40,648 bases of DNA, from IMG/VR virus record IMGVR_UViG_3300025849_000078, positions 1 through 40,648 of that record. One strand, 5' to 3'. The stretch's first letter is position 1. Each line of letters begins with the position of its first letter. Below are positions 1 to 40,648 of the stretch, one piece after another. Under the pieces are notes generated by a model. It saw only the letters and a program-made list of their open reading frames with translations, was not told the origin of the DNA and did not search any database. Origin of the DNA: a virus. The position numbers and the translations under genes are program-made.

Positions 1-3000
1 CTTAGAAAGAATTGAGCAAGTTGTTGGTAACGTAGCATCGGGTCTTACAATGACTCCAACTACAGGAAATACTTTAACACAAACAACAGCATATCCTTAC
101 GCAGAAACACCTCAAGCATGGGAAGGCTTAACACGTCAAGTACGTGGTATACGTAGAAACATCGATGCACAATTAGGCGAAAAACTTTATGCACAATTTC
201 CTAAGCCATGGGAAATGACAAATGCAAATGCAGGACGCGGACGTGACTTGTTTTTACAAAACAGAGAATTTATTAAAACAGAAACCACAGCATATATTAC
301 TGAAAACTATCCAAACTTAAAATACAGTCGTACAAAATGTAAACAAGATATTGGATTTATATTAGATGCTATTGCATATGACTTAACATATGGTGGTAAC
401 TGGCAATCAGTTGTTGCAGGTGAAGCATATTACACAGGCGCAGTACTAGAAATTGCAGCAAGTGAAAAAGCCGCTACTATTGCAGCTTACGGATTTATGA
501 AACAGCTAGTACAAACTGTACAGCGTAACATTACGGTAACACCTGTACTACAAACTGATGTAGCACAAATTGCAGGTGTTGGCGGAACAGCTAGTGAATC
601 AACTACAATTGGTAACTTATTTGATGATATTACTGATACTATTAACAGTGGTGTTGGCACAGTATCAGAAGTATATCCAAGTGTTGCAGGAGCAAACGCA
701 CTTACGTTTGCAGATACACAAGCAATTGACGCAGCAAAAGATCAAGTTGGCGAATACACAATTGACTTTATTAGCAAAAACTTTGGTAGCTTCAAATACG
801 ATAGTGGTATTTGTAGACGTGACTTAGAAATACTTTCAGAAGGCGCACAGAATGATACACTTACTGGATCAAACTATCTAGCTATTCAAGCAGGTAGAGC
901 ATACAGAAGAGAAACATCTGAATATCTACAAGGTGCACAAAAAAGTCAAACTGTAGGTGCAATTAGAAAATTCCGTGATCTACAATTAGCAGACTTAACT
1001 GACTCAACATATATAACAAGAACAACATCATTCTATAATGAAGTAGTAGATATTTTACAAAATAGCACCACAGCTGAAGATGCACTAACTTTTCCAAGTT
1101 ATAATTCAACAGCAGATGCTATTAAAGCTAAAAACTTATTAGTATCTAATAGACAGTTTATAATTGATGATGTTGTAAATTATGTTGAAAATACTTACAA
1201 TAATCCTCCAGGATCATTTGTATATGATAGAGCACGTTGCGAAAGAGACGTAGCATTTATTGTAGACGGATTATGTCATGATATCATGTACGGCGGAAAT
1301 ATTGCCCAAGTACGTATTGCTAAATCATACTTTAACTTAAACGGTGCAAGTGTTATTCCGGGTGAAGCAACAGAAACTATTGCAGCATACGGACACTTAT
1401 CAAGTGTTGCACAAGATGTTATTACTGAAGTTTCAATTACAAAACAAACTGGTAACACACAAACACAAAGTACAAATGGTAATCCTGCATCAGCAACTGA
1501 AGAAGCATTAATTGTATCATTTATTACTGAAGTTACTAATGCTATTACAGCTGATAATCCAAACGGAATTTCAGCAATTACTGAAGTAACAAGTACAGAA
1601 ATTGGTCAAACAGCTACTGACTATGCATTGTTTGATTCAAATAGAGACGGACATATTAAAACTACACTACAGTTTGTAACTGACACATATAGTGATTTCA
1701 AATTTGATCATGCTAAGTGTACAAGAGACTTAGGATTAATTTTTGATGCCGCAAAATATGATGCATTACTTGGAACAAATATTGCAAGTATTATTACAGC
1801 ATTCTCATATCGTAGAAAACCTGCAAGAACAAAAGTAATTGCAGATCAGAAAGATGCAACTATTGCAGCTAATATGTTTGCTATGAGAGAAATGCAGGCA
1901 GTATTATCAAGTGAACAGTGTGAAACAAGTGTACAACTTGAAGAAACATTTGAATGGGTTAACGACACTATTTGGACAGCAAGCTATGAAGGTGCAAATA
2001 AACAAGTTGTAGATCCAGAGATTTATAATGCACAATACCAATTAGAAACTAACAAGGAATGGATTGTACAAGAAGCACTCAATGAAGCAGATGAATGTTA
2101 TAAAGCAGCTGTTTCAAAAGTTGAAGCAAATGGTACAGTTACCGTTGCAGATACAAGCTGGTTATCTCCAGGAATGGGATTAAAATTTGTAAACTATGAT
2201 GATAGTACTAATGCTTTAACAGAAGCAGGAGCTGACGCAGATACAACATATTATGTAAAATCTATTGAAAGTGATACAACTTTTATTGTAAGTACAACAG
2301 TTAATGGATCAGCTTTTGCCTTTGATCCTACTGAATCAGCTTTCCAATATAACAAAAACAAATGTCGTAGAGATACTGGATATTTCTTAGATGCTGTAGG
2401 TTATGATATTACACTAGGAACTAACTACAATGCTGTAACACAAGGTCTTGCTTATCAAAGAGCAAGTGCAAGTGTAGCAAATGGAGCGCAATTAGTTCAA
2501 ACAACAGCAGGTATTAATTTTACAAAAGCTAAAGTTGCAGAACTCTACAAAGTAAGAACAAGTACAACAGGACTATCAAGATCAAATGCATTCTTTGCAG
2601 AAATTGTTGATGTCTTAAATAACGGCGTTGGAAGTGCAGATGCAATTACGTATCCAGCACCAGCAGGCGCATCAGCAAACACAACTAATGCTGTAGCACA
2701 ATTAGGTGCTAACAGAGCATTTATGATTGCAGAAATTACAGCATGGATTGCTGTTAACTATCCTGCATTAACTTACGATGTAGCAAAATGTGAAAGAGAT
2801 GTTGGTTATGTAATTGACGCACTACGTTATGATATTATGTATGGCGGAACAAGTGCAAGTAACCAAGCAGCAAGAAGTTATTTTGTTGATGGCGTATACC
2901 AAGGTGGCGCAGGCGAAGGCGCAGCAACAGCGGCAGCTTATAACAGACTTTCAGTAGTAACTGATGAAGTTATTAGAGAAGTTGCTGTATCAAAATCAGC

Positions 3001-6000
3001 AGGAAATGCAGCTAACCAAGATACATCAGGAACAGCAGCTAGTGCAACAGAAGGTACACTTTCTCAAACACTACTACAACTTGTTGAAGATGTAATTACA
3101 GCAGGTAATACAAACAGCTTACCAACAGCAACATATCCAGATGTAAACGGTGCAGCAGCTGACTTAAAAGCAGCTCAAATACAAATTAAACGTAATGCAG
3201 ATGATATTGTTATTAAAACTGTAAAATATATTGATAACACATATAGTGCAATGTTTGAAGTTAAGAGTTCATATGTTTATAACAGAATATTGTGTGCAAG
3301 AGATGTTAGAGAATATGTATACGGAATGAAATGGGACGCTGCATATTCACGTAACTGGGCTAAAAGATATAACGCTCCGTTGGTGTCATATGATACAAAT
3401 GTATTAGCAGTTGACTACACAGGTTGGTACAAAGCAGCGTTAGGTGCAAGATACTATGCAAATAGTGTTCTTGGTTCACAAGAAGAAGATTTCTACTACT
3501 TACGTAACGGTACTGGTGTTAGATTACAAACAATGGATGGACTACAAGGCGACTTAGGTCCAGCAAACGCCTACGGTACAAGTAGACCAACAGGCGGTGC
3601 GTATGCATCACTTGATCCAGGTTGGGGACCAAAAGATGAGCGTGTATGGATTACAGCACGTTCGCCATACGTACAAAACTGTACAACATTTGGTTATGCA
3701 GCTGTAGGACAAAAAATTGACGGCGCACTACATGATGGCGGTAACGATTCAATTGTTAGTAACGACTTTACACAAGTTATTAGTGATGGTATCGGAGCAT
3801 GGTTGCTTAACAATGGTAGAGCAGAACTTGTGTCAGTGTTTACGTACTACTCACATATTGGGTACTTGTGTGAAACAGGCGGAAGAGCTCGTGCTACAAA
3901 CGGTAACAACTCATACGGTACATACGGTTCAGTTGCAGAAGGAGTCGATCCAGATGAAATTCCAGTAACAGCAGTTGTAGATAACTCAACACAATACAAC
4001 GCTACAATAACCAACGTATTTACAAATACTGACGCAATACAACGTTTAGAATATTCACATGCAGGTAATGATTATACTGAAGCAAATATTAATATATTTG
4101 GCTCAGGAGATGATGAATCATTATTAGCAGATGAATTTAGAGACGGCGCAATAAACAGAATCCAAATTGGTGAAACAATTGAATCACCTAGTAACGCTGG
4201 TGGTACAAACTATACTGTTGTATCAAACACAGCGCAGGCCGGAACATTAACAAGTATTAACTTAGCAGCCACAGACGGTAGTATTTCAAGTGCTTATGTT
4301 GGTATGGCAATTTATGTTACTGGTGGTGCAGGTGTTGGTAACTATGGTTACATTACATCATACAATTCAGGAAGTAAATTAGCTAACGTTGTAGATAGAT
4401 ACGGAGTTTCAGGATTTAGTCATGTTGTTCCAGGAACAACTATTGTCGCCCCAAACAGTTCTTCAACATATCAAGTTGAACCAAGAGTTACAATTCCAGC
4501 TCCAGCAAATGCTGTAGCAACTGTGCAAACTATTGCAACTGATGATTTTAACAACATCGAATTTGTTGAAACAGCAAACACATATGCAGGTGTTGTAAGT
4601 GAATCAAACAGTGACGGTAGCGGTGCAACATTTAATGTTACACGTAACGGTGCAAAATATTATGTAACTGTTGCAAGTGGCGGTAAAGAATTTACTAGAC
4701 TATCAACAGTAACTATCAAAGGCGGATTGCTAGGCGGTACAGATGTAGACAACGATATAGTTGTTACAATTACAACAGTTAATGCATCTGGTGCAATAGT
4801 TGACTTTGATTTTGATGGTATTGGACGTAAAGGATACTTTATTGCACTAGCAGATGGTAACTTCTACACAAGTATAGACGGTACTACAGCAGCAAGTTGG
4901 ACAGCAATTACTAAAACAGGTGATCACCAAAACATAGCAAGTGCATTATTAAATGACGGTTCAAGTACAGCTAAACCTCATGCAGCAGTGGCAACTAGAG
5001 TAAGCTCAAATGTTGTTAGTGTAAGTGTTGATGATGCATTAGGTACATGGGCAGACAAGACACTTAGCGGTTTAACAGCAGGTACAGCAATGAATGTTGC
5101 AACAGGTTATATTGCATTAGGAACAAATAGATTTGTTGTTACATCAAACTCAGATCAAGATGTTGCTTATTCAGATGATGGCGGAACAAACTGGTCAACA
5201 TATTCAACAGCATTACCAGGAACTGGTTATGATTGTTTAACATATGGTAAAGGATTGTTTGTTGCACTTGACTCTGGAAGTACTAATGCTGTTACATCAC
5301 CAACAGGTGAAACATGGACGGCTAGAACACTTCCAAACAGTAAAACATGGATTGACGTAGTATGGGGTAACGGTATATTTGTTGCACTAGCAAGCGATAC
5401 AGGTGCTAATAACATGGCATATAGTATTGATGGTACAACATGGGTAGCAGCAAGCACTCCAAATGCAACAGCTACACCAAGTGGTATTGCATACGGACAA
5501 GGTGTATTTGTAATTACATACAGCGACGATGAAACAGTAATAGCTGAGTCGTTTGATGGAGTTAAATGGACTGAAGTTACTGGCTTAACTGATATAGGTG
5601 AGAAAGTAGCGTTTGGTAATCCACATACAATTGGCGCAACAACACCAATAGGTAGATTTGTAAGTGTTGATGATACAAGTAATACAGCAAAAACAATTTA
5701 CAGAGGAGCTCCTGCATTAGGTAGAGCAGGTGTTGCTAACCAGAAAATATTTGAAATTAGAATGACAGAACCAGGATCAGGATACGAAGGTGCAGCACCT
5801 ACTATTACAGTTACAGATCCAGGAAACATTGAAGATGTTGTACTAGTTCCAAAAATTAGAAATGGCGTATTGGCTAACCCAACATTTATTAACAGAGGTA
5901 CTAGCTTTATTACAGCTAGTGCAGAAGTTGATGGTCCAACATCAAACGGTGGTGCAGACTTTACACAAAGTGGACAGTTTGTTGCAGTTAGAAGATTAAG

Positions 6001-6754
6001 TGCAACACCAGTAAACGGTTCTAACGTTGAGTTTGACAGCTTACCAGGACAGTTCTTTAAACTAGTTAACACAGTTTCACTAGTAGGACTTAACGATGGT
6101 TCTAAAACAGCGTTCTTACAATTATCACCAGACATGAGTATTACAGATGCTCCAGTAGATGGTAATCCAGTAACAATGCGTATTAGATTTAGTCAAGTAC
6201 GTCTAACAGGACACGACTTCTTAGATATTGGTACAGGAGGATTTACAACTACTAATTACCCTGGCATACCAACTATAGCACCAGACCAAGCTAAAGAAAC
6301 CAAAGACGACAATGGCGGAAGAGTGTTCTTTACAGCTACTGACCAAGATGGTAACTTTAGAGTTGGTGACTTGTTTAGTATTGAACAGGCAACTGGTGTT
6401 GCGACATTGAATGCTGAAGCGTTCAACATTGCAGGACTACAAGAACTATCACTAGGTGAAGTTACACTAGGTGGTAACTCTGCAAGTATTAGTGAATTTA
6501 GTACAGACCCGTTCTTTACAGCTAATAGTGACACAGTAGTACCAACACAGAGAGCGGTGAAAGCATACATCGAAGCCCAAATTGGTGGCGGTGGTGCTAC
6601 ACTTAACGTCAACAGTGTAACAGCTGGTGACATATTCATCAACACTAATCAAATTACAACGGTTAGTGGAGAACAGATAAATATAAAAGCAAACGTAAAC
6701 TTTACAGGTAGTGTACTTGGTTTACCAATGGCTTACAACTACTTTTTAAGATAA
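1..6754 (+). CDS. Giant virion fibre/baseplate-type protein, 5' end outside the window
   Basis: The frame is open from base 2, and the first ATG (base 50) has no ribosome binding site, so the gene probably starts upstream; at least 2250 residues are visible. The first half holds about seven degenerate modules with the pattern aromatic-x-Tyr...Cys-x-Arg-Asp...Asp-Ala...Tyr-Asp...Gly-x-Asn, for example KCKQDIGFILDAIAYD and KCERDVGYVIDALRYD. Module five is split by a beta-rich insertion of roughly 85 residues. Around bases 4830-5660 lie repeats of the type GxFVAL...S.DGTTW, like BNR/YCF48 beta-propeller blades. The C-terminus ends with a Gly-rich linker and a short beta domain. Giant proteins of this style are structural in marine T4-like phages. 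A virion surface or fibre role is inferred from composition and from downstream fibre-like genes; no enzyme active site is recognised. Confidence 0.75.
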   Translation, partial: LERIEQVVGNVASGLTMTPTTGNTLTQTTAYPYAETPQAWEGLTRQVRGIRRNIDAQLGEKLYAQFPKPWEMTNANAGRGRDLFLQNREFIKTETTAYITENYPNLKYSRTKCKQDIGFILDAIAYDLTYGGNWQSVVAGEAYYTGAVLEIAASEKAATIAAYGFMKQLVQTVQRNITVTPVLQTDVAQIAGVGGTASESTTIGNLFDDITDTINSGVGTVSEVYPSVAGANALTFADTQAIDAAKDQVGEYTIDFISKNFGSFKYDSGICRRDLEILSEGAQNDTLTGSNYLAIQAGRAYRRETSEYLQGAQKSQTVGAIRKFRDLQLADLTDSTYITRTTSFYNEVVDILQNSTTAEDALTFPSYNSTADAIKAKNLLVSNRQFIIDDVVNYVENTYNNPPGSFVYDRARCERDVAFIVDGLCHDIMYGGNIAQVRIAKSYFNLNGASVIPGEATETIAAYGHLSSVAQDVITEVSITKQTGNTQTQSTNGNPASATEEALIVSFITEVTNAITADNPNGISAITEVTSTEIGQTATDYALFDSNRDGHIKTTLQFVTDTYSDFKFDHAKCTRDLGLIFDAAKYDALLGTNIASIITAFSYRRKPARTKVIADQKDATIAANMFAMREMQAVLSSEQCETSVQLEETFEWVNDTIWTASYEGANKQVVDPEIYNAQYQLETNKEWIVQEALNEADECYKAAVSKVEANGTVTVADTSWLSPGMGLKFVNYDDSTNALTEAGADADTTYYVKSIESDTTFIVSTTVNGSAFAFDPTESAFQYNKNKCRRDTGYFLDAVGYDITLGTNYNAVTQGLAYQRASASVANGAQLVQTTAGINFTKAKVAELYKVRTSTTGLSRSNAFFAEIVDVLNNGVGSADAITYPAPAGASANTTNAVAQLGANRAFMIAEITAWIAVNYPALTYDVAKCERDVGYVIDALRYDIMYGGTSASNQAARSYFVDGVYQGGAGEGAATAAAYNRLSVVTDEVIREVAVSKSAGNAANQDTSGTAASATEGTLSQTLLQLVEDVITAGNTNSLPTATYPDVNGAAADLKAAQIQIKRNADDIVIKTVKYIDNTYSAMFEVKSSYVYNRILCARDVREYVYGMKWDAAYSRNWAKRYNAPLVSYDTNVLAVDYTGWYKAALGARYYANSVLGSQEEDFYYLRNGTGVRLQTMDGLQGDLGPANAYGTSRPTGGAYASLDPGWGPKDERVWITARSPYVQNCTTFGYAAVGQKIDGALHDGGNDSIVSNDFTQVISDGIGAWLLNNGRAELVSVFTYYSHIGYLCETGGRARATNGNNSYGTYGSVAEGVDPDEIPVTAVVDNSTQYNATITNVFTNTDAIQRLEYSHAGNDYTEANINIFGSGDDESLLADEFRDGAINRIQIGETIESPSNAGGTNYTVVSNTAQAGTLTSINLAATDGSISSAYVGMAIYVTGGAGVGNYGYITSYNSGSKLANVVDRYGVSGFSHVVPGTTIVAPNSSSTYQVEPRVTIPAPANAVATVQTIATDDFNNIEFVETANTYAGVVSESNSDGSGATFNVTRNGAKYYVTVASGGKEFTRLSTVTIKGGLLGGTDVDNDIVVTITTVNASGAIVDFDFDGIGRKGYFIALADGNFYTSIDGTTAASWTAITKTGDHQNIASALLNDGSSTAKPHAAVATRVSSNVVSVSVDDALGTWADKTLSGLTAGTAMNVATGYIALGTNRFVVTSNSDQDVAYSDDGGTNWSTYSTALPGTGYDCLTYGKGLFVALDSGSTNAVTSPTGETWTARTLPNSKTWIDVVWGNGIFVALASDTGANNMAYSIDGTTWVAASTPNATATPSGIAYGQGVFVITYSDDETVIAESFDGVKWTEVTGLTDIGEKVAFGNPHTIGATTPIGRFVSVDDTSNTAKTIYRGAPALGRAGVANQKIFEIRMTEPGSGYEGAAPTITVTDPGNIEDVVLVPKIRNGVLANPTFINRGTSFITASAEVDGPTSNGGADFTQSGQFVAVRRLSATPVNGSNVEFDSLPGQFFKLVNTVSLVGLNDGSKTAFLQLSPDMSITDAPVDGNPVTMRIRFSQVRLTGHDFLDIGTGGFTTTNYPGIPTIAPDQAKETKDDNGGRVFFTATDQDGNFRVGDLFSIEQATGVATLNAEAFNIAGLQELSLGEVTLGGNSASISEFSTDPFFTANSDTVVPTQRAVKAYIEAQIGGGGATLNVNSVTAGDIFINTNQITTVSGEQINIKANVNFTGSVLGLPMAYNYFLR
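259..3357 (+). repeat. Seven Cys-Arg-Asp modules inside the giant fibre protein
   Basis: Imperfect protein repeats of about 30-50 residues lie near bases 259-402, 763-873, 1147-1302, 1651-1782, 2341-2426, 2710-2855 and 3220-3357. Each carries one Cys followed by Lys/Arg-x-Asp and then an amphipathic helix ending in Gly-x-Asn or similar. Several are preceded by an NR(E/Q/A)F helix. The repeat is visible in protein and much diverged in DNA. Confidence 0.7.
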
Positions 6755-6770
6755 ACGGAGAAAAAAGAAA

Positions 6771-7091
6771 ATGGCAACAGGAATATTAGGAAGTGCAGAT
6801 TTAGCAGCAGCGGCAAACACCACTGTGTATACTGTACCTGCGGATACATTTGCAGTAGTTACTGTTAATGTAACAAATAGAAATTCAGCATCAAGAGATG
6901 TTAGGGTGGCACTAGCGGCGTCAGGAACGCCAACTAATGCTGAATATATAGAATTCGATACCGAACTACTAGGAAATGGTAGTCTAGAGCGAGGCGGAAT
7001 TGTGTTAGATGCAACTAAAAATGTTGTAGTATATTCTAACAGTACTGACGTAAATGTTGTAGTATATGGTATAGAAACAGCAACAGCATAA
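6771..7091 (+). CDS. Small virion-type beta protein, hypothetical
   Basis: This is a 106-residue protein with a clear ribosome binding site (CGGAG) upstream. The sequence is dominated by short beta-strand-like stretches (TVYTVPADTFAVVTVNV, NVVVYSNSTDVNVVVYG) and is rich in Ala, Val, Thr and Asn, with no signal peptide or membrane segment. The sequence resembles small beta-sandwich proteins found next to tail fibres in marine phages, although I do not recognise a named family. It sits 16 bases after the giant fibre gene and 10 bases before the next fibre-like gene, all in the same direction, so a co-expressed virion role is likely. There is no evidence for catalysis. Confidence 0.6.
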   Translation: MATGILGSADLAAAANTTVYTVPADTFAVVTVNVTNRNSASRDVRVALAASGTPTNAEYIEFDTELLGNGSLERGGIVLDATKNVVVYSNSTDVNVVVYGIETATA

Positions 7092-7101
7092 AGGAGCAGA
7101 C

Positions 7102-7803
7102 ATGCGCAGAATTAACACAGGAACAGTTGGAAGACCTCTACTAGCACGATTGGTGAGTGTTGACAACAAACTATCAAGTCTTGTTCCAAACGAGAACATT
7201 ACCATTGAACCAAATGGATCAGGTGATGTTGTTATTCCAGCAAATCCACAGTTGCTTGTACAAAATACTACACAAAGTACAACTACAGCAACAGGAGGCC
7301 TAATACTTAGTGGTGGTATAGGCGTAGCGAAAAATGCTTATGTTGGTGGCGCTATAAATGTCGCAGGAACACTAACATCACAATATTTAACAGCTGCAAC
7401 ATCAACACACATGACAATACCTCAGGGTACAACAGCACAACGCCCCGGCTCTCCGTCCGAAGGCTTTGTAAGGTTTAACACTGACTACGGTCATTTAGAG
7501 TGGTACACAGGATCAGCTTGGACAGTAGGCGGATTTCAAAACGTTGCTGTTACAGGTGGAAGAACAACATTAAGTTGGCAAACAAATTGGGTACAAGGAA
7601 ATCACACAGTTACACTACCAAGTTCGCCAGCACAAGGTGATAGAGTTAGATTTTTCTTAGTAAGTGGATCAAACTTTACAGTAGCACGTAATGGTAAACT
7701 AATTAACGGCGATTCGTCAAACCTAACAGTTACTACAGAAGATGCAGCGTTTGAAATGGTATTCCACAATAATACTTACGGATGGCGTATCTTTACAATC
7801 TAA
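7102..7803 (+). CDS. Tail fibre-like structural protein
   Basis: This is a 233-residue protein preceded by AGGAG. The middle contains a Gly/Ala-rich stretch (GGLILSGGIGVAKNAYVGGA) typical of phage fibre beta-helical or trimeric shafts. It is followed by a PGSPSEGFVRFNTDYGHLEWY segment with the 'G.(I/V).(F/W)(F/N)T....LE.Y.G..W' pattern used repeatedly in phage fibres and also seen in the sheath insertion and the 21352-22614 protein of this window. The C-terminal 80 residues look like an all-beta tip. Position between the giant fibre gene and three Cys-rich paralogues supports a tail or fibre role. Exact assignment (shaft, tip or whisker) is not possible from sequence alone. Confidence 0.6.
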   Translation: MRRINTGTVGRPLLARLVSVDNKLSSLVPNENITIEPNGSGDVVIPANPQLLVQNTTQSTTTATGGLILSGGIGVAKNAYVGGAINVAGTLTSQYLTAATSTHMTIPQGTTAQRPGSPSEGFVRFNTDYGHLEWYTGSAWTVGGFQNVAVTGGRTTLSWQTNWVQGNHTVTLPSSPAQGDRVRFFLVSGSNFTVARNGKLINGDSSNLTVTTEDAAFEMVFHNNTYGWRIFTI

Positions 7804-7818
7804 TAGGAGCAAAGTTGA

Positions 7819-8601
7819 ATGGCAACTTACGATAGTTATAAAAAAGTTACAAATGAACAAATCATTGATGGCACAGTTACCGAAGATAAAATGGGAACTG
7901 GCGTTCGTCATAGACTTTGTACAAAGTGGCTAATCGGTGATGCATGTCGTTGTTCAGCTGGTTGCTGTTGTTTGTGGACTGCACCAGGATGTACACGTAG
8001 AGTGCATTTCGAGTTATGGGCTGCTGGCGGCAACGGATCAGGCGCTTGTTCATGTAACAGATGCCACCACTATCAAGGCGCAGGCGGCGGCTCTTATAAT
8101 CAAAAATCAATTACTACAGCACCAGGTTGTACATACAGAATGTGTGCAGGTGGAGTATACAGATGTTTGAGTAGAGAGTGTTCTGCTTGTAACGGATGTA
8201 TTTCATATGTTTGCGGTTACAATGCTTGTCAACTATGTACAGTAGGCGGACGTTGCGGTAACGCTAACACAGACTGGTCAAACTATTGTTTCAGTTGTTG
8301 GGGTTGTTGTGTTGGACCAGGATGTGGAACAGGCAGAGGTCAAATGCACATTATGAGTCACATTGGTGTGTTTAGTGGAATTTACAACTGTCACTGTCAC
8401 CATCAATATGTTAGACCAACAGCGGCACCTATGTTAGGTGGTAACGTTTCACAGGGTATATCAGTATGTTGGATGCGTTGCGGTTGTTGGATTGCACCTC
8501 CGGGACATGGTGGACAAAGTGCAAACTCTACATATTGTGGACGTTGTTGTGGCCAAGGTGGTACAGGCGGTCCAGGAGTAGTAAAATTAACATTTACGTA
8601 A
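7819..8601 (+). CDS. Cys/Gly-rich adhesin-like virion protein, paralogue 1
   Basis: This is a 260-residue protein with 33 cysteines (about 13%), preceded by AGGAG. The N-terminus (MATYDSYKKVTNEQIIDGTV) is shared with the next two genes and looks like a fibre attachment segment. A core of type FELWAAGGNGSGACSC resembles the 'VPxGVxxVxVELWGAGGGG' Gly-rich domain of phage tail adhesins, here studded with CxC, CC, CCC and CxxC motifs. The C-terminus is conserved (CGRCCGQGGTGGPG). There is no signal peptide. Because phage virion proteins fold in the reducing cytoplasm, so many cysteines suggest metal binding, later disulfide cross-linking or S-linked modification; which of these applies is unknown. 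It is the first of a tandem triplication. Confidence 0.7.
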   Translation: MATYDSYKKVTNEQIIDGTVTEDKMGTGVRHRLCTKWLIGDACRCSAGCCCLWTAPGCTRRVHFELWAAGGNGSGACSCNRCHHYQGAGGGSYNQKSITTAPGCTYRMCAGGVYRCLSRECSACNGCISYVCGYNACQLCTVGGRCGNANTDWSNYCFSCWGCCVGPGCGTGRGQMHIMSHIGVFSGIYNCHCHHQYVRPTAAPMLGGNVSQGISVCWMRCGCWIAPPGHGGQSANSTYCGRCCGQGGTGGPGVVKLTFT

Positions 8602-8611
8602 GGAATTTTTA

Positions 8612-9394
8612 ATGGCAAGTTATGCAAGTTATAAAAAGGTACACGGCGACCAAATGGTTAATGGAACATTAACCGATAATGATATTAATTCAAATACATT
8701 AAATAATTATGGTGTAAAATGGATATCAGGTGTACCTTGTAGATGTAGTGGCGGTTGCTGTTGCAACTGGACTGTGCCTACCGGAGTATGCAGATTAACT
8801 GTAGACTTATGGGGCGCAGGCGGCAATGGTAGTGGTGCGTGTTCATGTAGTAGATGTCATCACTTTAAAGCAGCCATGGGCGGCAGTCATAACTCGAAAA
8901 CACTAGGCACAAGACCGGGCTGTACATATACTTTATGTGCGGCTGGTGTGTACAGATGTTTAAGTAGAGAATGTGTAGGTTGTAATGGATGTACAACTTA
9001 TGCAAATGGATACAATATGTCAGGATTTTGTGCTTGCGGCGGATATAGAGCTGAAGCAAATACAAGTTGGTCAAACGGTTGTTTCTACACTAACGCATAT
9101 TGTAGATGTCCAACACACAACAATGGCGACATGTATGTTGTGCCAAACAATCCAGGATGGTCAACAGCGTCAGGATATTGTCATTGCCATACTCAAGAAA
9201 TACACCAAGGTGTTGCGCCAATTATCGGCGGCATTAGTACACAAGGTATTAGAGAATGTTGGATACGTTGTGGTAACTTTAGTGTACCGTACGGAACAGG
9301 CGGACAAAGTGCAATGAATACTTATTGTGGCAGTAGTTGTTGCGGACAAGGCGGAACTGGCGGCGGCGGCCTCATAAGAGTAACATATATTTAG
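8612..9394 (+). CDS. Cys/Gly-rich adhesin-like virion protein, paralogue 2
   Basis: This is a 260-residue paralogue of its two neighbours, with 27 cysteines. It keeps the same order of blocks: N-terminal SYKKVHGDQMVNGTL, PCRCSGGCCCNWTVP, LWGAGGNGSGACSCSRCHH, VYRCLSRECVGCNGC and a C-terminal Cys-Cys-Gly-Gln-Gly-Gly block. The central 60 residues and the N-terminal 40 are the most diverged parts, as expected if these contact different partners or receptors. It starts 10 bases after paralogue 1 with an AAGGA ribosome binding site and ends 8 bases before paralogue 3, so the three are translated from one transcript. The function is inferred only from the adhesin-like Gly-rich pattern and location. 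Confidence 0.7.
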   Translation: MASYASYKKVHGDQMVNGTLTDNDINSNTLNNYGVKWISGVPCRCSGGCCCNWTVPTGVCRLTVDLWGAGGNGSGACSCSRCHHFKAAMGGSHNSKTLGTRPGCTYTLCAAGVYRCLSRECVGCNGCTTYANGYNMSGFCACGGYRAEANTSWSNGCFYTNAYCRCPTHNNGDMYVVPNNPGWSTASGYCHCHTQEIHQGVAPIIGGISTQGIRECWIRCGNFSVPYGTGGQSAMNTYCGSSCCGQGGTGGGGLIRVTYI

Positions 9395-9402
9395 GAACAA
9401 AA

Positions 9403-10212
9403 ATGGCAAGTTATAGAAGTTATAAAAAAGTTACAGGTGCACAAATTGTTGATGGTGCTGTTGATGCAAACAACCTTGCTGCAGGAGTCAGAGACAACTG
9501 GTGTGTAAAATGGACATGGGGAAATCCGTGTAGATGTTCAGCAGGATGTTGTTGTCTATGGACGGTTCCAAGTCAAGTTAGAAATTTAAACTTTGAACTA
9601 TGGGGTGCTGGCGGCAACGGATCAGGTGCATGTTCATGTAATAGATGTCAACACTTTGGACCTCCAGGGGGCGGAGCATACACAAGTAAATCTATAACTT
9701 CGACATCTGGTTGTACATATAGAATGTGTGCGGCAGGTGTTTATAGATGTTTAAGTAGAGAGTGTAACGGCTGTAATGGTTGTTCATCATTTGTATGCGG
9801 TGCAGGACTTTGTGTTTGTGCATGTGGCGGACAGCGTGGTTGTGCAAACGGCTCTTGGACAGATTCATGTTTCTCAGAGATGCCATATTGTGTAAGACCA
9901 GGGTGTAACGGTACAAGTGCAAGTGGCGACTATGTAGGTTATACACACGGCGGTAACTGGCAAGGGGCTTCGTCATATATGTATCCAGGCGGTGCTTGTC
10001 ACTGTTGGAAGCACATAGGACACTCAACAGGTGCTGTAGCACTTAATACAGGTAACCCTGAACAAAACTCAAACTATTGCTGGATTAGATGCGGGTGCTG
10101 GATTGCACCATACGGGCAAGGTGGACAAAGTGCAACATCAAACTATTGCGGTAGATGCTGTGGCCAAGGCGGCACAGGCGGACCGGGATTAGTCAAACTA
10201 ACTTTTTACTAA
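9403..10212 (+). CDS. Cys/Gly-rich adhesin-like virion protein, paralogue 3
   Basis: I chose the ATG at 9403 (269 residues, MASYRSYKKVTGAQ) because it matches the N-termini of both upstream paralogues; the open frame extends further upstream into the previous gene without a matching start. It has 31 cysteines, again in CxC, CCC, CxxC and CC groups, with the block FELWGAGGNGSGACSC and the C-terminus CGRCCGQGGTGGPG. The region around residues 150-210 has an insertion rich in Gly, Ser, Tyr and His relative to paralogue 2. The ribosome binding site is weak (AGGAAC). The gene closes the tandem array and is followed by a late-type promoter box. Confidence 0.7.
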   Translation: MASYRSYKKVTGAQIVDGAVDANNLAAGVRDNWCVKWTWGNPCRCSAGCCCLWTVPSQVRNLNFELWGAGGNGSGACSCNRCQHFGPPGGGAYTSKSITSTSGCTYRMCAAGVYRCLSRECNGCNGCSSFVCGAGLCVCACGGQRGCANGSWTDSCFSEMPYCVRPGCNGTSASGDYVGYTHGGNWQGASSYMYPGGACHCWKHIGHSTGAVALNTGNPEQNSNYCWIRCGCWIAPYGQGGQSATSNYCGRCCGQGGTGGPGLVKLTFY

Positions 10213-10213
10213 G

Positions 10214-10225
10214 AATAAATAAATA
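10214..10225 (+). promoter_or_regulatory. Late-type promoter box AATAAATAAATA
   Basis: Two overlapping AATAAATA boxes lie between the third Cys-rich gene and the chaperone-like gene at 10249. They match the T4-type late promoter TATAAATA except at the first base. The same element recurs upstream of most structural genes here. Confidence 0.5.
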
Positions 10226-10248
10226 GTAATACAGGAGAGAAATATATT

Positions 10249-10977
10249 ATGCCAATGATACAATTTAATTACACATATAATGTTCCAAACGAACTATGTG
10301 TAGACCATACTTTTACTGATGGAAATACAAGAACAGCTCAGTATGACGGACCTGATAAACTTTTCTTCATTGTAAACAATACTACAAACAGAGAAGAATT
10401 AGGACCTATCACAGAGATTGAAAAAAACGACGGAAGACCAATTCCACCTGATTGCAGATATGTAGAAATAGATTGCACAGAATATCCAGAACTGTGTCAA
10501 TTACGTGGACCGGTTATTGACGAAATGGAAGAAGACCATACAGGTGAAGCTACTCCAACTGGAGCAACAGCAATTACTGGGTATGCACCATTTACATATC
10601 AAACACCGGTATTACCATATCAGTTTTACCATGATGATCAAGTAACATTTGATGCAGACGGTGTACCAACAATACCAATTAAAGAACCTAGAGATTATAT
10701 TATGGGTATTGATATTGGAAGAGACATTACTTGGGATGATGTTAGAGCAAAACGTAATCAGTTCTTAAAAAACAGTGATAGTGAAATTACTGATGATATG
10801 CCTGCAGCACTTAGAACAGAGTGGGAAACATATCGTCAACGACTACGTGACTGGCCAACAGTAATGCAAAATGCAAACGTTCCGCCAATAATGGCGTACA
10901 ACATGGAACCAATTCAAGTTGGAGCAGATCCAGTAACAGGACAGATTGATCCAGATACAGATTCAATCGTAATGTAA
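10249..10977 (+). CDS. Tail-fibre assembly chaperone-like protein
   Basis: This is a 242-residue protein with a good ribosome binding site (AGGAG) and a late box upstream. The C-terminal third contains WDDVRAKRNQFLKNSDSE followed by a Trp-Glu-x-Tyr-Arg-Gln-Arg-Leu-Arg-Asp-Trp-Pro stretch. This is the typical pattern of phage tail assembly chaperone domains ('Rn.lL..sDw...pD.p......W..YRq.LRdlp'). The N-terminal part is not recognised and has three Cys in a short span (residues about 66-85). Such domains are usually encoded directly after fibre genes and help fold or trimerise fibre tips. Here it follows the three Cys-rich proteins, which are the natural clients. It is the last gene before a strong hairpin terminator. 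Confidence 0.6.
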   Translation: MPMIQFNYTYNVPNELCVDHTFTDGNTRTAQYDGPDKLFFIVNNTTNREELGPITEIEKNDGRPIPPDCRYVEIDCTEYPELCQLRGPVIDEMEEDHTGEATPTGATAITGYAPFTYQTPVLPYQFYHDDQVTFDADGVPTIPIKEPRDYIMGIDIGRDITWDDVRAKRNQFLKNSDSEITDDMPAALRTEWETYRQRLRDWPTVMQNANVPPIMAYNMEPIQVGADPVTGQIDPDTDSIVM

Positions 10978-10988
10978 CAACAAATTCT

Positions 10989-11023
10989 AAAGCGAGTGTA
11001 ACAATAGTTGCATTCGCTTTTCC
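10989..11023 (+). terminator. Strong hairpin terminator after the fibre block
   Basis: A 14-bp stem (AAAGCGAGTGTAAC pairing with GTTGCATTCGCTTT, two G-U pairs) closes on an AATA loop and is followed by a short T tract. It lies 12 bases after the stop at 10977 and separates the fibre genes from the heptose cluster. Confidence 0.75.
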
Positions 11024-11043
11024 GCCTCATTTGAAAAAACCTC

Positions 11044-11051
11044 AATAAATA
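11044..11051 (+). promoter_or_regulatory. Late-type box AATAAATA before the heptose cluster
   Basis: The box is identical to those before structural genes and lies 53 bases upstream of the first cluster gene. If used, the leader would be about 45 bases. This suggests that the cluster can be expressed with virion genes. Confidence 0.4.
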
Positions 11052-11053
11052 TC

Positions 11054-11082
11054 TTGTATAATCACTAATATGGTGTTATAAT
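11054..11082 (+). promoter_or_regulatory. Sigma70-like promoter before the heptose cluster
   Basis: A perfect -10 TATAAT (11077-11082) has a weak -35 TTGTAT (11054-11059) at 17-base spacing. The -10 lies inside a 15-base stretch TTATAATAAACACTA (11076-11090) repeated exactly before the dNMP kinase gene, which supports a real host-polymerase promoter. Confidence 0.55.
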
Positions 11083-11103
11083 AAACACTATAAGGAGTTT
11101 AAT

Positions 11104-12126
11104 TTGACAAGATCTACAGCATTTTTTATTAACGGCGGAGCAGGAAGAGTGATATGTTCCTTGCCAGCATTTGAACTATATGAAAAAGAAAATCCAGACG
11201 ACGACTTTATCATTGTATGTGAAGGCGGCATGGACTTTTACAAAGGACATCCTACTCTACACAATAGAGCATATGACCATTGGCATAAAGGGTTATTCGA
11301 AGAACATATCAAAGATAGAAATTGTGTAACACCAGAACCATATAGGGTTTGGGAATACTACAATCAAAAATGTGATTTAGCACAAGCATTTGATATTGAT
11401 ATTAATAACAAAGGATTACGTAAAGTTGGTGATCCAAAAATATATGCTAACAAGCAAGAAATTGTACAAGCTGCAACCATTGTTGAAGAAATAAAACAAG
11501 GTACTGGTAAAGATAAAGTATTAGTAGTACAACCATTTGGAAGAACAACTGAAACACACGGCGACTTTATTGTAGATCCGACTAGTAGAAGTTTTCAACT
11601 AAACAATATTGTAGATATTATTAACGTACTAAAAAAAGAATACGCAGTAATTATAATGAGCGAAATAGTAGTTCCGCTAGAAGAAACAGAAAATAAACAA
11701 TATCCAGTAGCACAGCCACAAATACCAGATCTACGTATTTGGTCAAGTATAATTGATGTAGCTGATCACTTTTTAGGATGTGATAGTTTGGGACAACATA
11801 TGGTAAAAGCACTAGGTGGAAGTGCAACTATTATAACAGGATCAACATATCCTATTAATATTTCTTATCCAGATGATCCTAAGTTTGATATTATAGACGT
11901 AGGTGACGGAAAACGTGTATATGCGCCAATACGTTTAACTATGGAAGAAGAACAAGATAGACATAACGACGAAGTTATGGAATTAACAAAAAAACAAATT
12001 GAAGAAATCTGTAGTAGCGTAAGAAAACATTTAGGCAAGGGTACAGTAGTAAAGGCACCAGAAACTAAAAAACAAATGTCTAAACTAGTACCAGGTAATA
12101 CTAATTTAATTGGAGATAAAAAATAA
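11104..12126 (+). CDS. Glycosyltransferase, GT9/heptosyltransferase-like
   Basis: This is a 340-residue protein with TTG as the apparent start, six bases after GGAG. The N-terminus FFINGGAGRVICSLPAFELY looks like the first strand and Gly-rich loop of a GT-B fold. The C-terminal half has DHFLGCDSLGQHMVKALGG (Asp227, Ser228, His232), matching the 'D.fiG.DSg..HlAaAlg' nucleotide-sugar motif of GT9 heptosyltransferases. It opens a coupled operon that also encodes HldE, HldD and a GmhB-like phosphatase, so ADP-heptose is the likely donor. The acceptor is unknown: a virion protein, host surface glycan or another small molecule. The last 40 residues are Lys-rich and not conserved in the family. It could use a different sugar, but the context favours heptose. 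Confidence 0.65.
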   Translation: MTRSTAFFINGGAGRVICSLPAFELYEKENPDDDFIIVCEGGMDFYKGHPTLHNRAYDHWHKGLFEEHIKDRNCVTPEPYRVWEYYNQKCDLAQAFDIDINNKGLRKVGDPKIYANKQEIVQAATIVEEIKQGTGKDKVLVVQPFGRTTETHGDFIVDPTSRSFQLNNIVDIINVLKKEYAVIIMSEIVVPLEETENKQYPVAQPQIPDLRIWSSIIDVADHFLGCDSLGQHMVKALGGSATIITGSTYPINISYPDDPKFDIIDVGDGKRVYAPIRLTMEEEQDRHNDEVMELTKKQIEEICSSVRKHLGKGTVVKAPETKKQMSKLVPGNTNLIGDKK

Positions 12127-13931
12127 TGAGTCAATGGATTGCTGCAATTACAAGAGGACACAACGGCGGTGTATGTTTACTTAAAGACGGCGAAATTGTA
12201 TTTGCTATTGAAGAAGAAAGATTAAGTAGACAAAAATATGATGGCGGTCCTTATGCATCTATGGTTAAAATTTTAGATTACACTGACAAGATTGATTTTT
12301 TAGTTATTGCACATACACAACCAGTAAACGAAACAGCAGGGAAAGTAGATTTTACAGGTGATGATGTATACACTGGACTTGCACGTAAACTAGGACTAAT
12401 TGATAATAGTCCAAGCATTGATGTATTAAATCATCCACAAGTAGTTGACCTAAGTCATATACATCATAAACTACATGCTGCATGTGCTTTTTATAGAAGT
12501 GGATTTGAAACAGCAACAGCCGTAATTGTTGACGGTGCAGGAACATTTATACCAACACAAATGGACGGTTGGGATAATATGTTATACGAATTAGAAAGTA
12601 TTTTTACATGTGAGTACCCATATAATATAAAAACTATTTGGAAACACTTAGGAGGTAACGGACCGTTTAGAGCTGCATATATTCCTAATATGACTAGTGA
12701 AAAATTTGATGAAGAAGGTACACACGAAGTTATTATTGACGACGGAGCAGGCATTGTTAAAGCATATGAAGCTGTAACACAGTACTGTGGATTTAGTGCA
12801 ATCGAAGCAGGCAAAACTATGGGGCTATCACCTTATGGCAAACCAAATGATAATATCCCTCCATTATATCACAAAGCTGGCGGAGATTGGACAGTAGCAA
12901 ACGCTAACTTAATTAGACCAACTTATCCAAACGGTGCTTTAGTAAATGAAAACTTTTTTAAAGAATTACACACACCAGAAGGAACAATGCAAGATAAACT
13001 TGTTGATTTAGATAATAGAAGAGATTTAGCATATGCATTGCAAAGTGAAAGTCAAGAACAAGTACTCAAGTTAATTTTAGATGCTGTAGAACGTACAGGC
13101 AATAAAAACGTTGTAGTAAGTGGCGGTTATGGGCTTAACTGTGTTGCTAATTATTACTATTTAGACACCTTAAAAGATATGGATATTAACTTATATGTTG
13201 AACCAGTATCTAGTGATGCAGGAACAGCAATTGGTGCAGCATTTATTGCATATCACCAAACATCGCAAAATAAAGAAGTACTACCATTCGGTGAAAGTTT
13301 ATATTTAGGGTTACCCCGCAATTATACAAGCGAACAAGTGAATGCAACAGCTGAAAAATATAATGCTACGCTAGAAACAACAGATGTAGAATCAGTTGTA
13401 AAACTTATGTGTGATAAAAACATTGTAGCAATGTTCCAAGGACGTTCAGAATCAGGACCAAGAGCATTAGGTAATAGAAGTCTAATGTATGATCCAACAG
13501 ATCCTAACGGCAAAGATCATGTTAACAAAGTTAAGCGTAGAGAATACTTCCGGCCATTTGCTGGCACTATATTAGCTGAACATGCAGAAGAATGGTTTGA
13601 TATGCGTGGAATGAAAGAGTCTCCACATATGATGTATGCAATGAATTGTCAACCAGGCGTTGGCGAAAAAATTCCAAGTATTATACACGTTGACGGCACA
13701 TGTCGCATACAAACAGTAACAAGAGAACAGAATCCATTATACTATGACTACATTAATGAATTCTATAAACAGACAGGTGTTCCTATTATATTCAATACAT
13801 CATTTAACTTAGGGGGAGAGCCTTTGGTTGAAACATTAGATGATGCTTTTAGAACTCTTGCTAATAGTGACATTGAATATCTGTACATAGCAGAACACGG
13901 AATTTTAGCAAAGGTAGAAAATGTTAGTTAA
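12126..13931 (+). CDS. O-carbamoyltransferase, NodU/CmcH/TobZ family
   Basis: This is a 601-residue protein of full family length. The N-terminal domain has GHNGG near residue 11 and SHIHHKLHAACAFYRSGF (His113, His114, His117), the metal-binding HxxxH-type region of the YrdC-like/Kae1-like carbamoyltransferases, followed by VIVDGAG. The C-terminal domain has GRSESGPRALGNRSLMYDP, the hallmark 'EfGPRALGnRSil.DP'. Known members move a carbamoyl group from carbamoyl phosphate, through carbamoyl-adenylate, to a sugar hydroxyl in nodulation factors and antibiotics. The start overlaps the stop of the GT gene by one base (TAATG), so the two are translationally coupled. Carbamoylation of the transferred heptose or another sugar is the likely role; the substrate is inferred. 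Confidence 0.85.
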   Translation: MSQWIAAITRGHNGGVCLLKDGEIVFAIEEERLSRQKYDGGPYASMVKILDYTDKIDFLVIAHTQPVNETAGKVDFTGDDVYTGLARKLGLIDNSPSIDVLNHPQVVDLSHIHHKLHAACAFYRSGFETATAVIVDGAGTFIPTQMDGWDNMLYELESIFTCEYPYNIKTIWKHLGGNGPFRAAYIPNMTSEKFDEEGTHEVIIDDGAGIVKAYEAVTQYCGFSAIEAGKTMGLSPYGKPNDNIPPLYHKAGGDWTVANANLIRPTYPNGALVNENFFKELHTPEGTMQDKLVDLDNRRDLAYALQSESQEQVLKLILDAVERTGNKNVVVSGGYGLNCVANYYYLDTLKDMDINLYVEPVSSDAGTAIGAAFIAYHQTSQNKEVLPFGESLYLGLPRNYTSEQVNATAEKYNATLETTDVESVVKLMCDKNIVAMFQGRSESGPRALGNRSLMYDPTDPNGKDHVNKVKRREYFRPFAGTILAEHAEEWFDMRGMKESPHMMYAMNCQPGVGEKIPSIIHVDGTCRIQTVTREQNPLYYDYINEFYKQTGVPIIFNTSFNLGGEPLVETLDDAFRTLANSDIEYLYIAEHGILAKVENVS

Positions 13932-14562
13932 TGGAAAAGAAGCAAAAGACTTATCTGGAATAGATTTAGCACAGGATCAAATGATTGTTATTGATGATTT
14001 GTTCCCACAATATATTATTGAACACACACATGACTTAGTGTTTAACGGTTACAATTGGTTTTATGGACACACAAGCAACTATCCGGAAGATCCAAAAACA
14101 GACGTAGGTGCAATACCTGATTGGCCAGAAGTTCCTGCATTCAAGCAACAAATTTTTCCACCACAAAGTCCTACAGCAAGCGACAGTGTATGGAGCATGA
14201 TTTATAATGCTGTAGCACAACTAATTCCTTTTGAATTAGAAGTAGGCGAAATATTAGTAAACGGACAACAATATATACATAATACTACTCCACATTCAGA
14301 TTGTGAATGTGACAACGGCATTAGTTGGATCTATTATGTAAATAGAGAATGGAAAGAAGAATGGGGCGGAGAAACTGTTATTAAACTCGATGACGAATGG
14401 AAAAAAGTTTATCCAAAGCCGGGTAGAGTATTTTTATTCAAAGGTAAAATACCACATCACGGAAACCCACCTAATGAAATGTACAAAGGACTACGTGCAA
14501 CATTAGTGTACAAAACAATGAGAGCAAAGCCATTACCAGCGGCACAACCCTGGAGAACATAA
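13921..14562 (+). CDS. 2OG-Fe(II) oxygenase (prolyl-hydroxylase-like)
   Basis: This is a 213-residue protein with a double-stranded beta-helix signature. His125-x-Asp127 (TTPHSDCE) is the iron pair, WGGETVI is the central strand, the distal His is in KIPHHGNPP (residue 179 or 180) and the 2-oxoglutarate-binding Arg192 lies in RATLVYK. This is a complete catalytic set, so an active dioxygenase is likely. Related enzymes hydroxylate protein side chains or small molecules. It overlaps the carbamoyltransferase by 11 bases. The N-terminus (MLVNGKEAK) is similar to that of the oxygenase-like protein starting at 18038 (MIVNGKTQG). The substrate is unknown; a virion protein or a sugar intermediate is inferred from the operon. 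Confidence 0.75.
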   Translation: MLVNGKEAKDLSGIDLAQDQMIVIDDLFPQYIIEHTHDLVFNGYNWFYGHTSNYPEDPKTDVGAIPDWPEVPAFKQQIFPPQSPTASDSVWSMIYNAVAQLIPFELEVGEILVNGQQYIHNTTPHSDCECDNGISWIYYVNREWKEEWGGETVIKLDDEWKKVYPKPGRVFLFKGKIPHHGNPPNEMYKGLRATLVYKTMRAKPLPAAQPWRT

Positions 14563-15077
14563 TGCGGGCTGACCTTTTTAGTGTACCAGTATTCATAGAC
14601 ACTATTGATTTAGAAAAGATCAACATAAGTGATGAAGAAACTGAACCAACATGGCTTAGTGAAACTCCTAGTACGTTTACAAAAGAACATAAAATTTCGC
14701 CTGAAACATACGAATATCTAGTAAGCGTTATTTCTAAAAACTTAGAGCATCTAGTTGGTCCTAATCCAAGGTTTGGACCTATATGGCGAAACAAGTATAA
14801 AGAAACTGATTGGCAAGATATACACATACATCCAAATAGTGCTTGGAGTTTTATTATATATGAAACTGTAGAAGAATCAAAAACTGTTTTTATGAATCCT
14901 ATGTTCAAAGATATTCAAAACCATTTAGGAACAAATGTAAAAGAATTTCCGCTTGACTTTAGGCCAGAATTAAAGACAGGAGATATGATTATTTTTCCTA
15001 GTTTCTTAGAACACTATGTACGTCCTGGCTCAGTTGGAGCAACTATTAGTGGTAACATATATATGGATTATGAATGA
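14562..15077 (+). CDS. 2OG-Fe(II) oxygenase-like protein
   Basis: This is a 171-residue protein. WQDIHIHPNSAWSFIIY followed by GDMIIFPSFLEHYVRPG is the layout of the phage-enriched putative 2OG-Fe(II) oxygenase family (first His in a 'IH.H' strand, then 'G.lilFPs.l.H.V.p'). The usual Asp two residues after the first His is replaced by Pro/Asn, so metal binding may use other residues or be lost. It starts on the base where the previous gene stops (TAATG) and overlaps HldE by four bases (ATGA). It has no signal peptide or membrane segment. Its role is not known beyond operon context. Confidence 0.6.
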   Translation: MRADLFSVPVFIDTIDLEKINISDEETEPTWLSETPSTFTKEHKISPETYEYLVSVISKNLEHLVGPNPRFGPIWRNKYKETDWQDIHIHPNSAWSFIIYETVEESKTVFMNPMFKDIQNHLGTNVKEFPLDFRPELKTGDMIIFPSFLEHYVRPGSVGATISGNIYMDYE

Positions 15078-16210
15078 AAGTATTAGTGATAGGCGATGTC
15101 ATTATTGACAAATATATTTACGGTACGTCTACACGTATCAGCCCAGAAGCACCTGTACCTGTAATAACTTACATTGATGAAAAAGAAACAAGAGGCGGTG
15201 CAGGACTTGTATATGAAAATTTAAAAAGTTTAGGTGTTGATGTTGATATGTTTGAAACACCTGGAGACGTTAGTGTTAAAACTAGAATAATCTGTGACGG
15301 ACATTATATTACACGTATCGACGATGATGCATCGGCAAAAGGAATGGAAGTACTAAAACAAGTACAAGAAACTGATTTTTCACAGTACGACTATGTTGTA
15401 CTAAGTGACTACAACAAAGGTGTGTTAGATGAAGCAAAAGATATTATTGCACACATTAACAAGTATAATTGTAAAGTAATTGTTGATCCAAAAGAAAATG
15501 CTTGGTTCTACGAAAATGCTTGGTTAGTAAAACCTAACTACAACGAATTCCATGATTTAGGATTTAATGAATGGCAGGGTAATATTATTACAACTAATGC
15601 TGGCGAAGAAGTTATTGCACACATTGATGGTAAAAACTATGAAATACCTGTTGACAATTTAGAAGTAGCAGACGTAACAGGAGCCGGTGATTGTTTTATG
15701 GCCGCATTTGTTTATGGCCTTACAAATAACTATTCACATAAAAAATGTTTACAAATTGCTGTTAAAGGATCAACAGAAAGTGTAAAACATGCTGGCACAT
15801 ATATTCTTAAAAAGTCTGACTTAGAAGATGTAGTTGTATGGACTAATGGAGTGTTTGATATACTTCATATTGGCCATTTAAAGCTTCTTAGACACGCTAA
15901 AACGCTTGGTAATAGACTAATAGTGGGTATTAACAGCGATTCTAGTGTTAAGAGGTTAAAAGGTGATTTAAGACCCATAAACGATCAAACCACCCGCAAG
16001 GAAAGCCTCTTAGAGCTTGGTTTTGTAGACGATGTTATTGTATTTGAAGAAGATACACCGTTGCAAGCAATTACCAAATTAGAGCCAGATATTATAGTCA
16101 AAGGCGGTGACTATACATTTGATACTGTAGTAGGAAATCATCTTGCTAAGGTTGTTATTTTTCCTACAGTTGAAGGACACAGTACAACAAGGATGATAAA
16201 TGATTTATGA
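15074..16210 (+). CDS. hldE: Bifunctional heptose kinase/adenylyltransferase HldE
   Basis: This is a 378-residue fusion. Residues 1-245 are a PfkB/ribokinase-type kinase (GDVIIDKYIYG near residue 7, RGGAGLVYENL near 40, catalytic GAGD with Asp206). Residues 255-378 are a nucleotidyltransferase (TNGVFDILHIGHLKLL with HIGH at 265-268, then IVKGGDYT). This order is that of E. coli HldE (477 residues), which phosphorylates D-glycero-beta-D-manno-heptose 7-phosphate and later adenylates the 1-phosphate. The kinase half is about 70 residues shorter than in E. coli, as expected for a compact phage version. HldD and a GmhB-like phosphatase are in the same operon, so ADP-heptose synthesis is nearly complete. 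Overlap with both neighbours shows tight coupling. Confidence 0.9.
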   Translation: MKVLVIGDVIIDKYIYGTSTRISPEAPVPVITYIDEKETRGGAGLVYENLKSLGVDVDMFETPGDVSVKTRIICDGHYITRIDDDASAKGMEVLKQVQETDFSQYDYVVLSDYNKGVLDEAKDIIAHINKYNCKVIVDPKENAWFYENAWLVKPNYNEFHDLGFNEWQGNIITTNAGEEVIAHIDGKNYEIPVDNLEVADVTGAGDCFMAAFVYGLTNNYSHKKCLQIAVKGSTESVKHAGTYILKKSDLEDVVVWTNGVFDILHIGHLKLLRHAKTLGNRLIVGINSDSSVKRLKGDLRPINDQTTRKESLLELGFVDDVIVFEEDTPLQAITKLEPDIIVKGGDYTFDTVVGNHLAKVVIFPTVEGHSTTRMINDL

Positions 16211-16718
16211 TATTTTACCTACTAAAGTATATGTAAAGCAAGCAGAAAAATTTGATGCTATACAAAAAGAAGTTGAAACAGCTATAGCTAAAAGCGATTT
16301 TGGTTATCAACCAGAGTGGGGGAAAACTGTAAAGTTAAGTAACTTCAAAGATTGGTCAAATTGTATTATTGATAGATGTGAAATGACATCTTTAAAAGAA
16401 GAAATATTCAATTCAGTATGTGATTATGCACAGCGTGAGTTACGTTATGTATGTAATTCTTGGATAGCAAAATACGACAAAGGAGACTATGCACAAATAC
16501 ATAGTCATTACCCTGCAACATATTCTGGATGCTATTATTACGATATTGGTGATACTGAAAGTTGTCATTTCTTTTTTGACAATGATTATGACAGATGTCA
16601 GTTAGCTGTTGAAAATGGGCACATTATTATTTTTCCAAGTTATTTGAAACACGGTGTTACTACAAACGAAACAGATAATTCAAAATTTACTGTTGCATTT
16701 AATTTAGCAGTGTATTAA
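16200..16718 (+). CDS. 2OG-Fe(II) oxygenase-like protein
   Basis: This is a 172-residue protein. The segment YAQIHSHYPATYSGCYYYD is followed by GHIIIFPSYLKHGVTTNET and SKFTVAFNL, which is the classic pattern of the putative 2OG-Fe(II) oxygenase family common in marine phages ('H.H....lSGvyY...G.lvlFPs.l.H.v...e...Ris.sfN'). It overlaps HldE by 11 bases. Cysteines are scattered and no secretion signal is present. The family substrate is unknown. It lies between HldE and HldD, which hints at a role in modifying the same sugar or its protein acceptor. It is a paralogue of the 14562 and 18038 genes. Confidence 0.65.
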   Translation: MIYDILPTKVYVKQAEKFDAIQKEVETAIAKSDFGYQPEWGKTVKLSNFKDWSNCIIDRCEMTSLKEEIFNSVCDYAQRELRYVCNSWIAKYDKGDYAQIHSHYPATYSGCYYYDIGDTESCHFFFDNDYDRCQLAVENGHIIIFPSYLKHGVTTNETDNSKFTVAFNLAVY

Positions 16719-16726
16719 GGTTTAAA

Positions 16727-17533
16727 ATGAAGATATTAATAACGGGTCATAAAGGGTTTATAGGACAAAACATGATGTCTTATCTAGAATCTAAACATGA
16801 AGTTGCAGGGTACGAATTTAATCCCGAACAATTACCTTTGGTAAAAGATTATGATTGGGTAATACATTTAGGAGCAATTAGTAGTACAACTGAAACTGAC
16901 GTAGATAAAGTTATATTACATAATTACGAATTTACTAAATGGCTCTATAATCAATGTAATGCTTATAAAGTTAATATGCAGTATGCATCAAGTGCAAGTG
17001 TTTATGGCAATACAACACACTTTACTGAGTCAGGTCCGAGTGATCCTAAAAGTCCTTATGCTTGGAGCAAGTATTTGTTTGATAGGTGGATCGGCGGGAT
17101 GAATCCGCAAATTACAATACAAGGATTTCGTTATTTTAATGTGTATGGACCCAATGAAGATCACAAAGGTGAGCAGGCAAGTCCTATACATAAGTTTACA
17201 GAACAAGCAAAAGTAGGAAAGATAAAGCTATTTGAAAATAGTGAAAATTATAAAAGAGACTTTGTGTGCGTAAGTGATATATGCGAAATACATGAGAAAA
17301 TGCTTGACATAAACGAAAAAGGTGTTTATAATATAGGTACTGGAACTGCTATTAGTTTTCAACAAGTTGCTAACTTAGTTGCAAACAAATATAATTCTAA
17401 TATTGAATATATACCTATGCCTAATAACTTAAAAGGTCAATATCAAGAATATACATGTGCTAACTTAGATAGTTTAAGTACATTAGTAAAGCACAAATTT
17501 AAAAGTGTAGAGGAGTATGTAAATGGATGTTAA
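16727..17533 (+). CDS. hldD: ADP-L-glycero-D-manno-heptose 6-epimerase HldD-like
   Basis: This is a 268-residue short-chain dehydrogenase/epimerase. ITGHKGFIG (residues 5-13) is the NAD(P)-binding GxxGxxG loop, HLGAISSTTETD follows, and YAWSK gives Tyr111/Lys115 of the catalytic pair. RYFNVYGPNEDHKG near residue 135, KLFE...KRDFV, and a late NLKGQYQEYT segment are the specific pattern of HldD rather than of a generic UDP-sugar epimerase. E. coli HldD is 310 residues, so this copy is slightly shorter, mostly in loops. It converts ADP-D-glycero- to ADP-L-glycero-manno-heptose, the last step of the pathway. AAGG lies upstream. Assignment is strong. Confidence 0.85.
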   Translation: MKILITGHKGFIGQNMMSYLESKHEVAGYEFNPEQLPLVKDYDWVIHLGAISSTTETDVDKVILHNYEFTKWLYNQCNAYKVNMQYASSASVYGNTTHFTESGPSDPKSPYAWSKYLFDRWIGGMNPQITIQGFRYFNVYGPNEDHKGEQASPIHKFTEQAKVGKIKLFENSENYKRDFVCVSDICEIHEKMLDINEKGVYNIGTGTAISFQQVANLVANKYNSNIEYIPMPNNLKGQYQEYTCANLDSLSTLVKHKFKSVEEYVNGC

Positions 17534-18041
17534 TTTAATTATTACAGATGATTTCTTAGCAAATCCTGACCATGTAAGAGAACAAGTGTTAAAAATTCCT
17601 TTTGATCGAACTGGCGGATTTCCTGGAGCACGTACTGAAGGTGCTGACGAAGAATACCAAAGATATGTTCAACAAAAAATATCAGCAATAATGGGAGTTA
17701 AAATCCAAAGTTGGAAAATGGACAGTTTTTCTTTTCAGTTATGTACTGAAGAAGTTGAAACTTGGGTACATAAAGACAAAGATGCACAATGGGCAGGTGT
17801 ATTATATCTTACCCCAAATGCTCCAAAGGAAGCAGGAACAGGTATATTCACTGAACCTACACCGGGTGAATTTGAACTACAAGATGCTATTGCTAACAAA
17901 TATAACAGACTAGTACTTTATCGAGGTGATTTATTACATCGTAGTTTGTTATCTGGGTTTGGCAACAGTGTTGAAACAGGAAGATTAACACAAGTATTTT
18001 TCTTTGACATTGATGGCGACCCTGGAGGCGGATGGGAATGA
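17523..18041 (+). CDS. 2OG-Fe(II) oxygenase-like protein (DUF6445 type)
   Basis: This is a 172-residue protein. WVHKDKDAQWAGVLYLTP gives His83-x-Asp85, LVLYRGDLLHRS gives distal His139, and RLTQVFFFD gives Arg154, which is a full set of iron and 2-oxoglutarate ligands. The 'aGtGiF' loop and 'GDLLHR' match the DUF6445-like putative oxygenases seen in marine bacteria and phages. It overlaps HldD by 11 bases and the next gene by four. It belongs to a different subfamily from the 14562, 16200 and 18038 genes, so the operon collected oxygenases more than once rather than only duplicating one. The substrate is unknown. Confidence 0.65.
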   Translation: MDVNLIITDDFLANPDHVREQVLKIPFDRTGGFPGARTEGADEEYQRYVQQKISAIMGVKIQSWKMDSFSFQLCTEEVETWVHKDKDAQWAGVLYLTPNAPKEAGTGIFTEPTPGEFELQDAIANKYNRLVLYRGDLLHRSLLSGFGNSVETGRLTQVFFFDIDGDPGGGWE

Positions 18042-18676
18042 TTGTAAACGGTAAAACACAAGGCATGTGGCCTACTTGGATGTATGAAGCTAAAGTAGAA
18101 ACACATGACAAAATTTATAAAGAGTTTTTGCCTTGTTTAGATGACGATAGTTTTTTTGAGGACACCTGGATATACGGTAGTTGCCGTAGTAGCATTAGAA
18201 GTAAAAAGAATGATGCTCTGCCTTGGCAAGTATTTTTTGAAAATATAAGACCGTATACACAACAGTATTTTGATGATATGCAGCCAATGATGCCATATAG
18301 CATTAGTTGTGAAGAATTTTGGGTAAACACTTATAAAGAACACGACTATCAAGAAATACACGACCATGCATTTCCGGGACGTACAATTAGTGCTGTGTAT
18401 ATTTTAGAATTACCAGAAGGTGATGACATAGGCGGACAATTAGTTTTAGACTGTCCAAACTATAATATTATACAATCATCAGGAATGGAACAAATATTTA
18501 ATCAATGGCAGTATCAGAGATTTATTCCAGAGCTAGAGCCAGGCAAATTAATTCTGTTTCCTAGCTGGATCCCGCATTATGTTTTACCTAACAAAACAAA
18601 CAAAAGACGAGCTACAATAGCAGCAAACTTTAAAATAGAGGCGGCAAAAGATGACGAGACTGAACGGCTTAGTTAA
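18038..18676 (+). CDS. 2OG-Fe(II) oxygenase-like protein
   Basis: I prefer the ATG at 18038, which overlaps the previous stop (ATGA); an in-frame ATG six bases earlier is possible. The protein is about 212 residues. YQEIHDHAFPGRTISAVYIL, a 'GGQLVLDCP' strand, GKLILFPSWIPHYVLPN and RRATIAANFK are the same order of motifs as in the 14562 and 16200 proteins. His-Asp-His in the first motif could supply the iron pair. The N-terminus MIVNGKTQG echoes the 13921 oxygenase. It overlaps the cupin gene by 26 bases. The enzyme role is inferred from the family; the substrate is unknown. Confidence 0.65.
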   Translation: MIVNGKTQGMWPTWMYEAKVETHDKIYKEFLPCLDDDSFFEDTWIYGSCRSSIRSKKNDALPWQVFFENIRPYTQQYFDDMQPMMPYSISCEEFWVNTYKEHDYQEIHDHAFPGRTISAVYILELPEGDDIGGQLVLDCPNYNIIQSSGMEQIFNQWQYQRFIPELEPGKLILFPSWIPHYVLPNKTNKRRATIAANFKIEAAKDDETERLS

Positions 18677-19013
18677 CAAAGGTTGGGGTAGTGAAACTAT
18701 CTTTGCAACTAATGACTTATACTGTGGTAAATTACTAAACTTTAATGCAGGTGCAAAATTTAGTATGCACATGCACAAAGAAAAAGACGAAACTTGGCAT
18801 GTACTAAGTGGTAGTTTTGTTTTAAAAACAATAGATACAACTACAGCAGATACAAATGTAGAAACGCTCAATAAAGGAGATACTAAACATATACCTCCTA
18901 TGTTGCCTCATCAACTTATGTGTGTGGAAGAAGGATCTATTATTGAAGTAAGCACTCCGGATAGTGTTGAAGATAACTACCGAATCGAAAAAGGTGATAG
19001 CCAAAATGTCTAG
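18651..19013 (+). CDS. Cupin, mannose-6-phosphate-isomerase type
   Basis: This is a 120-residue single-domain cupin. KGWGSETIFATNDLYCGKLL leads into SMHMHKEKDETWHVLSGSF (cupin motif 1: two His, Glu, later His) and GDTKHIPPMLPHQLMCVEEG (motif 2 with its His). The 'K.WG.E' start and motif 1 match type II phosphomannose-isomerase-like cupins. In a sugar-nucleotide operon a role as aldose-ketose isomerase or epimerase is plausible. It is notable that no GmhA (SIS-domain isomerase) is present in the window; whether this cupin stands in for it is speculation. A second, related cupin lies on the minus strand at 26170-26529. Confidence 0.7.
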   Translation: MTRLNGLVNKGWGSETIFATNDLYCGKLLNFNAGAKFSMHMHKEKDETWHVLSGSFVLKTIDTTTADTNVETLNKGDTKHIPPMLPHQLMCVEEGSIIEVSTPDSVEDNYRIEKGDSQNV

Positions 19014-19818
19014 GACATTGTTTATCGGGTGTAGTCATAGTATGGGTTACCGAGGAGTTCTAACTGGTAAAAACAACGAAGAATCTAGTCAACCTAATAC
19101 ATGGGGACCTAATAACTACGCAGAATTTTATAGTAAAAATAATAATAAAAAATGTGTTGTAATGGCAAGCGCAGGGACAGGTAACAGAGTATATCCTAGA
19201 TTTTTAGCACATGCATTTAAAACATATAACGACATAGATGAAGTATTCATTCAAAGTACATATTGGGGTAGATTTCCTATTGTAATAAATCCAGATTTAG
19301 ATCCTACAAAAATATTTCCTACAGACTTTTTCTTACAACAAGATTCAAGTGACGAGCTTGTTGATCGTTGGAGTATTGCACTAAGCATAGATAACAAGTA
19401 CCTTGAACATTATCATAAACCTCAACCGCAAGACTGGGAAATGTTTCCTTACAATAGAGAAACAGCTCCATGGATAGCAGAACCTGACACAAGACGCAGT
19501 TCGCATTTATATTTTCAAATGTGGCATTACCAAAATACACATTTAGAACAAGAGGACTATTTCAAGGACATTGCTGTGTGTGATATGATATGTAATAACA
19601 ATAATGTGCCAATGTATGTTTGGAATATTAATAATAGGTGCTTTATACCACAAGAAACAGATAACTACTATACAAAATTAAACAAAACAAAGTTTGCAAG
19701 TCACAATGCCGAAACATTTTTTAATAAAAAGTTTGAAACATTAGACGGTGAACATTATACTGAAGAAGTACATAAACAAATTGCAGAACAGTATATACCA
19801 ATGCTAAAGGAACAATAA
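19006..19818 (+). CDS. SGNH/GDSL-like hydrolase or acyltransferase
   Basis: The start at 19006 (MSRTLFIGCSHS) gives 270 residues and overlaps the cupin by eight bases; the open frame continues upstream without a better start. GCSHS (residues 8-12) occupies the place of the GDS nucleophile block, with Cys replacing Asp, and DGEHYTEEVH near residue 247 is a good Asp-x-x-His block V. GTGNRVYPRF near residue 65 may be the block with catalytic Gly/Asn. SGNH proteins add or remove acyl groups on glycans, so acetylation of the phage-made sugar is possible. Similarity is limited to the motifs, and a purely structural or unrelated role is not excluded. Confidence 0.5.
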   Translation: MSRTLFIGCSHSMGYRGVLTGKNNEESSQPNTWGPNNYAEFYSKNNNKKCVVMASAGTGNRVYPRFLAHAFKTYNDIDEVFIQSTYWGRFPIVINPDLDPTKIFPTDFFLQQDSSDELVDRWSIALSIDNKYLEHYHKPQPQDWEMFPYNRETAPWIAEPDTRRSSHLYFQMWHYQNTHLEQEDYFKDIAVCDMICNNNNVPMYVWNINNRCFIPQETDNYYTKLNKTKFASHNAETFFNKKFETLDGEHYTEEVHKQIAEQYIPMLKEQ

Positions 19819-19819
19819 A

Positions 19820-20389
19820 ATGGAATTTACAGGAATAGAAGAATACCCAAACATATTTGAAAAAGAGTATTGCGAAGAAATTATAAAACATTTTAATGTT
19901 ATGGCACAGAGAGAAGTTGTACGTCCTAATCACGGCGAAGCAAGCAGTGACGATAGAGTAGTTTTTGATTGGGCACATACACAAAATCAATATCATTACG
20001 ACTTTGGTTTATGTGATTATTTTTATAAAAAAATGCACGAAGTTTATACTACGCAATATATAGAAAAATATACAATGTTAAAACAAAGTGAACAACATAG
20101 TCCAAAAGGGATGAGTGTACAACGCACACGGCCGCATCAAGGATATCATGCTTGGCATGCTGAAGCATCAGATCAAAGTAGTAGCACAAGGGTTGTTAAT
20201 TACATGCTATATCTCAACGATGTTGACGAAGGCGGCGAAACAGAATTCTTATATCAAGGTAAAAAAATAGCACCTGAACAAGGTAAAGTTGTAATTTTTC
20301 CTTGTGGTTTTACATTTCCTCACCGAGGCAATCCTATATATAAAGGTGAAAAATATATTATAACAGGTTGGTATACCTATGATAGATAA
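19820..20389 (+). CDS. 2OG-Fe(II) oxygenase, prolyl 4-hydroxylase-like
   Basis: This is a 189-residue protein one base after the SGNH gene. HAWHAEAS gives His113-x-Glu115, a variant of the usual HxD. NYMLYLNDVDEGGETEF is the conserved prolyl-hydroxylase strand-loop, PHRGNP holds distal His168, and KGEKYIITGWY supplies Lys178 as the 2-oxoglutarate ligand. That is a near-complete active site of the P4H-like family. Substrates in this family include prolines of proteins and free amino acids. Together with the other five oxygenase-like genes it makes oxygenation the most repeated chemistry of the operon. It overlaps the phosphatase gene by 11 bases. Confidence 0.75.
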   Translation: MEFTGIEEYPNIFEKEYCEEIIKHFNVMAQREVVRPNHGEASSDDRVVFDWAHTQNQYHYDFGLCDYFYKKMHEVYTTQYIEKYTMLKQSEQHSPKGMSVQRTRPHQGYHAWHAEASDQSSSTRVVNYMLYLNDVDEGGETEFLYQGKKIAPEQGKVVIFPCGFTFPHRGNPIYKGEKYIITGWYTYDR

Positions 20390-20975
20390 ACATAAAGTTG
20401 TAAATGCTGCACCTACACTTCCTACACGATGTGTCATAGGATTAGATCGTGATGGTGTAATTAACAGAGATCTTGGAACATATGTAAAGTCAGCAGATCA
20501 ATTTGAGCCTATTGAAGGAAGTTTAGAAGCAATAGCAAAATTACGTAGGCTTGGACATCGAATTGTAATACTTACAAATCAAGGAGGTATTGCTAAGGGC
20601 GTATTAACAAATGAACAAGTTGAATCAGTACACGAACACATGCTAAACTTATTTGGCGAAGCAGGATGTTCTAGTATTGAAGGCATATACTACAGTGAAA
20701 GTAGTTTAAAAAATGATATGTTTGCAAAGCCGAATACAGGTATGTTCAAACGCTGTGCAAAAGAAATAAAAGGTGTGAAATGGTCTCAAGGGTTTTACGT
20801 AGGCGATAAGATGTCCGATTTAAAGGCTGCTATGAAGGTTGGTGCTAGACCTGTGCTTGTAAGAACAGGTTATGGCCTAGAAACTGAAAAACAGCTAAAT
20901 AAGTATACATACAAGGATATTAAGAAGAAAGCCTATGTATTTGATAATTTAGCTGACTTTGCAGATCAGTTATAA
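20379..20975 (+). CDS. HAD phosphatase, GmhB-like (heptose-1,7-bisphosphate phosphatase)
   Basis: This is a 198-residue HAD-superfamily protein. GLDRDGVINRD holds the nucleophile Asp23 and acid/base Asp25, ILTNQGGIAKG is motif II with Thr, KPNTGMF corresponds to the GmhB 'KP.PGM' motif, and GDKMSDLKAA is motif IV. These are the GmhB/HisB-N features, and HldE and HldD in the same operon make D-glycero-manno-heptose 1,7-bisphosphate the likely substrate. The Cys-rich zinc loop of E. coli GmhB is absent (no CxH...CxC), so the copy is trimmed. It is the last cluster gene, overlapping the previous oxygenase by 11 bases. A late box lies just after it. Confidence 0.8.
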   Translation: MIDKHKVVNAAPTLPTRCVIGLDRDGVINRDLGTYVKSADQFEPIEGSLEAIAKLRRLGHRIVILTNQGGIAKGVLTNEQVESVHEHMLNLFGEAGCSSIEGIYYSESSLKNDMFAKPNTGMFKRCAKEIKGVKWSQGFYVGDKMSDLKAAMKVGARPVLVRTGYGLETEKQLNKYTYKDIKKKAYVFDNLADFADQL

Positions 20976-20981
20976 TAAATA
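20974..20981 (+). promoter_or_regulatory. Late-type promoter box AATAAATA
   Basis: It begins at the stop codon of the GmhB-like gene and lies 27 bases upstream of the ATG at 21009, with ATAGGAGAAA as leader ribosome binding site. This marks the return to virion genes after the heptose cluster. Confidence 0.5.
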
Positions 20982-21008
20982 TATATGTAATTTTTATAGG
21001 AGAAATAT

Positions 21009-21341
21009 ATGCCATATGCAGTTAAAAAACCACACCCTAGCAAAGAAGGTGTTATGCTTTACCATACGTGGGATCCAGATGGTGACGGATACGAAGAAAT
21101 TCGTAAATTCCCTGATGAAGCAAAAGCGAATGCATTTGCAGCAGAGCATGCAGGTGCAGTAGTAGAATCAATCGGATATGAAATTGACCAGACAGACGAA
21201 ATAATAGCTGAAAGATATGCAGCGTCAATAGATCCAGCAAGACCAGAAGGCAGCGTAACTCTTAGTTCAAGTACAGATTCTGATCATAGATTTGAGCCTG
21301 ATGCAATTAGAGCATTTACAGCACACGGCATTTTAGGTTAA
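21009..21341 (+). CDS. Small hypothetical virion-region protein
   Basis: This is a 110-residue acidic protein with AGGAG upstream and a late box before it. Residues near 22-31 read DPDGDGYEEI, which resembles part of an EF-hand/dockerin calcium loop, but position 12 of the loop is not acidic, so calcium binding is only a possibility. The middle is a helix rich in Ala and Glu (EAKANAFAAEHAGAV), and the C-terminal part is Ser/Asp-rich. No family is recognised. It sits 10 bases before a fibre-like gene in the same direction, so expression with virion proteins is likely. Confidence 0.6.
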   Translation: MPYAVKKPHPSKEGVMLYHTWDPDGDGYEEIRKFPDEAKANAFAAEHAGAVVESIGYEIDQTDEIIAERYAASIDPARPEGSVTLSSSTDSDHRFEPDAIRAFTAHGILG

Positions 21342-21351
21342 GGATTAATCT

Positions 21352-22614
21352 ATGGTCTTACCTGTAGCTCCCGTATTCGATAGAGTTAGATTAGTACCAC
21401 GCCCTAACGATTTTTTAAATAGAAACGTTGGTGCAAGTGGTGAGCTTTTCTACGAGAAAGAAACCAAAACTCTAAGAGTTTATAACGGACTTAGTCGAGG
21501 CGGCTTTGAAATAGTTAGTCAAGACCGGTTACGTGTTAACGCAGCGAATGCCGAAGTTGCTACAGTAAAATACAATGTTACAATTGGTAATGATGGTGTA
21601 AGTAACAAATATATATTCAATGCGGGTACAGACTATGCACCTGAATTAAATTTTGTTGTAGGATATACATATCTTTTTGATCAATCAGATCAAACAAATT
21701 TATACTATCCAAACCCAGAAGGCGGCGCAATAAATCAACATCCACTAAACTTTAGTTCAGATAATTTAAACGGAGTATTAGGTGGCGGCACAGCATATTT
21801 AGAAGGTGTAGTTTATAAACTAGAAGGATTAGAAGTTACACAAGCTCTTTACAACAGTAATTTTTCACGTGCAGTAAAACGAGAAGTACAGATTACTGTT
21901 ACATCATCAACTCCTACAGCATTATACTATTGGTGTACACAGCATCTTAATATGGGTTCTACTATTACTGTAGGACCACCAGGTGCTGGAAGTGGTGCAA
22001 GTTTAGAAGTAAGTGATACAGCACCAGATAATCCTAGTGCAGGCAGTATTTGGTACAACAGCACATCAGGATTTTTATATGTTTATATAGAAGATGCAGA
22101 CAGTAGTCAGTGGGTACAACCTGTTGCAGGTAATGTATTCAGCGGAGCGTTTACAGACTTAACAGCTACGCCAACAACACTTGCAGGGTACGGCATTACA
22201 GATGCGGCATTGTCAACAGACATACCAACAAGTTTAACAGACTTAGGAATATCTGATGGTAGTGCGACACAAGTACTTACTACAGATGGTGCAGGAAACT
22301 TTACATTTGAAGATGCAGCAGGTGGATCATCATATGATCAAAGTTTAAACACAACCGATTCAGTAACTTTTGCAAGTATTAGTTCGCCTACATTTTTAAA
22401 TAGCGGAACTGGTGTTACTAATTTAACAAGTGCAAGTACCCTAACATTACAAGCTGTAGATGTTGTAAGAGTAACAGGCTCTCCTTTTAGATTACCAAGT
22501 TTTACTACAGTAGAAAAAAGTGCCTTGAGTGCTGTTAATGGCGATATGGTATATGATAGTGATTTAAATAAAGCACAAGTTTATGAAGGCGGTGCTTGGG
22601 CGAGCTTAGTATAA
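21352..22614 (+). CDS. Fibre-like virion protein with cupredoxin-like domain
   Basis: This is a 420-residue protein with AAGGA upstream. The N-terminus has GELFYEKETKTLRVYNG, a common phage fibre adaptor motif. Residues about 75-207 look like a cupredoxin beta-sandwich: His130 (QHPLNFSS), then YYWCTQHLNMG giving Cys195, His198 and Met201, the ligand order His-Cys-His-Met of type 1 copper proteins, although spacing to Met is short. AGSIWYNSTSGFLYVYI near residue 230 is a fibre repeat also found in the sheath insertion. The C-terminus (AVNGDMVYDSDLNKAQVYEG) is a typical fibre end. Copper binding is untested; the fold may be used only structurally. Confidence 0.65.
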   Translation: MVLPVAPVFDRVRLVPRPNDFLNRNVGASGELFYEKETKTLRVYNGLSRGGFEIVSQDRLRVNAANAEVATVKYNVTIGNDGVSNKYIFNAGTDYAPELNFVVGYTYLFDQSDQTNLYYPNPEGGAINQHPLNFSSDNLNGVLGGGTAYLEGVVYKLEGLEVTQALYNSNFSRAVKREVQITVTSSTPTALYYWCTQHLNMGSTITVGPPGAGSGASLEVSDTAPDNPSAGSIWYNSTSGFLYVYIEDADSSQWVQPVAGNVFSGAFTDLTATPTTLAGYGITDAALSTDIPTSLTDLGISDGSATQVLTTDGAGNFTFEDAAGGSSYDQSLNTTDSVTFASISSPTFLNSGTGVTNLTSASTLTLQAVDVVRVTGSPFRLPSFTTVEKSALSAVNGDMVYDSDLNKAQVYEGGAWASLV

Positions 22615-25106
22615 TGAGTGAAAAAGAATACGTAGTAATTGTAAAAGCCGATGTTGATCTTGAAGCCTTTGATGCTGAAGTAGCAGCTGACACAGGTGCA
22701 GGCCAAATACCAAATCGTGCAGTAACAGTAGCAAATCCAAGAATTGGATCAAAGCGTATGACACATTGGATGCTTACAGATGCTGAAGCAGAAACTCTTG
22801 CACAAGACGACAGAGTAGTTGCTGTAGAGATTCCACCAGATCAAAGAACTGATATGGACATTGGATTGCATGCTCGACAAACAGCAGTATTTGAAAGACA
22901 ATCTGGTAACAATTCAACTTGGGTAAACTGGGGATTACGTAGATGTGATGAAGCAACAAATACGTTTGCTGATGCAACCACATTATCTGGAGACCATCTT
23001 TATGCTTTAGACGGAACAGGTGTAGACTTTATTGTACAAGATAGTGGTATACAAGCAGATCATCCTGAGTTTGCTATTCCGATTGATCCAGAATACAACA
23101 ATAGTGCAGTTAGCGATGTTGTCGGTGATGGTAGTGATTTTTTCAAACGTGAAGTTACTGTTAATGGTGTAAGAATTATGGCTGCAGGTGGAGTTGGAGG
23201 ACAAACAGCAGTGCCTGATTCATTTGTTGAAAAAGTAGCACGTATGTTTGAACTGTTTACAGATCCAACAGGCACAGATATAAACGGAACAGCACAACGA
23301 GCATTAATAAAAAATTTAAGTGGTGACACAGGAACATATCATGTAGGCAAACCAACAATACAAAGAGTAGCAAGAGGTGCTGGTGCAGACTATAGCACAA
23401 ACTTTTTAACAGATGCTGGCATTATATTTTGGAACCTAACAGACTTGTTTGACGCTACTGTTCAAAACGATATGGTGTGGTATCTAAACTCAACAGGTGG
23501 AGCACCAGGCGATGGCGATCAAGATGCACAAGAAGTTATTGAACACGTATTTCACACAATACATATGCATGGCTTAGATGCACAAACATTAAAGTTGTAT
23601 CCTTTTTTAAGTTCAGATTGGAACACTGGTCCATTGTATAATGCAATGGTAGAAGCATACGACGGCGGATTCTGGGATCCATCAGGCTACGAGCCAAGTC
23701 CGGGTGCTTTTAAAACTGATGGAGATGCATTCGAAGTGGCTGCAAAAGAGTATTTGTATCTACTAAACTTTTGTATGTTTGATTATTCAAGTCTATGGGA
23801 AGGCGGAAGCCTTAGTCCTGAATGGAGCGATAGTATGCGTACACCAGCAGGCATACAATCTAATAACCCTCTAGGTTATGCACTACACAATTCGTATATT
23901 GCTCCGGTAATTAGTAAACCAACACTTGCTACTATTAGAAATATATTCCAAGACGGAGACACAGGTGATCCAACAGTTGCAGGTGCATCAGGATACGTAG
24001 TAGACACAGGATCGAGAGTACAGCAAATTGATTGGTTTGCTGGCAGTGGAATTGTAGGCGAAACACAAGACCAAAACTTTTATACAGATTATGACGGGCA
24101 TGGCACTCATTGTGCAGGCATTGCCGCAGGTAAGACATTTGGCTGGGCAAAAAACGCAAGAATATATGCCCAAAAATTAGGTGGCTTAGAAGGTACAGCT
24201 GATCCTAATAATGGAATTAGTATTACTAACGCATTTGATTGTATTAGATTGTGGCACAATAATAAATCAGGTGCTGATGCAAACAGACCTACTGTTGTTA
24301 ACATGAGTTGGGGATATGGATTCTCAACAACATCTGATCCAACAAGCGGAACATATAGAGGCTCAGCTTGGACATATGGTGTTGATTATAGTACTCGAGC
24401 AGAGCTAGAAACAGCAACCGGCGTAGGTATTAAAAGATTAAACAGCGGAACAACTACTAGGTTGTCAACAAGAAATGCAACAGTTGATGCAGAAATAGAA
24501 GATATGGTTTCAGCAGGAATACACGTAGTAATTGCAGCTGGTAATAACTATAACAAAGTAGAAGCATTTGGTGGCACTGATTATGACAATGATGCATTAT
24601 TTGGAGCAACTACAATAAACTATCATAGAGAGTTCACACCGTATAGCTCAAATGCATACATGGTAGCTAGTTTAGATAGTACTACACAAGATGACAGCGG
24701 CACTGAAAAAGACAGAACAAGTATATTTTCAAGTAGAGGTCCAGGATGTAACATATGGGCACCGGGTTCGAATATTATGAGTGCTTGTAGCACACCATAT
24801 AACGCAAGTAAATTTGCACCAATAACATATTTTGATGATGCGAGTTTTTATCAAATGAGTATAAGTGGAACATCAATGGCGGCACCACAAGTAGCCGGTA
24901 TATTATGTTTACACTTAGAATCAGACCCAACACTTACTCCGGCACAATTAAAATCAAAAATTATAACAGATTCAAAAGATGTTGTATATAATACAGGTGT
25001 AGATAACGACTATGATCAGGTAAGTACAAGTACTTTTGGGCAAGATGCAAAAATTTTATATAGTAGATATGCAAGTGCAAATGCATTATCTATAACAACA
25101 GAATGA
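22614..25106 (+). CDS. Subtilisin-like serine protease with large insertion
   Basis: I chose the ATG at 22614, overlapping the previous stop (TAATG), giving 830 residues. The S8 triad is complete: Asp143 in VQDSGIQ, His496 in DGHGTHCAGIAAG, Ser754 in SISGTSMAAPQVAG, with oxyanion Asn644 in IAAGNN. About 350 residues separate Asp and His, where subtilases usually have a few tens; the extra segment (roughly 155-475) contains a His-rich helix EHVFHTIHMHG. There is no signal peptide. An N-terminal domain of about 100 residues could be an I9-like propeptide. It lies between two cupredoxin-bearing fibre genes, so it may be virion-borne and process fibres or degrade a host surface protein. Confidence 0.8.
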   Translation: MSEKEYVVIVKADVDLEAFDAEVAADTGAGQIPNRAVTVANPRIGSKRMTHWMLTDAEAETLAQDDRVVAVEIPPDQRTDMDIGLHARQTAVFERQSGNNSTWVNWGLRRCDEATNTFADATTLSGDHLYALDGTGVDFIVQDSGIQADHPEFAIPIDPEYNNSAVSDVVGDGSDFFKREVTVNGVRIMAAGGVGGQTAVPDSFVEKVARMFELFTDPTGTDINGTAQRALIKNLSGDTGTYHVGKPTIQRVARGAGADYSTNFLTDAGIIFWNLTDLFDATVQNDMVWYLNSTGGAPGDGDQDAQEVIEHVFHTIHMHGLDAQTLKLYPFLSSDWNTGPLYNAMVEAYDGGFWDPSGYEPSPGAFKTDGDAFEVAAKEYLYLLNFCMFDYSSLWEGGSLSPEWSDSMRTPAGIQSNNPLGYALHNSYIAPVISKPTLATIRNIFQDGDTGDPTVAGASGYVVDTGSRVQQIDWFAGSGIVGETQDQNFYTDYDGHGTHCAGIAAGKTFGWAKNARIYAQKLGGLEGTADPNNGISITNAFDCIRLWHNNKSGADANRPTVVNMSWGYGFSTTSDPTSGTYRGSAWTYGVDYSTRAELETATGVGIKRLNSGTTTRLSTRNATVDAEIEDMVSAGIHVVIAAGNNYNKVEAFGGTDYDNDALFGATTINYHREFTPYSSNAYMVASLDSTTQDDSGTEKDRTSIFSSRGPGCNIWAPGSNIMSACSTPYNASKFAPITYFDDASFYQMSISGTSMAAPQVAGILCLHLESDPTLTPAQLKSKIITDSKDVVYNTGVDNDYDQVSTSTFGQDAKILYSRYASANALSITTE

Positions 25107-25116
25107 AGGTAGTAAT

Positions 25117-25926
25117 ATGGCAATAAATTATCCAAATGATCCAGCAGTAGATGACACTCATGTTGTAGGCGATGTAACTTGGACATGGGACGGAACAGCC
25201 TGGACTATAATATCTACAGCAGGCGGTGGCGGAGGAAGCTCTTATAATGACGCTGCTGTTGATACACATCTAAATACTAGTAGTGCTAGTACAAACGAAA
25301 TTTTAAGTTGGGACGGCTCAGACTATGCGTGGGTAGCTGATCAAACCGGAGACGGTGGCGGCGATGGAGGCGGCGGCGCTTCTGAAATTAATGACCTAAC
25401 AGATGTTAATATTTCAAACCCACAAGATAATGAAGTATTAAAATATAGTTCTGGATCATGGGTAAACGGAACAGATGCCACAGGAGGAGCAGGTAGTGTA
25501 GCATTTACAGATTTAACAGATGCTCCTTCAGGATTAACACCTGCTAATTTTTACGAATCAGCAATAACAACATTTAGAGTTACAAACACAGGCACATCAT
25601 CTTATGAATTTGATAGCCATTACACTGGACCTAATCCAACTATATTTGTTTTAAGCGGAACAACAGTAGCATTTGATTTGACAAATATTGGCGGACACCC
25701 TTTTGCTATCCAAGATAGTACAGGAACAAATTATAATACTGGATTAGTGCATGTTGCAACTGATGGAACAGTAAGTACTGGATCTAATGCACAAGGTAAA
25801 AGTTCAGGAACATTGTATTGGAGAATACAAGAAACTTTAGGTAGCCCACCTAACTATAGATACCAATGTACATCACATATAGGTATGGTTGGTGCTGTAA
25901 CTATAAAAAGATTAAGTTCTATTTAA
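25117..25926 (+). CDS. Fibre-like virion protein with C-terminal cupredoxin-like domain
   Basis: This is a 269-residue protein with AAGG upstream. The N-terminus INYPNDPAVDDTHVVGDVTW is a frequent marine phage fibre start, followed by Gly-rich linkers (residues 35-90) and a fibre repeat (NEVLKYSSGSW). Residues about 150-265 form a cupredoxin-like domain: GGHPFAIQD (His194) and YQCTSHIGMVGAV (Cys251, His254, Met257), the type 1 copper pattern. It is more compact but clearly related to that in the 21352 protein. The stop overlaps the 3' end of a minus-strand gene by eight bases with no terminator between. Role in host binding or virion stability is inferred. Confidence 0.65.
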   Translation: MAINYPNDPAVDDTHVVGDVTWTWDGTAWTIISTAGGGGGSSYNDAAVDTHLNTSSASTNEILSWDGSDYAWVADQTGDGGGDGGGGASEINDLTDVNISNPQDNEVLKYSSGSWVNGTDATGGAGSVAFTDLTDAPSGLTPANFYESAITTFRVTNTGTSSYEFDSHYTGPNPTIFVLSGTTVAFDLTNIGGHPFAIQDSTGTNYNTGLVHVATDGTVSTGSNAQGKSSGTLYWRIQETLGSPPNYRYQCTSHIGMVGAVTIKRLSSI

Positions 25927-26170
25927 GAAAAATTTGTAGATTGTATCTTAGTCGTTGTAATTCAACAACATTTTCTCTTAACGTATGCGGATCTATATTG
26001 CCATCATGTTCGGTTGCATGACCGTTATTAATTAATACAACATGACTTTTTAATTCTTGCAACATTTGTTGTGCTTGCTTTTTACTTTTATCTAATGTAA
26101 TTTTTGAAATCTTTTGTTCAAAATCTGCAAGTTCGTTTTGAAATTTTTCGCTGTTGTTTAATGATAACAT
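25919..26170 (-). CDS. Small coiled-coil hypothetical protein
   Basis: This is an 83-residue minus-strand protein with long amphipathic helices (EKFQNELADFEQKISKI and VVELQRLRYNLQIFLK) and no recognised domain. It is the last gene of the inverted neck block; its start overlaps the upstream cupin stop by one base, so it is co-translated. Its 3' end overlaps the convergent fibre gene by eight bases. Function is unknown. Overlap with two real genes at its ends and good coupling support that it is expressed. Confidence 0.6.
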   Translation of the reverse strand: MLSLNNSEKFQNELADFEQKISKITLDKSKKQAQQMLQELKSHVVLINNGHATEHDGNIDPHTLRENVVELQRLRYNLQIFLK

Positions 26171-26529
26171 TAGTCTTCCTTTGGAGTAGGCCTTAGTTGG
26201 AAGAAATCTAAACTAGGATCTTTGTTACTAGTTTGGGTAATACTTCCGCCATCCATTATACTTTCTAAACCAATCGGCATACAAGGAGGTACATGAAATA
26301 CACTACCTTCTTTTATTTCTTTTTCGTATAACATACCGTCAGCGGTATCTATCCAAGCAATTTTAAAATTGCCGCTGTTTACAAACCAAGATTTTTCAGT
26401 AGTTTTATGAAAGTGCATCGGCAAGCCGCTTCCGACATTTTCAAATACTAAAATTTTTGATACATAATTATCAGTTTTAGCCCAAGTTGCTTCGTATCCA
26501 AAACTACTTTTATCTACATTGTCGTTCAT
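26170..26529 (-). CDS. Cupin, sugar-isomerase-like (motif 2 His missing)
   Basis: This is a 119-residue cupin. FGYEATWAKTDNYVSKILVF and LPMHFHKTTEKSWFVNSGNF match the same phosphomannose-isomerase-like family as the cupin at 18651, and the two look like diverged paralogues. Motif 2 reads FHVPPCMPIGLES and lacks the usual His, so metal coordination is incomplete and catalysis doubtful. It follows the Nudix gene with a four-base overlap. Association with nucleotide and sugar metabolism is suggested by its neighbours, but a binding-only role is equally possible. Confidence 0.65.
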   Translation of the reverse strand: MNDNVDKSSFGYEATWAKTDNYVSKILVFENVGSGLPMHFHKTTEKSWFVNSGNFKIAWIDTADGMLYEKEIKEGSVFHVPPCMPIGLESIMDGGSITQTSNKDPSLDFFQLRPTPKED

Positions 26530-26960
26530 AATAAATCCATTACTTTAAATATTGTTTCTAATTTAGTTTGATTTACCTTGTTTGTCAAGGTATTTCTTAA
26601 GCCATTGTGTAATGGCTTTGGCCAACTTTTAAATGTAGTCCAAGCATATCCGTTATGTTCATTATTTAACTTAGGAATAAATTCATCATCAACTACACAT
26701 AGATATGTATGAAAATGAAACTTATCATCATTTGAAATAAAAGTCTCTAATGGAATAGTTTTTTTAATTTCTATTTCACCAATTTCTTCAAAAATTTCTC
26801 TACGTAAGCCTTCCCACGGAGTTTCAGCTTTTTCGTTAGTGCCACCTACTAGACCCCATACGTCTTTGGCTCTACCTTGTGTTCTATGTAATAATAAGAA
26901 TCTTTTTGTTGATCTTGCATACACTAATGCACCACTACAAATAATAGTTTTATTGTCCAT
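26526..26960 (-). CDS. Nudix hydrolase
   Basis: This is a 144-residue protein with a perfect Nudix box (GTNEKAE, then seven residues, REIFEEIGE), fitting Gx5Ex7REUxEExGU; the Glu residues bind Mg2+ in this family. The substrate is a nucleoside diphosphate linked to some group X, such as a nucleotide sugar, ADP-ribose or a capped RNA. The gene lies 13 bases after the gp15-like gene in the inverted block and overlaps the cupin. In a phage making ADP-heptose a nucleotide-sugar role is tempting, but Nudix genes are common in T4-like phages for other reasons. Confidence 0.85.
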   Translation of the reverse strand: MDNKTIICSGALVYARSTKRFLLLHRTQGRAKDVWGLVGGTNEKAETPWEGLRREIFEEIGEIEIKKTIPLETFISNDDKFHFHTYLCVVDDEFIPKLNNEHNGYAWTTFKSWPKPLHNGLRNTLTNKVNQTKLETIFKVMDLL

Positions 26961-26973
26961 ACTAGTAGTTATT

Positions 26974-28452
26974 TTAATAAGCTAGGCGCCAGGTTCCGTT
27001 TTGGTATTCGCCGTCGTATGATAAAATCCAATCATTATTTTCATACTTGTATTGCTTACCTGTATTAAGATTAGTTGTATAAACAACTGTACTATCATCA
27101 GTACTAGCATCAAATACTATGTGCCACTTTGAACCATCCCATTCGATAATATCTTGGGCTCCTGCTATAAAATCTGAACCATCATTGTTCTTCCAAGCAT
27201 CAGGCCCATCATACCCAGCATCACCTACTTTGGTGCTAGTGTTTATACTGTCTAGTATTAATATACGCGGGTTTCCTGACTTTAACGAAGTTGGATTTGT
27301 TGTATACGGATTAATAATATAATCTATTTTGTTTCTATCACCATTTGGCCCATGCATGATTGTATCTGCAGGAAAGCTATCAGCGTCCCAAGAAATTGTT
27401 AATTCGTATTCGTCTAGAGGATTAATAGCCACAGTGCCTACTAGTTCATTAGATAGGTCTGTACGTCTTAAACGTAATTCAGTAACTCCGCTGTTAAAAC
27501 TAAACGGCATATCTTTTGTATATCCTGTCCAAGTTTGTGCTCCAACAACACCTTTATTGATTAATTTAGCTGTTGTTCCAAGTACTAGTAAACCATAATT
27601 ATCATGGCCTGTTGTTACTATAGAATCTACATCAGTCTTTAATATACCTTCACTCAAAATTTGTTCTTCAATTTCGCCAGTACCAGTAACAGCAATTCTA
27701 GTTGTTACATCACTCTGTGGAACTGGTGCATCGTCGTATGCTTGACTAACAGGTCTTGCAAGATCTAAATCAATAGTGCCTTTGGTTTCATTAAAAATAC
27801 TTTGTACTACCTGTGTAATAACACCTAAGCGTTTTACTTTAACAGGTGGACTAATATAAATCGGAGTGTTAAAAGTCATTGTTGCTACATCTATTTCACT
27901 GTCGATGCCAACTGGTACTGTTCTACTACTAAAGGTTAAGGCTTCTAAATTAACTACACTTAAACTTGTCCAATCAATATAGTTATCTGTGGTTTGTATT
28001 TCTAAACTCGGATTAAACAACATTAGTATTTGCTCTAGTATTTGTAATTTTTGATCTGTATTAGAACTCCAAATATCCACATTAACTGTAAGAGTATATG
28101 GTGTAGGCATTAGTCTTTCAACTGTATAGTTTTTGCCTTCTTTGTTTAAGTACTCGTTGCCATCAGCGTCATATGCTTGTTCGCGTATGTTAACTTTGTT
28201 GATATAACTTGAATCAGCAAGTCTTGCTGTATCCATAGCTAAAGCTGTGATATAAACACTCATGCGTGGTGCACTAGGTATTTTGTTTTCGCTATTGTCA
28301 CGGATTATGTTTGCAACTTGTCGTGTAAGGTCGCCATACATAACCGGTATCTGTGTAAGATTTCCTTTGCTGTCTTTGTAACTAAAGTTACTCATAAGGC
28401 GTACCATTTGTGTTATATAGCGTCTTATCTGTCCGTCATAAAAGTGTTGCAT
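26974..28452 (-). CDS. Tail terminator/sheath stabiliser, gp15-like
   Basis: This is a 492-residue protein. The N-terminal half (MQHFYDGQIRRYITQMVRL, VMYGDLTRQVANIIRDNSE, then PTPYTLTVNVDIW and LFNPSLEIQTTDNYIDWTSL) matches the strongly conserved region of marine T4-like tail completion/sheath stabiliser proteins. T4 gp15 is 272 residues; here about 220 C-terminal residues, rich in beta-strands and with a fibre-like 'WDGSKWH' stretch, are added. It caps the tail tube and sheath where the head neck joins. It is part of the minus-strand neck block with gp14, consistent with gp13-gp14-gp15 grouping in T4. Confidence 0.8.
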   Translation of the reverse strand: MQHFYDGQIRRYITQMVRLMSNFSYKDSKGNLTQIPVMYGDLTRQVANIIRDNSENKIPSAPRMSVYITALAMDTARLADSSYINKVNIREQAYDADGNEYLNKEGKNYTVERLMPTPYTLTVNVDIWSSNTDQKLQILEQILMLFNPSLEIQTTDNYIDWTSLSVVNLEALTFSSRTVPVGIDSEIDVATMTFNTPIYISPPVKVKRLGVITQVVQSIFNETKGTIDLDLARPVSQAYDDAPVPQSDVTTRIAVTGTGEIEEQILSEGILKTDVDSIVTTGHDNYGLLVLGTTAKLINKGVVGAQTWTGYTKDMPFSFNSGVTELRLRRTDLSNELVGTVAINPLDEYELTISWDADSFPADTIMHGPNGDRNKIDYIINPYTTNPTSLKSGNPRILILDSINTSTKVGDAGYDGPDAWKNNDGSDFIAGAQDIIEWDGSKWHIVFDASTDDSTVVYTTNLNTGKQYKYENNDWILSYDGEYQNGTWRLAY

Positions 28453-28455
28453 ATC

Positions 28456-29508
28456 TTACCATCTTCCCCACTTTTCTATTCTTCGAAACATTTTTTCATT
28501 TCGAAAATAAAGACCCAGTCTTTTAAATTCACGATTTAATTGTTCTACATGAATTTTATCTATGCCTTTGTGTTTCTTAGCAGATAAGAAATATTCTGAC
28601 ATTATTTCTTGACTTAGATTTTCGTCGTGTTTTTCCCTGTAGGCGTTCCACACTTGTTGCATTTGTTCTCTATTTCTTATTTTTTTCAATGCTCTAAGTA
28701 CAAGGTGTTCATCAGTACCCCACCAGTCTGATCTTGTCCAATCACCTAGACCAAATAAATTTGGATGCATACCTTTGTAAAATTCATCTACGAGATCTTG
28801 TACTTCCCCAGCAGCTAATGGCTCGCCTTCTTCTCCATCTTCACCTTCTTTACCATCTTTGCCTTCAGAGTCAGAACCGCCTCCAGAACCTATTTCAACA
28901 ATTCCAACAATAGTATCTTGATTTTGGTTATCCTGCACATAAGCATCTATTTTTATATCTGCAGGAGTTCCTGCAATAGCTCCAACTGCTTTTCCTGTTT
29001 TTGGATCTATTAAAGCCCCAGCCATATCGCCGTCATCCTTTACGGTTAATTCTTTTAATCTATCCTTGTCAAAATAGTTAGTGCGCTGATCTCTTTTAAA
29101 TTCGGTTTGAGCATCATCAGCTAACCATTGTTTGTATTCTAATATTCTTGAAGCAGAAAAATCAACTGTTCCAATAACTTTAAAGTCGTCTTTTGCAAGT
29201 TCTTCTTCGCCGTCTAACGAAGGTAATACATCTTCCAATGGTCTTTGTTCACCGTTTTTATCTACTGTTGTTATAGATAATATTTTAAAAGGCTTAGGAA
29301 CCTCAGGAGCATATTGCTCAATGTAGTCTTGCATTTTTTTGTATACAGCTTCTTTACCTTTTAGCAAAAGACTATAAGGAACTTTATCTACAGAAAAAAG
29401 ATCTTTTTGTGAGTCTACTTTAATTACAAGTTTGAACAAGTCAGAATCATCATAATCAAACATTTTCTTTGCTGTTTGTTCTACTATTTTTATATCTGCA
29501 TATTTCAT
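28456..29508 (-). CDS. Acidic protein with annexin-like segment and possible capsid-targeting start
   Basis: This is a 350-residue protein of unknown family. It starts MKYADIKIVE, resembling the T4 capsid-targeting decapeptide and ending with an I-x-Glu prohead-protease-type site at Glu10. The middle has acidic Gly/Glu/Asp linkers (residues 205-230). Residues about 255-330 include WWGTDEHLVLRALKKIRN (GTDE at 264-267) and NAYREKHDENLSQEIMSEYF, the spacing of a single annexin repeat with its GTDE calcium loop. The C-terminus is basic and helical. It sits between gp15 and another long acidic gene that shares the N-terminal pattern. Internal head protein or neck protein are both possible. Confidence 0.55.
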   Translation of the reverse strand: MKYADIKIVEQTAKKMFDYDDSDLFKLVIKVDSQKDLFSVDKVPYSLLLKGKEAVYKKMQDYIEQYAPEVPKPFKILSITTVDKNGEQRPLEDVLPSLDGEEELAKDDFKVIGTVDFSASRILEYKQWLADDAQTEFKRDQRTNYFDKDRLKELTVKDDGDMAGALIDPKTGKAVGAIAGTPADIKIDAYVQDNQNQDTIVGIVEIGSGGGSDSEGKDGKEGEDGEEGEPLAAGEVQDLVDEFYKGMHPNLFGLGDWTRSDWWGTDEHLVLRALKKIRNREQMQQVWNAYREKHDENLSQEIMSEYFLSAKKHKGIDKIHVEQLNREFKRLGLYFRNEKMFRRIEKWGRW

Positions 29509-29519
29509 ATTAAATCTCT

Positions 29520-30632
29520 CTAACTAAAATCCGGTAACGGTATTACATTAGGACTATTGTCTGAATCGTTACCTGGTTTTTCTTCATCGTCATCACCGTT
29601 ATCATCTGGTGTTTCATCTGGTTCTGGCTCTGGCTCAGGCTCAGGTACTACTGGTTCTGGCTCAGGCTCAGGTACTACTGGTTCTGGTTCTGGTTCTGGT
29701 ACTACTGGTTCTGGTTCTGGTTCTGGTACTACTGGTTCTGGTTCTGGTACTACTGGTTCTGGTGTAGTTGTATCAACATCAGGTGTTTCATCTGGTTCTG
29801 GTTTGTTAGGCTTATCAGGTAAGTTAGGAACTACTACTTGATTTGGAAATTCATCATCAAAATCATCAGAGTCATCTGAGACATCAGGCTGCTCAGGTTG
29901 TTCTGGACTGTCTGTAGATACTTCAGGAGGATTTAACACGCTATCTAAATCATCTTTAGATTGTTGATCAATAGTTTTGTTAAGCTCAGGATTACTATCT
30001 AACATTTCTTGTGCTTTTTTAAATTCACCGTTTTCTATTGCTTTTTCAAATTCTTTAACATCGTTGTCAAGATCTGAAGACCCAGATCCAGGTTTTTTAT
30101 TACCCGTTCCGTCACCAGGCTTATCACCATCGCCTTTATCATCGCCTCCGCCTTGCCCACCAGTAGGTGGAGTGTATCCTGGAATTTTTCCTTTACCGTC
30201 TTTATCGCCAGTACCAGTACCATCGCCTTTATCACTACTACCAGTACCATCGCCTTTATCGCCGCTACCAGGACCGTCGCCTTTGTTACCAGCCTGATCG
30301 CCGTCACCTTTTTTACCTTTATCGCTGAGGCCGTTTTTATCTGATGTACCACCTAGACCGTATTTTGTCATACATGCTCTTATTGCAGCTTCGTGCTGAG
30401 GATACATTGTCATAAATTCTTCTGCACTTTTTATCATCATACTTTTGTTTCGCCAACTTACAGTAGGTCTTGCACTTCGTTTTAATCCATAACATATACG
30501 GCCTACCGGCGTGCCACCTAGTACAGCAGCCTCTGGCGGTGCTGGTTTCCCATCATCTTTATAAGGTAAATTGTTTAATTTGTCGTCACTAGGAACTTCT
30601 TTTTCAACTAGTTTAATGTCTTTATATCTCAT
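29520..30632 (-). CDS. Acidic low-complexity protein with Pro-Glu repeats
   Basis: This is a 370-residue protein. The N-terminal 100 residues look folded (MRYKDIKLVE start, then VGRICYGLKRSARPTVSWRN and a helix to residue 95). Residues 105-155 are KGDG-type repeats with Gly, Lys, Asp and Ser; residues about 285-345 are VVPEPEPEP repeats; the tail is acidic. The first ten residues resemble the neighbouring 350-residue protein and the T4 capsid-targeting sequence. Such a disordered, stiff Pro-Glu rod could be a spacer, an internal head protein or a scaffold part. The start overlaps the gp14 stop by one base. No homologue is recognised by name. Confidence 0.55.
   Translation of the reverse strand: MRYKDIKLVEKEVPSDDKLNNLPYKDDGKPAPPEAAVLGGTPVGRICYGLKRSARPTVSWRNKSMMIKSAEEFMTMYPQHEAAIRACMTKYGLGGTSDKNGLSDKGKKGDGDQAGNKGDGPGSGDKGDGTGSSDKGDGTGTGDKDGKGKIPGYTPPTGGQGGGDDKGDGDKPGDGTGNKKPGSGSSDLDNDVKEFEKAIENGEFKKAQEMLDSNPELNKTIDQQSKDDLDSVLNPPEVSTDSPEQPEQPDVSDDSDDFDDEFPNQVVVPNLPDKPNKPEPDETPDVDTTTPEPVVPEPEPVVPEPEPEPVVPEPEPEPVVPEPEPEPVVPEPEPEPEPDETPDDNGDDDEEKPGNDSDNSPNVIPLPDFS
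29620..29763 (-). repeat. Tandem Pro-Glu coding repeat
   Basis: A 144-base simple repeat (GGTTCTGG/GGCTCAGG units with ACTACT spacers on the plus strand) encodes VVPEPEPEP on the minus strand. Copy number is likely to vary between relatives by slippage. Apparent Ser-Gly open frames on the plus strand are by-products. Confidence 0.8.
30187..30322 (-). repeat. KGDG-type coding repeat
   Basis: About five degenerate units of Asp-Lys-Gly-Asp-Gly plus Gly/Ser/Thr are encoded on the minus strand in the same low-complexity protein. DNA units (for example CATCGCCTTTATC on the plus strand) recur with small changes. Confidence 0.7.
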
Positions 30633-31768
30633 TATTCATCTGCCTTAGGTCTAAGTGCTTTACTCAAGCTCTGACGCTCTACTACGTTTTCGCCGCCGAT
30701 AGTATTAGTTGTACTATTGTTTATAAATGTACCTTTTTGGTTTGTTCTATTGTTTGTACCAGTCAGTGTCATACGTACATTATCTTCTTGTTTGACCCAA
30801 CGACTGCCGTCATATCTAAACAGTCTATTAGGAGAAAAATCAGTGCGTAGGAAAAAATCACCTACAGTAGTATTAGTAGGAAAACTAATACCATGTCCAA
30901 AAGATTCGCCATTGGTCGGTATTCCGTCGCCTAGTAAATATCCGTTGTATCCTGACTTAGTAGCTGAACGCATCGTATCAGGAATATCATCACCATCTGT
31001 GTCTACTAGTTCTGTATTACCATTTTCATCTAATTGTAAACTAAAATAATGACTAGTATCATATCCTGCTTTTGGTGCATCAGCTTCAGCTTGTGCAACT
31101 ACAGCATCGTTAATTTGCATCTCTTTATCATATGTACTTAATAAACTACGTAGTGTATCTCCACCTGTAGCACCTTCTTCTGCAGGTAAGTCTAGTATTT
31201 CTTTGAATTCTTGTGAGTCTACTATTTGTTTTAATTTTAATCTGTATAAATGCGGATACCAAGATTGTGAAAATCCTTCTGCTGCTCGATTAACATCTTC
31301 TACAACATAAAAACGTTTAAGAGCAAATGCATAATCATTTAGTGCATATTCGTCTTTTAAATGAGGCAATTCAATAACATCACCTGCTATTACTTTTCTG
31401 CCAAGAGTTTTAACACTACTATTAATGTGTATTGTTAAGAATAATGTATCATTACTTAAAAACAATCCAAATTGACTAAGGTTAAAGTCTATATCTTGTA
31501 CATTATAAATGCCACGCATTGTATAAATGTCTGGATCATACTTGCGATCTCTGTTTTCTAAGAACAACATGTCTTGTATGTTTGTTTCTTTTACAGCGTC
31601 ATACCGTGGCTGATCAGCTGTAGCATCTGCTTCACTAGGATTTTCAGCACCTAGGAACTTGTGTATATTGATATCTGTACCACCTACAGTGAACATTTCA
31701 TAGACTTGTTTGTCTATAAATGCATAATCGTTACCGCGTTGTGGCTTGTATAAACTTAATCTTGGCAT
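30632..31768 (-). CDS. Neck protein, gp14-like
   Basis: I prefer the ATG at 31768 (MPRLSLYKPQRGNDYAF; 378 residues) over the ATG two codons upstream, because a late box ends five bases before it. LENRDRKYDPDIYTMRGIY, NLSQFGLFLSNDTLFLTIH and GDVIELPHLKDEYALNDY match the neck protein gp14 of T4-like phages. The extended C-terminus (residues 210-378) has fibre-like GDFFLRTDFSPNRLFRYDG. gp14 with gp13 completes the head and joins the tail. The gene is divergent from gp13. No Shine-Dalgarno sequence is visible, so translation may begin at the very 5' end of the transcript. Confidence 0.75.
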   Translation of the reverse strand: MPRLSLYKPQRGNDYAFIDKQVYEMFTVGGTDINIHKFLGAENPSEADATADQPRYDAVKETNIQDMLFLENRDRKYDPDIYTMRGIYNVQDIDFNLSQFGLFLSNDTLFLTIHINSSVKTLGRKVIAGDVIELPHLKDEYALNDYAFALKRFYVVEDVNRAAEGFSQSWYPHLYRLKLKQIVDSQEFKEILDLPAEEGATGGDTLRSLLSTYDKEMQINDAVVAQAEADAPKAGYDTSHYFSLQLDENGNTELVDTDGDDIPDTMRSATKSGYNGYLLGDGIPTNGESFGHGISFPTNTTVGDFFLRTDFSPNRLFRYDGSRWVKQEDNVRMTLTGTNNRTNQKGTFINNSTTNTIGGENVVERQSLSKALRPKADE

Positions 31769-31773
31769 ATACA

Positions 31774-31781
31774 TATTTATC
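31774..31781 (-). promoter_or_regulatory. Late promoter box GATAAATA for the inverted neck block
   Basis: On the minus strand the order is CGATAAATA, five bases TGTAT, then ATG of the gp14-like gene. With T4-like spacing, transcription would start at the A of the AUG. It is the mirror image of the plus-strand box at 31798-31805. Confidence 0.6.
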
Positions 31782-31797
31782 GTTAGTAAGTCAATAC

Positions 31798-31805
31798 GAT
31801 AAATA
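31798..31805 (+). promoter_or_regulatory. Late promoter box GATAAATA for gp13
   Basis: It lies 18 bases before the ATG at 31824, and the predicted transcript start falls on GGAG, so the leader would be about 13 bases. It faces away from the minus-strand box at 31774-31781. Confidence 0.6.
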
Positions 31806-31823
31806 CTAATGGAGACTTAAACT

Positions 31824-32573
31824 ATGGCAATACAAAAACAAGAAATATTTGATTACGTACACGCAATGCTAGGCGGAGGCATGATCGATGTTGAACTCGA
31901 TCCTATCCATTATGAAACAGCGTTAAAGAAAGCACTTACACGCTTTAGACAGCGTAGTGATAATTCAGTTGAAGAATCTTATTTCTTTATGCCCACGGTC
32001 ATTGATCAAAACGAATATACTCTTCCAAATGAAATAGTTGAAGTTAGAAAACTATTTAGAAGAAGTGTAGGATCACGAAGTGGTGGCGGAGACGGCGGCA
32101 GTATATTTGAACCATTTAACTTAGCATATACAAACGCATACTTACTAACAAGTTCTAATATGGGCGGACTTGCTACATATGATATGTTTAGTCAATACCA
32201 AGAATTAGTAGGAAGAATGTTTGGTTCATTTATCGAATTTAAATGGAATACACAAACTAAAAAACTTACTCTATTACAACGTCCACGAGCAGAAGAAACA
32301 TTACTATTGTATTGTTATAACTATCGTCCAGATGATCAACTTATGAATGATTATCTTACACAGCAATGGATCAAAGATTATACACTTGCTAGTTGTAAGT
32401 ATATGCTAGGTGAAGCAAGAGAAAAATTTGCTACTATTGCAGGTCCTCAAGGCGGAACTAGTTTGAACGGACAAAGCCTAAAAGCTGAAGCACAAAGCGA
32501 GATGGATAAACTTGAAGAAGAAGTTAAAACACAAGTTTCAGGTGGTGCAGGATATAGCTTCCTAATAGGCTAA
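31824..32573 (+). CDS. Neck protein, gp13-like
   Basis: This is a 249-residue protein. The N-terminal helices (EIFDYVHAMLGGGMIDVELD, HYETALKKALTRFRQRSDNS), the strand pattern EYTLPNEIVEVRKLFRRSVG and the C-terminal LTQQWIKDYTLASCKYMLGEAREKF fit the gp13 head-completion/neck family of marine T4-like phages; T4 gp13 is 309 residues. The C-terminal coiled coil (KAEAQSEMDKLEEEVKTQV) is typical. It pairs with gp14 to close the head after packaging. It is separated from gp14 only by a divergent promoter pair. GGAG gives the start. Confidence 0.7.
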   Translation: MAIQKQEIFDYVHAMLGGGMIDVELDPIHYETALKKALTRFRQRSDNSVEESYFFMPTVIDQNEYTLPNEIVEVRKLFRRSVGSRSGGGDGGSIFEPFNLAYTNAYLLTSSNMGGLATYDMFSQYQELVGRMFGSFIEFKWNTQTKKLTLLQRPRAEETLLLYCYNYRPDDQLMNDYLTQQWIKDYTLASCKYMLGEAREKFATIAGPQGGTSLNGQSLKAEAQSEMDKLEEEVKTQVSGGAGYSFLIG

Positions 32574-32624
32574 AAACCTTCAAAGTTAACGCTAACGATT
32601 TTGGTTCTTTGTAAATACGTTATA

Positions 32625-32813
32625 ATGAATCTTTCTGATTACAAACAAGAGTACAGACTATTTTATATGGTTAAAGGCCATTTAAATACAAGTCATACTA
32701 CTATCATGCTAAGTGCAGATAGTTATTTCCGTAGACTTTGGAACAACAATGAAGCCTATTTACGTGAAGAGGGGTTTGAAGAAGCCTTCAAAAAAGTACT
32801 TGACAACTCATAA
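32625..32813 (+). CDS. Small hypothetical protein
   Basis: This is a 62-residue protein starting at ATG 32625 (MNLSDYKQEYRLFYMVKGHL). It is helical and polar, with C-terminal FEEAFKKVLDN. It lies between gp13 and gp1 in the same direction. No ribosome binding site is obvious, which lowers confidence. A TATAAT overlaps the ATG and therefore cannot be its promoter in the usual way. Small conserved helical proteins of this kind are common in T4-like phages; no function is known. Confidence 0.5.
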   Translation: MNLSDYKQEYRLFYMVKGHLNTSHTTIMLSADSYFRRLWNNNEAYLREEGFEEAFKKVLDNS

Positions 32814-32828
32814 AAAATACCTTATAAT
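32800..32828 (+). promoter_or_regulatory. Consensus sigma70 promoter before the dNMP kinase gene
   Basis: TTGACA (32800-32805), a 17-base spacer and TATAAT (32823-32828) form a perfect consensus. This is early-type transcription by host polymerase, unlike the late boxes of the surrounding genes. The 15 bases at 32822-32836 are identical to those before the heptose cluster. Confidence 0.8.
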
Positions 32829-32861
32829 AAACACTAAGACTATAACTTAGGAAATATTATT

Positions 32862-33473
32862 ATGATTATTGGCATATGTGGATTAATTGGTAGCGGCAAA
32901 GGCACAGCTGCTGATATTCTAGTTGATGAACACGGATTTACAAAACTGTCTTTTGCAGATAAACTCAAAGATGGTGTAGCTACTGTATTTGGCTGGGATC
33001 GAGAAATGCTCGAAGGCGAAACTGACAAAAGTAGAGAATGGCGAGAGAAAAAAGATTCTTTTTGGAGCTCTGAAACTGGCCGCACTATTACTCCAAGACT
33101 AGTATTGCAAGAATTTGGTACAGATTGTATGCGCCACGGATTTGATGACGGTATTTGGGTTAGTCTTGTTAAAAAACAAATTACACAATCTCCGAACACT
33201 AATTTTGTAATACCTGATGTAAGATTTCCTAATGAAGCAAATATGATTAAGAGTATACACGGCGAAGTATGGCGTGTAATGAGAGGTCCTGATCCTGTTT
33301 GGTTCCGTATGTATCAAGATATTGGAGTTGAGCCTAAGGACGTCCACGAAAGCGAATGGCGTTGGGCAAACGTAGATTTTAATGCACAAGTAAGCAATAA
33401 CGGAACACTAGACGATCTTAAAAATCAGGTACAAGGTCGCCTTGCTTCCACTTTACACCCTGTTTCTGCATAA
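32862..33473 (+). CDS. Deoxynucleoside monophosphate kinase, gp1-like
   Basis: This is a 203-residue P-loop kinase. GLIGSGKGT at residues 7-15 is the Walker A motif, KLSFADKLKDGV follows, then TPRLVLQEFGTD and the PDVRFPNEANMI segment with the conserved Arg. These match the T4 gp1 / phage dNMP kinase family (T4 gp1 is 241 residues), which makes dNDPs for DNA synthesis. It has its own consensus sigma70 promoter and AGGAAA upstream, as expected for an early gene lying among late genes. The 3' end overlaps an opposite-strand HNH-like gene by 56 bases. Confidence 0.85.
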   Translation: MIIGICGLIGSGKGTAADILVDEHGFTKLSFADKLKDGVATVFGWDREMLEGETDKSREWREKKDSFWSSETGRTITPRLVLQEFGTDCMRHGFDDGIWVSLVKKQITQSPNTNFVIPDVRFPNEANMIKSIHGEVWRVMRGPDPVWFRMYQDIGVEPKDVHESEWRWANVDFNAQVSNNGTLDDLKNQVQGRLASTLHPVSA

Positions 33474-33753
33474 TACGTTGACAGTTTGCACATATAGTTT
33501 TAAGGTTACTAGGCCTACAATTATTTAAATCACCGTCAATATGAAACACATTAAACTGTTCTTCGTATTTTGAATGGTAGTTACATTTTTCGCATGAGCT
33601 CTTTTTCTCATAACCTCGTTGTCGCCATTTAGGAACTCCGTGATTTAATCCATTACGTAAGCAACGCTCACAAAGTTTTCGATAGTAGGTTTTGTTGCCT
33701 TTTTTATAATTAACGGCCGCAGGTCTCTGTTTACATTGGCATAAAGGTCTCAT
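33418..33753 (-). CDS. HNH-like zinc-ribbon endonuclease (putative)
   Basis: This is a 111-residue minus-strand protein with a good ribosome binding site (AGGTGAGG). Four Cys pairs (CxC at 5/7, CxxC at 28/31, 54/57 and 88/91) flank FHIDGDLNNCRPSNLKTIC, an HNH core with His, Asn and Asn in usual places. Phages use such proteins as free homing endonucleases or as recombination/packaging nucleases. It is opposed to its neighbours and overlaps the gp1 3' end by 56 bases, as expected for an inserted element. No intron is apparent in gp1. Catalysis is inferred. Confidence 0.7.
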   Translation of the reverse strand: MRPLCQCKQRPAAVNYKKGNKTYYRKLCERCLRNGLNHGVPKWRQRGYEKKSSCEKCNYHSKYEEQFNVFHIDGDLNNCRPSNLKTICANCQRIMQKQGVKWKQGDLVPDF

Positions 33754-33821
33754 ATTGTATTTACCTCACCTTTTTGGTACCTTTTTATGGGGATATATAC
33801 GTACCTTTTTTTTCATATCTG

Positions 33822-33829
33822 CTAAATAC
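33822..33829 (+). promoter_or_regulatory. Late-type box CTAAATAC before the sheath gene
   Basis: It is a variant of the late box (CTAAATA) 32 bases before the ATG at 33862, with AGGAGAAA as ribosome binding site between. It is weaker than the GATAAATA boxes before gp19 and gp16. Confidence 0.4.
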
Positions 33830-33861
33830 ATATAGCAAAAGATTCCAACAGGAGAAATAAT

Positions 33862-36800
33862 ATGGCTTTAACATCACCAGGAGTACAGGTTAGCGTAATC
33901 GACGAAAGTTTTTACACACCAGCTGAACCAGGTACAGTGCCTATGATTTTTGTTGCTAGTGCATCAAATAAAACAAATGCAGCAGGAACAGGAACAGCAC
34001 AGGGCACACTAAAAGCAAATGCAGGGAAACCTTATTTGCTTACTTCACAAAGAGATTTAGCGGACACATTTGGAGATCCGATATTTAAAACAGATAATAA
34101 TAACAATCCAATTCATGCAGGCGAACTAAACGAATACGGCTTACAAGCTGCTTACTCACTATTAGGTGTAAGCAACAGAGCATTCGTTGTACGTGCTGAT
34201 ATTGATTTAGGAGAGTTAGAAGCTACAGCGGACGCACCAAGTGCAAATCCCTTAGCAGGCACATACTGGTTTGATACAGATGGTTCAAGATACGGTATAC
34301 AGCAATGGAATAGTAATGCTGTTAATACTACAGGCGGACAAACTTTTACAACAAAGACACCTACAGTAATTTTTAAACAAAATCAAGTTGTTGATTATGA
34401 TGGAGGAGATTATACTCCATTAGGTTCACTTGGTGCTATTGGTGATTACTTAATAGTAGCAGTTACAACTATTAATAAATTATGGTATAAAAATACAAGC
34501 GGTGCATGGGTAGCAGTTGGAAGCAGCGATTGGATTAAAAGTTGGCCTACAGTAAAAGGTAATAACGCAAATCCAAGTTTCGCAGAAACAGCAGATATTA
34601 CAGTAAACGGCACTACAATATCAGTAGGTGCAAATACAGTAACTGATGTAGCACAATCTATTACTAACGCATTAATTCCAGGAATTAGTGCAGCTGCAGT
34701 TGACGGATTTTTAGAAATATACAGTGATGGAACAAGTTCAGGTGCTGATGATTCAAGTACAGGAGGACCAGTTGTAATTGGTGGTGACGCAACTAGACTT
34801 TCAGAGCTTGGTATTACAGCAGGATCTTTCCTTCCTCCAGCATTACAAATTTCAGCACATACAAGTGTTCCGACTTGGAAAACAACTGATACTGGAACTT
34901 CAAGACCATCTGGTAGTATTTGGTTTAAAACAACAGTTCCAAATGGTGGTGCAAAACTAAGTGTTAAACTTTGGAATGCAACTACATTACTATGGGACGA
35001 AATTTCAACAGCAATGTATCCAGATGCAGCATCAGCAATTTATGGTTTAGATTCAACAGGCGGTGGAGCAAACCTAGCAATTGGCGACTTGTATGCTAAA
35101 ACTAATGTAGCAAATGATGCTTTAGCAATGGGCAATTTTACAATTTTCCGTAGACAAGCAAGTGGCGCAACTAAAATTAGTAGTGCAATTATTACAGGTG
35201 CAGTGCCAGGAGCAGGTACACATAACTTTACAATGTCAAGCACAAACAAAGGCAGTGCTGCATTTAGTACACCTGTTACTGTAAATGTTACAGTAACTGG
35301 TAGTGCAAGCGGTGATGCAGAACTAATAGCATCAGCTATTACATCAGCAGGAGTTGCTAACGTAAGTGCAACAGTTGATGCATCAAACAGAGTTGTAATT
35401 AGCCATTCACAGGGCGGAGAAATTAAATTTGTTGACACAACTGGATTATTAAATGCAATGGGATTCAAACCATTTGTAAGCACAGATGCAACAACTACAG
35501 CAAACTTAGTATTTGTAGATGGTACAACTAATGCTACAAGTCCAAAGCAATTCCAAGCTAGTAACTGGCGTGTACTAACATACACAGCAAGTGCTGATGC
35601 TGTTACATCATTAGCATCACAAGGCCAATTATGGTATAATTCAATTGTTGACGAAGTAGATATGCTTTATCACAATGGTACAACTTGGGTAGGATATGGA
35701 GATTCAACAGCATATCCAACAGCAGACCCAGAAGGACCTATTGTTTCAGCTACTATGCCAACACAACAAAGTGACGGAAGTGCATTGGTAACTGGTGATC
35801 TTTGGATTAGTACAGCAGACTTAGAAAACTATCCAACAATATATCGTTACAATGTAGATATTTCAGGAACAACAGCACAAAAATGGGGTGCACCATTAGA
35901 TAGTAGTGATCAAACTACTGAAAACGGCGTACTATTTTCAGATGCACGTTACGGAACAGGACCTGGAACAACAACAGTTGCACCAAGCGGAACTATTCCA
36001 GCATTGTTAGCAAGTAACTATTTAGACCCAGATGCACCAGATCCGGCACTATATCCAAAAGGTATGTTGTTATGGAACCTAAGACGTTCTGGATTTAATG
36101 TAAAACGTTTTGAGCGTAACTACATTGATACAACAAGCGAAAACAAACGTCAGTCAGATGAGTCAATGGAAAACTATTATCCACATAGATGGGTTACAGA
36201 ATCAGGTAACCAAGCTGATGGTTCAGGTAGTTTTGGACGTAAGGCACAGCGTAAAGTTGTTGTACAAGCGTTACAAGCAGTAGTTAATTCAAATGATGAT
36301 ATTAGAGATGATGAATCAAGATTGTTTAACTTAATGGCAACACCAGGTTATCCAGAACTAATTGGAGAGATGATTAGCTTAAACAATGATAGAGGCTTAA
36401 CAGCATTTATTTTAGGTGACTCACCATTCCGTTTAACACCAGATGCAACATCATTAAATGATTGGGCAACAAATGTTAATACAGCAGTTGAAGATAACGA
36501 CAATGGATTAGTTAGTAGAGATGAATACTTAGGTGTATTTTATCCAGCAGGATTTACAAGTGATAACTTTGGTAACAATGTTATAGTTCCAGCTTCGCAC
36601 ATGATGCTAAGAACTATTGCACTAAGTGATCAAGTTAGCTATCCATGGTTTGCACCAGCAGGCACAAGACGTGGCGGAATAACTAACGCTACATCAACAG
36701 GCTATGTAAATGCAGAAGGCGAATTTGTTGCAGTAGCACTTAATGAAGGACAAAGAGATACATTGTATTCAAGTGCTGTTAACCCAATTACGTTTATTAC

Positions 36801-37176
36801 AGGTGCAGGACTTGTTAACTTTGGACAAAAAACTCGTGCAAGAGGCGCAAGTGCATTAGATAGAATTAACGTAGCACGTTTGGTTATCTACTTACGTAGT
36901 CAACTTAACACACTTGCTAAGCCATATATCTTTGAGCCTAATGATAAAATTACACGTGATGAGATTAAACAAGCAGCAGAGAGTTTGTTACTTGAGTTAG
37001 TCGGACAGCGTGGATTGTATGATTACCTAGTAGTTTGTGATGAATCAAACAATACTCCAAGCAGAATTGATAAGAATGAGCTATACTTAGACATTGCTAT
37101 TGAACCTGTAAAAGCAGTAGAGTTTATTTACATACCGCTAAGACTTAAAAATACTGGAGAAATATCAGGACTTTAA
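33862..37176 (+). CDS. Contractile tail sheath protein, gp18-like, with large insertion
   Basis: This is a 1104-residue protein; T4 gp18 is 659. The N-terminus (MALTSPGVQVSVIDES, then GLQAAYSLLGVSNRAFVVRAD) and the C-terminal third (KRQSDESMENYYPHRWVTE, FYPAGFTSDNFGNNVIVPAS, PWFAPAGTRRGGI, and RGLYDYLVVCDESNNTPSRI) are typical of sheath proteins. Between residues about 115 and 740 is an insertion with at least four fibre-like motifs (GTYWFDTDG near 132, GSIWFKTT near 351, GQLWYNS near 588, GDLWIST near 646). The insertion probably sits on the outside of the sheath. AGGAG gives the start. Sheath contraction is the known role; the insertion's role is unknown. Confidence 0.9.
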   Translation: MALTSPGVQVSVIDESFYTPAEPGTVPMIFVASASNKTNAAGTGTAQGTLKANAGKPYLLTSQRDLADTFGDPIFKTDNNNNPIHAGELNEYGLQAAYSLLGVSNRAFVVRADIDLGELEATADAPSANPLAGTYWFDTDGSRYGIQQWNSNAVNTTGGQTFTTKTPTVIFKQNQVVDYDGGDYTPLGSLGAIGDYLIVAVTTINKLWYKNTSGAWVAVGSSDWIKSWPTVKGNNANPSFAETADITVNGTTISVGANTVTDVAQSITNALIPGISAAAVDGFLEIYSDGTSSGADDSSTGGPVVIGGDATRLSELGITAGSFLPPALQISAHTSVPTWKTTDTGTSRPSGSIWFKTTVPNGGAKLSVKLWNATTLLWDEISTAMYPDAASAIYGLDSTGGGANLAIGDLYAKTNVANDALAMGNFTIFRRQASGATKISSAIITGAVPGAGTHNFTMSSTNKGSAAFSTPVTVNVTVTGSASGDAELIASAITSAGVANVSATVDASNRVVISHSQGGEIKFVDTTGLLNAMGFKPFVSTDATTTANLVFVDGTTNATSPKQFQASNWRVLTYTASADAVTSLASQGQLWYNSIVDEVDMLYHNGTTWVGYGDSTAYPTADPEGPIVSATMPTQQSDGSALVTGDLWISTADLENYPTIYRYNVDISGTTAQKWGAPLDSSDQTTENGVLFSDARYGTGPGTTTVAPSGTIPALLASNYLDPDAPDPALYPKGMLLWNLRRSGFNVKRFERNYIDTTSENKRQSDESMENYYPHRWVTESGNQADGSGSFGRKAQRKVVVQALQAVVNSNDDIRDDESRLFNLMATPGYPELIGEMISLNNDRGLTAFILGDSPFRLTPDATSLNDWATNVNTAVEDNDNGLVSRDEYLGVFYPAGFTSDNFGNNVIVPASHMMLRTIALSDQVSYPWFAPAGTRRGGITNATSTGYVNAEGEFVAVALNEGQRDTLYSSAVNPITFITGAGLVNFGQKTRARGASALDRINVARLVIYLRSQLNTLAKPYIFEPNDKITRDEIKQAAESLLLELVGQRGLYDYLVVCDESNNTPSRIDKNELYLDIAIEPVKAVEFIYIPLRLKNTGEISGL

Positions 37177-37179
37177 ACT

Positions 37180-37187
37180 GATAAATA
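37180..37187 (+). promoter_or_regulatory. Late promoter box GATAAATA before gp19
   Basis: It lies 21 bases before the ATG at 37209, and ACAGGAGCAG supplies the ribosome binding site. It overlaps the sheath-tube junction and would give separate, higher expression of the tube protein. Confidence 0.6.
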
Positions 37188-37208
37188 TATATAACAGGAG
37201 CAGACTAA

Positions 37209-37838
37209 ATGGCAATTTCAACACTATCAAAAATTACAGTTCCACTGGCTAGCGGAGATTCCGCTAGTAATCAGGGACTTTTAATGCCAAAGCTACAGTA
37301 TCGCTTTAGAGTGACACTGGAAAACTTTGGTATTAGTACACCAACAACAGAACTTACAAAACAAGTTATTGACGTAACTAGACCTAACGTAAGTTTTGAA
37401 CAAATGACATTAGACGTATATAACTCACGTGTGTACCTAGCAGGTAAACATACTTGGGAACCGATTACATTGAACTTACGTGAAGATGTAAACAATAATG
37501 TACAAAAACTAGTTGGTGAACAACTTCAGAAACAATTTGACTTCTATGAGCAGTCAAGTGCAGCATCAGGACAAGATTATAAATTCGTTACACGTATTGA
37601 AATCTTAGATGGCGGTAACGGTGCTAATACACCAGCAGTACTTGAAACATTTGAACTATACGGTTGTTACTGTGAAAGTGCAAACTACAACAGTTTAGCA
37701 TATTCAAACTCAACCGATCCAGTAAGTGTTACACTAAACATTCGTTACGATAACGCAATCCAGTCACCACAAGGTACAGGTATTGGTACAGCTATCGGAC
37801 GTACAACTAACACTCTAGTTACTGGCGGCGGCGCATAA
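37209..37838 (+). CDS. Tail tube protein, gp19-like
   Basis: This is a 209-residue protein; T4 gp19 is 163. LMPKLQYRFRVTLENFG, VIDVTRPNVSFEQMTLDVYN and WEPITLNLREDVNNNVQKLV follow the tail-tube beta-barrel pattern (strand, kinked loop, helix). The C-terminal segment (SVTLNIRYDNAIQSP) is the final strand of the ring. It sits directly after the sheath gene and before a strong terminator, as in T4-like phages. It has its own late box, fitting the high copy number needed. The assignment is secure. Confidence 0.85.
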   Translation: MAISTLSKITVPLASGDSASNQGLLMPKLQYRFRVTLENFGISTPTTELTKQVIDVTRPNVSFEQMTLDVYNSRVYLAGKHTWEPITLNLREDVNNNVQKLVGEQLQKQFDFYEQSSAASGQDYKFVTRIEILDGGNGANTPAVLETFELYGCYCESANYNSLAYSNSTDPVSVTLNIRYDNAIQSPQGTGIGTAIGRTTNTLVTGGGA

Positions 37839-37865
37839 TAAAAATAAAATTCATTTAGTCTTATT

Positions 37866-37892
37866 AAAGGGAGCCAGTGCGCTCCCTTTTTT
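37866..37892 (+). terminator. Rho-independent terminator after gp19
   Basis: AAAGGGAGC, a six-base loop and GCTCCCTTT followed by a T run form a classic intrinsic terminator, 27 bases after the gp19 stop. A new late box follows for the next gene. Confidence 0.9.
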
Positions 37893-37918
37893 CTTTATAT
37901 ACACACTTAATTTAGTTG

Positions 37919-37926
37919 GATAAATA
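37919..37926 (+). promoter_or_regulatory. Late promoter box GATAAATA abutting the start codon
   Basis: The box, then TTAGT, then ATG at 37932: five bases, the same spacing as before gp14 on the minus strand. A T4-like start point would fall on the A of the AUG, giving a leaderless transcript. Confidence 0.6.
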
Positions 37927-37931
37927 TTAGT

Positions 37932-39218
37932 ATGGCAAATAAATTCAATGCATTGCTCGATTCGATTGCTAACGGAGCACTTAATCCAAAAGGAAATTTA
38001 GCAGATTTCCAACACGCTTCTCGACTATATGTTGACGACGGCTTACGTCTTGCACCGAAAGCAAAATTTACTTATCATGTAAACTTTGAAATAGCATTAG
38101 AAGCTAAAGGTATACTTCCTGCATTGTTTGAAGGTCCGGGATTAAATGAAATCGGAATGCTAGTTAAACGTGCTGACTTACCTAAGTTTAGTGCAAATGT
38201 AGAAACTAGAAAAAAATATAACAGACAAAAGAATTTCCAAACTAGTGTTCAGTATGACCCAGTAAACATTGATTTCCACGATGACAATCAAGGGTTAACA
38301 ACCGCATTACTCCAAGCATATTATAGATATTATTTTGCTGACGGTAACCAACAAAAAGACAACGGTAGAGCATATGGTACTAATCCTCATAGTACATATG
38401 AAGGTGTTAGTAGAAACCAATACAAGTTTGGTATGGATGTAAACAATCCTGGAGTACCATTTTTTAAATCTATAAAAATTAGTGTAATGTCGAGGAAAGA
38501 ACATTTAACATATACCTTAGTTAATCCAATTTTAACTAATTGGTCACATGACACTGTTGATAATTCCGATGGCGCCGGCACTATGACTAACAGTATAACA
38601 GTTGCATACGAAAGTGTGTTTTATGATCAAGGTCCTACTACAATAGGCGGACAAGGAGATCCTACCGGATTTGGACAAGACCATTATGATACAACTCCTA
38701 GTCCTATTACACTAGAAGGTGGTGGACAATTAGGACTTGGCGGAACAATAGGCAAAGCTATGGATTTATATTCATTTATTGCAAGCGGTGGTGCATATAA
38801 TAATCCATTACTAGTAGTATTACAAGGCGCACAACTTATTGGCAACATAAGAAATTTAAGCAAAGAAGGTATAAGACAAGAGGGCTTTAATATACTTACT
38901 AGTGCAATTGGACAAGCCACAGGAACAAATGTAAGCGGAGTTGCTCAAACATTTTTTCCAAAAAATAGCGGGCGTGGCGGCAGTAAAGATTTATTACTAG
39001 CAGCGGCAGTTACAGGAGTTGCGGCGGCAGTAACTAGTAGTAAAAGTTTCTTAAAAAATAACCCTGCAGCATTATCAAGTGCAGTTGAAAGACAAGGTAT
39101 AAAAGATATACAAGCTAGTACTGGAGTTTCTAGAGCACAAGCTCAATCATTACATAATGCACAATCATCCAATCCAAATTATATGAGATCATTAGAAAAC
39201 AAGGTGACCGGAACATGA
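37932..39218 (+). CDS. Tube-domain baseplate protein (gp54/gp48-like)
   Basis: This is a 428-residue protein. Residues about 35-250 have the tail-tube layout (KAKFTYHVNFEIALE, LVKRADLPKFSANVETRKKY, NRQKNFQTSVQYDPVNIDFH, then ALLQAYYRYYFADG). This is how T4 gp54 (tube initiator on the baseplate) and gp19 are built; the 'NR...YDP' loop is shared by them. The C-terminal 180 residues are Gly/Ala/Ser-rich and helical. The gene is after the tube gene and before gp4. Tube initiator gp54 is my first choice, with tube cap gp48 second. No Shine-Dalgarno sequence is seen upstream. Confidence 0.65.
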   Translation: MANKFNALLDSIANGALNPKGNLADFQHASRLYVDDGLRLAPKAKFTYHVNFEIALEAKGILPALFEGPGLNEIGMLVKRADLPKFSANVETRKKYNRQKNFQTSVQYDPVNIDFHDDNQGLTTALLQAYYRYYFADGNQQKDNGRAYGTNPHSTYEGVSRNQYKFGMDVNNPGVPFFKSIKISVMSRKEHLTYTLVNPILTNWSHDTVDNSDGAGTMTNSITVAYESVFYDQGPTTIGGQGDPTGFGQDHYDTTPSPITLEGGGQLGLGGTIGKAMDLYSFIASGGAYNNPLLVVLQGAQLIGNIRNLSKEGIRQEGFNILTSAIGQATGTNVSGVAQTFFPKNSGRGGSKDLLLAAAVTGVAAAVTSSKSFLKNNPAALSSAVERQGIKDIQASTGVSRAQAQSLHNAQSSNPNYMRSLENKVTGT

Positions 39219-39583
39219 CAAATAGCAGTTTACCAATACAACCCCAAAGTAACGATAAAAGTGTAACAGAATTTTTTGACAAATATTTTACAGAAAAATT
39301 ATCTTTTAGTACAAACGAAGTTGATGCTGTAATTGCATTTTTTGAAAAAAGAGGATTTGATAGATCAGCGGCAATTAGTACAGGTACAATATTACTTCAA
39401 CAAGCAAAATTAGATGATATAAAAGTGTTTGTATTACTTGATACATTAAAAGACTTTGATGAAACAAAATTAAGTGCAGTGGTTGCAGAGGTTTTAAACT
39501 ACAACAGAATTAACACTAGCACATTAGGATTTAAAAGTGCCGCTATAGTAGACACACTTGAAAAACGTAATGTAGTAGTGTAA
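39215..39583 (+). CDS. Hypothetical protein between tube and head-completion genes
   Basis: This is a 122-residue protein overlapping the previous stop by four bases (ATGA). It is mostly helical: FFDKYFTEKLSFSTNEVDAV, VIAFFEKRGFDRSAAISTG, and IAFF/LLDTL segments. No cysteine, signal peptide or membrane segment is present. Context between a baseplate-type gene and gp4, with coupling to both, suggests a baseplate or head-completion partner. I do not recognise its family. Confidence 0.6.
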   Translation: MTNSSLPIQPQSNDKSVTEFFDKYFTEKLSFSTNEVDAVIAFFEKRGFDRSAAISTGTILLQQAKLDDIKVFVLLDTLKDFDETKLSAVVAEVLNYNRINTSTLGFKSAAIVDTLEKRNVVV

Positions 39584-39584
39584 C

Positions 39585-40016
39585 ATGGCTAGATTTGCAC
39601 AGGGTAAATTTAACTGTAAATTTCCAGAGAAATATATAGGAACTAAGACACCAACTTATAGATCAAGTTGGGAATTTGCTTTTATGAATTTCTGTGACAA
39701 TCATCCAGCTGTTGATAAATGGGCTAGTGAAGCTATTAAGATACCATATCGAAATCCTCTTACTGGAAAACAAACAATATATGTACCAGACTTTTTTATT
39801 GCATATGCTGATAGGGGTGGTAAACAAAAAGTAGAACTTATAGAAGTTAAGCCTGCTAATCAAACTCATCGTAATAAATTAGGGCGTAGTAAGCATAATC
39901 AAGCGGCTTGGATAGTAAATCAAGCCAAATGGGAAGCTGCATATGCATATTGTAAGCAAAATAACATACAATTCCGCATAGTCACAGAGGACGACATTTT
40001 TCACAACGGTCGATAA
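39585..40016 (+). CDS. Head completion nuclease, gp4-like
   Basis: This is a 143-residue protein; T4 gp4 is 150. TYRSSWEFAFMNFCDNHPAV near residue 24, then YVPDFFIAY (Asp69) and VELIEVKPA (Glu87, Lys89) give the PD-(D/E)xK nuclease core of the gp4/TnsA-N-like fold. The end (NNIQFRIVTEDDIF) is also conserved. gp4 finishes packaged heads before tail joining. The gene starts one base after the preceding stop. It precedes gp16 with a late box between. High confidence. Confidence 0.85.
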   Translation: MARFAQGKFNCKFPEKYIGTKTPTYRSSWEFAFMNFCDNHPAVDKWASEAIKIPYRNPLTGKQTIYVPDFFIAYADRGGKQKVELIEVKPANQTHRNKLGRSKHNQAAWIVNQAKWEAAYAYCKQNNIQFRIVTEDDIFHNGR

Positions 40017-40022
40017 GGATCC

Positions 40023-40030
40023 GATAAATA
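40023..40030 (+). promoter_or_regulatory. Late promoter box GATAAATA before gp16
   Basis: It lies 26 bases before the ATG at 40057, just after the gp4 stop. The leader contains AAAGGT as a weak ribosome binding site. Confidence 0.55.
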
Positions 40031-40056
40031 AGTGTGTATATTAAAGGTACCACAAC

Positions 40057-40548
40057 ATGACTAAAAAATTAGAAGAACTATTGAATTTACCAGATTCAAA
40101 AGATCTTGTAGATCAAGACAAGAAAAAGTCCAAAGTTCAAACAGCTATCGTAGAGCAAGAAGAAACTCTTAGAGATATTGCTGAGTTTGATAAAATTGCT
40201 AGTGCATTACCTAGTGTTAAAGGGCTTGGCGAAAAGGCAGATTCAGAACTTAATGATATTGCAGAACGTGCTTTACAAAGCTATGAAGATCTAATGGACT
40301 TAGGCATGAATGTTGAATCTAGATACGGCGGTCGAGTGTTTGAAGTTGCTGGTAGTATGCTAAAAACAAGTCTAGATGCTAAGGTAGCTAAAATGGACAA
40401 GAAACTTAAAATGATAGAACTACAACTTAAGAAGGAAAAACTGGACAAAGACACTTCAGGTAATGAAGGTGATATTGTAAACGGTGACGGATATGTTGTT
40501 ACAGATCGTAATAGTTTACTTGAAAAATTGAAAAACATGGATAAATAG
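40057..40548 (+). CDS. Terminase small subunit, gp16-like
   Basis: This is a 163-residue protein; T4 gp16 is 164. The sequence is helical, with a central coiled coil: IAEFDKIASALPSVKGLGEK, then ALQSYEDLMDLGMNVESRYG and RVFEVAGSMLKTSLDAKVAK match the gp16 oligomerisation region, followed by a KMDKKLKMIELQLKKEK helix. gp16 recognises DNA and stimulates the large terminase gp17, which would be expected just downstream of the window. The stop codon overlaps a late box (GATAAATA) for the next gene. Assignment is based on size, pattern and position next to gp4. Confidence 0.75.
   Translation: MTKKLEELLNLPDSKDLVDQDKKKSKVQTAIVEQEETLRDIAEFDKIASALPSVKGLGEKADSELNDIAERALQSYEDLMDLGMNVESRYGGRVFEVAGSMLKTSLDAKVAKMDKKLKMIELQLKKEKLDKDTSGNEGDIVNGDGYVVTDRNSLLEKLKNMDK
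40540..40547 (+). promoter_or_regulatory. Late promoter box GATAAATA overlapping the gp16 stop
   Basis: The box ends inside the gp16 stop codon and lies 21 bases before the ATG at 40569. AACGGGAAC may serve as a weak ribosome binding site. Confidence 0.55.
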
Positions 40549-40568
40549 TTTATAACGGGAACAACATT

Positions 40569-40648
40569 ATGAAAAAATTTACAGAATTCTTAACTGAGTC
40601 ACAAAAAACATATAAATTCAAAGTGCGTGTAGCAGGTGAGCTACCAGA
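40569..40648 (+). CDS. Partial gene with capsid-targeting-like N-terminus
   Basis: Only 26 codons are in the window (MKKFTEFLTESQKTYKFKVR...), with the 3' end outside. MKKFTEFLTE resembles the T4 capsid-targeting sequence MKTYQEFIAE, with Glu at position 10 and Leu at 8, as needed for the prohead protease. A late box precedes it. Proteins with this start in T4-like phages are often prohead core or internal proteins. It could instead be an unrelated structural gene. Confidence 0.55.
   Translation, partial: MKKFTEFLTESQKTYKFKVRVAGELP

Follow-up and report, generated by a model that had tools for sequence, protein, structure and literature searches.

Related systems and the locus described here

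The SunS/ThtS-type S-glycosyltransferases of glycocins are GT2-type enzymes that act on one or two cysteines of small peptides. They are dedicated cysteine-modifying enzymes, encoded beside the genes of their substrates (compare PMC12139839). The bacterial autotransporter heptosyltransferases (BAHTs) TibC and Aah (PMC4358343) have a GT9-type fold, use ADP-heptose and are dedicated to the modification of a surface adhesin that is encoded next door; TibC modifies serines of autotransporters, has an N-terminal β-barrel and an iron-finger, and requires Asp110 (the equivalent of WaaC Asp13) to activate the serine. The fibre protein gp24 of cyanophage Pam3 (PDB 7ypx, 7yfw; PMC9608196), the product of a single gene, is a homotrimer with a TNF-like plus glycine-rich head, and it needs the chaperone gp25.

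The 40,648-nucleotide stretch of viral DNA analysed here (IMG/VR record IMGVR_UViG_3300025849_000078, positions 1 to 40,648; below, "the window") contains a locus that may be compared with each of these systems (Table 1). It is like Pam3 in its predicted TNF-like plus glycine-rich head and in the position of a chaperone gene immediately downstream of the fibre genes, but it has three paralogues in place of one gene, and its putative tips have 27–33 cysteines and adjoin a GT9 gene, whereas cysteine goes unmentioned in the text of PMC9608196. Its glycosyltransferase (GT) has the GT9-type fold (by prediction), the putative ADP-heptose use and the proposed action on a neighbouring adhesin in common with TibC and Aah; unlike TibC, it has 340 amino acids without barrel or iron-finger, an arginine at the position of the catalytic aspartate, and cysteine as its proposed acceptor. 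With SunS and ThtS it would share the arrangement of a dedicated S-glycosylation enzyme beside its substrate gene, but here the predicted fold is GT9 and the acceptors would be tens of cysteines in putative virion adhesins.

Table 1. Features of the cysteine-rich locus and adjoining sugar genes, in window coordinates
Feature	Position	Strand	Remarks
Two Cys-free fibre proteins	6771..7803	+	6771-7091 (106 aa) and 7102-7803 (233 aa); same fibre module, upstream of the Cys-rich genes
Cys-rich putative fibre-tip paralogue 1, phrog_4205	7819..8601	+	260 aa, 33 Cys
Cys-rich putative fibre-tip paralogue 2, phrog_4205	8612..9394	+	260 aa, 27 Cys
Cys-rich putative fibre-tip paralogue 3, phrog_4205	9403..10212	+	269 aa, 31 Cys; predicted TNF-like plus glycine-rich fold
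Tail-fibre assembly chaperone-like protein	10249..10977	+	242 aa; passes the PF16778 cutoff; phrog_4912 (tail fiber assembly)
GT9-fold glycosyltransferase (predicted), phrog_8954	11104..12126	+	340 aa, TTG start; Arg15 replaces catalytic Asp; proposed Cys S-glycosyltransferase
NodU-type carbamoyltransferase	12126..13931	+	601 aa; proposed role, carbamoylation of the sugar
HldE-like heptose-7-phosphate kinase/adenylyltransferase	15074..16210	+	below NCBIfam cutoff
HldD-like ADP-heptose epimerase	16727..17533	+	237.8 bits, cutoff 274.6
GmhB-like heptose bisphosphatase	20379..20975	+	143 bits, cutoff 178

Three tandem cysteine-packed proteins

The initial annotation had picked out three tandem proteins packed with cysteine, and these are real. 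They are 51–59% identical to one another, and cysteine makes up 10–13% of their residues, about one in nine; among the window's remaining plausible proteins the share is 0–4%, and for nearly all of them it is below 2.2%. The cysteine density of the three is far beyond chance. The third gene starts at the ATG at 9403; a mechanical ORF call had placed the start at 9337, which would run into the second gene and is spurious. The three proteins have no direct matches in Pfam or NCBIfam, and a PDB sequence search with their family profile returned chance matches only; all belong to phrog_4205, a PHROG family without an annotated function. Relatives are present in the Kyanoviridae phage S-SSM7, in the isolates S-SSM6a and Sf-FS3, and in 40 IMG/VR loci.

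The CxC, CCC and CxxC patterns that had been described as fixed across the paralogues are fixed much more widely, as about 20 cysteine columns are invariant in all 111 distinct full-length copies of the window's family (C49-C50-C51, C77, C82, C109, C116, C121, C127, C139, C156, C163, C199, C201, C226, C230, C249 and C253 are cysteine in every one). Lack of conservation in homologues had been named as one result that would speak against the initial reading; the cysteines are conserved within the family, but about half of the positions turn over between distant clades, and some columns are nevertheless common to clades at 25–30% identity. No consistent sequence motif was found when one was sought around the cysteines. 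Of the 111 copies, 61 have an odd number of cysteines, as do 24 of 35 trios, although the copies are related and do not make an independent count.

Copy number, another check proposed at the outset, is exactly three in 43/43 loci of the window's own family (a contig end cuts a few of the copies). Three is not a general rule, since 42 GT lineages have three copies, 21 have two and nine have one. In a tree, each of the three positions forms its own orthologous clade inside each of two lineages, so the three genes have been maintained as distinct and were not homogenised.

Predicted fold and probable role as fibre tips

An alignment-based model of paralogue 3 (pLDDT 73.7) matches Pam3 gp24 (7ypx) over residues 31–269 with a Z score of 17.6 (rmsd 2.8 Å, 195 aligned residues); further matches are 7yfw (Z 16.4), the Bxb1 tail tip (12.5) and the TNF-like glycine-rich domain of ALK/LTK (Z 8–11). 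The window's own three copies have no match in Pfam, PF21722 (Gly_rich_2) included, but related proteins grouped in this PHROG score above the cutoff of that family (24.3 bits), namely those of S-CAM1 (40.1), S-CAM3 (33.9) and locus L158 (33.2). The glycine-rich adhesin frame of the initial annotation is thus upheld by the predicted fold and by these S-CAM members. Relatives of the chaperone-like gene are present in 60 of 67 GT lineages. From the predicted fold, the chaperone gene downstream and PF21722 in the distant members, the three proteins are best read as receptor-binding fibre tips. Since the copies at the three positions fall into separate orthologous clades within a lineage, the tip may possibly be a trimer of three different chains, an alternative to the suggestion that the three copies have different receptors. 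P-SSM2-type relatives have two copies and others have one, so such a trimer would not be a rule for the whole superfamily.

Farther along the window (22596–25106) is an 836-amino-acid fibre-region protein in which a subtilisin-like stretch, VDFIVQDSGIQADHPEF, was noticed by eye; it is a possible virion protease.

The adjoining glycosyltransferase and sugar genes

The model of the phrog_8954 protein (pLDDT 84.1) has its best matches in 3tov, a GT9 enzyme of Veillonella (Z 21.2), WaaF (19.2), WaaC (17.8) and TibC (17.7); plant NDH-complex chains also fall in this Z 17–21 range, below which the scores drop to 12.7 for the group that follows. The homologue in S-CAM1 is at the PF01075 cutoff (22.0 bits), and a GT9 (heptosyltransferase) fold is predicted for the protein. 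The donor-site residues Asp261 and His266 of E. coli WaaC align to D227 and H232, which are kept in 15/15 GT members, and a donor motif of this type is present in 89 of 91 GT cluster representatives. In contrast to this retained donor site, the catalytic base Asp13 of WaaC is replaced by arginine in 15/15 aligned members, and arginine occupies the position in every N-terminally complete cluster representative. Loss of the base would be compatible with an easily ionised acceptor such as a thiol. The phage GT has no run of four conserved cysteines like the BAHT iron-finger, and its chain enters the catalytic fold at once, with no BAHT-type N-terminal β-barrel ahead of the first strand.

The genes that follow in the operon include a NodU-type carbamoyltransferase, which is present in 65 of 67 GT lineages, and three heptose-type enzymes. 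The latter score below the equivalog cutoffs in the window, so the identity of the sugar is uncertain. A search around the GT in the Vibrio and Aeromonas loci turned up neither heptose-type nor carbamoyltransferase genes, and these loci have only the GT in common with those of the cyanophages. Vibrio and Aeromonas hosts normally make ADP-heptose for their LPS. The LPS of Synechococcus WH8102, on the other hand, is without heptose (PMC4515613), and this difference between hosts would explain why cyanophages bring heptose-type genes of their own. At least four 2OG-Fe(II) oxygenase-like genes also lie among the sugar genes, between 13921 and 20389 (PF13640/PF13759 at 13921, 14562, 16200 and 18032), with two further look-alikes (DUF6445 at 17523, and one at 19820 seen by eye); whether they might hydroxylate the fibre is raised here only as a question.

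Linkage of the glycosyltransferase to cysteine-rich proteins

The GT was used as the query in a screen in which every ORF was checked and a protein with at least 6.5% cysteine, within 9 kb, was called cysteine-rich. Clustering at 90% identity gave 91 GT lineages, 74 of them with at least 5 kb of upstream DNA, and in 72 of the 74 there are one to three cysteine-rich proteins near the GT. In the remaining two, Aeromonas HJ05 and Vibrio D505, the cysteines of a fibre are clustered locally at 16–17 per 200 amino acids, a density fairly close to the highest control value, 12. In the reverse direction, a GT lies downstream in 35/35 loci found with a cysteine-rich query. The partners have different architectures: they include glycine-rich (PF21722) tips, PF09327 tail-tip fibres of Vibrio phages with 41 and 58 cysteines, and proteins without a family (757 amino acids with 73 cysteines; 670 with 68). 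The Vibrio, Aeromonas and archaeal partners all belong outside the window's family. The GT and the cysteine-rich proteins are thus linked across different fibre architectures, although most of the 74 lineages represent one ancestral syntenic locus, so that the independent associations may number only four to six. A search of viral contigs with the HJ05 GT gave no matches.

The ~757-amino-acid, 73-cysteine protein of the marine virus AG-345-O18 (L225:8024-10297), which is of no known family, sits beside both a 290-amino-acid protein with 31 cysteines and the GT. At L159–L168, ~2.7 kb upstream of each GT, several contigs have two GT copies near one cysteine-rich trio. In a Woesearchaeota MAG, a 591-amino-acid glycine-rich, Tat-signal-like protein with 52 cysteines (L238:8028-9803) adjoins a GT, a carbamoyltransferase and a GmhB-like phosphatase. 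This locus is cellular (its flanks are enolase, Cbf5-type TruB and MCM genes) and is possibly a cellular version of the module; a wider search among 371 genomes, a sample of the phylum, gave one strong match only.

Relatives that lack the glycosyltransferase

Over the 41 kb examined, phages S-SSM5 and S-CAM8 are without a phrog_8954 GT. At the position that corresponds to the cysteine-rich genes they encode a glycine-rich protein (that of S-SSM5 scores 39.4 bits against PF21722), and this slot adjoins the same carbamoyltransferase family as in the GT loci. These proteins have two and one cysteines, respectively, against 27–36, although the hosts are the same. Fold, slot, host and carbamoyltransferase therefore fail to predict cysteine content, and the GT predicts it. 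The glycine-rich fold was rejected on these grounds as the driver of cysteine-richness, as was the carbamoyltransferase, since S-SSM5, S-CAM8, S-SCSM1, HTVC008M and Bellamy have the enzyme and no cysteine-rich fibres in ~40 kb. Similarly, over 72 alignment cells that correspond to cysteines in the Vibrio SBP1 fibre, seven homologues without the GT have only two cysteines; in the other cells S, K, V, D, A, E and N predominate. The S-CAM8 and S-SSM5 loci (L250 and L251) also have three tandem tip-like proteins of 286–354 amino acids after a fibre gene, with 0–3 cysteines, and tandem trios of fibre tips seem to be common in these cyanophages.

What the cysteines may be for

The initial annotation offered metal clusters, oxidative cross-linking or S-linked glycosylation by the neighbouring operon as reasons for the cysteines. 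The comparative data favour the last, because cysteine-richness tracks one GT9-like gene and is lost in relatives without it; the other two leave this linkage and the odd totals unexplained. We infer that the GT puts a sugar on the fibre cysteines, which we consider the best explanation and a little more probable than all others together; that the sugar is heptose in particular is less likely than S-glycosylation itself. In the proposed scheme, each tip would consist of a short N-terminal dock followed by the TNF-like plus glycine-rich head, and would fold as a trimer aided by the chaperone. The HldE/HldD/GmhB-like genes would supply ADP-heptose, and the GT would add the sugar, most likely heptose and perhaps then carbamoylated, to many thiols in the cytoplasm before lysis. 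Its role as the acceptor would account for the abundance of cysteine in the fibre, and the resulting coat might keep the thiols from being oxidised in seawater, protect the tip against proteases or host factors, and influence how receptors are bound. Against this reading, full glycosylation of adjacent CCC triples would be hard, the cysteines have no common surrounding motif, and the independent associations are few.

The broadest form of this idea is that viruses S-glycosylate cysteines by means of a GT9 enzyme with the Asp-to-Arg change, that this enzyme coats the tips with tens of S-linked (carbamoyl)heptoses, that it has led to convergent cysteine enrichment in fibres of differing architecture, and that the system is also present in the archaeal locus, with its secreted, Tat-type cysteine-rich protein; to this composite we give slightly less than even weight.

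Disulphide and metal models are weaker than S-glycosylation. Dense disulphides within and between chains could lock the tip after release into oxidising seawater, with the GT modifying other residues or targets, and the ~20 cysteines invariant in 111 copies, as well as the columns common to clades at 25–30% identity, would also fit disulphide or metal roles. Disulphides, however, account neither for the tight linkage to the GT nor for the loss of cysteine in GT-less homologues, and with odd totals full pairing is impossible within the copy or within a 1:1:1 trimer; in addition, the Vibrio fibre cysteines are mostly isolated (5% are in CC) and stand in place of S, K, V, D, A, E and N, and phage assembly is cytoplasmic. 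We regard this explanation as unlikely. Somewhat less likely still is that host LPS or some other virion protein is the target of the GT and sugar genes, and that cysteine-richness is a separate trait of one ancestral cyanophage fibre locus that was passed on along with those genes. The single syntenic locus of most lineages would agree with this, and similar genes have been called LPS clusters (PMC3037559), but in the Vibrio, Aeromonas and archaeal loci the GT has stayed beside cysteine-rich proteins of other families, no shared sugar gene apart from the GT is seen in the Vibrio and Aeromonas loci, and the cysteines are missing from cyanophages that have this slot and carbamoyltransferase family but no GT. 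Binding of Zn, Fe-S or Cu by the cysteines, which would stabilise or tune the adhesin, is improbable in spite of CxC, CxxC, CHC and CCC motifs strictly conserved within the family, as no metal-site family was matched in Pfam, NCBIfam or the PDB profile search, the motif positions vary between fibre architectures, and the GT linkage is left unexplained.

Implications

In a literature search, which was not exhaustive, no previous description of S-glycosylation in phage fibres came to light. If the preferred reading, S-glycosylation of the fibre cysteines, is true, it would to our knowledge be the first viral S-glycosylation, and the tips would be the most heavily S-glycosylated proteins known to us. 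The enzymes would form a new class of thiol-acting GT9 glycosyltransferases and would be potentially useful tools. Cyanophage sugar clusters have been described as possibly "stuffer DNA" (PMC3037559); S-glycosylation would give them a function, and would also give one to PHROG families 4205, 35878 and 8954, which are common in marine viruses.
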